A DNA stretch of 43,338 bases from Candidatus Roizmanbacteria bacterium RIFCSPHIGHO2_12_FULL_37_23. Its GTDB lineage: Bacteria > Patescibacteriota > Microgenomatia > UBA1406 > HO2-37-13b. The stretch lies in the NCBI GenBank assembly GCA_001788095.1, contig MFZX01000043.1:1-43338 (forward strand). Direction: 5' to 3'. The notes below the pieces were generated by a model. It saw nothing but the letters and a program-made list of their open reading frames with translations, had not been told where the DNA came from and did no database searches. Of the stretch, positions 1-43,338 are shown one piece after another. How positions within the stretch are numbered: the stretch's first letter is position 1; each line of letters opens with the position of its first letter. The translations under genes were made by a program, and so were the position numbers.

Positions 1-601
1 TCGAATATGCTCTCTTCATTCCTTCAGATGTTGGTGTATCTTTTTGTTCCTTTCCTGTTATTACAACAATATCAACGATGTTCCAATAATCATGCGGAAA
101 TATCGATTTTGCATATGATCCGTCACTCGTATTAGCATTGAGCCATTCAACAAATCCGTCAGGAATAGATCGACACGCTGATCCTGATCCCTGTCGAGCA
201 AGAATTGATAAATCTTTTTCTGATAAATCAAGATTTGCAGCTTTAGATGCAGCAAGTGAAAGAGCTGCAAAGCCTGATGCCGACGATGAAAGGCCTGTGC
301 TTTCTGGGAAATTATTCTTGGAAACTATTTGAGCTCTCTGCTGAAATTTTTTTAAGAGTCTAATTCTATCGAGATGTTTGAGAACTCTTTGTAAAGATCT
401 TTGTTTTGGTTCCTCACCGTTGTACAAAATTACGTCTTCTCCATAATCATCACTAAACTCCACGGTTGTTGTTGTAATAAGATTACTCAGATTCATTGAA
501 ATACTGCCATTAACAGGCAATCGTTCTTCTTCATGACCCTTTTTTTTACCCCAATATTTAATAAACGCTAAGTTTGATGGTGCTATTGCGGTTGCTTTCA
601 T
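1..601 (-). CDS. mvaD: Diphosphomevalonate decarboxylase, N-terminal ~200 residues (cut by window edge)
   Basis: Converts mevalonate diphosphate to isopentenyl diphosphate with ATP, the last step of the classical mevalonate pathway, in the cytosol. The visible part starts MKATAIAPSNLAFIKYWGKK, the family's N-terminal substrate/ATP region with the conserved Lys. It continues with a Ser-rich GHMP loop (ESTGLSSSASGFAAL, about residue 100) and the segment RQGSGSACRSIPDGFVEW, all hallmarks of this enzyme. The ATG at 601 lies 2 bp after the stop of the preceding kinase gene, so it is the last visible gene of the operon. The C-terminal third, including the catalytic Asp, lies beyond position 1, so decarboxylase and phosphomevalonate-decarboxylase variants cannot be fully separated. 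Confidence 0.93.
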   Translation of the reverse strand, partial: MKATAIAPSNLAFIKYWGKKKGHEEERLPVNGSISMNLSNLITTTTVEFSDDYGEDVILYNGEEPKQRSLQRVLKHLDRIRLLKKFQQRAQIVSKNNFPESTGLSSSASGFAALSLAASKAANLDLSEKDLSILARQGSGSACRSIPDGFVEWLNANTSDGSYAKSIFPHDYWNIVDIVVITGKEQKDTPTSEGMKRAYS

Positions 602-603
602 AA

Positions 604-1536
604 TTAGTTATGAGATATAACCCCTTCAATACCTGTCTCAACTTTAATAACCTCGCCTCCAGCTTCTTCGATTGCTTTCTCGACAGATTTTCTATTACTT
701 TCTGACGTAAGTGCAATCATGATATCTCCTCCTCCTGCGCCAGATAGTTTTGCACCAAAAGATCCAGCCCTTATGGATGCGTTAACTAAATTATCGAGTC
801 TTCCTGTACTTACTCCTAATTCCTTAAGAACGAAATGATCTTCTATCATCAACTTACCGAATTCTTTCAAATTATTATTTTCTAATTCTCTTCTACCTTT
901 ATTAACAAGCTGAGTAATATGTTTAAATAGATTGTCAATCTTTTTCTTTTCTCGTTGATATTTCTTAGCAACGTTTTTTATAATTTTTGCGGTATTTGCT
1001 TTTTCTCGCGTATAACCAACAACAAGTGGTAATGTACCGATTTTTATATGATCAATAACTTCCCCACCTCTTACATAATAAAGTGTACCGCCAAATGTTG
1101 CTGCAGCAGTATCAAATCCAGATCCAACACGTTGTACAGAAAGCACTACTTTATAACTTATGTCGAAAATTTCTCTTTGGGAAAGCGAAAGATTCCATAA
1201 TGTATTTAAGGCAGCACATGTAGCAACAGTAACAGCAGAAGACGATCCAAGACCAATACCATTAGAAAAATCACCATTCGTTCTAACTTTAACAAAAGTT
1301 CTGATTCCGAATTTCTTTTTCATATGATGTATCGTTTCGAGCACAAATCGAGGATTTTTAGCTTGAGGTGCATCAACAATATCATTTGGGCTATCTATAT
1401 GCTCTACATATGCATGAACACGCTTATTTACCGCTGTAACAATACATGGATGACCATAAACTACAGCGTGCTCACCTAAGAGCATTAACTTACCCGGTGC
1501 TGATACTTTGATTAAGTTTTCTGTACTCCTTTCCAT
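604..1536 (-). CDS. GHMP kinase, probable phosphomevalonate kinase (mevalonate kinase-like)
   Basis: A 310-residue ATP-dependent GHMP kinase. Visible motifs: KVSAPGKLMLLGEHAVVYG near residue 10 (motif 1), GLGSSSAVTVATCAAL near 96 (ATP loop), GSGFDTAAATFGGTLYY near 138 and KLSGAGGGD near 263 (motif 3). Motif 1 is mevalonate kinase-like, while GSGFDTAAATFGG is closer to what I expect in phosphomevalonate kinases. It sits between a second mevalonate kinase-like gene and mvaD, which is the order of the pathway, and no other phosphomevalonate kinase is visible. I infer that it phosphorylates mevalonate 5-phosphate. It could instead be the true mevalonate kinase. Its start overlaps the previous gene by 25 bp, which suggests translational coupling. 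Confidence 0.8.
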   Translation of the reverse strand: MERSTENLIKVSAPGKLMLLGEHAVVYGHPCIVTAVNKRVHAYVEHIDSPNDIVDAPQAKNPRFVLETIHHMKKKFGIRTFVKVRTNGDFSNGIGLGSSSAVTVATCAALNTLWNLSLSQREIFDISYKVVLSVQRVGSGFDTAAATFGGTLYYVRGGEVIDHIKIGTLPLVVGYTREKANTAKIIKNVAKKYQREKKKIDNLFKHITQLVNKGRRELENNNLKEFGKLMIEDHFVLKELGVSTGRLDNLVNASIRAGSFGAKLSGAGGGDIMIALTSESNRKSVEKAIEEAGGEVIKVETGIEGVISHN

Positions 1537-2447
1537 GACTGTTTGAATTTTATGATGTTGATCTTTTTGTATTTACAATATTTTTTCAGTCCATCGACAT
1601 CGTCGGCGAGAAACAAAAGATAACCAGATCCGGTCTTTTTACCACCAGCTCCAGTGATTTTTCCAAAACCATATTTTGATAACTCTTGTAATAGATTTTT
1701 TGTTGAAACAGATACAATTCCAATTTTTTCTAATAAATTCTCATTGTTCTTGATTTGTTGTGCAAACAATTGAACATCTTCCTTTACTAAGCTAATTACT
1801 AATCTCTTGGTAGTTTTTTCAATTTTGTTAAAGATTTCTTCTGCTGATTTTGGGTACTTGTTATAGTATTTTCCTACCAAGTCAACCATTTCGCCTGTTG
1901 TCTCTATGGGTTTACCCGAATCAATAAGGTAAAGTTTCTCCTCAATTTTTTTAGGAATTTTGAAGGCTAATTTATAGATACCTTTTAAGAATTCAAATTC
2001 CTTTCGGAAATAAACAAGTCCACCAAAAGTAGATGTTGTTGAGTCAACACCTGAAGGATTTTTATGAAAAGCTTTCTCGACTTTATAAGCGAGGTTATTA
2101 ATAAGTTCTATTGGGTGTGATTTTCCTGTATAAAAATCTAGAAAAGCTGCTGTTCCGGCAGCTGAGAAAGCCGCTGAAGAGCCAAGACCTCGCGCAATGG
2201 GGATGTCGGACTTGATGGTATAATCGATTTGAGAATTGAAATTTGAGAGATGAGAATTTTCGATAAGGTATTTTCTCACTACATCTACGATTCTTGCAAC
2301 GTTTTTATCTTTTCTCTTATTTTCTCCTTCTCCTACAGCAAAGACTAATCGCAAATCTATTGCAGAAACAATCGCTGGCTTCCCATACACAACGACATGT
2401 TCCCCTGAGAGAATTACCTTTGCTGGTGCTGAATAAGATATTGACAT
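1512..2447 (-). CDS. mvk: Mevalonate kinase (GHMP family)
   Basis: Phosphorylates mevalonate at the 5-hydroxyl using ATP. The 311-residue protein has motif 1 YSAPAKVILSGEHVVVYG at residues 5-22, the ATP loop GLGSSAAFSAAGTAA near residue 90, and PSGVDSTTSTFGGLVYF near 131, which carries the expected catalytic Asp. The C-terminal glycine motif is unusual: ITGAGGKKTGSGYLLF instead of the common GAGGGGC form. It follows the DUF35 gene by 12 bp and overlaps the next kinase by 25 bp. Assignment of this copy, rather than its neighbour, to mevalonate is from the Asp-containing motif and gene order. Kinase family membership is secure; the substrate is inferred. Confidence 0.82.
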   Translation of the reverse strand: MSISYSAPAKVILSGEHVVVYGKPAIVSAIDLRLVFAVGEGENKRKDKNVARIVDVVRKYLIENSHLSNFNSQIDYTIKSDIPIARGLGSSAAFSAAGTAAFLDFYTGKSHPIELINNLAYKVEKAFHKNPSGVDSTTSTFGGLVYFRKEFEFLKGIYKLAFKIPKKIEEKLYLIDSGKPIETTGEMVDLVGKYYNKYPKSAEEIFNKIEKTTKRLVISLVKEDVQLFAQQIKNNENLLEKIGIVSVSTKNLLQELSKYGFGKITGAGGKKTGSGYLLFLADDVDGLKKYCKYKKINIIKFKQSWKGVQKT

Positions 2448-2459
2448 TACTGAATTGAT

Positions 2460-2765
2460 TCAACTTGCTGGTCTAAATTTAATTCCGTAAGCAATCACCC
2501 CATCCTCTGATGGCTTATGAACCTTTCTTAATATTGAGACAACTTCCTTACCTGTTGTAAGATCGCTCTCGTTATATTCAACTAATTGTCCACATATACG
2601 TTGCTTATTTTCTAGTTGTACCAATATCACTGGGAAAGGTGCCTGATCTTTATGCTTATGTCCAGGCACAGAAATAACTGTCCACGTGATAATTTTTCCT
2701 TTCATCCCTAATAATTTTCTTAATGTTTTTTGTCTTCTCCAAACTTTGACAGGACTCGTTTTCAT
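2460..2765 (-). CDS. DUF35 OB-fold protein lacking the zinc ribbon, thiolase/HMG-CoA synthase partner
   Basis: In archaea a DUF35 protein bridges acetoacetyl-CoA thiolase and HMG-CoA synthase in one complex and helps pass acetoacetyl-CoA between them. This 101-residue protein keeps the OB-fold pattern: GKIITWTVISVPGHKHKDQAP near residues 24-44, a central ICGQLVEYNESDL, and the C-terminal IAYGIKFRPAS. Normal members are about 130 residues, with a four-Cys zinc ribbon between the N-terminal helix and the OB fold. Here the helix (WRRQKTLRKLLGMKG) runs straight into the OB fold and only one Cys remains. Reading upstream in frame reaches a TAG four codons past the ATG, so the ribbon is not simply mis-started. 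It lies 4 bp after the thiolase gene. Confidence 0.88.
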   Translation of the reverse strand: MKTSPVKVWRRQKTLRKLLGMKGKIITWTVISVPGHKHKDQAPFPVILVQLENKQRICGQLVEYNESDLTTGKEVVSILRKVHKPSEDGVIAYGIKFRPAS

Positions 2766-2769
2766 AAGC

Positions 2770-3921
2770 TCAATTTCCTAATATCGTAACTACTGCTGTT
2801 CCACCCGAACCCCCTACGTTATGTGCCAGGCCATATCTCGATTTCTTCACTTGTCTTTTACCAGCACGGCCAGTAAGCTGTAGATAAACTTCCCCTATCT
2901 GTTTAACTCCAGTCGCACCTACAGGATGGCCTGCTGCTTTCAATCCCCCGGACGTATTTACAATAAACCCATTACCATTACCATGCATCGTTTCATATTC
3001 TTTAATCCTTTTACCTGCTGTTCCTTTTTTCCAAAAACCAAGATCCTCCATAGCTAAAAGCTCTGCAATGGAAAAACAATCATGAAGCTCTGCAACTGAA
3101 ATATCTTTTCGATCTATTTTTGCTTGGTCAAAAGCTTTATCCGCAGCTATTTTCGTTGCCAAAAGTTCATCAAGTCTTTTTCTTGATTTAAGAGAAATAG
3201 AATCAGTAGCAACTTCTGATGATAAAATCTTCGCAACGTATTTCGCTTGTGCTACAAGTTGATGATTAGAAGATATTATTAGAGCTGAAGCCCCATCAGA
3301 TATTGGCGAAGAGTCTAATACTTTTAACGGGCTTGCAACATAAGGACTTTTTAATACATCTTCAATCGTTATTTGCTTTCTAAAATGAGCATACTCATTA
3401 AGAAAACCATGATAATGATTTTTAACAGAGACATACGCAAGATCTTCTTCTGTATAACCATACGTTTCCATATATACCCGGGCAAGCATTGCATAAAGCC
3501 CGGGAAATGTTAAACCCACTTCTTGTTCGTCCCCTGAAGCTGCTGCAGAAAGTCCAGAAATAGTAACGTCGGGTGGAAAATCTGTCATTTTCTCAGCACC
3601 AACGACAATAACAGTATGAGCTTTACCAGCGGTAATATAATTAACCGCCATGTTAAATGCAATACCACCAGAAGCACATGCTGATTCAACATGAAATACT
3701 GGAATGTGAGTATCGAGAATTTCTGCTACTTTTGCTCCTGAGTGAAGATTATTTTCCAATACACCACCGAGCATATTGCCTATAAAAATAGCGTCACAAT
3801 GTTCTTTCTCCAGTTTAGCATCTTTTAATACGCCCCTGATTACTTCTCCAACAAGATCGTATAATGATTTGTTCCAAAGTTCTCCAAATTTTGTTGTATG
3901 ATAACCAATTACTGAAATCAT
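2770..3921 (-). CDS. Acetyl-CoA C-acetyltransferase, archaeal/SCP2-type thiolase
   Basis: Condenses two acetyl-CoA to acetoacetyl-CoA, the first committed input of the mevalonate pathway. From the ATG at 3921 the protein has 383 residues. It has the nucleophile Cys in VESACASGGIAF (about residue 82), the HDCFS segment with its His near 282, GHPVGATG near 330 and the C-terminal HNVGGSGGTAVV typical of this subgroup. A TTG at 3936 would add five residues and overlap the synthase stop. I prefer the ATG because archaeal homologues begin close to the VIGYHTTKFGELW motif. It is flanked by HMG-CoA synthase and DUF35, which matches the archaeal three-protein complex. Confidence 0.93.
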   Translation of the reverse strand: MISVIGYHTTKFGELWNKSLYDLVGEVIRGVLKDAKLEKEHCDAIFIGNMLGGVLENNLHSGAKVAEILDTHIPVFHVESACASGGIAFNMAVNYITAGKAHTVIVVGAEKMTDFPPDVTISGLSAAASGDEQEVGLTFPGLYAMLARVYMETYGYTEEDLAYVSVKNHYHGFLNEYAHFRKQITIEDVLKSPYVASPLKVLDSSPISDGASALIISSNHQLVAQAKYVAKILSSEVATDSISLKSRKRLDELLATKIAADKAFDQAKIDRKDISVAELHDCFSIAELLAMEDLGFWKKGTAGKRIKEYETMHGNGNGFIVNTSGGLKAAGHPVGATGVKQIGEVYLQLTGRAGKRQVKKSRYGLAHNVGGSGGTAVVTILGN

Positions 3922-3932
3922 AAATATTAAAT

Positions 3933-4952
3933 TCAATCACCCATTAATCTTAAATATTTCTGATAATCCACATATTGTTTCACATCAATAGTTTCGGAAA
4001 AATTCTTTCTTCTTTTCTCAATTTCTTTCGTTACCCTAAATACAAAAGCATCAGATCCTGCACCTGACCCATACGATGCTAATAGTATTAAATCGCCTGG
4101 TTGTGATTTGTCTAGTACAGCACAAAGTCCAATAAGAGAACAGGCAGAATATGCATTACCTAATTTTCTAACAATGAGTGAATCTTCTATCTGTTCCTTT
4201 GAGAACCCGAGTTCTAGTGCACAGCGAATAGGAAATTTCCCATTAGGCATATGAAAAATGATTCTCGAAAAATCTTGAGGTTTTCTTTTTGTTTTCTTAA
4301 GTAAAGCTTTTACTGCTCCATGAACATGAAAAAAATATGCAGGTTCGCCAGTAAAACGACCTGCGTGAGATGGAAATTTATTACCATGTCGTCTCCAAAA
4401 GTCAGGTGTATCTGATGAAAATGAGGAGGAATCTATATATTCTAAAAGAACATCTTTTTTTCCAAGAATGAACGACGCTGCAGCTGAAGCTGCTGAATAC
4501 TCAAGAGCATCTCCAGGCTTCCCTGTTGCTTTATCTGAACCAGAAACGAGAACGTATTCACAAAATCCGGCTTTAACGAGTGCAAAAGAAGATATTAAAA
4601 CACCAGTTGCAGCTTTACATGCAAACTGCGTGTCATATGCAAGATAATTATTACCAATATCAAGATAATCAGCAAGAATTGTTGAGGTGGGATTTACTAC
4701 ATATGGATGGCTTTCTGAACCAATAAAAACACCAGATATTTTTGTTTTATCAAAAATATTATCAGCAAGTGCCATCGTTGCAGATTGATATGACATAGTT
4801 AGAGTATCTTCATCAATCCCTCCAATTGCTTTTTCATAGATATTAAGAGATCCTATAATACTTTCTGGATTTTTTCCCCAGTAACGTGCAATATCTTCTG
4901 TTTTTATTCGATAACGTGGAATATAAAATCCGTATGAAACTATACCGAGCAT
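3933..4952 (-). CDS. Hydroxymethylglutaryl-CoA synthase (archaeal type)
   Basis: Adds acetyl-CoA to acetoacetyl-CoA to give HMG-CoA. The 339-residue length fits the archaeal type, shorter than eukaryotic or Gram-positive enzymes. By position the catalytic residues are Glu80 (GSESHPY), Cys112 (QFACKAATG) and His234 (IFHMPNGKFP). Other fingerprints are GDALEYSAASAAA near 147 and the C-terminal LLASYGSGAGSDAF. The thiolase gene begins 11 bp after its TGA. No Shine-Dalgarno sequence precedes its ATG (AAATATATG), and the 34 bp gap to the reductase gene suggests cotranscription. Confidence 0.94.
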   Translation of the reverse strand: MLGIVSYGFYIPRYRIKTEDIARYWGKNPESIIGSLNIYEKAIGGIDEDTLTMSYQSATMALADNIFDKTKISGVFIGSESHPYVVNPTSTILADYLDIGNNYLAYDTQFACKAATGVLISSFALVKAGFCEYVLVSGSDKATGKPGDALEYSAASAAASFILGKKDVLLEYIDSSSFSSDTPDFWRRHGNKFPSHAGRFTGEPAYFFHVHGAVKALLKKTKRKPQDFSRIIFHMPNGKFPIRCALELGFSKEQIEDSLIVRKLGNAYSACSLIGLCAVLDKSQPGDLILLASYGSGAGSDAFVFRVTKEIEKRRKNFSETIDVKQYVDYQKYLRLMGD

Positions 4953-4986
4953 ATATTTAATTCTTAATTTCTAATTCTTAATTTTA

Positions 4987-6111
4987 TTATCTTCCTAGTT
5001 GTCTGTGGGCCTTTCCTAGTGTTCCTTCAGTTTCAGATGCTAACAATGAAATTTCACCTGCTAAAACTGCACCGCTCAATATTTCTACGAATTCTTCAGA
5101 ACTCTTTACTCCAGTTAATTTCAATGCTTCATTCTGAGTTTTTAAACCAGTTCCACCTCCAACAATCCCCGCTAATACTGCTGGAAGATAAATGCTTGCG
5201 TATAAATCTCCATTGGGTAGTACTTTTGTCGTTGTTATCCCCATGCTTCCTTCTACGACATGGGCCGCATCCTGACCTGTTGCTAAATAAACGGCAGCAA
5301 TGATATTTGCAAAATGAGCGTTAAATCCAAGGGAGCCACTCATCGCCGAGCCAATCATGCATTTGGAGAGCCATACATCGAATACATGTTCTGCGTCCAC
5401 TTTGAGAGTGTTTTTAAGAACATCCTTTTTTAATACGATCTCTGCCCAAACTTTAAATCCTCTATTATCAATAAAGTTAAGCCAGGCTGGTTTTTTATCA
5501 ATATCAAAATTGCCGGCAACAGACAGACATTTAAGTCCGGTTTCTTTTTCAATTAATCGTACGATCTTCTCAGTAGCAAAGGTTGCCATATTCATACCCA
5601 TGGCGTTTGCCGTGTCGTAATAAAAACGAACAAATACATATCTCCCTACACTTTTAATCATCATCTTTTTATACTTGAGATGGTTTGAAGTAGATTCTGC
5701 TGTTTCAACAACTTTTTCTTCGTTCTTGTGAAGCCACTTAAAAAGCTTTCTATTTCCAGCTATAGACTCGACATCAAATACTGGACCTCTTGTTGTTCCT
5801 ATTCTATAAGCAAAAACATTTGCTCCTCCACTCTCTCTAATCGCTTTACTTCCTCTATTAACAGAGGCAACAAGAGCTCCTTCTGTTGTTGCAAGTGGAA
5901 TATAAAATTCTCCATTGATATATTCTCCTTTAAGTTTCATAGGACCTGCAGCACCAAGCGGAAGAGTAATAGCTCCGATTAAATTTTCGCAATGTACGTT
6001 TTTTTCCTCATCAATAAAACTGTTCCCAATATTTTTCAGAGATATATTCATGAGTTTTTCAAGATATTCTTGTCGATCTTTATAGTTTTTGAATTCTGAA
6101 AGTTTCTTCAT
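4987..6111 (-). CDS. hmgA: Hydroxymethylglutaryl-CoA reductase, class I-like
   Basis: Reduces HMG-CoA to mevalonate with NAD(P)H in two hydride steps. The 374-residue soluble protein has ENLIGAITLPLGAAGP (42-57), ATTEG with catalytic Glu77, Lys206 in DIDKKPAWLNF, Asp281 in TGQDAA and His369 in LGKAHRQLGR near the C-terminus. All four expected catalytic residues are present. The dinucleotide-binding motif normally written DAMGMN reads NAMGMN (Asn169), a substitution in a highly conserved position. It lacks membrane segments, as in archaea. It is 3 bp from the upstream Yip1-like gene and 34 bp before HMG-CoA synthase, in the same operon. Confidence 0.95.
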   Translation of the reverse strand: MKKLSEFKNYKDRQEYLEKLMNISLKNIGNSFIDEEKNVHCENLIGAITLPLGAAGPMKLKGEYINGEFYIPLATTEGALVASVNRGSKAIRESGGANVFAYRIGTTRGPVFDVESIAGNRKLFKWLHKNEEKVVETAESTSNHLKYKKMMIKSVGRYVFVRFYYDTANAMGMNMATFATEKIVRLIEKETGLKCLSVAGNFDIDKKPAWLNFIDNRGFKVWAEIVLKKDVLKNTLKVDAEHVFDVWLSKCMIGSAMSGSLGFNAHFANIIAAVYLATGQDAAHVVEGSMGITTTKVLPNGDLYASIYLPAVLAGIVGGGTGLKTQNEALKLTGVKSSEEFVEILSGAVLAGEISLLASETEGTLGKAHRQLGR

Positions 6112-6114
6112 TTT

Positions 6115-6753
6115 TTATATAAATGGAATTCTAAAAATTTTTAATTGATACATCATATATGAATATGGAATAAACCAAACGAAATACAACGCGATTAACC
6201 CCATAGTTGCAAAAAATTGGGTCTTAAAAGTAAAACGTATAGATAAATAAAGCAATATAAACCTCCATAAAAGGAGGGTTATAGAGTAAGCCGTAAATAC
6301 GAAGCTAAATAATTGGCCCAAAAACGATATTGTTCTCGGGGGTGGTAAAATCAAAAAAAGTGTAGAGGTAGCGATAAACCATAATAACGTTGGGATCATC
6401 GAATATGCAAATAGAAACATTAGCTTCTTAAATTCAACTGTTTTTATAGATAATGTTTTTCCAAGAACATAAAAAAAACTTGTTGAAAGAATAAAAGTAA
6501 TAATGAACATAATAAAAGATGCGAGAGAAGATTTCGAAATAATAAAAGGGTGTAGTGTTTGAGCTCGAATCACATTAGCATAAACAAAATAAGCATAAAT
6601 GAAAACAAATAGAATGAGAATTTGCATATAATCTTTCTCGCGAGCAATTTTTCGCATAGTTGCATATGGGGCGAGTATTAATCGAGATATATAGTTTGTT
6701 ATCAAAACTAGAGAAGCAATAGATGATGTCAGAATGTTTGTTATTGGATTCAT
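6115..6753 (-). CDS. Yip1-like polytopic membrane protein
   Basis: A 212-residue membrane protein with about five hydrophobic helices (roughly residues 45-65, 77-100, 110-135, 140-170 and 180-203). The N-terminal amphipathic stretch, TRI-like PYATMRKIAREKDY motif and helix spacing resemble the Yip1/YIPF superfamily, but no catalytic motif is visible. It is placed 3 bp from both the upstream one-TM gene and the downstream reductase gene, so it is part of the sigma-led mevalonate operon. A membrane role linked to isoprenoid or envelope status is conceivable but not shown. Family call is tentative; being a real gene is well supported by spacing and hydrophobic pattern. Confidence 0.75.
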   Translation of the reverse strand: MNPITNILTSSIASLVLITNYISRLILAPYATMRKIAREKDYMQILILFVFIYAYFVYANVIRAQTLHPFIISKSSLASFIMFIITFILSTSFFYVLGKTLSIKTVEFKKLMFLFAYSMIPTLLWFIATSTLFLILPPPRTISFLGQLFSFVFTAYSITLLLWRFILLYLSIRFTFKTQFFATMGLIALYFVWFIPYSYMMYQLKIFRIPFI

Positions 6754-6756
6754 ATG

Positions 6757-6993
6757 CTAAAAACCGTGCTGTAAGAGTGACACTAATCGGACGATGAAAA
6801 TACCGAATACAAGATATAAAATAACTGTTATGAAGAGAGATAAAGGAATAAAAATTTTGAAGGGAAAAAATTTAAGTTGACCACTGATTGTTTTAAAAAT
6901 CTGAGTGAGATGTGTAAAACCAAGATTATTTGGACTTAGAGAATATACTTCATCGTAGCGTTCCTTCAAATGTGAATAAACCTTGTCTTTCAT
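6757..6993 (-). CDS. Small single-TM protein, candidate membrane anti-sigma factor
   Basis: From the ATG at 6993 this encodes 78 residues: a charged, helical cytosolic part of about 45 residues (MKDKVYSHLKERYDEV...), then one strongly hydrophobic segment FKIFIPLSLFITVILYLVFG, ending in a short tail. It overlaps the 3' end of the sigma gene by 44 bp, which implies coupled translation. Overlap with an ECF sigma gene plus a single TM segment is the usual setting of membrane anti-sigma factors. No zinc-binding anti-sigma motif is present and I do not recognise a family, so the role is inferred from context only. A TTG at 7011 is a less likely start. Confidence 0.7.
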   Translation of the reverse strand: MKDKVYSHLKERYDEVYSLSPNNLGFTHLTQIFKTISGQLKFFPFKIFIPLSLFITVILYLVFGIFIVRLVSLLQHGF

Positions 6994-7534
6994 ATGAAGA
7001 GTATTTTTCAATAAAAGCCTTCCTGGCTCTAAACAGAAGGCTTTCGGTTGCCTTAAATGGAAGCTTAACTTTCTCTGAAATTTCGGCGACTTTATAACCC
7101 TCTTTATACTTTAGTCTCAGGACGAGGGCATAATCATTTGGAAGTTTACTAAGTATCATTTCGATTTTATGGGCAATATGTTTTTTATCAAGATCATCTT
7201 TAAGAAAAACAATTGCGAGTGAGTCAACTATATGACTTGGCAAATGTGAGAACAAAATTTTCTTTACTCGTTTTTTACGTATCTTGTCAATCGCTTTTCG
7301 CTTTGCAATAGAATATAAAAAAGTCTTAAGAGAAGCCTGTCCTTTAAAGCTACGGAGAGCCTCAATAAAAGCTATAAAAGAATCTTGAAACACTTCTTCA
7401 GCATCTTGATATTCTAATTGTCTTAGAAGATATTCCATTAATGCATTTTTGTGTTCAAGATAAAACTCTCGAAGAGCTAATTCGTCTTTCTGTAAAAGTC
7501 TTTCCAAAACAGCCTTGTCTTTGTTTGAAAGCAT
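6950..7534 (-). CDS. ECF-type RNA polymerase sigma factor
   Basis: A 194-residue sigma-70 family factor of the extracytoplasmic-function type, with only regions 2 and 4. Region 2 includes LEYQDAEEVFQDSFIAFIEALRSFKG and SLKTFLYSIAKRKAIDKIRKK. Region 4 includes LPNDYALVLRLKYKEGYKVAEI and the DNA-reading helix LPFKATESLLFRARKAF. The ATG at 7534 is preferred over TTG at 7558, because TACAAT (minus strand, 7548-7543) ends 8 nt upstream and would fall inside a longer gene. It is the first gene of the run leading into the mevalonate pathway. Whether it controls its own operon or other genes is unknown. Confidence 0.9.
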   Translation of the reverse strand: MLSNKDKAVLERLLQKDELALREFYLEHKNALMEYLLRQLEYQDAEEVFQDSFIAFIEALRSFKGQASLKTFLYSIAKRKAIDKIRKKRVKKILFSHLPSHIVDSLAIVFLKDDLDKKHIAHKIEMILSKLPNDYALVLRLKYKEGYKVAEISEKVKLPFKATESLLFRARKAFIEKYSSYERQGLFTFEGTLR

Positions 7535-7542
7535 AGGTACAA

Positions 7543-7548
7543 ATTGTA
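7543..7548 (-). promoter_or_regulatory. -10 box of the sigma/mevalonate operon
   Basis: TACAAT on the minus strand ends 8 nt before the sigma ATG at 7534. No convincing -35 hexamer lies 16-18 bp upstream. If used, the transcript would be leaderless or nearly so. Confidence 0.45.
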
Positions 7549-7596
7549 ATCTATTCAACTGACCTTTTCAACGTAAGTAGCATTCAAGAATATTTC

Positions 7597-7626
7597 TTGA
7601 CTTTTCTATCCAAATACAATTAGAAT
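7597..7626 (+). promoter_or_regulatory. Sigma-70 promoter for the DUF378 gene
   Basis: TTGACT at 7597-7602 and TAGAAT at 7621-7626 are 18 bp apart. This predicts a start near 7633 and a leader of about 70 nt that includes a strong ribosome-binding site. Confidence 0.5.
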
Positions 7627-7680
7627 CTATTAAGAAGTTAAACGCATAGAATAGTTTTTTCTAAACTTATTGACTTATAA

Positions 7681-7692
7681 GGAAAGGGGGTG
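7681..7692 (+). promoter_or_regulatory. Strong Shine-Dalgarno site deciding the DUF378 start
   Basis: GGAAAGGGGGTGAT pairs almost fully with the 3' end of 16S rRNA. It overlaps a GTG at 7690 and sits 9-10 nt before the ATG at 7702, so the ATG is the start. Confidence 0.8.
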
Positions 7693-7701
7693 ATAGAAGA
7701 T

Positions 7702-7905
7702 ATGAAGGATTTACAAAAGTTCACCTTTTGGCTCATGGTAATTGGAGCACTTAACTGGGGACTTGTTGGTCTCTTAGATCTTAATCTCGTCGAAATGCTT
7801 CTTGGTACATGGCCGGTTCTTGTACAGGTAGTATATATTCTCGTTGGATTATCAGCAGTTGTAGAAGCAGTAAACCATCCAAGCATGCGCGGAAAGGGCA
7901 AATAA
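7702..7905 (+). CDS. DUF378 family small membrane protein
   Basis: A 67-residue protein with two membrane helices, KFTFWLMVIGALNWGLVGLL and VLVQVVYILVGLSAVVEAV, joined by a short loop. The motif GALNWGLVG and the closing SAVVEAVNHPSMRG are typical for DUF378, a family of unknown function found in many bacteria. The start is set by the strong Shine-Dalgarno at 7681-7692. It is transcribed away from the sigma gene and followed by a convergent phosphoribosyltransferase gene 17 bp downstream. Confidence 0.88.
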   Translation: MKDLQKFTFWLMVIGALNWGLVGLLDLNLVEMLLGTWPVLVQVVYILVGLSAVVEAVNHPSMRGKGK

Positions 7906-7922
7906 GTAATCGTAAACTTAGT

Positions 7923-8579
7923 TTAATTCATTTTGTAAAAGCTCAATGCTTTGCTATCGTTTATCTGCTCAAAACGAGAATAATATTGTCCAACAGCATT
8001 AAAATAAGGATCTTCGTGGAAGATAATAATTTTATCAAAACACTTATTTCCACTATTAAACATCGATCCGTTTCCTATTCTAAAATCTATAGGTGCTACA
8101 GGAACAGCTAGATAGATTCTTTTTGTATTCTTTGAACTAATACATTTGCATGCAGCATATACAGATGCCCCTGTTGCAACTCCATCATCAACCACTATAA
8201 CGATTTTACCTTGGAGTTGGGGTAGAACAATTTTGAACCTTCTTTTATAGTGTAATTCTTGATAACGAGCTTTTTCTATCTGAATTTCTACTTCGTCTTC
8301 AGAATATCCCGCTTGATTAATCAATGAATTATTCAAAAAAACTTCTTCATCGCATACTGCACCTATTGCAAGTTCCTCTCTGTGAGGAGCTCCGATTTTC
8401 TTCACTATAAGAGGATAGTGTGGAGCTTGGAGAATCTTGGCAACCTCATATCCAACAGGAGCTCCACCACGAACTAGACTTAAGACGATCAGATCCTGTT
8501 GTTTTTCCCTTATCTCCTTTATATTTTTTAGCTTGTTCCCAAGTTTTTTACCTGCATCATTCCTATCTTGAAACCGCAT
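7923..8579 (-). CDS. Phosphoribosyltransferase-fold protein
   Basis: A 218-residue type I phosphoribosyltransferase domain protein. The PRPP-binding loop is VVDDGVATGAS (about residues 129-139), the N-terminal LSLVRGGAPVGYEVAKIL (33-50) binds substrate in related proteins, and the tail NAVGQYYSRFEQINDSK is characteristic of a family of stand-alone or hydrolase-fused phosphoribosyltransferases whose substrate is not established. The base specificity therefore cannot be named. It has its own promoter (8591-8619), starting about 5 nt upstream of the ATG, and points away from the PH-domain gene. Confidence 0.85.
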   Translation of the reverse strand: MRFQDRNDAGKKLGNKLKNIKEIREKQQDLIVLSLVRGGAPVGYEVAKILQAPHYPLIVKKIGAPHREELAIGAVCDEEVFLNNSLINQAGYSEDEVEIQIEKARYQELHYKRRFKIVLPQLQGKIVIVVDDGVATGASVYAACKCISSKNTKRIYLAVPVAPIDFRIGNGSMFNSGNKCFDKIIIFHEDPYFNAVGQYYSRFEQINDSKALSFYKMN

Positions 8580-8590
8580 GCTTGATCAGA

Positions 8591-8619
8591 ATGATACATT
8601 CTCAAATTTTAAATTTCAA
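8591..8619 (-). promoter_or_regulatory. Sigma-70 promoter of the phosphoribosyltransferase gene
   Basis: On the minus strand TTGAAA (8619-8614) and TATCAT (8596-8591) are separated by 17 bp. The predicted start lies about 5 nt before the ATG at 8579, an almost leaderless mRNA. Confidence 0.6.
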
Positions 8620-8647
8620 TTCTCAAATAATTTACGTTCAAAAATAA

Positions 8648-8653
8648 TATAAT
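8648..8653 (+). promoter_or_regulatory. -10 box, leaderless start of the PH-domain gene
   Basis: TATAAT ends 7 nt before the ATG at 8661. No clear -35 is visible. Confidence 0.5.
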
Positions 8654-8660
8654 ATTCATA

Positions 8661-9230
8661 ATGGATATTCAGCAGAAGAAAAAGAAACCCATGCGCGAAG
8701 AACAGTTTGTACCAAGAAGAATTCCTGTTACTCATATTAATATCAGACAAAGTATTTCAATCCTTGTAGTAAAAGTTATTCTTCTTGAATTTTTGAGTCT
8801 ATTTACCTTTTTGTTCACATGTCGTCTAGTTAACTGTGGCAGCTTTCCACTATTCATGCAAATTTTTTCCATTGTTATATCAGGATTAAAACTTACCCTC
8901 TTTATTTACATCATCTATCAATGGCTCACAGAATATTATGAAATTACTCCTGAAAGAATTATTCATAAAAGAGGGTTAATCTTTCAGAGAATGGATATAT
9001 ATTATTTCAAACATATTTCAGCGATAAGTTACCAACAAAGCTTATTTGGCCGATTATTGAACTTCGGATCCATCACGCTTCATGATTGGGAATTAGAAAA
9101 AAATATTACTTTGTATCTCATACATAATCCTAAAAAATACTACAAACTCTTGAAGATGCTTAACCCAAATATGGATATTGAAAATAAGACGATACGAGAA
9201 AAGTTCATTCTTGAGGATGAGAAAGTTTAA
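8661..9230 (+). CDS. Membrane protein with bacterial PH domain (YdbS-like)
   Basis: A 189-residue protein with two N-terminal membrane helices (about residues 31-55 and 65-91), then a bacterial PH domain (PF03703 type). The domain starts at [52 protein letters not shown], here described by position (residues 93-145), with the usual pattern of a first strand, an R(M)DIYY..HI turn and the FGSITL strand. Such proteins sit in the cytoplasmic membrane; their ligands are unknown. Its 3' end overlaps convergent msrB by 26 bp. Confidence 0.82.
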
Positions 9231-9612
9231 ATGCAAGTGCTGCTGAGTTTATGCAATATCGTTGTCCTGTAGGTTTTGGGCCATCTGGAAAAAGATGACC
9301 TAAGTGCGAACCACATCTCCTACAAAGAACTTCAGTTCTTACCATTCCATAACTTCTGTCTTCTTTTATTTCAACATTAGATGTATTTGCGAGATCATAA
9401 AAACTTGGCCAACCACAGTGTGAATCGTATTTTGTTTTTGAAGAAAAGAGTTCTTGACCACATCCGCCACAATAATATATTCCTTCTCTCTCTTCTGAAT
9501 AGTATTTACCTGAAAAGGGGGTTTCCGTGCCTTTTTCTCTTAGAACACGATACTGTTCTTCAGTAAGCTTTTCTTTCCACTCCTGTTCGGTTAACTCCTT
9601 CGGATCTTTCAT
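9205..9612 (-). CDS. msrB: Peptide-methionine (R)-S-oxide reductase
   Basis: Repairs oxidised methionine R-sulfoxide in proteins. The 135-residue protein has both zinc-binding pairs (CGGCG near residue 48 and CRRCGSH near 97), the conserved SHCGWPSF, and the catalytic Cys in [11 protein letters not shown] near the C-terminus. There is no signal peptide, so it is cytosolic. It is a complete single-domain MsrB without fused MsrA. It overlaps the PH-domain gene tail to tail by 26 bp, and its ATG at 9612 follows the MFS gene stop by 16 bp, which allows readthrough from that gene. Confidence 0.96.
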
Positions 9613-9628
9613 GTTAATTTCGAATTTC

Positions 9629-10831
9629 TTATTTTAAACTCTTTGAAATTATTTGATTTTTAATATATCTACTGTATATCGTATATCCTCCTCCTAACGT
9701 TAACCAAAAAAGACTTATAAATATAAGTAATACTTTTTGAGGAGACCACACCGTTAACATTAACCCAGCAAAAAATGGTGCTAGAGTTGCATAGACTCTA
9801 TCAAACACTGCATCAATACCAAGAATCTCTCCCCTATGCTTACTTTCAACATTATCAATAATGAGAACTGATTGTACAGGCCCGTACATAGCTTCTCCAA
9901 GAGCATATAGTCCTGCCGCAATCCAGAAAACTTCAATAAACTGGGTTTGAGTAAGAATTGTCCCTGATAGAACGAGCATAAAAAGTGTTATAAATGCAAA
10001 TTTATATGTACCGATTTTCAAAGCTACTTTACCAATAAAAAGAAGTACAAAAAAAGCAACTACACCCTGCGTGCCCATAATGAGCCCTGTTGAAGCATCT
10101 GATTTTGTGATACTAAATATGATGAGAGGATAAAGCATATATTTAATACCGAAATTCAATGATTGAGCGCTGTTTATAATAAAATAAAACACAAGTGCAG
10201 GTTTTGAAAATATATATTTAATTCCAAAGAGAAAATCTTTGTTTCTAGACTGTGACCTGACATCTTTTATAGGTTCGATAGTTAGTTCTCTTAAAGCAAT
10301 AAGTGTTGTCATGACAAAAAGAATCGACATCACAAAATACGGAGCCCGAAGACCATATAAATCACTTAAATATCCACCTAAAACCATTGCAATCGCCCCA
10401 CCTAGTGATTGAAAGGCAAACATAATGCTCATATAATGGCCTTTTTCCTTTAGATCCTTAACGAGATCTTGCATATAGGCCATAAAGATTGGCCCAGTAG
10501 ATGCTGCGGAAAATGCCCAAGCAAATTTCACCCCCATATATTGAAAAACGTTAAGCGTTGAAGCATACAAAAGTGGATAAATAATACCTATAAAAGCTCC
10601 AATAATAATAAATCTGTTTCTTCCTATCCTATCTGACATTCTTCCTAACCAGACTGAGATTAAAGCAAAGAGTATGGAACCAATTGCGTATGTCGCACCT
10701 ATAAGAACCGAATCAGGTGTAAGTGTTTTAAGAAATCTAACCTCAATAGGAGAAATCAAATAACCTGCTGTAATTGCAAGAGTGGAAAGAATTATACCAA
10801 TAGTAAATTGTTTAAGAATCTTTTTTGGCAT
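9629..10831 (-). CDS. Major facilitator superfamily transporter
   Basis: A 400-residue protein with 12 hydrophobic helices arranged as 6+6. The conserved loop between helices 2 and 3 is [11 protein letters not shown] (about residues 63-73), the classic MFS motif A, and a second related GKVALKIG loop lies in the C-terminal half. It is in the cytoplasmic membrane. The substrate is not evident from sequence; drug or metabolite efflux is typical for this shape. It is divergent from the sugar dehydrogenase gene with only 43 bp between them. Confidence 0.88.
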
Positions 10832-10874
10832 AGAGGGTAATCATAGAAAATATATATTACAATAAGTCTAGCAT

Positions 10875-12059
10875 ATGCGATTTCCTAAATATTCTTTGAT
10901 TATTATTGTTCTTATTGCGCTTATTGGCGTAGGATGGTTGATCAAAAATAATAAAACCAGACAAAACACAATCGTCATCCAAGATAAAGAAGAATTCGAC
11001 AACCAGCAGGCTAGAATTGATGAAATCGTTAACTATGAAGTTGAATCATATGTTGAAAACTTATTTGTTCCTTGGGAAATCGTTTTTACATCACCAAATA
11101 GAATACTTGTTACAGAACGAAATGGAAAAATTCGTGTTATTGAAAATGGTACTCTTCGATCTCAACCTTTAATAAATTTTCCAGAAGTTTCAACAATATC
11201 AGAAGAAGGACTCATGGGTCTAGTACTTGATCCCCAATATGAGAGTAATAAATTGATATATACGTGCTACGCATATGCTGAAGGTCAAGACCTATTTGAC
11301 AAAGTTGTTGTTCTAAAAGATAACGAAACCTATATTGAAGCACAAAATACTATTATAGATCGGATTCCCGCTGCGCAATTCCACGCCGGTTGTAGATTAG
11401 GATTCGGCCCTGACCTAAAACTCTATATTACAACTGGCGACGCTACGCAAAAAGAGTTGGCACAAGATGTAAACTCACTCGCAGGTAAAATTTTACGTAT
11501 CAATCCAGATGGTACCATTCCTGAAGATAATCCGTTCCCTAACTCACCTATTTACAGCTATGGACATCGTAACCCACAAGGAATAGACTGGCACCCTGTA
11601 TCTGAAATCTTTGTTTCCACTGAGCATGGACCATCTATAATTGACGGACCTCCAGGTGGAGATGAAGTTAATATCATTAAAAAGGGCCAGAACTATGGTT
11701 GGCCACTTGTTTCTCATGAAAAAAATAAGGAAGGTCTTATTGGTCCAAAAATTATCTTTACACCAGCCGTTGCTCCTGCATCAGGTACATTTTACTCGGG
11801 AGTTGTGTTTCCACAATTTAAAAATCATTTTCTCTTCGGAGGATTAAAAGGAGAAGGAATTTTTAGAGTAGTCTTCGCAGAAAACACGCCTGAAACAATT
11901 GTTGCATATGAAAAACTTAGTGGTATAAATGTTGGACGAATTCGTGCTATCACTGAAGGACCTGATGGATTTATTTATTTCTCAACAAGCAATAGAGATG
12001 GAAAAAGTGAAACGAGAGATGGAGATGATAGAATTTATAGGTTAGTACCAGTTAAGTAA
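10875..12059 (+). CDS. Membrane-anchored PQQ-type sugar dehydrogenase (glucose/sorbosone dehydrogenase family)
   Basis: A 394-residue beta-propeller protein of the soluble aldose sugar dehydrogenase family (PF07995), held by an N-terminal membrane helix (residues 7-23). Visible signatures are VPWEIVFTSPNRILVTERNGKIR described from residue 65, EEGLMGLVLDP, QFHAGCRLGFGPD with the probable catalytic His, YGHRNPQGIDW, EHGPS, GGDEVN and NYGWP. Family members oxidise sugars outside the membrane with bound PQQ. No PQQ genes are visible here, so cofactor supply is unclear and the enzyme may scavenge it or act otherwise. A TACAAT at 10858-10863 precedes the ATG by 11 nt. Confidence 0.9.
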   Translation: MRFPKYSLIIIVLIALIGVGWLIKNNKTRQNTIVIQDKEEFDNQQARIDEIVNYEVESYVENLFVPWEIVFTSPNRILVTERNGKIRVIENGTLRSQPLINFPEVSTISEEGLMGLVLDPQYESNKLIYTCYAYAEGQDLFDKVVVLKDNETYIEAQNTIIDRIPAAQFHAGCRLGFGPDLKLYITTGDATQKELAQDVNSLAGKILRINPDGTIPEDNPFPNSPIYSYGHRNPQGIDWHPVSEIFVSTEHGPSIIDGPPGGDEVNIIKKGQNYGWPLVSHEKNKEGLIGPKIIFTPAVAPASGTFYSGVVFPQFKNHFLFGGLKGEGIFRVVFAENTPETIVAYEKLSGINVGRIRAITEGPDGFIYFSTSNRDGKSETRDGDDRIYRLVPVK

Positions 12060-12168
12060 TCAGGCCAGCAATAACCAAAAGTATCGCATACACAAATCCA
12101 ATAAAAAGAAAAGGTAAAACAATTATTAAAATAAGATGTTGCTTAATGGTTTCAATAATATTCTGCAT
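12052..12168 (-). CDS. Tiny 38-residue membrane protein
   Basis: Reads MQNIIETIKQHLILIIVLP followed by a hydrophobic run to the end (GLIT). One membrane helix covers residues 12-36. It starts 9 bp after the mscL stop and runs into the 3' end of the convergent sugar dehydrogenase gene by 8 bp. There is no ribosome-binding site, and no family is recognised. Hydrophobic spacing and tight placement make it plausible, not certain. Confidence 0.4.
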   Translation of the reverse strand: MQNIIETIKQHLILIIVLPFLFIGFVYAILLVIAGLIT

Positions 12169-12177
12169 ATTTTTGAG

Positions 12178-12486
12178 TTATTTTATTGATTTTTTCTTCT
12201 CTGTCTTCTCAATACGCAATGCTTTGACTACGAAATAAACAACAAGTGCGATAATAACAAAATCTATTAAGACATTAATGAAGTTTCCCCACCGAATTTC
12301 AGCAGATCCGATATGTATTGATGCTTCTGATAAATTTTCTGTGAATCCTAAAGCTAAACCAATGATAGGATTAATAATATCGTTTACAAGTGAAGTAATA
12401 AGCTTAGTAATAGCTCCTCCAAGAATAAAACCCACTGCTAAAGCTGCAACTTTTTGTTCACGAATAAATTCTAAAAAACCTTTCAT
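12178..12486 (-). CDS. mscL: Large-conductance mechanosensitive channel MscL
   Basis: A 102-residue channel subunit that opens under membrane tension and releases solutes in hypo-osmotic shock. The N-terminal helix MKGFLEFIREQKVAALAVGF and the pore helix with VGFILGGAITKLITSLVND are typical, followed by the second helix FINVLIDFVIIALVVYFVVKAL and a short charged tail (EKTEKKKSIK). Its cytosolic bundle is short compared with E. coli MscL (136 residues), a length common in small genomes. A small helical gene lies 24 bp upstream on the same strand. Confidence 0.95.
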   Translation of the reverse strand: MKGFLEFIREQKVAALAVGFILGGAITKLITSLVNDIINPIIGLALGFTENLSEASIHIGSAEIRWGNFINVLIDFVIIALVVYFVVKALRIEKTEKKKSIK

Positions 12487-12510
12487 AGATCCGTTTCCCT
12501 TTATTTAATT

Positions 12511-12837
12511 CTATATCTTAACATTATCGATATCCTTATGAAAGTCGAGCTTTAACTTTTCTAAGACATCAGAAATTTTATTTTCTATATTTTCAGCTTT
12601 CTCTTTTAATAATTTCCAGATACTTTTATGATCTCCTGCTGCAATATATGATAAAAATAACTTTTTATCTGGTTTATCCAAATGAGAAAGAACAACATCA
12701 ATAACTGCATTATGCATACTTGATTCTAAAATAAAAAGAAGTTCTTCTCGTTCTTCAATTGATAAATCTAATTTATCCAATTTAATATGTATATCTTTGA
12801 TTTCTACAATATGACTATAAAAATGTTTCTGTTTCAT
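12511..12837 (-). CDS. Small all-helical hypothetical protein
   Basis: A 108-residue protein with no membrane segment and mostly predicted helix, rich in Lys, Glu and Asp. It contains LDLSIEEREELLFILESSMHNAVIDVVLSHLDKPDK, described by position at residues 24-59, resembling small helical proteins common in candidate-phyla genomes (DUF5663-like). I cannot name a function. It lies 3 bp after the exported protein gene at 12841 and before mscL, so the three may be cotranscribed. Confidence 0.65.
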   Translation of the reverse strand: MKQKHFYSHIVEIKDIHIKLDKLDLSIEEREELLFILESSMHNAVIDVVLSHLDKPDKKLFLSYIAAGDHKSIWKLLKEKAENIENKISDVLEKLKLDFHKDIDNVKI

Positions 12838-12840
12838 ACG

Positions 12841-13725
12841 TTAAAGCGGTTTAACAGGACCCAATGTAACTTTATCCTCTGGATCTACTATAAAAAAGTA
12901 TAATACAGGACCTTTTAATGAGCCATCTTGTCGTTCTAAATAACTCATAACCTCAGGCGACCCTCCCAAGTGTTTCCCGGTCCACTGGGCCGGACCTGCG
13001 TCTCCTATATCAGCAACAATTGCTTTCCCATTTTCCGGATTTACAACAAGCATTTTACGATATCTAAAAAAGTCATAATGTTCTTTTACATTGCCTTGCC
13101 ATCCTGGAGACAAAAATGTTTGCACAGCTATGTAATATTTTTCTCTTAATTTATCTTGTTCAGTCATTTCCTCTTTTGAAGGAGCAAAATATCCCCATGC
13201 TCCTCTACCTGGAGCCATACCCGAAGACCAATATATTCTTTCTTCTGGTGTATCAAAGTGGGAAGCCATCGAGTCTCCGGGATATCTCGTGAGGTGTTGC
13301 TCTGCTCCAATAATTCCATAGCTTCTATTCAACCGATGTCCTGTAAGTTGGGGAATTACTTGAATACCAAAATAGTCTGTTAAAATCTGTGCTATGTTAT
13401 TCTCTTGTTCTTCTGACAAAGGATCCTTCTCGCCAGGTAGAAATTGTTTTAAAGTCTCAATCAGCTTTGCACGCTTTTCAGCAGGTGTCTCATTGGGAGT
13501 CTGTTGTACTGGTTCTAAGCCCTGCGCCAGTATCGAGGCAGATGCGGGATGCGCTAATAGTAGAATACTTGCTAATGAACTAATTGCTAAATTTTTAGAT
13601 GAATCATAAAAATCCTGTAAAGAATCTTTATGCCTTTCCCAAAGATTTTTTTGTAAATGACGATGTCGGCTTGTCCATTTTTTATGAAGATCTTTAAAGT
13701 GTAATGACTGAGTGTGCTTAGGCAT
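12841..13725 (-). CDS. Anchored or secreted protein with possible double-psi beta-barrel end
   Basis: From the ATG at 13725 the protein has 294 residues. The N-terminus is basic (KHTQSLHFKDLHKKWTSRHR), then a hydrophobic segment LAISSLASILLLAHPASASI near 47-66 looks like a long signal sequence. The C-terminal third, MLVVNPENGKAIVADIGDAGPAQW and GGSPEVMSYL, resembles the core of RlpA-like double-psi barrels, but the usual Asp/His pattern is not certain. The function is unknown, probably in the envelope. The ATG is chosen over GTG 13740 because TACAAT at 13737-13732 ends 6 nt before it. Confidence 0.7.
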   Translation of the reverse strand: MPKHTQSLHFKDLHKKWTSRHRHLQKNLWERHKDSLQDFYDSSKNLAISSLASILLLAHPASASILAQGLEPVQQTPNETPAEKRAKLIETLKQFLPGEKDPLSEEQENNIAQILTDYFGIQVIPQLTGHRLNRSYGIIGAEQHLTRYPGDSMASHFDTPEERIYWSSGMAPGRGAWGYFAPSKEEMTEQDKLREKYYIAVQTFLSPGWQGNVKEHYDFFRYRKMLVVNPENGKAIVADIGDAGPAQWTGKHLGGSPEVMSYLERQDGSLKGPVLYFFIVDPEDKVTLGPVKPL

Positions 13726-13731
13726 AATTTC

Positions 13732-13737
13732 ATTGTA
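13732..13737 (-). promoter_or_regulatory. -10 box, leaderless start at 13725
   Basis: TACAAT on the minus strand, 6 nt before the ATG at 13725. The same spacing recurs at several other genes in this window. Confidence 0.55.
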
Positions 13738-13774
13738 CACGTTCTTACGGGTTACGTATTAAATATTAGGTATC

Positions 13775-14179
13775 TTATTTGAGTTTGTGGAGTTTTATTG
13801 CAAGAGCGAAGATTATTATCATAATTACTTGACAACCTATACATATCGGACATATAACTCTTAGTTGTACAAGTTCTATATATCCAATTCCTAAACAAAA
13901 TAGAAGCCCAAATGCTGCAGCTCCAAGAAGTAATTTTTTTTGTTTTAATATTGTTGCAAGGTATATAACTGTGTAACCAACTAAACCATATAGCGGCGTC
14001 GGGATACCAAAGGTTTTTGCAACAGGTCCGGAAATAACAGCATCACAGTTGATAAAACTATTGATGGTACAGGGTTGAAATGCAGGTCTAAAAAACTGCT
14101 GCCAAAGTAGATAAACAGAGAGAAGCAAACCTATTATCGCAAGTATCTTAATATAGGTATAAATTTGTTTAGGTTTCAT
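13775..14179 (-). CDS. Vitamin K epoxide reductase (VKOR) family membrane oxidoreductase
   Basis: A 134-residue four-helix membrane protein that re-oxidises disulfide-forming thioredoxin-like partners and passes electrons to quinone. Two loop cysteines (CTINSFINCDAV, about residues 39 and 47 from this start) and the CPIC motif in the last helices (ICPICIGCQ) match the four Cys of bacterial VKORs. The start is ATG 14179, 10 bp after the stop of the upstream gene; a GTG at 14218 would overlap that gene. The upstream partner is a His-rich anchored protein. No fused thioredoxin domain is present. Confidence 0.9.
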   Translation of the reverse strand: MKPKQIYTYIKILAIIGLLLSVYLLWQQFFRPAFQPCTINSFINCDAVISGPVAKTFGIPTPLYGLVGYTVIYLATILKQKKLLLGAAAFGLLFCLGIGYIELVQLRVICPICIGCQVIMIIIFALAIKLHKLK

Positions 14180-14189
14180 TAAATTTATT

Positions 14190-14687
14190 CTAACAGCTTT
14201 CACCTTTGTCTTCAACACGTTTTATTTCTTCAACTGGAATAGTATCTTTTCGTTTGCTATCAATATTTTCATTCTTACCAACAAAGAATATTACGCTTTC
14301 ATACTTCTTAATAGGTTTATCTAAAATATTCTGTTGTACTTGACCGTTTGAATACGCAACAACGTCGTTGGGGATATTGTAGTTGATATTAGTAAACAAA
14401 TCTCTCCATATCACTTTTTTCCTGTGTACATGTACAACATAACCTATACCATCATGTAAATGCGCTTTTTCAAGCTGTTCATTTTCCTCTCCTTCTTCAT
14501 GTTCCTCTTCTTCACATGGTTCAATCAACATATATTTCATATCTGAAAAGTCTATTTTTTCGCTATCTTTAAAGACTACAAAGCCAGCATGATGGTGGAC
14601 TTCTGTAGGTTTTTGCTTTAATAAGAGAAAAAGCCCAACTAGTATTAAAAAAATAAAAACAAGTTGAGTTCGATTAAGCCGATACAT
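14190..14687 (-). CDS. Membrane-anchored His/Glu-rich extracytoplasmic protein next to VKOR
   Basis: A 165-residue protein with an N-terminal helix (TQLVFIFLILVGLFLLL) and an outside domain. It carries HHHAGFVVF near residue 31, an acidic CEEEEHEEGEENEQLEKAHL stretch near 58-77 and HLHDGIGYVVHVHRK near 76-90. The repeated His and acidic residues suggest metal binding, and there is a single Cys plus one at the C-terminus (GESC). The second half, NYNIPNDVVAYSNGQVQQNILD, looks like a small beta domain. No named family is known to me. The 10 bp gap to VKOR points to a joint redox or metal role outside the cell. Confidence 0.75.
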   Translation of the reverse strand: MYRLNRTQLVFIFLILVGLFLLLKQKPTEVHHHAGFVVFKDSEKIDFSDMKYMLIEPCEEEEHEEGEENEQLEKAHLHDGIGYVVHVHRKKVIWRDLFTNINYNIPNDVVAYSNGQVQQNILDKPIKKYESVIFFVGKNENIDSKRKDTIPVEEIKRVEDKGESC

Positions 14688-14693
14688 GGCTAC

Positions 14694-14699
14694 ATTATA
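14694..14699 (-). promoter_or_regulatory. -10 box, leaderless start of the His-rich protein gene
   Basis: TATAAT on the minus strand ends 6 nt before the ATG at 14687. A weak TTGTGT lies 17 bp upstream. Confidence 0.6.
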
Positions 14700-14702
14700 C
14701 TC

Positions 14703-14924
14703 TCAAGTATTTATCCACACAAAGCTAAAATACAGATCAATAATACTAAAAATATTTGAACGGTAAAATTGAATCTCCGTGTCGTAGATTAAAAAATTCT
14801 GAGAATTACCAAATCTTACCTCAAATCCCACTCCCGAGGTGGGATTTGAGGTGAGATCCTGCGTAACAGGCGCCGTTACATTAATATTTACAATTTCTGA
14901 AAACAGACCGAAAGAAGAAGACAT
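14703..14924 (-). CDS. Short open frame of uncertain status
   Basis: Encodes 73 residues beginning MSSSFGLFSEIVNINVTAP and ending FSFVWINT. It contains a long stem-loop at 14813-14857 within its frame. A TATAGA box ends 7 nt before its ATG. No family is recognised and the composition is not clearly coding. It may be a decayed gene end or chance. The 14688-15047 interval otherwise holds the stem-loop and an acetyltransferase-like remnant. Confidence 0.25.
   Translation of the reverse strand: MSSSFGLFSEIVNINVTAPVTQDLTSNPTSGVGFEVRFGNSQNFLIYDTEIQFYRSNIFSIIDLYFSFVWINT
14813..14857. repeat. Long near-perfect inverted repeat (stem-loop)
   Basis: Arms 14813-14831 and 14839-14857 pair over 19 bp with one G-T mismatch, around the 7-nt loop TCCCGAG. 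The core arm is ACCTCAAATCCCAC. No T-run follows on either strand, so it is not a typical terminator. Possible REP-like element or RNA structure. Confidence 0.8.
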
Positions 14925-14955
14925 GCTTAAATCTATATCTCAATTGAGTAGAATC

Positions 14956-15024
14956 TTATATAATCAAAAAAGCATAAAACGAATCTAAGTCTTCAGGGGT
15001 AATCTGTTTGATAATTATTGGTAT
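14956..15024 (-). pseudogene. Possible N-terminal remnant of a GNAT acetyltransferase with ATA start
   Basis: Read from ATA at 15024 the frame gives (M)PIIIKQITPEDLDSFYAFLII then TAA. The pattern I..ITPEDLDSFYAFL is what many GNAT acetyltransferases begin with. A TATAAT at 15035-15030 ends 5 nt upstream, where an ATG would be expected, so the start may have mutated from ATG to ATA. The fragment is only 22 codons, so chance similarity cannot be excluded. Confidence 0.3.
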
Positions 15025-15047
15025 AGTTGATTATAAATCTAAAAAGG

Positions 15048-15554
15048 TTATTCTGAATCTTGAACAAACCCGACATTTCTTTTAATCATCTTTATTGCAG
15101 CATTGTGAAGATTATCTTTCGATGTAGAATAAGTCAGATTTTCTAAAATAACGGGTTTGATGTTTTGATCAAATAAATCATACGTTGTTGCAAGAACACA
15201 ACAGTCAGTATCAAAACCACATAAATGGACTTCATTAATTGTATTATCTTTTAATCCCTTTGTTATCTCGGGAACTTTCACAGCAGAAAGTATGTTTTTG
15301 TAAAATAAATTATTATCATTAACAAGCTCTTGTAATTCTTCACAAATATCTGTATCAGGCGAATTAGTTATTCCTTCCCAACCAGCAATTTTCCACAAGG
15401 GACCAGTAGGATCATTTTTGAAGATTGTGAAATATATTTGGTCGTATTGATCAGATTTTTCTAAAAGAAATTTTTGTATTTTTTTGACAATATCTTTAGT
15501 TTCGTTTGTTAAAAAATATTTCTGTACATCAATAACGATAAGTGCTTTTTTCAT
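15048..15554 (-). CDS. Isochorismatase/nicotinamidase-family cysteine hydrolase
   Basis: A 168-residue cysteine hydrolase. The catalytic triad is visible as Asp9 (VIDVQKYF), a Lys near 91 (SAVKVPE) and the nucleophile in GFDTDCCVLAT, with the cis-peptide DTD motif. The substrate could be nicotinamide, another amide or isochorismate-like ethers and is not determined. The ATG is only 7 nt after the mature 3' end of tRNA-Gln on the same strand, so the two are probably cotranscribed, and tRNA 3' processing would leave an mRNA with a 7-nt leader. Confidence 0.88.
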   Translation of the reverse strand: MKKALIVIDVQKYFLTNETKDIVKKIQKFLLEKSDQYDQIYFTIFKNDPTGPLWKIAGWEGITNSPDTDICEELQELVNDNNLFYKNILSAVKVPEITKGLKDNTINEVHLCGFDTDCCVLATTYDLFDQNIKPVILENLTYSTSKDNLHNAAIKMIKRNVGFVQDSE

Positions 15555-15561
15555 AAGGTTG

Positions 15562-15632
15562 TTGCCCAGCAGGGATTTGAACCCCGATTACCTCGTCCAG
15601 AGCGAGGCGTCCTACCATTAGACGACCGGGCA
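15562..15632 (-). tRNA. tRNA-Gln (anticodon CUG)
   Basis: Reverse-complement folding gives acceptor strand TGCCCGG pairing with CTGGGCA, including the weak U1-A72 pair typical for tRNA-Gln. The D arm is GTCT...GGAC, the anticodon stem CCTCG/CGAGG has loop CTCTGGA (anticodon CTG), and the T arm is CGGGG TTCAAAT CCCTG. The discriminator is A at 15562. The terminal CCA is not encoded (CAA follows). It is driven by a good promoter at 15685-15713. Confidence 0.94.
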
Positions 15633-15643
15633 CATTGCCTCGG

Positions 15644-15659
15644 CTAGACGGGCCGGGCA
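15644..15659 (-). repeat. Partial copy of the tRNA-Gln 5' end upstream of the gene
   Basis: TGCCCGGCCCGTCTAG nearly repeats the tRNA start TGCCCGGTCGTCTAA, 12 nt upstream of the gene within its leader. It may be a remnant duplication. It also takes part in a small GC-rich hairpin. Confidence 0.45.
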
Positions 15660-15684
15660 TATTAAACTCGTTTAAGTTATCACA

Positions 15685-15713
15685 ATTGTATCATCACATA
15701 CCGCTTTTGTCAC
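15685..15713 (-). promoter_or_regulatory. Sigma-70 promoter of tRNA-Gln
   Basis: On the minus strand GTGACA (15713-15708) and TACAAT (15690-15685) are 17 bp apart. Start expected near 15678, leaving a 46-nt 5' leader. Confidence 0.65.
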
Positions 15714-15730
15714 CAAATCCTCCCTGTTCC

Positions 15731-15760
15731 TTGACACTATCTGGACTATTGTAATACAAT
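15731..15760 (+). promoter_or_regulatory. Promoter at the glucan operon
   Basis: TTGACA at 15731-15736 and TACAAT at 15755-15760, 18 bp apart. The -10 overlaps the first ATG (15759), so if used, transcription would start inside the longer reading frame near 15767. This supports a later start codon for the GH15 gene. Confidence 0.5.
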
Positions 15761-17786
15761 GAAATATAAGCCCGAATTTATTTACCAGGTGACCTCAATT
15801 TCAGATATGCCGAAATCTTTAGTACTTGGTAACGGTACTGTATTGGTATGCCTAAATGCTGATGCTAATTTATCGGATTTTTACTTCCCTTATGTTGGGT
15901 TAGAAAACCACATAGGAGGACACTACAAGCATCGAATTGGTGTGTATGCTGATGGAAATATCCGTTGGTTCGGAGATCCGTCTTGGAAAATTGAAACAGA
16001 TTATATTGCAGACACGCTTGCTGGAATTACCAAAGCAGTAAATGACTTCCTTCAAGTCCAAATGACCGTTGAAGATGTTGTTTACAATGAAAAAAACATA
16101 TTTCTTCGCGAAGTAACGCTCAAAAACGTCTCTGATAGAGATCGCGAGATAAAAATTTACTTCCACCATCAATTTGAACTTTATGAATCCCATAGAGGTG
16201 ATACTGCATACTACGATCCTATCAAACGAATCATTATTCACTATAAAGGAAGGAGAATATTTCTCATAAATGCAGTTGCTGAGCATAGACAATTTGATGA
16301 TTACAGTATTGGACTATTTGAAATCGAAGGAAAAGAAGGGACACACAAAGATGCGGATGATGGTAAATTATCCAAAAATCCTGTTGAGCATGGACTAGTA
16401 GATTCTGTTATCGGTCTTACGCTGTTTCTAAAAGCAGGTCAAAAAACAACTATTAATTATTGGATGACTGCCTCAAAACATATGCACAGCGCATTTAGAC
16501 TGAATGAATATGTTCTAAAACGTACTCCTGAATATCTCATGCAAAGTACCAAAAACTTTTGGAAGGCCTGGACCAATAAACAAAATTTTTCATTCTACGG
16601 ACTCGATAACAATATTATTTCACTTTTTAAAAAATCTCTTCTGTGTATGCGTGCCCACGTTGGTAACAATGGTTCGATACTCGCGTCAGGAGATTCTGAC
16701 ATGCTCCAACATGGTAGAGATACATATAGTTATGTATGGCCAAGGGATGGCGCTCAAGTTGCTATTGGATTAGATAAGGCTGGTGATGTAAATGTCGCAA
16801 AACGATTTTTTGAATTTTGTAAAGATATTATTACAGAAGAAGGTTTTTTTATGCACAAATACCGATCAGATAAATCACTTGGGAGCTCATGGCATCCATG
16901 GCTGAGAAATGGACGTATAGCATTACCAATACAAGAAGATGAGACTGCATTAGTTGTTTATGCTTTATGGAAACACTACTACATAACTAAAGATATAGAA
17001 TTTATTGAGGAACTGTACAATCCAGTTATTAAAAAAGCCGCTGAATTCATGGTTGACTATCGTGATCCCAGTACCAAACTACCAAAGGCAAGCTATGATC
17101 TATGGGAAGAAAAATGGGGCACGCATACTTTCTCGTGTAGTGCCGTATATGGAGCGCTAAAAGCAGCATCTCGGATAGCATCTCTACTTGGAAAAAAGAA
17201 CAGTATGGATCGTTATAACGAAGCCGCAAATGAAGTCAAAGAAGCAATACTTCATCATCTTTGGGATCAAGAAAACAGGACTTTTCTTAAATCTGTAAAT
17301 ATTGATGGTGATCAAATGATTCCAGACAAAACTATTGATATGTCTAGTATTTATGGGATATTTAAATTTGGAGTTCTAGGTATAGAAGACGAACGCGTTA
17401 AACAAAATATTGAAGTAATCAAAGAGCGACTTTCTCCAAAGACAGAAGTAGGAGGCATTGCTAGGTATGAAGGTGACTATTATTACAGAAACACATCCGA
17501 TGTTCCTGGAAATCCATGGTTTATAACTACGCTTTGGTTAGCGCAATACTATATCGAAGTAGCTAAACAAGAAGCTGATTTAAATCCTGTTAAAGAAATT
17601 CTCAAATGGACTTCACAACATACATCCCGATCAGGGGTTTTATCTGAGCAGCTTGATCCACATTCTGGAGCACAAGTTTCAGCAGCCCCACTCACATGGA
17701 GCCATGCAGAATACGTGATTACAGTTATTGAATATCTAGAAAAACTTGAGCATATGGGAATTAGCAAAGTCTTTTATCCAATTTAA
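15759..17786 (+). CDS. Glycoside hydrolase family 15 (glucoamylase-like)
   Basis: Releases glucose from the non-reducing ends of alpha-glucans (or acts on trehalose, as some GH15 do). The 675-residue protein has an N-terminal beta-sandwich (about residues 1-260) and an (alpha/alpha)6 barrel. Marks: HGRDTYSYVWPRDGAQVA near 324, YDLWEEKWG with the likely general acid Glu450, and GVLSEQLDP with the likely general base Glu630. No signal peptide, so it acts in the cytosol on a stored glucan. Homologues usually begin at MPKSLVLGNG (ATG 15807 here), and the promoter also favours that later start. The GT gene starts 2 bp after the stop. Confidence 0.92.
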   Translation: MKYKPEFIYQVTSISDMPKSLVLGNGTVLVCLNADANLSDFYFPYVGLENHIGGHYKHRIGVYADGNIRWFGDPSWKIETDYIADTLAGITKAVNDFLQVQMTVEDVVYNEKNIFLREVTLKNVSDRDREIKIYFHHQFELYESHRGDTAYYDPIKRIIIHYKGRRIFLINAVAEHRQFDDYSIGLFEIEGKEGTHKDADDGKLSKNPVEHGLVDSVIGLTLFLKAGQKTTINYWMTASKHMHSAFRLNEYVLKRTPEYLMQSTKNFWKAWTNKQNFSFYGLDNNIISLFKKSLLCMRAHVGNNGSILASGDSDMLQHGRDTYSYVWPRDGAQVAIGLDKAGDVNVAKRFFEFCKDIITEEGFFMHKYRSDKSLGSSWHPWLRNGRIALPIQEDETALVVYALWKHYYITKDIEFIEELYNPVIKKAAEFMVDYRDPSTKLPKASYDLWEEKWGTHTFSCSAVYGALKAASRIASLLGKKNSMDRYNEAANEVKEAILHHLWDQENRTFLKSVNIDGDQMIPDKTIDMSSIYGIFKFGVLGIEDERVKQNIEVIKERLSPKTEVGGIARYEGDYYYRNTSDVPGNPWFITTLWLAQYYIEVAKQEADLNPVKEILKWTSQHTSRSGVLSEQLDPHSGAQVSAAPLTWSHAEYVITVIEYLEKLEHMGISKVFYPI

Positions 17787-17788
17787 CT

Positions 17789-19006
17789 ATGAAAACACGT
17801 GTATTGATGTTTGGTTGGGAATTTCCTCCCTATAATAGTGGAGGGCTTGGGGTGGCTTGCCATGGTCTAACTAAGGCCTTGGTTTCACAGGATATTACAA
17901 TAACATTTGTCCTTCCAAAAAGAATGGGGCTGAAAGGAGATATTCCACATATTCTGTTTGCTGATGACGACATTCTTAATATTCATCAAATAGATACACT
18001 CCTATATCCATACATCACATCATCAAAATACATAGATGAGCGACAAAGCATTAAAGGTGGTTATGGTAAAAACCTCTTTGACGAAGTATACCGATATGCA
18101 CTCCATGCTCGAAGGATTGCTCAACAAGAACAATTCGATATTATTCATGCTCATGAATGGTTATCGTTTCCAGCTGGACTTGCTGCAAAAAGCGTAAGTG
18201 GAAAACCACTTATTGTTCATGTGCATGCTACTGAATATGATAGAAGTGGAGGAAATATCAATCCAATGGTATTCAATATAGAGTGGGAAGCACTCCAAAA
18301 AGCAGATGAAATTATTGCAGTTTCAGAATATACAAAACAAATAATAATTGACCAATACGGTATTTCTCCAAATAAAATCACCGTAGTTCATAATGGAGTA
18401 ACTCCTTTTGATGATAATAGACAACCTCTTATCGATAAACCTTTTAGCCTTGCTGAACTTAAACAATCTGGCGCTAAAATTGTCTTGTTTGTAGGAAGAC
18501 TCACGCTTCAAAAAGGACCTGATTATTTCCTGCAAGCAGCAAAAAAGGTCTTAGAATTTGAACCAAATACATATTTCTTGATTGCCGGATCTGGAGATAT
18601 GGAACGAGAACTTATTGAAAAAACAGCACAATTAGGCATATCTGATAAAGTTTTCTTCACGGGCTTTTTACGGGGAGAGGACTTGAAAAAGGTCTATCGT
18701 TCGGCAGACCTTTTCGTCCTCTCCTCGGTCTCCGAACCCTTTGGTATTACCACCTTAGAGTCTATGATCAATGGTACACCCGTTCTTGTGTCAAAGCAAT
18801 CAGGCGTTGCAGGAGCTTTACAACATGCTCTTAAAGTAGATTTCTGGGATATTGATGAAATGGCAAATAAAATGCTTGCCGTGCTTATGTATCGTCCTCT
18901 TATGCAAAGTTTGTCAGAAAATGGTTATCAAGAAGCACAAAAGTTCACATGGCAGCAAGCAGCAGAAAAGTGTATAAGGATATATGAAAGGCTAGTTAAA
19001 AATTAA
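17789..19006 (+). CDS. Glycosyltransferase family 4/5, probable alpha-glucan (glycogen) synthase
   Basis: A 405-residue GT-B retaining glycosyltransferase. The N-terminus MKTRVLMFGWEFPPYNSGGLG is the acceptor/donor loop of glycogen-synthase-like enzymes. HAHEWLSFPAG near 126, the C-domain start VLFVGRLTLQKGPD near 230, and SVSEPFGITTLESMINGTPV near 310, with the conserved Glu pair, are present. It probably extends an alpha-1,4-glucan from a nucleotide sugar. Location between GH15 and GH57 genes, 2 and 12 bp away, supports a role in storage polysaccharide. Other GT4 roles cannot be excluded by sequence alone. Confidence 0.88.
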   Translation: MKTRVLMFGWEFPPYNSGGLGVACHGLTKALVSQDITITFVLPKRMGLKGDIPHILFADDDILNIHQIDTLLYPYITSSKYIDERQSIKGGYGKNLFDEVYRYALHARRIAQQEQFDIIHAHEWLSFPAGLAAKSVSGKPLIVHVHATEYDRSGGNINPMVFNIEWEALQKADEIIAVSEYTKQIIIDQYGISPNKITVVHNGVTPFDDNRQPLIDKPFSLAELKQSGAKIVLFVGRLTLQKGPDYFLQAAKKVLEFEPNTYFLIAGSGDMERELIEKTAQLGISDKVFFTGFLRGEDLKKVYRSADLFVLSSVSEPFGITTLESMINGTPVLVSKQSGVAGALQHALKVDFWDIDEMANKMLAVLMYRPLMQSLSENGYQEAQKFTWQQAAEKCIRIYERLVKN

Positions 19007-19018
19007 GAAATATTTTTC

Positions 19019-20263
19019 ATGCCATCTGTTTGTCTATATTTTCAGGTTCATCAACCTCGACGATTGAAACAGTATCGTATTTTTGATATCGGAAAAGATC
19101 ATTCATATTTTAATGAAAAGAGTGAAACAAACAGAAATAATCAAGCAATTATTAAAAAAATAGCTCAAAAATGTTATCTTCCTGCAAATAAATTACTACT
19201 AAAATTGCTTAAAAAGTATCCTACATTTAGGATTACTTATTCTTTCTCCGGAGTTTTCCTCGATCAACTAGAAGAGTACTATCCAGAAGTTTTAAAATCC
19301 TTCCAAGAGCTTGTTGAAACCGGGCATGTCGAAATATTGTCTGAAACATATTATCATTCTCTTTCATTCCTCTACTCTGTTGACGAATTTATTCATCAAA
19401 TTAAATTACATTCTAAGAGGATTGAGGAAGTATTTGGAGTGAAGCCAAAAATTTTCCGAAATACAGAACTCATTTATAATAATGATATTGGAAAAATAGT
19501 AGGAAGTCTTGGTTATAAAGGAGTTCTCGCTGAAGGAGCAGATCACATTCTCCAGTGGCGGAGCCCAAACTACCTATATAAACATCCAGAGATTAATCTT
19601 CCTTTATTACTAAAAAATTACAAACTATCTGATGATATTGCATTCCGATTTTCTTCTAAAGATTGGCCCGAATATCCTTTAACAGCAGATAAATTTAGCC
19701 AATGGATAAGTGCGCTTCAAAATGAAGATATCGCATGTCTTTTTATGGATTATGAAACATTTGGAGAACATCAGTGGGAAGACACAGGTATCTTTAATTT
19801 TCTTGGTGCGCTACCTGAGGAAATTTTAAAAAATCAAAATATAGATTTCATAACTCCGTCTGAAGCAGTGAAACGATATAAACCCGTTGCAGAACTTGAT
19901 ATTCCTGAGTATGTATCATGGGCTGATACTGAACGTGATCTTTCCGCCTGGCTATCAAATCCTATGCAACACGATGCTGCCTTTAAACTTTATGCAATGG
20001 AAGAGGATGTTTTAGATAGTGGAGACAAACAACTTATAGAAGACTGGAGAAGATTACAAACATCTGATCATTTTTACTATATGTGTACGAAATGGTTTGC
20101 TGACGGAGATGTTCATAAATACTTTAATCCTTACGAATCACCTTATGAAGCATTTATTACATTTATGAATGTTTTAAAAGATCTCAAATTACGTCTTTCA
20201 AAAACCGACCAAATAATGATTGAGGATATTAAAGAAAAGCTCGTTCAATTAACAACAAATTAG
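19019..20263 (+). CDS. Glycoside hydrolase family 57 (alpha-amylase-like)
   Basis: A 414-residue GH57 protein. Conserved regions: FQVHQP at residues 8-13, FRNTELIYN with the nucleophile Glu150, and MDYETFGEHQW with the acid/base Asp244. The C-terminal helical part (about 290-414) is longer in larger relatives. It would cut or rearrange alpha-1,4-glucans in the cytosol. Third gene of the GH15-GT-GH57 set, a grouping known from archaeal genomes. Endo-amylase versus transferase activity is not decided. Confidence 0.9.
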   Translation: MPSVCLYFQVHQPRRLKQYRIFDIGKDHSYFNEKSETNRNNQAIIKKIAQKCYLPANKLLLKLLKKYPTFRITYSFSGVFLDQLEEYYPEVLKSFQELVETGHVEILSETYYHSLSFLYSVDEFIHQIKLHSKRIEEVFGVKPKIFRNTELIYNNDIGKIVGSLGYKGVLAEGADHILQWRSPNYLYKHPEINLPLLLKNYKLSDDIAFRFSSKDWPEYPLTADKFSQWISALQNEDIACLFMDYETFGEHQWEDTGIFNFLGALPEEILKNQNIDFITPSEAVKRYKPVAELDIPEYVSWADTERDLSAWLSNPMQHDAAFKLYAMEEDVLDSGDKQLIEDWRRLQTSDHFYYMCTKWFADGDVHKYFNPYESPYEAFITFMNVLKDLKLRLSKTDQIMIEDIKEKLVQLTTN

Positions 20264-20265
20264 AA

Positions 20266-20895
20266 TTATAAAAATAGACTACATTCTCCTCCCACACATG
20301 GTTCTCCTTCTTTAATATGTTTGTACATAAGCTTTTCATAATCATCTATGTGTTTTATGACATCTTGTGGGGTAATTGCATATTTGAAAACTCTATAAGC
20401 ATCTTCCTGGACCTTCATGTGCTTCCAAAATACATTCATAATCTCTTGCCAAAAGGCGCCATAAAGTACAAGTGGTTTATGATGGCCAAAATATAGCTTC
20501 GCAACAGCCCAAGCCATTGCAAATTCTGATACTGTTCCTGTTCCCCCATTAAAAATTACATACATATCACCCAATTCCAATAATTTCTGTGTCCTATCGA
20601 TATAGTTGGCTTCTTTCTGTTCTTCGTCTGCGAGTTGAAGACCTGCTCTTCCTTCAAATTCCGTTGCTCTTTTCGGATCATAATACACAACAGAAACTTC
20701 TCCTCCTCCATCTTTTGCTCCTTTTGTTGCAGCATACATTACACCTGGTCCACCACCATTAATAATTTTTCGGCCACTTTGAGCAACGAGCTTCGCAGAA
20801 TCATAAGCTGCTATAAAATCAGGGTCTGTTTCTTTTGCTAACGAGTGGCCAAAAATGGCGACTGTCTGAATTACTTTCTCTGTTGTATCACTCAT
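20266..20895 (-). CDS. LOG-family (TIGR00730-like) Rossmann protein
   Basis: A 209-residue protein with the LOG nucleotide-phosphoribohydrolase fold: GGGPGVMYAATKGAKDGGG near residue 47 and the motif FNGGTGTVSEFAMAW near 113. In the active family the latter reads PGGxGTxxE. Here Pro is replaced by Asn but Gly, Thr and Glu remain. Relatives cleave nucleoside monophosphates at the N-glycosidic bond. Its ATG overlaps the transketolase stop by 4 bp (ATGA), so translation is coupled, suggesting a link to pentose or nucleotide metabolism. The C-terminal Cys-rich end (PCVGGEC) is unusual. Confidence 0.82.
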   Translation of the reverse strand: MSDTTEKVIQTVAIFGHSLAKETDPDFIAAYDSAKLVAQSGRKIINGGGPGVMYAATKGAKDGGGEVSVVYYDPKRATEFEGRAGLQLADEEQKEANYIDRTQKLLELGDMYVIFNGGTGTVSEFAMAWAVAKLYFGHHKPLVLYGAFWQEIMNVFWKHMKVQEDAYRVFKYAITPQDVIKHIDDYEKLMYKHIKEGEPCVGGECSLFL

Positions 20896-22724
20896 ATTAT
20901 TTCTTTAACCTTTTTTATTATACCTTGTGAAGAAATACCCTCAAAATCAAGTAATTCTTCTGCAGTGCCACTACGCGGTAATTTTGTAACAGTAAGTAAA
21001 TAAATTGGAATATTTGTTCTACTTAGAGCAGAAGTAACAGCTTCGCCAATACCTCCTGCAGGATAATGATCTTCAATAGTAATGAGAGCTTTTGTTTCAC
21101 TTGCCGCTTTTTCCAATACTTCCTGATCGAGTGGCTTAATACTATAAAGGTCTATTACCCGAACATGTATATCCTCTTGTACAAGCTCATCATATGCCTT
21201 CAATGCCTCATGCACAGTAATGCCAGCTGCTATCAAAGTAACTTGATCATTTTTGCTCGTTTTTAATGTTTTGCTGCCGCCAATTGGAAACATTTCAGAT
21301 TGTGGATAAAGCACCGCAGCTGTTGGTCGTGTTGTTCGTAAATAAAACATCCCATAATTAGCTGCTGCTTGTTCCACAAGTTTTACAGTTGCTACGATAT
21401 CTGATGGATACAAGACTTTACAATCAAGAATTGAGCGGAAAAGTGCTATATCTTCAAGTCCCATCTGTGAAGGCCCATCCTCACCAACCGAAACTCCCGC
21501 GTGTGATCCAACAAACTTAATATTTGCATCTGAATATTGAGCCATACGAATCTGGTCAAAAGCTCTGGTAAGAAACGCGGCAAATGATGAAACAAATGGA
21601 ATCTTTCCTCTTCTTGCAAATCCCAATGCCACACCTACCATATTTTGCTCTGCAATAAACATCTCGAAAAATCTTTCGGGATAAATTTCCTGAAAATCTT
21701 GAGAGTATGTTGAATTTGATACTTCTGCATCAAGGACAACTATATTTGAGTATTTGGGGAAAATACTTGCGAGTGTTTTTCCATATATTTTTCGCGTTGC
21801 CATTGGTTTACTTAAATCGAGTTTTATTGTTTTCTTTGGTTTAAGTTTCTTTGATAAGGTAATGCTCACTTTCGGTTTCACTAAATGTTTTGTTATTGAT
21901 TTATCAATCTCCCCTAAATCTTTTAATGCACTTTGTAGTTGTTCTTTTGGAACTGCTATACCATGCCAACCGTCCTTATCTTCTAAAAATGAAATTCCTT
22001 TTCCTTTTATAGTTTTAGCAATAATGACTTTTGGTTTTCCCTTTACCGTTGCCACATCTCTATATGCTTTATTAATGTGTTCATAAGAATGTCCATCAAT
22101 AATGCTTGTATGCCATCCAAAAGAAGACAGACGTTTTTCATAAGCTTTCATATCATGGCCATATATTGTTTCACCACGCTGACCAAGTCTGTTTACATCA
22201 ATAACGGCTACAAGATTATCTAGTTTATAGTAAGAAGCAATTTGTACTGCCTCCCATACTGATCCTTCTGCCATTTCAGAATCACCAAGTAAGACATAGG
22301 TACTATAAGGTACTTTGTCAACATATTTTGCATTGAGAGCATAACCAACACCAACAGAAAGTCCTTGTCCTAAAGAACCGGTTGCAGCTTCTGTATACTT
22401 AAAATGTGATGTTGGATGTCCTTCAAGGGGACTTCCGAACTTTCTTAAAGTTAATAAGTCTTGCTCTGTAAGTACTCCCGCCACTGTCCATAAAGCATAA
22501 AACAGTGGAGACGCATGTCCCTTAGAAAAAATAAGCCGATCATTTACAGGATTATCGGGATGATCTATGTCAAACTTAAAGAATCCTCCGAACATGAGAA
22601 CGGACATTAAATCCGCTGCTGAAAGAGAAGATGTTACATGACCAGAACCTGCTTCTGTTGTTGATATGAGACTATAGTATCGAATCAACTGTGAAATTTT
22701 CTGAAGATGGTCGTATTTATTCAT
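20892..22724 (-). CDS. tkt: Transketolase
   Basis: A thiamine-diphosphate enzyme that moves two-carbon units between sugar phosphates (non-oxidative pentose phosphate pathway). The 610-residue length matches the shorter (non-E. coli) type. The TPP fold is visible: SKGHASPLFYALW near 68, TGSLGQGLSVGVG near 115, and GDSEMAEGSVWEA...NRLG near 147-178. The pyrimidine domain carries IAEQNMVGVALGFARRG near 360 with the catalytic Glu, and the C-terminal domain PRSGTAEELLDF. It is full length, not split as in many archaea, and starts the two-gene unit with the LOG protein. Confidence 0.95.
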   Translation of the reverse strand: MNKYDHLQKISQLIRYYSLISTTEAGSGHVTSSLSAADLMSVLMFGGFFKFDIDHPDNPVNDRLIFSKGHASPLFYALWTVAGVLTEQDLLTLRKFGSPLEGHPTSHFKYTEAATGSLGQGLSVGVGYALNAKYVDKVPYSTYVLLGDSEMAEGSVWEAVQIASYYKLDNLVAVIDVNRLGQRGETIYGHDMKAYEKRLSSFGWHTSIIDGHSYEHINKAYRDVATVKGKPKVIIAKTIKGKGISFLEDKDGWHGIAVPKEQLQSALKDLGEIDKSITKHLVKPKVSITLSKKLKPKKTIKLDLSKPMATRKIYGKTLASIFPKYSNIVVLDAEVSNSTYSQDFQEIYPERFFEMFIAEQNMVGVALGFARRGKIPFVSSFAAFLTRAFDQIRMAQYSDANIKFVGSHAGVSVGEDGPSQMGLEDIALFRSILDCKVLYPSDIVATVKLVEQAAANYGMFYLRTTRPTAAVLYPQSEMFPIGGSKTLKTSKNDQVTLIAAGITVHEALKAYDELVQEDIHVRVIDLYSIKPLDQEVLEKAASETKALITIEDHYPAGGIGEAVTSALSRTNIPIYLLTVTKLPRSGTAEELLDFEGISSQGIIKKVKEII

Positions 22725-22772
22725 GAGATAGATTCAAGAATAGACTATTCTATATACATTTTCAACCCAATT

Positions 22773-23642
22773 CTAATTTCCTGTTACTGCTGTTTGGTAA
22801 TTATTTGACCATCCTAATCCAATATATCGAGCACTTCTATCCACTAGGACTGCATGATGTCCAGGACTTTGCCACCAGCCATCTACTACTGCCACAGCAG
22901 TTCTAAAACCACAGCCTACGTCTTCACCTCTAAATCCACCTGAATACCCAGCATCACGAACTCTATCTGGAGGAAGAGAATTATCACTACCCTTGTGGTC
23001 ACAAAATTTTTTACTTCCCATATCAGCACTATGTCTACGCGCTGCTGCTGTAAGCTGTTGGTTTATGGTTAACTCATGTATACCTTCTTCTCTCCTCCTA
23101 CGATTTATTTCATTTAACATGCCCTGTTCAAGTGATACATCGCCCTGAGGTGGTGGTACTTGCCTTGAAGATGTTTGTGTAGGAGTAGGAATTTGAGGGC
23201 GTGTTGGTATACTAGTTGGTCTTTGAAACGCTGTTGGTAAGCGAAATAATGGAGTTGGTGATGGTCTTGTATCAGGTTGTTGTATTGGAGTGACTGTTGG
23301 TTGTTGTGGGGGTGGTTGTTGAGGTGGATTTGTAGGATTAGGTCCAGATTCTGGAGGTATTGAAGAAGGTGCTGGAACCCAGGGCGGAGGCAATCTGATT
23401 CCGTTTTGAGGTTTTCTCTGAACAATTTCCGGAGTTTTTTCTATCATCTCAGGAATTTTTTTCACATTATCTATTATGATTTGAGGAATAGTTTGTGGAA
23501 GACTCTTTACTTCTTCTTTAAAATCAGGTCGAATCTCCGGAATTGGTCCGACAAAAACATTTTGAATAAGATAAGTGGAAATAAAAAAAGCAACGATCTG
23601 AGCTACAATAATTTTTCCAAAAAAAACACTTGTTTTATCCAT
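22773..23642 (-). CDS. Anchored CAP/SCP-domain protein with Pro-rich linker
   Basis: A 289-residue protein. An N-terminal membrane helix (IIVAQIVAFFISTYLI) is followed by a long Pro/Thr/Gln-rich spacer (residues 70-165), and then a CAP domain (about 172-289). The domain starts MLNEINRRRREEGIHELTIN and continues with AARRHSADMGSKKFCDH, GEDVGCGFRTAVAVVDGWWQSPGHHAVLVD and YIGLGWS. Family members are outer-surface proteins of uncertain enzyme activity; the His/Glu set of the CAP cavity is present (H in ARRHSAD, E in GEDV, H in SPGHH). Upstream gene overlaps tightly (3 bp gap). Confidence 0.88.
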   Translation of the reverse strand: MDKTSVFFGKIIVAQIVAFFISTYLIQNVFVGPIPEIRPDFKEEVKSLPQTIPQIIIDNVKKIPEMIEKTPEIVQRKPQNGIRLPPPWVPAPSSIPPESGPNPTNPPQQPPPQQPTVTPIQQPDTRPSPTPLFRLPTAFQRPTSIPTRPQIPTPTQTSSRQVPPPQGDVSLEQGMLNEINRRRREEGIHELTINQQLTAAARRHSADMGSKKFCDHKGSDNSLPPDRVRDAGYSGGFRGEDVGCGFRTAVAVVDGWWQSPGHHAVLVDRSARYIGLGWSNNYQTAVTGN

Positions 23643-23645
23643 TTT

Positions 23646-24164
23646 TTATTCTTGTATCGTAATAATGTCTGCTGAGCTTGAAGCATTGTATACGAATCGA
23701 TACAGTTGAGAAGGCTCTCTACTTACCCCTTCTAGTAATTTTGTTTGAGTTATACCTTCTGTATTTGTTCCGTATACCGCTACACTATATGGCTCTCCTT
23801 TCTCCGTATTGATTGAAAGCTCATATCTTCCATTTGGAGCATTGAGTAGAGAAATCCATGTTATCTTTTCAGATTCATCAAATTCTCGGATTCCTACTTC
23901 TTGTCCTGCTTGGTTCTTGATAGAAATTTCTGTAGGAGATTGAGCTGCAACCTCTATGAGCTGCATTGCTAGTTCTTCTTCAATTCGTATTGGAGGAAAT
24001 GTTTTAATAGGACCATTTACTTTTTTGACCTCCATAGAGCTTGTGGGTTGTGCTTCTCTAAAAATATCAACCCTACTATAAGTATTCAATCTAAAATAAT
24101 TCCAATAATATATTCCACCAAGAATTATTGAAATAAGAAGAATGATTAAAGAAAATCTATGCAT
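23646..24164 (-). CDS. Anchored extracytoplasmic protein of unknown function
   Basis: A 172-residue protein with an N-terminal helix (SLIILLISIILGGIYYW) and an exported beta-rich domain (PPIRIEEELAMQLIEVAAQSPTEISIKN near 57-84, then NAPNGRYELSINTEKGEPYSVAVYG). The last part resembles bacterial pre-peptidase-like or carbohydrate-recognition sandwich folds only loosely, so no name is given. It starts leaderless at TATAAT-6-ATG and is cotranscribed with the CAP-domain gene. Confidence 0.72.
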   Translation of the reverse strand: MHRFSLIILLISIILGGIYYWNYFRLNTYSRVDIFREAQPTSSMEVKKVNGPIKTFPPIRIEEELAMQLIEVAAQSPTEISIKNQAGQEVGIREFDESEKITWISLLNAPNGRYELSINTEKGEPYSVAVYGTNTEGITQTKLLEGVSREPSQLYRFVYNASSSADIITIQE

Positions 24165-24170
24165 AGAATC

Positions 24171-24176
24171 ATTATA
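24171..24176 (-). promoter_or_regulatory. -10 box, leaderless start at 24164
   Basis: TATAAT on the minus strand ends 6 nt before ATG 24164. TTGAAT lies 17 bp upstream as a -35, one of the best pairs in the window. Confidence 0.65.
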
Positions 24177-24199
24177 AATGTTGCTACTGCATGATTCAA

Positions 24200-24583
24200 T
24201 TAATATAATTCTGCATCAAAATGTAAAGATCTTTTTACTTGAAGTTTTGTATTTAAGATAAAGTATTCAAAATCAAAATGATTAAGCAACAGCTCTGGAG
24301 GAACAAGAAATAAGCTCGTTGCTAGTCCGTCTGCAAGAGTTGTATTTTCTGCAATAACCCATGTAGCCAAGATATCTTTTGGTGAATTGGATGTATCAGG
24401 ATCACCAGGTTTGTGCAATTTCAAAATGAATGAGTCTGAAATAAATCGAGAATAAAGCTCATCGAATTGTCTTGTCTTATCAATAATATTTTTACGAAGG
24501 TATTCAAAATTTTCTTCCGAGATATGGTCCCATATCTTAACGGTCCAAATAGTTCCCATTGATTCGTAGGAAAAAGGGAGCAT
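24200..24583 (-). pseudogene. ApbE (FAD:protein FMN transferase) with large internal deletion
   Basis: Encodes 127 residues, whereas ApbE proteins have about 300. The N-terminus FSYESMGTIWTVKIWD and DKTRQFDELYSRFISDSFI match the start of ApbE. The C-terminal half, NTTLADGLATSLFL and VKRSLHFDAEL, matches the end of ApbE including the metal-binding ADxxAT region. The central catalytic domain is absent, and the two ends join in frame near HKPGDPDTSNSPKD. It probably cannot transfer FMN. The gene lies 3 bp after a 33-residue signal-peptide-like ORF and is divergent from an RnfD/NqrB-like gene, the kind of partner ApbE modifies. Confidence 0.8.
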
Positions 24584-24586
24584 GAC

Positions 24587-24688
24587 TTAGCTTAAGTTTT
24601 CAGATTTCTGACTGTTTAAGAGTTGGACACCGGCGAAACCAATGATCGCAAGAGCAACAATGCCAATTGCGATATTTTTGGTATTCAT
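24587..24688 (-). CDS. 33-residue signal-anchor peptide, possible stub of an FMN-binding protein
   Basis: Reads MNTKNIAIGIVALAIIGFAG plus a short polar tail QLLNSQKSENLS. It has one hydrophobic helix and nothing after it, like a signal sequence cut off from its mature domain. It ends 3 bp before the truncated ApbE start. In intact loci of this kind an exported FMN-binding domain protein commonly precedes apbE. It may equally be a functional tiny membrane protein. Confidence 0.45.
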   Translation of the reverse strand: MNTKNIAIGIVALAIIGFAGVQLLNSQKSENLS

Positions 24689-24727
24689 ATAGTAAAATGT
24701 TACTTGAAATAATATTTCATCTTCAAT

Positions 24728-25633
24728 ATGTTACCTGAAGTAAGAAAATTCTTCAATATTAGGAATCCACTCTTTCAATTTTTTCTCTATTTAGCTTTTT
24801 TTGTATTGATTGCACACCTTGATCTGCTCTTATTTTCAAAAAATTCTAGCGACCAACTAAGGTTTACTATCCAACTCATAACAATTTTAATAACAGGAAT
24901 ATTGTTATATATCGTCAGTGTATTAAAACTTAACTTCAGACATGCAAATCCACTGAACATTCTTATTTCATCAATGATTGTTTATATTCTAATACATCCA
25001 ACAAACCCTTGGATATTTTTCCCTCTTACGATTTTTTTCGCATGGATCGGAAAATATTTCATTAAATATAAAAATCTTCCCATGTTTAATCCAGCAGGGT
25101 TTGGCATATTCCTTACATATTATGTAACAACATTTCTTCAAAAAATTGGTGTTTCGAATGATGTCTTGCTTGTATCATGGTGGGGAGCCGATATGCAGCA
25201 ATACTTCCTTAATGAGATACCAATTTTTAACATGATGGTTTCCCTACTATTACTTTTTGGCTTCCTTTACTTTATACAGAAATATAATAAACACATTCTT
25301 GTCTCAACGTTTTTTGTTACTTTTTCGATTATTTTTTTACTTTATAACTTTTTTTTCCACATTACATTTCAAGAATCAATCAAAATCCTAAGTATGAATA
25401 TGTTTACTTCTTTTGCTTTTTTGATGCTTATTATGATCCCAGAACCCAAAACCTCTCCAAATTTATCAAAGCACCAAACGGTAATTGGTATATTAGGTGC
25501 TTCAGTTCTATTTTTTTTGACGTGGTATTTGCCTGATAAGTCACTTTTTACTCCAGGTCTTCCTTTTCTCACTACGCTACTTACTATGAATCTCTTCACT
25601 GTAGTACTCAAAGAAAAAAAACTGCTACAATAG
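24728..25633 (+). CDS. RnfD/NqrB-like membrane protein
   Basis: A 301-residue polytopic protein of about 9-10 helices. PMFNPAGFGIFLTYYV near 118 and FLMLIMIPEPKTSPNLSKH near 230 are the conserved helices of the RnfD/NqrB family (electron-transport subunits with a bound flavin). The usual flavin-attachment Ser/Thr motif of NqrB/RnfD is not recognisable (the loop reads VSWWGADMQQYF). It is divergent from the broken apbE and 4 bp from the endonuclease Q gene. It may work alone or be a leftover from a flavinylated system. Confidence 0.8.
   Translation: MLPEVRKFFNIRNPLFQFFLYLAFFVLIAHLDLLLFSKNSSDQLRFTIQLITILITGILLYIVSVLKLNFRHANPLNILISSMIVYILIHPTNPWIFFPLTIFFAWIGKYFIKYKNLPMFNPAGFGIFLTYYVTTFLQKIGVSNDVLLVSWWGADMQQYFLNEIPIFNMMVSLLLLFGFLYFIQKYNKHILVSTFFVTFSIIFLLYNFFFHITFQESIKILSMNMFTSFAFLMLIMIPEPKTSPNLSKHQTVIGILGASVLFFLTWYLPDKSLFTPGLPFLTTLLTMNLFTVVLKEKKLLQ
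25626..25631 (+). promoter_or_regulatory. -10 box for the endonuclease Q gene inside the upstream gene's end
   Basis: TACAAT at 25626-25631 overlaps the final codons of the RnfD-like gene and ends 6 nt before the EndoQ ATG at 25638, giving a leaderless transcript. Confidence 0.5.
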
Positions 25634-25637
25634 CATC

Positions 25638-26939
25638 ATGCAAAAAAACAATGAAGAAGAACGTATTGTTGATCTTCATATTCACTCTCATTACTCTCGA
25701 GCTACAAGTAAAAATATGAATATTGAATCACTTTATCGCTGGGGAAAAATTAAAGGCATTGAGATTATGGGGACTGGTGATTTTACTCATCCTCAATGGT
25801 TTGCTGAACTTCGGAATAAATTAGAACCTGCTGAACCAGGTTTATTTAAATTAAAGAGCCAGTATGCTCAAGAGCAAGACGGATTGATACCTGAATCATG
25901 TAAGCAAAATTTAATGAGATTTGTATTAACAGTTGAAATCAGTAACATCTATTCAAAAAACGGATCGGTTCGTAAACTTCACAATCTTATTGTTGTCCCA
26001 AATTTTGAATCCGCATCGAGAATAAATGCCCAACTATCAAGAATTGGTAATTTACGAGCAGATGGTCGACCTATCTTAGGCATGGATAGCAAAAATCTAT
26101 TAAAAATTACTCTTGAAGCAGATCAAGATGCTTTGTTTATTCCAGCGCATATTTGGACTCCATGGTTTGCGATGTTTGGATCAAATTCAGGATTTGATTC
26201 GATTGAGGAGGCATTTGGAGAACTTTCTTCACATATCCACGCAGTAGAAACCGGTCTTTCTTCAGATCCATTTATGAATTGGCGTTTGTCACAACTTGAT
26301 AAAATTACCCTTGTGTCTAATTCTGATGCGCATTCACCTCAAAAACTCGCTCGCGAAGCAAATATTATAAAAAGCAAACTCGATTATTATGATATTGTAA
26401 ACGGACTTAAAACAAATGATGAACGGATTGTAGGTACAGTAGAGTTTTTTCCAGAAGAAGGTAAGTATCATTATGATGGTCATCGATTATGTGGAGTTCG
26501 ATGTACACCTCTTGAAACAGAAAAATATAATGGCTTATGTCCTGTATGTAAGCGTCCACTTGTTGTTGGAGTACAAAATCGAGTTAACAAGTTAGCGGAC
26601 CGACCATCAGACTATCGTCCAAAAACACACAAACTTGTGGAATACATTATTCCTTTGGTCGAAATTCTTTCAGAAATAAAAAATGTTAAAAGTACCGGTT
26701 CGAAAGCTGTAGAAGCTGAGTATGAAAAAGTCATTTCAGAGCATGGAAGTGAATTCGATATTCTTCGTAAAGTTCCAGTAGACGATCTTCACCACAATGG
26801 ATTTACTCAACTTGCTCATGCTCTTGCGAAAATGAGAAAAGGTGATGTACACGTCGAGCCGGGATATGATGGTGTGTTTGGAACTGTCAAGGTTTTTGGG
26901 GAAGAAAAATCTGAGAATGAACAATTGAAATTAATTTAG
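25638..26939 (+). CDS. Endonuclease Q (PHP-domain DNA repair nuclease)
   Basis: Cleaves DNA 5' of deaminated bases (uracil, hypoxanthine, xanthine); described from Thermococcales and some bacteria. The 433-residue length fits (about 420). The PHP metal site starts VDLHIHSHYSRAT (residues 11-23), with GTGDFTHPQW near 48, FIPAHIWTPWF near 175 and VSNSDAHSP near 228. A zinc-finger block CGVRCTPLETEKYNGLCPVC near 285-305 and the C-terminal GYDGVFGTVKVF are typical of EndoQ. It is followed 25 bp later by a UvrD-like helicase. Assignment rests on the combined PHP and Cys4 architecture. Confidence 0.9.
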   Translation: MQKNNEEERIVDLHIHSHYSRATSKNMNIESLYRWGKIKGIEIMGTGDFTHPQWFAELRNKLEPAEPGLFKLKSQYAQEQDGLIPESCKQNLMRFVLTVEISNIYSKNGSVRKLHNLIVVPNFESASRINAQLSRIGNLRADGRPILGMDSKNLLKITLEADQDALFIPAHIWTPWFAMFGSNSGFDSIEEAFGELSSHIHAVETGLSSDPFMNWRLSQLDKITLVSNSDAHSPQKLAREANIIKSKLDYYDIVNGLKTNDERIVGTVEFFPEEGKYHYDGHRLCGVRCTPLETEKYNGLCPVCKRPLVVGVQNRVNKLADRPSDYRPKTHKLVEYIIPLVEILSEIKNVKSTGSKAVEAEYEKVISEHGSEFDILRKVPVDDLHHNGFTQLAHALAKMRKGDVHVEPGYDGVFGTVKVFGEEKSENEQLKLI

Positions 26940-26964
26940 TGAAATTCTAAACTCCTTTTTAGTT

Positions 26965-28752
26965 ATGACTTTCAAACATCTTAATACTTCACAGTTACGA
27001 GCTGTCCAAAGTACTGAAGGTCCTGTAATGATTATCGCTGGACCTGGAACAGGCAAAACTACAACTCTTATTGCAAGGCTTATGTACCTCATACATAACA
27101 AAAAAGTTAAACCACAAAACATTCTTGCTCTCACGTTCACAGAAAAAGCTTCTCAAGAAATTATAGACAGATTGCATATAAATCAACAAAAAAAACCGTG
27201 GGTTGGAACGTTTCACGCACTTGGTTATGAACTAATACCAAAGGAGAAAAATAAAAATCTTATTATAGTAACAGAAAGAAAAAGAAAAGAAATTCTTCGG
27301 AAGCTACGTTTGGAATATAAATTTAACAACATACCTCTTAGAGAATTACAACTTAAGGTCTCGAGATTTAAACAGACAGCATTGTTAAACCAACAAAAAA
27401 AATCTGATCTTTCAAATCTTATAGAAAAGTATAACCAATATCTTAAAAAAGAAAATTTATTTGATTATGATGATCTACTTATTGAGGCATACACATCAAC
27501 ACTAAAAGATCGCGGTACTCGAGAATCTCTCCAGAATCGATTTCACTATATCATGATCGATGAATTCCAAGACACTAATGAATTACAGTATGAACTTATT
27601 AAGCTTGTCGTCAATAATAATAGAAATATTTTTGTTATCGGAGATCCACTTCAGTCTATCTACTCATTCCAAGGAGCAGTGCCAAAAATCTTTGAAACGT
27701 TTAAAAAGGACTTTATAGGAACACATGAAATTTTTCTTGAAAAAAATTATCGCTCAGGTAAAAATATCATTCAGATAACATCTCAACTTTTTCCAGGTAT
27801 TCGAATCGCTCAATCTGAAACAGAGCATAATGGAAATACCTCAATAGTTCAAACATATAACGCAAAAACCGAAGCAGAATGGATACTATCATGTATTGAA
27901 AAGAGAATGGGAGGATCAGATCTCCTTCAAGCAAGTGATAATTCTGACGAAACTGATAAAAAAACTTCCTTCCGAAATTTTGCGGTATTATACAGAACTC
28001 ATCATCTCGGTAAAGTTATTCAGGAAGTATTTTCTGACTCAGGAATGCCATATCAGGTAGTCGGCGGAGGATCTCCGTTTGAACAAAAAGAAATACAGAT
28101 GATTATTCATACAATCCAGTTCCTCAATACACATAAGACCGAAAACCTTGAAAGCTTTAAAGAAAAAGAGAGAAATAAGATTAAGGGGTTCCATATTGAA
28201 CGAATAATAAACCTAACAGGTCTGATCGATCAAATTATCAAACTCTTAGACATTGAGAATATGGTGAAGAATAAACCTAGGAAAATAAATAATCTTCGCC
28301 ATTTTCTAAGTATGTGTCTTCATTATGACTCGTATAAAGATGGTCTTGAACAATTTTTATCTTATATTGATTTTCTAGAAAATAATGACTACTATGACAA
28401 ATCTAGCGAAAAAATAACGCTTTCAACTATGCACGCATCAAAAGGACTTGAATTTGACTATGTATTTATTTGTGGATTTGAGGAAGGAATAATTCCCTTT
28501 AAAAAAACAGCCTTAGATACTCAGAATTCAGACGAGGAGAAGCGTCTTCTCTATGTTGCTATGACGAGGGCTCGAAAAGAACTCTTTCTTCTGCATACGT
28601 TGAAAAGATTTAATCATAACAACAATGTCTCATTATTTTATAAACAGCTCAAGAATAGGTTACTTAAAGAAATCCGTGATGATAAAATTGACACTATTAG
28701 GAAAAACATACACAAGTGGAAACTTAAAAAAAGTCAACTCAAACTTTTCTAA
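26965..28752 (+). CDS. UvrD/PcrA-like superfamily 1 DNA helicase
   Basis: An ATP-driven 3'-5' DNA helicase of 595 residues, shorter than UvrD (about 720). Walker A is AGPGTGKTTT near residue 25. Further motifs: ALTFTEKASQEI, VGTFHALG, DEFQDTNELQ (Walker B), VIGDPLQSIYSFQGA, LEKNYRSGKNI, STMHASKGLEFDYVF and RLLYVAMTRARKEL. It lacks a long C-terminal tail. Position right after EndoQ suggests that it unwinds DNA at damage nicked by EndoQ. In some bacteria I recall related domains fused in one protein; this is remembered, not checked. Confidence 0.93.
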   Translation: MTFKHLNTSQLRAVQSTEGPVMIIAGPGTGKTTTLIARLMYLIHNKKVKPQNILALTFTEKASQEIIDRLHINQQKKPWVGTFHALGYELIPKEKNKNLIIVTERKRKEILRKLRLEYKFNNIPLRELQLKVSRFKQTALLNQQKKSDLSNLIEKYNQYLKKENLFDYDDLLIEAYTSTLKDRGTRESLQNRFHYIMIDEFQDTNELQYELIKLVVNNNRNIFVIGDPLQSIYSFQGAVPKIFETFKKDFIGTHEIFLEKNYRSGKNIIQITSQLFPGIRIAQSETEHNGNTSIVQTYNAKTEAEWILSCIEKRMGGSDLLQASDNSDETDKKTSFRNFAVLYRTHHLGKVIQEVFSDSGMPYQVVGGGSPFEQKEIQMIIHTIQFLNTHKTENLESFKEKERNKIKGFHIERIINLTGLIDQIIKLLDIENMVKNKPRKINNLRHFLSMCLHYDSYKDGLEQFLSYIDFLENNDYYDKSSEKITLSTMHASKGLEFDYVFICGFEEGIIPFKKTALDTQNSDEEKRLLYVAMTRARKELFLLHTLKRFNHNNNVSLFYKQLKNRLLKEIRDDKIDTIRKNIHKWKLKKSQLKLF

Positions 28753-28829
28753 TCAGTTAGTTGCAGTTGAAGATCTTTGCCTGAACTATTATGATGTATA
28801 TAAACGTAGATTCCGGTTTAGATTTATTG

Positions 28830-28835
28830 TACAAT
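28830..28835 (+). promoter_or_regulatory. -10 box for the surface-protein operon
   Basis: TACAAT, with ATG 13 nt downstream at 28849. No good -35 hexamer is seen. Confidence 0.35.
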
Positions 28836-28848
28836 TTCTTTGATTCAT

Positions 28849-29418
28849 ATGAATAATAGATTCACTTCTGACAATGTTCCGCCACCTAATAATCTTAAAA
28901 AAATTCTTATTATTGGTAGCACTGCTACACTCCTTGTTGTACTTGGAATTAGTACTTTTGTCGTACAGCGCGTACAAAAATCAGATACTCAAGCTATGCT
29001 TGAAGATCGGATCGCACAATGCCCATATCTTGTCACAGATTCATTAAGCTGTAGTAGAGATGGTGGTGAAATTATCAATACTGTAGACGCATCAGGATCG
29101 GGTGATGGGACTACCATCCTTGTTTGTTGTCGATTAGCTCCTTCACCAACTCCTTTTGCTTGTCCAGAAGATTCTATTCTTTTACCCACGGATCAATGCC
29201 TGCCGGAAAATATCATACCAATTGAACCTATTGAACCTCCTACTGATGGTGGTGATATACAACCTGGTATGGTGTGTTGTCGACCAAAAAGTTCACCGAC
29301 TCCACCCGAGCTTGAAGGCCCTACAGATACACCTACTCCAACACCCCTTGTATGCAAAGAACCACCACCACCAAATATTACTAATTTAAACATTACTTGT
29401 CCTGAATGCGTACCATGA
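28849..29418 (+). CDS. Anchored Cys/Pro-rich surface protein 1
   Basis: A 189-residue protein from ATG 28849 (TTG at 28840 is less likely). A membrane helix at about 16-38 (ILIIGSTATLLVVLGISTFV) is followed by a Cys-containing outside part with two related blocks (VTDSLSCSRDGGEII...ILVCCRLAPSPTPFACP and LPTDQCLP...GMVCCRPKSSPTPPE), each ending in CC-R-SPTP. The tail is TPTPTP-rich and ends with CPECVP. The paired CC blocks look like a small disulfide repeat. It overlaps the next gene by an ATGA. Confidence 0.75.
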   Translation: MNNRFTSDNVPPPNNLKKILIIGSTATLLVVLGISTFVVQRVQKSDTQAMLEDRIAQCPYLVTDSLSCSRDGGEIINTVDASGSGDGTTILVCCRLAPSPTPFACPEDSILLPTDQCLPENIIPIEPIEPPTDGGDIQPGMVCCRPKSSPTPPELEGPTDTPTPTPLVCKEPPPPNITNLNITCPECVP

Positions 29419-30854
29419 GTAGATTTTCCCGTTTTACAGAAGAATACGATATAAAAAAAATTGCTCTCACATTGGGAGCTTTTGTGATAATTACTCTTGG
29501 TTCAATCGCAGGTATTCAAGTCCTTCGGAATAATTTAGATATTCGTGAACAAGCAGCAGGACCTTCATGCCCAAGTGGAACTGGCTTATTAACTTGTTCC
29601 TTTGATGTGGAATCTTCGGGTCAAACTTTCGAATACAAAGTTGTGTTTTCCGTGTTTGACGAAGATGGAAATTTGATAATGCAAATCCCTAGTGATCCGA
29701 AAATTATTAACGATTCTGAGAGAATACACCATGTTGTTGAATCTAAACAAGTTCCTATCAATTTTAAGTACAAATGTGATGTTGAAGTAACATATAAAAA
29801 AGTTTGTACACCTGATACAGGAATAATCAGACAGTCTACGGAGATTAGTTGTCCTGTTGAAAATCCCCCTACCTCAACTCCCGCAACAAATCCAACCTTA
29901 ACACCATCGCCAACTCCTTTTCGTCGAACTGGCGTAGAATGCTCTAAGTGTTCGCAACTTCAAGTGACAGTAGATTTAACGACTATTCCCCCCCCTCCTA
30001 AATTTCCACCAAATATAGATGAACCTGGTCTAAAGATTGGCCGCGTCAAACTTGCTTCATCAAGCGCGGATTGTCCAGGGGGTATAAATTGCGATAACAT
30101 AGATCTTAAATGGGTAGCGTTTGCTGGACCTTCTTGTGGAAATGTCAATGATGATACGAGCATAGTTATCCCAACTCCCCCTGATAGATTAGACATAAGT
30201 TGTGCTGAAGCAACGGGGCCAGACGGAGCAGTTTTCAGACTCCATCAGGCTGTTGAGGATGGGTGCCGATGTTATCAACTTCGACTTGATATAAATGGTG
30301 AAAACGATCCACCGGTCTGTCCAAATCCAGAAGAATTAAGAGTATGTTGTCCTCTACGATGCGCGCCACCACAAATCATTGATGATCCTAATAATCCAGA
30401 TGATAACTGTGATGGTGATCCAGATGGGCCAAATCCAAACGTACCCGCAGCAGATCAATGCTACTTTGACCTTACAGAACCTAACGCATGTCCTATCTTA
30501 AAAAAAGAAGCTCAATTTAGAACACAAATCGGATCGAATCTTGGAACAGGAGAAATAGAATTTGATGATGATTTTAAAGAAAGTAATAAGCAGGTACAAA
30601 ACGGCACTGATGATCCTACATATACATATAATGATGCTGGAGTATACGACGTAGAACTTCGATGTAAAAACTCAGCTGGAAATGATAAAACGTGTAAAAA
30701 GCGCATCACCGTAACGTGCGAAAGTGGCGGCGGGGGTGGTGGTGGAGGCGGCGGTGGAGGTGGTGGAGGTAGTGGAACACCAAGACCGAGCCCAAGTAAT
30801 ACACCACCATTTTGCCCATTACAAGATCAGACCGTAACAGGAATATGTCAATAA
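29415..30854 (+). CDS. Anchored surface protein 2 with PKD-like domain and poly-Gly spacer
   Basis: A 479-residue protein with an N-terminal helix (IALTLGAFVIITLGSIAGIQ) and three Cys-containing beta domains: CPSGTGLLTCSFDVES near 47, CSKCSQLQVTVDL near 177 with a long domain after it, and a PKD-like end, TYTYNDAGVYDVELRCKNSAG near 397-417. A run of 15 glycines near 433-447 precedes a Ser/Pro linker and a short Cys tail. The ATG 29415 overlaps the previous stop (ATGA). No catalytic motif is present, so it is probably an extracellular adhesion or binding protein. Confidence 0.78.
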   Translation: MSRFSRFTEEYDIKKIALTLGAFVIITLGSIAGIQVLRNNLDIREQAAGPSCPSGTGLLTCSFDVESSGQTFEYKVVFSVFDEDGNLIMQIPSDPKIINDSERIHHVVESKQVPINFKYKCDVEVTYKKVCTPDTGIIRQSTEISCPVENPPTSTPATNPTLTPSPTPFRRTGVECSKCSQLQVTVDLTTIPPPPKFPPNIDEPGLKIGRVKLASSSADCPGGINCDNIDLKWVAFAGPSCGNVNDDTSIVIPTPPDRLDISCAEATGPDGAVFRLHQAVEDGCRCYQLRLDINGENDPPVCPNPEELRVCCPLRCAPPQIIDDPNNPDDNCDGDPDGPNPNVPAADQCYFDLTEPNACPILKKEAQFRTQIGSNLGTGEIEFDDDFKESNKQVQNGTDDPTYTYNDAGVYDVELRCKNSAGNDKTCKKRITVTCESGGGGGGGGGGGGGGGSGTPRPSPSNTPPFCPLQDQTVTGICQ

Positions 30855-32131
30855 ATGAACGTAAAAAAAATATTTTAGTCGCATTTACACTACTAGTCCT
30901 TGGAGTTGGGATTATCGCAGGTTTATTTTTAGTACGACAACGTCAACTTATTAAAAAAGAAGCTGCTATTCCTGAAGGTCGAACAATAACATGTTCTTGG
31001 GAAATTGACGGAACGTATGAAGTAAGTGTTGTCGATAGTCAAGGCAATACTATCTTAGGTCCCGAAACTGTAACCGGAACATCCTTTACTTTTATTAATG
31101 TTGATACTACTTCACTTCCCGATCCTGTTTTTTGCCAAATAAATACCATTGGTGCATCAACGGCTTGTGTACCAATACGTAGTGGTCCTATTTCTTGTCC
31201 TATTCCTCCCGAAGTAACAGACACACCAACACCAACTCCAGAACTTCCCGGCTGTTATCAAACCTGTGGTACCGGAGTACCTTCTTGTCAGCCTGGTTTA
31301 GGCTGTGTATATCCGGGGGGTGAAGCCTGTGATCAGGGAGGAGAAGGATGTTACTGCTTTAGTGAAGCTCTTTGTGATATAACGCCAACTACCACACCAA
31401 CACTGACTTCTACCCCAACGCTGACAAGCACACCAACGCCGACACTTACGCCGACTGCCACACCAACACTACCTCCTGGCGTTACACCAACATCTACACC
31501 ACCTATTACACCAACAAGAACACCAACTCCTACATCGACTCCAACACGCACTCCTACGCCAACACCAACACCAATTAGCTGTCCATTACCTGACGCTGTA
31601 GAAAATCTTGCACTCAGCTGTGATCCTGGACGATGTTCGTGGGAGGGAGTTTCTGGAGTTTCTGCATATAAGGTAAATGTTGTTGATGATACAACAGGAC
31701 TTTCTATATACGAAAATGGGTTTATTCGCACATTAAATACACAGGTTACATTCACTGTTCAAGCAAATCACGCATATAAATGCTATGTAGAATCAGAGAA
31801 CTCTTGTGGCTCCAGTCCTGCAGAAGGATCAGATCTGTGCACACTTGTTGTGCCAACAGATACACCAACACCAAGCAAAACCCCACCACCGACAAGCACA
31901 CCAAAACCAACAAGCATAGCTGGTCCTACAAGTACTCCAACAAAAACATTGACACCGACAGGTACGTTTATCGCTCAAGAAGATACACCAACACCAGTAA
32001 AAGGGTTGTCACCAACCACAACACCGTTCCCAACCTTACCAGTTGCCGGAATATCGCAAAGACTATTATTCACTGTTATCACAATAGGTGCTCTTATCGC
32101 AATCGGAATAGGATTGTTCTTACCATACTAA
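30845..32131 (+). CDS. Anchored surface protein 3, TPTPT-rich, with C-terminal LPVAG-TM
   Basis: A 428-residue protein with an N-terminal helix near 10-31 ([21 protein letters not shown]), a first Cys-containing beta domain ([16 protein letters not shown] near 46), and a Cys knot-like block ([24 protein letters not shown] near 137-160). Then come [20 protein letters not shown] linkers, a FN3-like domain ([19 protein letters not shown]), and a second Thr/Pro linker. The C-terminus is [20 protein letters not shown] plus a hydrophobic helix. LPVAG before a helix resembles a sortase sorting signal, but no basic tail follows. It overlaps the previous gene by 10 bp. Confidence 0.78.
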
Positions 32132-32174
32132 ACTTCATACGCATTCTTCGTACTCTTCGTGTTACCATGATAAT

Positions 32175-32834
32175 ATGGATCTTACCTTTCAGAAAATTGT
32201 AATAGGAATTGTAGGATTTCTTATCGCGCTCAACCTTGTAATTCTCGATATTGAAGTGTTACGAGAATCCCCAAATCCGACTATTCAAACGATTGTGCAA
32301 AAAACCCTTCCTATGCCAACGCAGGTTCCACAACCGACAACTATCCAATCACTTATAAAAACTTCGCAAACATGTTCTCCATCATGTATAGATCTGATTC
32401 AAGAAGCAACTGCTTCATTAAAATTGGATAAAACTACAACAACACAAACCAATACGTCTCCTTCGACAGCTAAAGAATTCTTTATATCTATGGGTTCAGG
32501 ATCTACGTCAGCAGGAGATTGGGAAGATGTAAATGGTCTTCAGGCATATGTTGATACTACTCAATATAACGGCATAAAATCTGCTATTTTTGAAGCTTCT
32601 GTACGCGTACCTACAAAAAATCAATGGGTTGATGTAAGGCTGTATAATGTGACGGACAAACATCCTGTATGGTTTTCTGAGGTGAGGTTTCCAGGTGGAA
32701 GTGATCCAAAATTGATAAGATCTGAAACAATGGTTCTTGATCCAGGAAGTAAACTCTTACAAGTACAAATGAGAACTCAGCTAAGACACATTGCCTATCT
32801 CGATCAGTCAAGAATCGTGATCACAACGTATTGA
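32175..32834 (+). CDS. Anchored surface protein 4 of unknown function
   Basis: A 219-residue protein with an N-terminal helix (IVIGIVGFLIALNLVILDI) and a Thr/Gln-rich spacer, followed by a beta-domain (residues about 100-219) with KSAIFEASVRVPTKNQWVDVRLYNVTDKHPVWFSEVRF, here at positions 130-168. This pattern resembles jelly-roll/galactose-binding-like domains but is not proven. It starts 43 bp after the LPVAG protein and ends the operon. Confidence 0.72.
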   Translation: MDLTFQKIVIGIVGFLIALNLVILDIEVLRESPNPTIQTIVQKTLPMPTQVPQPTTIQSLIKTSQTCSPSCIDLIQEATASLKLDKTTTTQTNTSPSTAKEFFISMGSGSTSAGDWEDVNGLQAYVDTTQYNGIKSAIFEASVRVPTKNQWVDVRLYNVTDKHPVWFSEVRFPGGSDPKLIRSETMVLDPGSKLLQVQMRTQLRHIAYLDQSRIVITTY

Positions 32835-32876
32835 TGTGAATTAATTATATCGATCAGTTATCAAGAGCTGATTCTA

Positions 32877-33428
32877 TTAAAGTTCTTGATACATATAAAC
32901 AAGATCTTCTCTTTTATTCTTGTAAACTATCCCTTTAGGTAATCTCCCGAATTCTGAAAATCCGGCTTTCCTATACATGTCTAGTCCTATATTGTTAGGT
33001 GCAAAAACTTCAAGAGTAACAATTTCAATATTTGGAATGCATCTTTTAGCTTCTTGAAGAATCAAATTAATCATCAACTTACCCATCCCCTGACCTCTCA
33101 TTTCTTTTGCAACTGAGATCCCCAAAACTCCTGTGTGTTTTTCTGTCCTATCTTTCATATCAATCTGAGTTATACCTACCACTTTATCATCAACTACTAA
33201 AAACAACATTACTGCGGTGAGCTTCTCAATCTTGTTCAACATATCACTTAAAAATTTTTGTTCTTCCTTAAGAGTAAGTTGTTCTCCCTGAAAGGGTATA
33301 AAGGTTTGCTCTCGGGAAAGCACATTAATATACTCTAGCATCATAGGAGCGTCTTCATTCTTTGGATAACGAATTATATATTGCTTCCCATTTTTAGTTT
33401 TTCCTGAAATAATAGTTCGTCCATCCAT
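32877..33428 (-). CDS. GNAT-family N-acetyltransferase
   Basis: A 183-residue acetyl-CoA-dependent acetyltransferase. The acetyl-CoA loop is VAKEMRGQGMGKLMINLIL (about residues 106-124), preceded by strand VGITQIDMKDRTEKHTGVLGI and followed by VTLEVFAPNNIGLDMYRKAGF. The start is ATG 33428 (MDGRTIISG). A longer frame up to 33494 only translates the stem-loop element at 33443-33498. The substrate is unknown. Confidence 0.85.
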   Translation of the reverse strand: MDGRTIISGKTKNGKQYIIRYPKNEDAPMMLEYINVLSREQTFIPFQGEQLTLKEEQKFLSDMLNKIEKLTAVMLFLVVDDKVVGITQIDMKDRTEKHTGVLGISVAKEMRGQGMGKLMINLILQEAKRCIPNIEIVTLEVFAPNNIGLDMYRKAGFSEFGRLPKGIVYKNKREDLVYMYQEL

Positions 33429-33442
33429 TTCGAAAGTATAGC

Positions 33443-33498
33443 AAAAAAGGGGTGTGTGAAGTATATCACACCTGCCATGTGTGATGAGGCTCACACAC
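33443..33498 (-). terminator. Tandem GTGTGTGA/TCACACAC hairpins with T6, terminator of the SDR gene
   Basis: On the minus strand two stems (TGTGTGA-GCCTCA-TCACACA, then GGTGTGATATACTTCACACACC) are followed by CCTTTTTT. It lies 75 nt after the SDR stop. A near copy is at 40675-40718. Confidence 0.75.
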
Positions 33499-33573
33499 GG
33501 TTGAGTTAATGGTAATTTAACTTAATGAAAATTAATAAATGCGATTTAATAATCGTATAAGATTTAGGTTGGA

Positions 33574-34383
33574 TTATGACAAAAGCACTCCTCCATCGAC
33601 AATGATTTGCGCGCCTGTCATGTATGAAGACATATCAGAAGCGAGAAAAAGTGCAACTTTTCCTATATCATCAGGTTCTCCCATACGATGCATCGGTATT
33701 TTTTTAAGAAACATCTCCATTAGTTGCACCGGATCTACCCCTTCGGGCATTGGTACTGCTTTTTGAAATTCTTGAACTCCTGGCGTCAATATTCCTCCTG
33801 GAGCGATAGCATTTACCCAAATTCTATGAACAGCCAGTTCAAGAGCGACATTTTTTGTAAATCCCCATACACCATGCTTCGAAGCATCATAATGAGCCAG
33901 GCCAATTGACGAAGGATGCAATGCATCAATAGATGTGATATTGATAATCTTACCTCCTCTGTCTTGTTCTATCATTTTCTCGGACACATATTTTGTACAA
34001 AGAAATACACCTTTGAGATTGATTGCTAAGACTTGTTCAAACTCTGCTAAAGTCATATTCTTAACAGGGATGTTTGGATACACGCCGGCATTGTTTACTA
34101 ATATGTCTACACCACCATAAGTAGCTACTGTTTCGCCCACCATATTTTTTACATCATCTTCCACTGAAACATCTATCTTTATTCCTTTTACGTTCCATCC
34201 CTTATTTGCCAGCTGGTTTACTGTCTCGTCTAGAGTATCTTGTGTCCGGCTTGCGACCATAACATTTGCTCCCGCCTCTGCGAGTCGATAAGAAATGCCA
34301 TAACCTATTCCAACAGCACCAGTTACAATAGCAGTTTTTCCTGAAAGATTAAGTAAGGAAAGTAGGGGTATAGGCTCTGCCAT
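33574..34383 (-). CDS. Short-chain dehydrogenase/reductase
   Basis: A 269-residue NAD(P)-dependent oxidoreductase of the classical SDR family. The cofactor loop is TGAVGIGYGIS near residue 22. NNAGVYPNI near 97, ITSIDALH with the catalytic Ser near 148, and YDASK with catalytic Tyr and Lys near 164 are present. The C-terminal GGILTPG and YMTGAQIIVDGG complete the pattern. The ATG at 34383 starts MAEPIPLLSL. The substrate cannot be deduced. The gene is followed by a terminator element and is probably monocistronic. Confidence 0.9.
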   Translation of the reverse strand: MAEPIPLLSLLNLSGKTAIVTGAVGIGYGISYRLAEAGANVMVASRTQDTLDETVNQLANKGWNVKGIKIDVSVEDDVKNMVGETVATYGGVDILVNNAGVYPNIPVKNMTLAEFEQVLAINLKGVFLCTKYVSEKMIEQDRGGKIINITSIDALHPSSIGLAHYDASKHGVWGFTKNVALELAVHRIWVNAIAPGGILTPGVQEFQKAVPMPEGVDPVQLMEMFLKKIPMHRMGEPDDIGKVALFLASDMSSYMTGAQIIVDGGVLLS

Positions 34384-34427
34384 ATATAAGGTTATAGTCT
34401 TACAGAAACCTGATGTCAATAGAAAAA

Positions 34428-34961
34428 TTATTCTCCTGTTTGTCCGCTAGAAGTTGATTCTGAATCAGACGCTGCTTTGGTAGGAGTTGCAGTTGGTTTC
34501 TCCTCCTCTTTTGATTGCTGACCACCGATGATTATTACTACATCAACACTTTCGTCCTCGCTAAGTTCTTCAACATCAATAGTTCCATATGTATCAGATA
34601 ATGTTTCCTTAAGAAGTTCTATAAATCCATCTGGTACATTTGCTTTTTTTTGTATGATAGTGTTTTTATAATCATAATTATCTGCATTTCCAGTACTATC
34701 AACAGTGAAACCAGCATCTTTAAGCTCTCCTTCGAGCTTCCCTGCTAAACCAACAGTTCCACTTCCATTAAGAACTTTTATAGAAAAATCGCTCTTTTCA
34801 AACGCTGGTTCTTCTGTGGGTTGCGGAGCTTGAGTAACAAAAGTTTCTTCAACAGTTTTTTCACTCTGACTCTCTTGATTTGACCGATTCATAAAAAACC
34901 AAGCGCCCGCACCAATTGCGAGTAAGATAGCGACAGCAACAATGATAATTTTTTTATTCAT
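34428..34961 (-). CDS. Anchored LytR_C-domain protein
   Basis: A 177-residue protein with an N-terminal membrane helix (IIIVAVAILLAIGAGAWFF) and one LytR C-terminal domain (PF13399-like, about residues 60-150): FSIKVLNGSGTVGLAGKLEGELKDAGFTVDSTGNAD, given by position 58-94, and the later TIIQKK and VVIIIGG strands. The domain occurs at the end of LytR-CpsA-Psr proteins; here it stands alone. The tail is Ser/Thr/Glu-rich. A TACAAT box (34974-34969) ends 7 nt before the ATG. Cell-envelope role is assumed. Confidence 0.85.
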   Translation of the reverse strand: MNKKIIIVAVAILLAIGAGAWFFMNRSNQESQSEKTVEETFVTQAPQPTEEPAFEKSDFSIKVLNGSGTVGLAGKLEGELKDAGFTVDSTGNADNYDYKNTIIQKKANVPDGFIELLKETLSDTYGTIDVEELSEDESVDVVIIIGGQQSKEEEKPTATPTKAASDSESTSSGQTGE

Positions 34962-34968
34962 GGTGTAT

Positions 34969-34974
34969 ATTGTA
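34969..34974 (-). promoter_or_regulatory. -10 box, leaderless start at 34961
   Basis: TACAAT on the minus strand ends 7 nt before ATG 34961. A separate TACAAT at 35005-35010 on the plus strand precedes the gene at 35023 by 12 nt. Confidence 0.5.
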
Positions 34975-35022
34975 CAATATTTTTAAGCTTATAGTTATGT
35001 ATTTTACAATACCTCCTATTTC

Positions 35023-35355
35023 ATGACAATTACAAAAATGGCGCGAATCGTTACAGTAATTTATATTATTTTTATTAGCTTATTTGCACTTGATATCTTC
35101 GATGCAGGATATGATCCGTTAGAGCTTATTGTCGGCCTATTTATGCATCTTATTCCCTCATTTATATTTATCGCGATAGCAATTATCGCATGGAAAAAAG
35201 AAAGACTTGGAGGATTGCTTTTTATTTTAGCCAGCCTGGTAACTGTTGTGTTATTCAATACTTATAAAAGTTTTGGGTCGTTTTTACTCGTATCACTTCC
35301 TCTCATAATAATCGGCGGACTATTTTTAAGCTCAAGAATGCGAAAGTTTCACTGA
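35023..35355 (+). CDS. Small four-helix membrane protein
   Basis: A 110-residue protein with about four hydrophobic helices and a short basic tail (SSRMRKFH). Helix starts: ARIVTVIYIIFISLFAL, LIVGLFMHLIPSFIFIAIAII, LGGLLFILASLVTVVLF and FLLVSLPLIIIGGLFL. No family can be named with certainty. The cytoplasmic KKERLGG turn between helices is common in DUF membrane families. It is divergent from the LytR_C gene. Confidence 0.7.
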   Translation: MTITKMARIVTVIYIIFISLFALDIFDAGYDPLELIVGLFMHLIPSFIFIAIAIIAWKKERLGGLLFILASLVTVVLFNTYKSFGSFLLVSLPLIIIGGLFLSSRMRKFH

Positions 35356-35385
35356 AGATTTTTATTTACGAGAGATAAGCCGTAG

Positions 35386-35847
35386 TCATAAATCTAACAC
35401 TTTAAACTGCTCTTTTGGCCAAAGTTCTGTATTAAAAAATTTGATTTTCTTCGGAGTTATTTTATAGATTGTCGATACTCCAGCATCTAGAAATTTTTTA
35501 GGGTCAACTAATTGTTCACCCTTACTTCCTGCTATCAATTTATTCCACATTTTAAACATCCATTCCAACTTAGAAATTATATGAACTGGTTGAGCCGTAC
35601 CATTTATTTGCAGACCTTTTTGTGGCTCGTAAATCGATTGATAAGAATCGGCTATAGCAATAGCAACTTTATTATTTATAGCTAATGCTTGACAATGCTC
35701 GCGCCAACTTTTGCTCAAAAAATAAAGGTTTAAATTAGCATCATGGACATAATACACATTCGCTATCCAAGGATATTCTCCATAAGTTGCTACTGACATC
35801 AGTTTTTGTGTAGAGAGATATTTATTGATTTCCTGTTTAAGATTCAT
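35386..35847 (-). CDS. Pyridoxamine 5'-phosphate oxidase-family flavin protein
   Basis: A 153-residue split-barrel protein of the PNPOx-like family: MSVATYGEYPWIANVYYVHDANLNLYFLSKSWREHCQAL, given by position 17-55, then KVAIAIADSY and LQINGTAQPV. Such proteins bind FMN, F420 or heme. The family cannot be narrowed to true pyridoxamine phosphate oxidase because its substrate residues are absent. The last strand VSTIYKITPKKIKFFN is complete. It ends the small unit begun by the gene at 35856, 8 bp apart. Confidence 0.8.
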   Translation of the reverse strand: MNLKQEINKYLSTQKLMSVATYGEYPWIANVYYVHDANLNLYFLSKSWREHCQALAINNKVAIAIADSYQSIYEPQKGLQINGTAQPVHIISKLEWMFKMWNKLIAGSKGEQLVDPKKFLDAGVSTIYKITPKKIKFFNTELWPKEQFKVLDL

Positions 35848-35855
35848 GTTGTTTA

Positions 35856-36401
35856 TTATTCGAAAATTCCTAGATAATCAAAGTTTTTCATCTCTTTATT
35901 AAGCTTGTCGATGAAAAGACTATTATCTTCTCCAAGCATTTCCCAAATCATCATTATTGTTTGTTCCCAATCATGACCTAGTTGACCAAGAATAAATCTG
36001 AGAATAAATTCAGCTATTTCTTCATTTGATCCGTGAAAAGTAATGTTTACCTTTTCAAGATGATCAATGAAGTTGTTGACAATCTCATCTCCCGGATATG
36101 TTACCCACGCTGGAATATCTTTACCAATGCTTTCGGAAGGATATTTGGAATTTAGAGCAACTGCATCAATAATATTCTTTTCTTTTACTTGTTGTAAAAT
36201 ATCTTTTAATATATCTCTCCAATCATGTAGCGCCTTTTGCGTTCTGATTATAATAATTAGTAACTGATTTATATCAGTAGAAGTACCTAAAACTTGGGGA
36301 TATTTTTTACTTTTCCCAATTTTACTTAGTAGACTAAATGCTTCTTTATCCCACTCTGTGTAAAGTGAGTAGCGATATTGTGGAGGATAATGTATAGACA
36401 T
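35856..36401 (-). CDS. Hypothetical cytosolic helical protein
   Basis: A 181-residue, mostly helical, soluble protein (MSIHYPPQYRYSLYTEWDKE...). It has acidic and Trp-rich patches (AWVTYPGDEIVNNFIDHLEK near 112, FILRFILGQLGHDWEQTIMMIWEML near 149-173). No motif I recognise. It is 8 bp upstream of the PNPOx-like gene, so the two may act together. Confidence 0.65.
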   Translation of the reverse strand: MSIHYPPQYRYSLYTEWDKEAFSLLSKIGKSKKYPQVLGTSTDINQLLIIIIRTQKALHDWRDILKDILQQVKEKNIIDAVALNSKYPSESIGKDIPAWVTYPGDEIVNNFIDHLEKVNITFHGSNEEIAEFILRFILGQLGHDWEQTIMMIWEMLGEDNSLFIDKLNKEMKNFDYLGIFE

Positions 36402-36453
36402 AGTAATATAAAGCGGTGGGTTTTCTATTAACTGTCATTCGCTTACTCCAACA

Positions 36454-37077
36454 TTAACTTCCAACAGTATATTCATTCTGTTGAATCTCATCAAAACCAA
36501 TCTCAGAACAGTTTTGGCATTCAAATGTAAAACCATCGAGCATTGTATTTTGTCCATTATATCCTGATGTACCAAACACCCATTGATCAGAATATGCTGA
36601 TTGATCTATCTGGTACTGTTCTCGTCTTCCAGCTGGACCTCCTGGATCCCCGATTGTTGAAGTATACCGTCCTTCTGTAGTTGTTGCATGATCGTCTGGT
36701 ATAAATATCCATACAACATGATATTTATCGAGTTCATCATTTCCATCAAAATCCCAGTTCGCATAAAGGTCATTACCTACACCACCTGAGTGATTATACG
36801 CCCAATGCATATGACTAGGTCCACAGATTTCCCCAGTGTTTCTACAAATAAGTGTATCTATGTTCCCACAAAAACCTTCATTCCAATCAATCGCCCATCT
36901 ATTTGGTTCTCCTCCATATTTTGTCCACTGACAACCACCATCCGCAACACGTTCCCATCCATTACATTCATAACCACCACAAGCTTCTGATTTACATGAA
37001 TCACATCCTTGAGCATTTACACCCCCAACAAAATATAATCCTAGGAGAATTAAAAAAACCAATATTAATTTTTTCAT
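36454..37077 (-). CDS. Secreted Cys-rich protein with golvesin-like domain
   Basis: A 207-residue secreted protein. A signal peptide (KLILVFLILLGLYFVGGVNA) is followed by a Cys-rich block (QGCDSCKSEACGGYECNGWE) and a domain with DLYANWDFDGNDELDKYHVVW, IFIPDDHATTTEGRYT and YQIDQSAYSDQWVFGTSGY. The order (Tyr-rich strand, xxIP, tyrosine strand, DQ, W-x-x-G) resembles the golvesin-type extracellular domain. No catalytic pattern is evident. The ATG overlaps the preceding gene's stop by 4 bp. Confidence 0.72.
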   Translation of the reverse strand: MKKLILVFLILLGLYFVGGVNAQGCDSCKSEACGGYECNGWERVADGGCQWTKYGGEPNRWAIDWNEGFCGNIDTLICRNTGEICGPSHMHWAYNHSGGVGNDLYANWDFDGNDELDKYHVVWIFIPDDHATTTEGRYTSTIGDPGGPAGRREQYQIDQSAYSDQWVFGTSGYNGQNTMLDGFTFECQNCSEIGFDEIQQNEYTVGS

Positions 37078-37868
37078 AAGCTTAATGTATTTGAGTAACT
37101 AACAACATCTCCCCCCGGAGATAATCCGACCTGAATAAATGGATGAACTTTATCATCAAGTATGGTACTAGTATCTTCCCACCTAAAGAAGGTTCTGATT
37201 GTGTATTCATTCTCTTTTACATTGACTTTTAGCGTAAGATTGTCTAATGAAACAGGACTATATTCCTTGGCAATATTTTCTGCGATTGTTTGAAGTTTAG
37301 CCTGATTCAATGAAGCAATTTCATTGTACGTTATACGAGCTTCACCTTCTTTAAATGGTCTTGGACCATATTGTATTACTTCATTCGTTGATTCATTTAC
37401 TACATACATATGAAGGCCAACGGTATATAGTTCTAACTTAGCAGCGCTTTTATATGGATCGTCGCCGCGCATCTTATATTCAATGACGTCTGCGCTTCTT
37501 TTTGTATTTGCAAGCGTTGCAAACGTATCTATGTTTTTTATTGCATTTTGACGCTCGCTTTCAGGACGAGCTAATAGCTTATGGACCTGAGCCATTGTTT
37601 CATCTTGAAGAGCTTCTATCTTTTCAGCTGATGCTCCTGAAAATACTTTTCTTCCTCTAAACTCTTCAGTTGTTCCATGCTCAAATTCATAATCTGTTGC
37701 GGTTTTAAGATTTGATAGCAACTGCTTTGCCACAGCAACCTTTTCTTGACTGGTAGCTGGATATTCATATCCGCCCTCTTGATTTTGGGCGAACACGACT
37801 GACCCTATGACTAAACCTAGAGATAGAACTATAGCAATAAGTCCTATTGTTATTCTTCTATTTTTCAT
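37074..37868 (-). CDS. Exported protein of unknown function
   Basis: A 264-residue protein with a signal anchor (ITIGLIAIVLSLGLVIGSVVFA), a helical part (about 35-120), and a C-terminal half with PepSY-like strand pattern (NTKRSADVIEYKMRG and LTLKVNVKENEYTIRTFFRWEDT). I do not identify a family. It is translationally coupled to the secreted Cys-rich protein that follows, so the pair may form a surface unit. Confidence 0.68.
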   Translation of the reverse strand: MKNRRITIGLIAIVLSLGLVIGSVVFAQNQEGGYEYPATSQEKVAVAKQLLSNLKTATDYEFEHGTTEEFRGRKVFSGASAEKIEALQDETMAQVHKLLARPESERQNAIKNIDTFATLANTKRSADVIEYKMRGDDPYKSAAKLELYTVGLHMYVVNESTNEVIQYGPRPFKEGEARITYNEIASLNQAKLQTIAENIAKEYSPVSLDNLTLKVNVKENEYTIRTFFRWEDTSTILDDKVHPFIQVGLSPGGDVVSYSNTLSL

Positions 37869-38029
37869 AGGAAGTACATAGAACTGATAATAGCTGTAAT
37901 ATAGTACTATTTCTTACGGAAGTAAAGTATGATTTCTGTCAAAACAAAACCAATTTTTTCAGCTTATAAAAATTGAAAGAGTAGGAGTTATTCATCTGGA
38001 TATAAAATACTATAGATCAAAATACCCTC

Positions 38030-38425
38030 TTACATTTCCGACGTTTGTCCATCAAAATGCTCTTCTTTTTCGTCTGCTTTTGTGGGTTGTATCGTGTCTT
38101 TTTGATGTTCTGGGGGGGAATAAAGAGTGTAAAGTTTCAATTCGCTATTTCCAGTATTAATGACGTTGTGATGTGTTCCTGCAGGGATAATGATGGCCCA
38201 GTTATCACTCACATTGTATTCTGTCTCGCCATTATTAAGAATTACTTTAGCTCTTCCTTGCTCTATACGAATGAATTGGTCAAGCTCATGAATTTCGTTA
38301 CTAATTTCTTCACCGGGCTTGAGGTTCATTACTACGAGTTGTGTATTTCGTGCGGTATAAAGCACGCGACGATAATCTGAATTTTTGATCGTTACTTCTT
38401 CAATATTTGCCGCATACCCTTTCAT
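38030..38425 (-). CDS. Cupin-domain protein
   Basis: A 131-residue single-domain cupin. Motif 1 is MNLKPGEEISNEIHELDQFIRIEQGRAKV by position 33-61, with His and Glu metal ligands, and motif 2 is IIPAGTHHNVINTGNSELKLYTLYSPPEH near 78-106. The reaction is unknown; relatives bind a metal in the barrel. It has a leaderless-type start: TATACT (38437-38432) ends 6 nt before the ATG. The last 25 residues are an acidic tail. Confidence 0.88.
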   Translation of the reverse strand: MKGYAANIEEVTIKNSDYRRVLYTARNTQLVVMNLKPGEEISNEIHELDQFIRIEQGRAKVILNNGETEYNVSDNWAIIIPAGTHHNVINTGNSELKLYTLYSPPEHQKDTIQPTKADEKEEHFDGQTSEM

Positions 38426-38431
38426 ATATAC

Positions 38432-38437
38432 AGTATA
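38432..38437 (-). promoter_or_regulatory. -10 box, leaderless start of the cupin gene
   Basis: TATACT on the minus strand ends 6 nt before ATG 38425. Confidence 0.5.
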
Positions 38438-38452
38438 GTACTATTGCTAAAA

Positions 38453-38682
38453 TTATTTTCTGTAATAAACCCTTATCCATTCAATATTTCTGGTTAAGTC
38501 TTTTTCTTTTTCAAAGAAAATTTTATGTAATCCGATTTGAGAAAACATCTGTTCTAACTCGTTTGGCATTAATAAGGTAAATAATCAAGATTTGATTCTG
38601 GCAATCTGTTAGCTATTTTTTTAGCATAATCATCTGCTATCTCATTATATTTTTGAATTGTTCGCGACACCCGATCTTGCAT
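38453..38682 (-). pseudogene. SAM-dependent methyltransferase with internal deletion and frameshift
   Basis: Reading from ATG 38682, MQDRVSRTIQKYNEIADDYAKK... is a typical start of a class I SAM methyltransferase (Y..IAxxYAxK). It stops at TAA after YLPY. Immediately after, in another frame, comes MPNELEQMFSQIGLHKIF through NIEWIRVYYRK, which looks like the C-terminus of such enzymes. The middle, including the SAM-binding Gly motif, is missing. The two ends are near each other, so the cause is one deletion plus a frame change. Clearly non-functional as a methyltransferase. Confidence 0.7.
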
Positions 38683-38704
38683 AGTAAAATACAGTTTCTT
38701 TAGT

Positions 38705-38851
38705 TTAAAATACAAGCCTCCAGATAAATAATAAAATCAAGATTGCTGCAATAGTCCCAAGTATATTTCTAGGAATCGGTATAAAACTAAATGCGATATC
38801 AGCAAGTACTAGAAAAATTAACAGTCCGATGATGAATTCAACAAGTCCCAT
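38705..38851 (-). CDS. 48-residue membrane protein with a strong ribosome-binding site
   Basis: Encodes MGLVEFIIGLLIFLVLADIA continuing to IWRLVF and a TAA stop: two hydrophobic segments around an IPIPRN turn. The ATG at 38851 is preceded by GGGGGTGATTCTA, a strong Shine-Dalgarno, so translation is well supported. It is divergent from the YggT-like gene, whose own GGGGGGTGA lies at 38902-38910. No family recognised. Confidence 0.78.
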   Translation of the reverse strand: MGLVEFIIGLLIFLVLADIAFSFIPIPRNILGTIAAILILLFIWRLVF

Positions 38852-38878
38852 TAGAATCACCCCCAATCTCATTCATGT

Positions 38879-38910
38879 TACAATTATATAAAATTAACCG
38901 AAGGGGGGTG
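38879..38910 (+). promoter_or_regulatory. -10 box and strong Shine-Dalgarno for the YggT-like gene
   Basis: TACAAT at 38879-38884 followed by AGGGGGGTGA at about 38901-38910, six nt before the ATG at 38917. An earlier ATG (38875) lies before this site and is not the start. Confidence 0.65.
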
Positions 38911-38916
38911 AACTCT

Positions 38917-39273
38917 ATGAATCAACAACCAGCTACTACTGGAGGAACACAACCTGTAACAAAAGAAGAAAAACCATACATATTAAGCAATAAAACTGTT
39001 AATTATATTCTTGGATTAGTTGAGGCATTATTGCTTTTGCGATTTATTTTTAAACTATCAGGTGCAAATCCGGGGGCAGGCATCGTGCAATTTTTATACG
39101 ATGTCACAAATGTATTGATGGCGCCCTTTTTATTTATTTTTCCAACTTCGGCATCAGGAGGATCTATTTTTGAATGGTCGATATTAGTCGCAATGGTTAT
39201 ATACGCACTTGTGGTTTATGGAATTATAGGGATTCTTGATATAATTCGTACAGCTGATACTAACAAAACATAA
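38917..39273 (+). CDS. YggT family membrane protein
   Basis: A 118-residue protein of the YggT family (PF02325). A polar N-terminus leads to helix YILGLVEALLLLRFIFKLSGA (about residues 29-50) with the family pattern LLRFIFKLxGANPGA, then FLYDVTNVLMAPFLFIFP and a last helix FEWSILVAMVIYALVVYGIIG. The family is of unknown role, linked to membrane organisation in bacteria and plastids. The start is decided by the Shine-Dalgarno at 38902-38910. Confidence 0.88.
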   Translation: MNQQPATTGGTQPVTKEEKPYILSNKTVNYILGLVEALLLLRFIFKLSGANPGAGIVQFLYDVTNVLMAPFLFIFPTSASGGSIFEWSILVAMVIYALVVYGIIGILDIIRTADTNKT

Positions 39274-39349
39274 TCGCACAAAAATTAGATTGAATAGATG
39301 AGACAATATTATGATGCTATGATATTGTAAAATTTGTTCTATTTGTTTT

Positions 39350-39592
39350 TTATATCCATAATCTTTGCTTTTTCTCTCTTCCCCATCCTTTAATCTCTTT
39401 CTCTCGCCTTCGTCCCTCGATTAATGTTTCATACTTCTCTTTATACTTTAAAATAACCGGTCTTCTTAACTTAGTATAGTGAGCTCCTCGCTTTGAATCA
39501 TTATGTTCTTTTAGCCTTTTTTCTAAATTATTGGTACATCCGGTGTAATATGAGCTGTCTGCGCACTGAAGAATATAAACAAAATAAGACAT
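39350..39592 (-). CDS. GIY-YIG nuclease-domain protein
   Basis: An 80-residue single-domain protein with the UvrC/GIY-YIG fold. The Y-V-Y...Y-TG core appears as YFVYILQCADSSYYTGCTNN at residues 3-22, LEKRLKEHN carries the conserved Arg, and GRRREKEIKGW the later Glu. These small proteins are often mobile-like or of unknown repair role. An AACCCTCGGGGTT palindrome lies 9 nt upstream of the ATG. Confidence 0.85.
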   Translation of the reverse strand: MSYFVYILQCADSSYYTGCTNNLEKRLKEHNDSKRGAHYTKLRRPVILKYKEKYETLIEGRRREKEIKGWGREKKQRLWI

Positions 39593-39601
39593 AAGATTAA
39601 C

Positions 39602-39614
39602 AACCCTCGGGGTT
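39602..39614. repeat. Palindrome AACCCTCGGGGTT, copy 1
   Basis: AACCC/GGGTT stem, loop TCG, 9 nt upstream of the GIY-YIG gene on its strand. The flanks (TTAAC before, AGGA after) are shared with the copy at 42168-42180. Confidence 0.6.
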
Positions 39615-39649
39615 AGGACACAAAACCATTTAATCTTTATAACTATAAT

Positions 39650-40342
39650 CTAGAGAATTAAAACTTTTTGGATTTTTGCGCCGTACATTTTTCCGTTAGC
39701 TGGGTTAATCCTTCCTAATTGTGGTTCAATAGAAATTATTCCAGACAAAGGCCTATCACCAAATTGCCGATTAAGCAGAAGTCTGTGTTCCATTGGAGTT
39801 TTATCTACAGTCTGATGTTCGGGAACTTGAAAAATAGAATGTCCTACATCTTTATAAGGATCAAGTACTTCCATTCTTTTCTCTTTTGTTAAATAAATAC
39901 AGTAATCATACAGATCATTGACCGTCTTCGCTTCTTTTTCAGAAAATAATGCAGTTTTCTCAACAATTTCTTTTACATCCTTAATGATGCTTTCAAAAAA
40001 AACATTCTCTCCAACTATAACGGTATCACACCAGTTGGTCCAAATGGTTCCCATCATTGGAGTACAATCAATGAAGATGATATCGCTTTCTTTTACTCTA
40101 ATGTCTTCAGAAGGAAGATGTATTCTTCTACTAATTGGTTTCCCTGTAGCCTCTCCTGAATAGACAAGCACTGGGTACCAATATTCCTTGAAACCTCTAT
40201 CCTCTAATAGTGCGTAATATCTATCTGCAATGCTTTTTTCAGATTGACCTGGAGATATTTCCCTACTTAGTACATTGGTTGCCTCAACAGTTAATTTTTG
40301 AAGTTCATCGAATTTTTTTAGATACTCTTGATCTCGAAGCAT
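39650..40342 (-). CDS. Metallopeptidase family M24-like protein
   Basis: A 230-residue protein with the pita-bread fold of M24 (aminopeptidase P/creatinase). Metal-ligand order is seen as Asp in FIDCTPMM, Asp in CDTVIVG, His in DVGHSIFQ, and Glu in SIEPQLG. The last ligand, normally a Glu in a final strand, is replaced: AKIQKVLIL has Gln. The N-terminal creatinase domain is absent. Because one of five ligands is changed, dinuclear peptidase activity is doubtful. It follows a Nudix-like fragment whose stop is 3 bp upstream. Confidence 0.8.
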   Translation of the reverse strand: MLRDQEYLKKFDELQKLTVEATNVLSREISPGQSEKSIADRYYALLEDRGFKEYWYPVLVYSGEATGKPISRRIHLPSEDIRVKESDIIFIDCTPMMGTIWTNWCDTVIVGENVFFESIIKDVKEIVEKTALFSEKEAKTVNDLYDYCIYLTKEKRMEVLDPYKDVGHSIFQVPEHQTVDKTPMEHRLLLNRQFGDRPLSGIISIEPQLGRINPANGKMYGAKIQKVLIL

Positions 40343-40345
40343 TTA

Positions 40346-40393
40346 CTACATGATAGCACTAACACCAACTCCAACTCTAGGATATTTTTTCAC
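40346..40393 (-). pseudogene. Possible Nudix hydrolase N-terminal stub
   Basis: From GTG 40393 the frame reads (M)KKYPRVGVGVSAIM then TAG. KYPRVGVGV is what many Nudix hydrolases begin with. A TATAAT (40408-40403) lies 9 nt before. The gene would have lost everything after its first strand. Only 15 residues, so the call is tentative. Confidence 0.3.
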
Positions 40394-40414
40394 AGCTTTA
40401 GTATTATAGCTCCT

Positions 40415-40627
40415 TTAAACATCATGTCCTCTATTATTAGCAGTTAAAAAGGATATTCCTTGCTTTGAAAGTTTATCCGCTTCTAGTTCTATGAAATTAT
40501 GGGTGTAAAAATCTCCAGAAGTTCCATGAGAGTGAAATACAGCAATATCACTCTTCTTATTCACCCAAAAACCCTTTAGTTCAAGACCATCTTTAGTGAT
40601 AGTAGTTGCGAGCTGGCCACTTAACAT
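40415..40627 (-). pseudogene. Alpha/beta-hydrolase N-terminal fragment
   Basis: Encodes about 70 residues from ATG 40627 (MLSGQLATTITKDGLELKGF), then FHSHGTSGDFYTHNFIELEADKL and ISFLTANNRGHDV before TAA. The HGTSGDFYTHNF and LTANNRGHD elements match the oxyanion and second-strand region of alpha/beta hydrolases, which have about 280 residues. The nucleophile elbow and the rest are missing. An upstream frame to 40705 runs through a terminator stem-loop and is not part of the gene. Confidence 0.7.
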
Positions 40628-40674
40628 ATAGCGTGTTAAGACTATTCTATCAGGAAATAAAAAAGAAACAATCG

Positions 40675-40718
40675 AAAAAAGTGGTGTGTGAGGTTCATCA
40701 CACACGCGGTGTGTGATG
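40675..40718 (-). terminator. GTGTGTGA hairpins with T6, terminator of the DUF2975 gene
   Basis: On the minus strand a 10-bp stem (CATCACACAC CGC GTGTGTGATG) overlaps a second stem (GTGTGTGATGAACCTCACACACC), followed by ACTTTTTT. The two stems share an arm and exclude each other. It begins 3 nt after the DUF2975 stop. A near copy is at 33443-33498. Confidence 0.78.
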
Positions 40719-40721
40719 ATT

Positions 40722-41222
40722 TTATTTGGATACCGCTGTTAAATCATTTTCCGATTTTATGTTTACAGCATCTTGGAGGAGCCTTTCAAAAATAGCTGCA
40801 GTACTTGCAATTACTATGGAGGCAAACATGGTGTAAATACCTAAAGCAACAGGACCAGCTACATCATCACCACTGGCATTTAAAATAAGAAAGACATCTC
40901 CCAACACAATAAAGACAGGGATGACTAGTGCACAGTATTTTATTATCCTCACAGCTTTCACTGCTAATTGAGAAAAGACTTTATTGCTATCAACATAACC
41001 TAAAAACTTAAATGCGTAATATAACGCAACAAAAAATGGAATTGAAGCTATATAACCATAGATAATAAGTGGATCTTTATAAATACTGATTAGATCTAAG
41101 TTAGTAGCTCTTCCTTCAAGTTGGGGAAACCAAATCATCCATATAAGGGTACCGATTGCGATAAGTAAAATGACTACCTTTAGGAATAATGTTGAACTTT
41201 GTTTTACAAGTATTTTACCCAT
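40722..41222 (-). CDS. DUF2975 family membrane protein
   Basis: A 166-residue protein with four helices: LFLKVVILLIAIGTLIWMIWF, LIIYGYIASIPFFVALYYAFKFL, IIKYCALVIPVFIVLGDVFLIL and GIYTMFASIVIASTAAIFERLL. The pattern YYAFKFLGYVDSNKVFS between helices 2 and 3 and ERLLQDAVNIKSENDLTV-like end match DUF2975 (PF11188), often next to Xre regulators, which are not seen here. It is in the membrane; function unknown. Confidence 0.85.
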   Translation of the reverse strand: MGKILVKQSSTLFLKVVILLIAIGTLIWMIWFPQLEGRATNLDLISIYKDPLIIYGYIASIPFFVALYYAFKFLGYVDSNKVFSQLAVKAVRIIKYCALVIPVFIVLGDVFLILNASGDDVAGPVALGIYTMFASIVIASTAAIFERLLQDAVNIKSENDLTAVSK

Positions 41223-41240
41223 ACATTGATATGCTAACTC

Positions 41241-41513
41241 CTATTTTATCGATTTTAAGAGATTTTTATAAGCTTTTATCAAAGTTCCCTTTTTTGTCTT
41301 AGTCCATTTCTTAACTTCCTATTCTCTTTTCATAGCTTCTTGGAGCGTGGAAAATTTTTCAGAATAAACTAAAGCAACTGGTTTCTTTGCTCGTAAATAT
41401 TTTGCGCCTCGGGAAGTAGAAGAGTTATGCTCATGAATTCTTTTTTCTAAATTATTTGTCTGTCCGCAATATAAAGTACTATCAGAACATCGAAGAATAT
41501 AGAAGTAAAACAT
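41241..41513 (-). pseudogene. GIY-YIG nuclease gene interrupted by an in-frame TAG
   Basis: The frame MFYFYILRCSDSTLYCGQTN...LQEAMKRE stops at TAG (41319-41321), then continues in the same frame as EVKKWTKTKKGTLIKAYKNL to a second TAG at 41241. The part after the stop is the ordinary end of this family (KRExEVKKWxxxKK), so a single base change, for instance AAG to TAG, explains it. The shorter protein would have 64 residues, the restored one 90. Read-through is an alternative. Confidence 0.78.
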
Positions 41514-41562
41514 TTATTAATTCCTTTCGACTCGTTTCACTCACTCAAGACCTTCGCTTGTT

Positions 41563-42144
41563 CTAATCAATAAATTTGTCCGGGAGAGAAATCGGTTTAT
41601 ACTCCTTGAAATAATTAATAATATTGTTAATATCATCCTCGATGAGGACAATATTTCCAAGCGCAATTTTTGAGAAGCTTTTTTCAGTCATATATTTCAG
41701 GAATTCAATGAATTTGTCGTAAAAACCCTTGTAATTATAAATAGCTATTGGCTTATCAAACAATTTATTGGCTTTACCACCGACTATTATTCCTAATTCC
41801 TCAAGAGTCCCATAACCACCAGGTAAAATTATAAATCCATTTGATAGTTCAACAATTTTTCTTTTCCTATCCTCCATTGTTGGAACTAAAAATTTCTCAT
41901 CCAAATTAGAATAGGCTTTATACCCTTTGGTTACTTTCATTAAGTCTTTTGCAATTACTCCAACTAAGTCTTTTCCACCATTATCTTTGTAACTTTTTGC
42001 AAGCTCTCCCATCATCCCATAATCGGTTCCTCCAAAAACAACTCCAAATCCTTCATGAGCCAAGCTAGCCGCAACCATATGAGTTAAATCTATATATTCG
42101 GGAGCCACTTTTAGAGAAGAAGTTAAACTTATACCAATTCTCAT
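41563..42144 (-). CDS. LOG family protein (TIGR00730), nucleoside-monophosphate phosphoribohydrolase type
   Basis: A 193-residue Rossmann-like protein. Unlike the copy at 20266 it has the canonical PGGYGTLEELG motif near 108 and GGTDYGMMGELAKSYKDNGG near 38-57. Relatives hydrolyse cytokinin riboside or purine nucleoside monophosphates. A TATAAT (42156-42151) ends 6 nt before the ATG, and the palindrome copy 2 lies 24 nt upstream. No clear operon partner. Confidence 0.9.
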   Translation of the reverse strand: MRIGISLTSSLKVAPEYIDLTHMVAASLAHEGFGVVFGGTDYGMMGELAKSYKDNGGKDLVGVIAKDLMKVTKGYKAYSNLDEKFLVPTMEDRKRKIVELSNGFIILPGGYGTLEELGIIVGGKANKLFDKPIAIYNYKGFYDKFIEFLKYMTEKSFSKIALGNIVLIEDDINNIINYFKEYKPISLPDKFID

Positions 42145-42150
42145 AGAGAT

Positions 42151-42156
42151 ATTATA
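42151..42156 (-). promoter_or_regulatory. -10 box, leaderless start of the LOG-family gene
   Basis: TATAAT on the minus strand ends 6 nt before ATG 42144. Confidence 0.55.
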
Positions 42157-42167
42157 TGTTAATTAAT

Positions 42168-42180
42168 AACCCTCGGGGTT
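42168..42180. repeat. Palindrome AACCCTCGGGGTT, copy 2
   Basis: Same 13 bp as 39602-39614, with similar flanks (TTAAT before, GGGA after). It lies upstream of the LOG-family gene promoter. Confidence 0.6.
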
Positions 42181-42206
42181 GGGAATTTGAACGAGCTTAT
42201 TATAAA

Positions 42207-42686
42207 CTACATATCTAGAAACACTACCCTATTATTTGTCCAGGATAGAAACTTTTTTAGATCACTTATATCTATAACCAACGTTGCTGTATTAATATTA
42301 GGATGAAATCCCAGCTTCTCAAACTTCAAAAGATCTTTATCTACAATAATATTTACTTCTTTATTTTCGTCATTAATTAATCCGAAAGGAGATACTGCCC
42401 CCGGGAGTAATTCAAGATATTTCATAAGTCTTTCAGGGGAAGCAAGGCTGAGTCTACTTTCATCTAACTGAGAAGTAAGTTTTTTTAGATCAACTTGTTT
42501 TAAACCTTCAATAATTATTAGATAGTGTTTGTCTCCTTTTTTATTTCTAATAAAAAGGTTTTTGCTATGGCCAGTATTAATTCCTGCAAAATACTCATTT
42601 GCTTCTTCAACAGTATAAACCGCAGGATGCTCGTATTTTTGGTACTCAATACCTAATTCTTCAAGTATTTGATAAATATCTTTCAT
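42207..42686 (-). CDS. YbaK/ProX-family aminoacyl-tRNA deacylase
   Basis: A 159-residue editing-domain protein that hydrolyses mischarged aminoacyl-tRNA (usually prolyl-tRNA carrying Cys or Ala). Conserved KYEHPAVYTVEEA near 17, GHSKNLFIRNKKGDKHYLIII near 39-59 with the active-site Lys, LASPERLMKYL near 81, and GAVSPFGLIND near 95. Closest to the PrdX/ProX type with KNLFLR. Single domain, no synthetase fusion. It lies 18 bp after the PQ-loop-like gene. Confidence 0.9.
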   Translation of the reverse strand: MKDIYQILEELGIEYQKYEHPAVYTVEEANEYFAGINTGHSKNLFIRNKKGDKHYLIIIEGLKQVDLKKLTSQLDESRLSLASPERLMKYLELLPGAVSPFGLINDENKEVNIIVDKDLLKFEKLGFHPNINTATLVIDISDLKKFLSWTNNRVVFLDM

Positions 42687-42704
42687 AATAAAGATTCCCG
42701 GATG

Positions 42705-43286
42705 TTAACCTTTAGATAACTGCTTTCTTCTAATAAAGAGCATACCTATAAACGCCCAGTTCATAACAACTAGCGAGATGGGGTAAAGCGACGTGGTGAT
42801 TGTAAAGTTCGATAGAGCAAAAAGTGATAACAAAAATTTGAAACCACTTAAAAAATAAGTTATCAATGTTTCTTCGTTTGGCTTAAAGTAAGATTTCCTA
42901 AATGTTGGGAAAAATCCCAAAGCATCTATAACAGAAATAAGAATTACAGAAAGCAATGGTCCTTTTGTTAAATACCATAAAATAAGTGCCAACCCCGCCC
43001 CTATTAAACTTAACCAATCTATAAGTACAATATTTTTTCTTCCCTTTACTACACCAGCTATAAATATAAAAAAACATATAACTGCGGTGAATCCTGTAAC
43101 CCAAGCTCCTGGTCCCGCCCCATCTACTACCTGACCCGCGAAACCTATTGCTGTTAATATTCCCCAAACTAGCCAAGAGAATGCATGGGGCTTAGTTTTA
43201 TTTGCAAAGATATCCTTAAAATAGGGAATGTAACTAATGAATGCTATAACCGTAGCAGTAACTCCAATTACAGATTTGTAGTCCAT
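42705..43286 (-). CDS. Multi-pass membrane protein, PQ-loop-like
   Basis: A 193-residue protein with about seven helices. The first, IAFISYIPYFKDIFANKTKP, followed by HAFSWLVWGILTAIGFAGQ, and a second copy-like block ALGFFPTFRKSYFKPNEETL, resemble the repeated unit of PQ-loop/SemiSWEET transporters (the first helix with a Pro, then a polar loop). The PQ dipeptide itself is replaced by IP and FP. A substrate cannot be named. TATACT (43298-43293) ends 6 nt before the ATG. Confidence 0.75.
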   Translation of the reverse strand: MDYKSVIGVTATVIAFISYIPYFKDIFANKTKPHAFSWLVWGILTAIGFAGQVVDGAGPGAWVTGFTAVICFFIFIAGVVKGRKNIVLIDWLSLIGAGLALILWYLTKGPLLSVILISVIDALGFFPTFRKSYFKPNEETLITYFLSGFKFLLSLFALSNFTITTSLYPISLVVMNWAFIGMLFIRRKQLSKG

Positions 43287-43292
43287 GTTAGG

Positions 43293-43298
43293 AGTATA
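43293..43298 (-). promoter_or_regulatory. -10 box, leaderless start at 43286
   Basis: TATACT on the minus strand ends 6 nt before ATG 43286. Confidence 0.5.
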
Positions 43299-43338
43299 TC
43301 AAGAAAGTTCTAACATAGCACACTGAGGCTATCTTAAA

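Follow-up and report, generated by a model that had tools for sequence, protein, structure and literature searches.

Can a DUF35 protein that has lost its Cys4 zinc ribbon still bridge an archaeal-type acetoacetyl-CoA thiolase and HMG-CoA synthase (HMGS) in a bacterium? The question is raised by three adjacent genes in the window, that is, the whole stretch of 43,338 nucleotides analysed here, which belongs to a MAG of Ca. Roizmanbacteria (1.09 Mb, 45 contigs, 95% complete). All DUF35 proteins that had been structurally characterised by 2019 bind zinc (PMC6996347), and it has been suggested that the ribbon touches the nucleotide portion of acyl-CoA (PMC2954200). In the literature searched, which had partial coverage and did not include the original 6ESQ paper, no earlier description of a ribbon-less DUF35 in Patescibacteria/CPR was found.

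The mevalonate operon and the missing ribbon

In the window, the genes on the minus strand are arranged in the transcription order HMG-CoA reductase (HMGR), HMGS, thiolase, DUF35, GHMP kinase and mevalonate kinase, with overlaps or gaps between neighbours of no more than about 35 bases. The features are the following:

4987..6111, minus: HMG-CoA reductase (PF00368, 369 bits)
3933..4952, minus: HMG-CoA synthase, archaeal type (TIGR00748, 383 bits, and PRK04262, 437 bits, both over their cut-offs; 6esq_I, E 3e-93)
2770..3936, minus: acetoacetyl-CoA thiolase (PRK06064, 455.8 bits; 6esq_A, E 1e-85)
3529..3537, minus: thiolase loop, around aa 134-136, with one residue less than in trios that have the ribbon (row comparison)
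2460..2765, minus: ribbon-less DUF35 scaffold protein of 101 aa (PF01796, phmmer, Foldseek)
2718..2753, minus: N-terminal helix of DUF35, aa 5-16 (AlphaFold2 model; W9 and R10 do not vary among 108 relatives)
2700..2708, minus: ribbon junction of DUF35, aa 20-22, the site at which the Cys4 ribbon of 6ESQ DUF35, about 25 residues, is missing (phmmer alignment)
2469..2702, minus: five-stranded OB fold of DUF35, aa 22-99 (AlphaFold2)
1512..2447, minus: GHMP kinase, mevalonate-kinase-like (TIGR00549, 166 bits)
604..1536, minus: mevalonate kinase (TIGR00549, 193 bits)
8..592, minus: diphosphomevalonate-decarboxylase-like gene, truncated at the end of the contig (TIGR01240, 170.3 bits, model 2-195)

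The positions and strands that a first-pass annotation had assigned to HMGS, thiolase and DUF35 were correct. Its claim of an archaeal-type trio in a bacterium was also supported, by the TIGR00748 score and by the PDB search, in which the top match of each of the three proteins was the corresponding subunit of the archaeal 6ESQ complex. The window thiolase and HMGS align to these subunits nearly end to end, and the catalytic motifs (FACKA, SESHPY and HMPNGK in HMGS; the ACASG Cys motif, HDCF and GHP in thiolase) are all present and in register with 6ESQ. Among named sequences, those closest to the window HMGS come from Candidatus Roizmanbacteria. The gene adjacency and the conserved order are likewise those of the archaeal system, whereas the CPR operon is bacterial and also holds HMGR and mevalonate kinases. 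The missing part of the diphosphomevalonate-decarboxylase-like gene was located elsewhere in the same MAG (G000:C37:13-393, TIGR01240 model 174-301), and the two contigs probably join at this split gene.

The short third protein belongs to DUF35 by its match to PF01796 (OB_ChsH2_C; 34.2 bits, Pfam cut-off 27.1). The two-domain architecture of all solved DUF35 proteins also includes an N-terminal, rubredoxin-like Cys4 ribbon (PF12172), and in the profile search no zinc-ribbon model matched the window protein. In the phmmer alignment with 6ESQ DUF35 (6esq_E), residues 6-24 correspond to chain residues 3-21 and residues 18-100 to chain residues 47-128; the jump from chain residue 21 to 47 means that about 25 ribbon-carrying residues are absent. 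Trf, a related DUF35 protein, binds zinc through residues 24, 27, 38 and 41, which lie between the helix and the OB fold (PMC6996347). The window protein has a single Cys, which is located in the OB part, and its ribbon-loss junction is identical in relatives. Upstream of the ATG, the open frame extends by four codons and begins directly behind the thiolase stop, in agreement with the earlier statement that in-frame reading upstream meets a stop codon.

The protein had been described as a ribbon-free OB fold, and this was right only in part. The ribbon is gone, but the AlphaFold2 model retains the N-terminal helix of the two-domain architecture ahead of strands 22-31, 44-51, 56-61, 74-81 and 93-99, and as modelled the window DUF35 is a helix plus OB protein and not a bare OB fold.

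Predicted fold and complex

The AlphaFold2 prediction from 108 DUF35 sequences reached a pLDDT of 90.3 and a pTM of 0.78, with helix 5-16 followed by a five-stranded OB barrel. In the Foldseek search of the PDB, the first match of this model was 6ESQ DUF35 (6esq_F, TM 0.70), which has the same fold with the ribbon added. The later matches were MucABC, PhlABC, benzoylsuccinyl-CoA thiolase, Ltp2-ChsH2 and Sal-Shy, all of them DUF35 scaffolds of thiolase-fold enzymes. The PhlABC acyltransferase (5M3K) and MucABC (9VBT) share the three-subunit plan; in PhlABC, however, PhlB conserves the zinc ribbon (PMC6392133), PhlA does not have the HMGS catalytic residues, and the reaction is a different one. 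In Ltp2-ChsH2 (6OK1) and Sal-Shy (9MYR), DUF35 clamps a thiolase-fold enzyme, but the zinc finger is present and there is no HMGS partner. In the crystal structure of Sal-Shy, DUF35 makes its primary interface through the N-terminal helix and the OB fold, which wrap helix 4 of the thiolase-fold partner, while its zinc finger gives the substrate cleft its shape (PMC12329534). By analogy, the retained part of the CPR DUF35 would correspond to the main thiolase contact in Sal-Shy and the lost part to the lining of the cleft.

The joint structure prediction of the three proteins, which had been proposed as a check, was successful for HMGS and thiolase and not decisive for DUF35. In the relative L089, all three genes share a single reading frame, and we read its stop codons as glycine to give a linked HMGS-thiolase-DUF35 chain of 898 residues, which was predicted by AlphaFold2 on 147 rows. 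The mean pLDDT was 88.1, with values below 50 only at the two linkers and one HMGS loop, and the pTM was 0.84. This pTM implies that HMGS and thiolase are predicted as fixed to each other. By our own arithmetic, a pTM of about 0.81 would be expected if DUF35 were free and about 0.90 if all three were fixed, so that 0.84 does not settle the place of DUF35; the prediction is compatible with a scaffolding place for it. In the coevolution analysis of DUF35 and thiolase (mean-field DCA, Neff 109), the top scores were within the permuted range.

With the established loss of the ribbon, the retained neighbours and predicted fold, the selection and the wide conservation described below, we consider, at a probability of about 0.65, that the window protein represents a clade-wide and ancient zinc-free DUF35 scaffold of the archaeal-type thiolase/HMGS complex, in which helix and OB hold thiolase and probably HMGS, and for which the ribbon is dispensable in CPR. 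By analogy with the known scaffolds, the helix and OB of the ribbon-less protein would hold thiolase and HMGS would dock alongside it, so that acetoacetyl-CoA could stay within the complex. DUF35 would then physically bridge both enzymes, with putative CoA sharing and channelling of acetoacetyl-CoA, made and used inside one complex. Interface details for 6ESQ were drawn from papers on its relatives. The cleft between ribbon and OB of DUF35 contacts thiolase in 6ET9 (PMC6996347), and CoA in 6ESQ is bound by residues from all three proteins (PMC6392133); because of these contacts, loss of the ribbon could weaken binding. A clade that keeps the trio without the ribbon is a natural deletion experiment, which separates scaffolding by helix and OB from the role of the ribbon. 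The protein may also be useful as a zinc-free linker of about 100 residues for the construction of thiolase/HMGS channelling modules. In addition, the finding shows that a bacterial radiation relies on a remodelled, archaeal-type first half of the mevalonate pathway.

It is unlikely that the ribbon-less DUF35 binds thiolase only and does not bridge to HMGS, the operon being kept for expression and channelling being lost. DUF35-thiolase pairs without HMGS are known (Ltp2-ChsH2, Sal-Shy), helix and OB suffice for the primary thiolase interface in Sal-Shy, and the three-protein model (pTM 0.84) leaves the placement of DUF35 unsettled. Against this, the three genes are kept side by side in 106 genomes, and the same pTM requires HMGS to be fixed relative to thiolase; in 6ESQ, such an arrangement involves DUF35. 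It is improbable that DUF35 has left the complex for another role, such as nucleic-acid binding like the archaeal protein Trf. Many ligands are bound by OB folds and Trf is itself a DUF35 protein, but the operon position between thiolase and the mevalonate kinases is strict, and Trf stands well below the enzyme scaffolds in the Foldseek ranking.

Distribution, selection and direction of the loss

PF01796 had matches in 42 of the 83 genomes from the order, in 114 of the 373 from the class Microgenomatia and in 30 of the 380 in the phylum sample. The ribbon-less protein is not a peculiarity of the window genome. In the class sample, 114 genomes carry an archaeal-type HMGS (at least 229 bits), and frame inspection placed a ribbon-less DUF35 immediately after thiolase in 106 of them. 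The Cys4 ribbon was kept in four, all of family f15 and with a diverged OB part, and in the remaining four the locus was cut by contig ends. Every one of these 114 genomes in which the downstream end was readable had a DUF35 gene. PF01796 alone overlooked 15 of the 114; absence of DUF35 from these 15 was considered and rejected, because a diverged frame followed thiolase wherever the contig continued (three with the ribbon).

Homologues with a ribbon in sister genomes had been named as the sign of a local deletion or an assembly error. No such homologue was seen in the order: PF12172 was over the cut-off in none of its 83 genomes, and every DUF35 frame inspected there was about 100 residues long from its start and without Cys4. 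The ribbon is retained in more distant CPR families (f15, f65, f79 and f104). A local deletion or assembly error is ruled out by the same loss in 106 class genomes. Among named relatives gathered by HMGS similarity, the distinct CPR DUF35 frames adjoining thiolase comprised 129 ribbon-less and 5 ribbon-bearing ones, while Cys4 was found in all 23 distinct non-CPR frames (Geoglobus, Ferroglobus, Aenigmatarchaeota and other DPANN, Ignavibacteria, Bacteroidetes, Acidobacteria and Gemmatimonadota).

It is very improbable that some other small protein provides the zinc ribbon in trans. A ribbon in another frame or in a separate protein was looked for and rejected, since PF12172 had no match in the window's own genome; together with the result for the order this argues against the idea, with the proviso that the model may miss a highly diverged ribbon. 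Finally, it is hardly credible that the gene is decaying, or that the short protein results from faulty assembly or annotation: a domain present in every solved DUF35 is absent here (PMC6996347), but the comparative data refute this explanation, with the same architecture in 106 class genomes and in the 129 CPR frames, purifying selection and a stable predicted fold.

As to selection, pairwise dN/dS of the ribbon-less DUF35 had a median of 0.11 and a maximum of 0.28 (83 pairs), which indicates that the protein is under purifying selection. W9, R10, P43, R80 and Y93 are invariant in 108 DUF35 sequences, and the first two of them sit in the N-terminal helix. By analogy, zinc economy or streamlining in small genomes is a plausible driver of the ribbon loss. 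Zinc-free paralogues of ribosomal proteins are a precedent for zinc economy.

In the tree of HMGS and thiolase, which is unrooted, the ribbon-less rows of Roizman-, Gottesman-, Levy- and Daviesbacteria form one clade (SH-aLRT 100). When more diverged rows were added and loop columns removed, the deep branching was uncertain, and on the best tree ribbon state has to change at least three times. Since the solved DUF35 proteins outside the group carry the ribbon (PMC6996347), the change was probably a loss. The DUF35 of Dojkabacteria (L151:8463-8876 and L249) also stands after a CPR thiolase without Cys4, but it keeps a segment of ribbon length, SKSKKTDKAYYPPVFVEPENSN, in which all four zinc cysteines are substituted; from its sequence it is an apparent intermediate of ribbon loss. 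An extension of the preferred reading, namely that the ribbon was lost repeatedly in CPR while bridging and channelling were kept and the thiolase loop was adjusted, is tentative, with odds slightly short of even. If it is true, the ribbon is an accessory and helix plus OB the minimal scaffold.

The thiolase loop and other DUF35 genes

The window thiolase differs from its 6ESQ counterpart in a loop that is one residue shorter. This loop sits just ahead of the helix TFPGLYAMLARVY, which we take as helix 4 by its position in the sequence. Of the 30 rows with a ribbon, 29 have the loop at full length, among them f15, which belongs to the same class. In 89 of 91 unfused ribbon-less rows it is shortened, by one residue in the main ribbon-less group and by two in families f10, f38 and f47. 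The exceptions are f65, with a ribbon and a short loop, and f182, f14 and f106, ribbon-less with a full loop. We considered the loop as a compensating change in thiolase; the counts are strong, but ribbon state changed independently only about three times on the tree, and the counts give no phylogeny-corrected support. On the sequence comparison, the loop is a possible partner change accompanying ribbon loss, and is offered as a lead.

In the f106 Patescibacteria (L239-L241 and L250-L258, also L067-L080), DUF35 again follows the CPR thiolase and has no Cys4. It differs in that the ribbon-less OB is fused in-frame to a guanylate-kinase-like P-loop domain (e.g. L240:3353-4369, minus), located after HMGS and thiolase. 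The fused domain matches PF00625 with about 44-58 bits and contains GPSGVGKTT. The f106 genomes have a separate, better-scoring guanylate kinase besides the fusion, and five of them have two PF00625 matches each. The domain in the fusion could thus be some other kinase and, at a guess, one that acts on a mevalonate phosphate. The window's own genome (95% complete) had no match to the guanylate kinase model PF00625.

Orphan DUF35 genes were found in families f14, f19 and f29 (L032-L043, L232-L238); where their surroundings were checked, neither thiolase nor HMGS lay within about 4 kb. Most f14 and f19 members carry the Cys4 ribbon, and in f29 and L236 both the ribbon and the N-terminal helix are absent. 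Elsewhere in the window, three adjacent proteins at 28840-32131 are rich in Thr/Pro stretches and Cys and are surface-protein-like, and GC is elevated at 30001-32000 (0.438).
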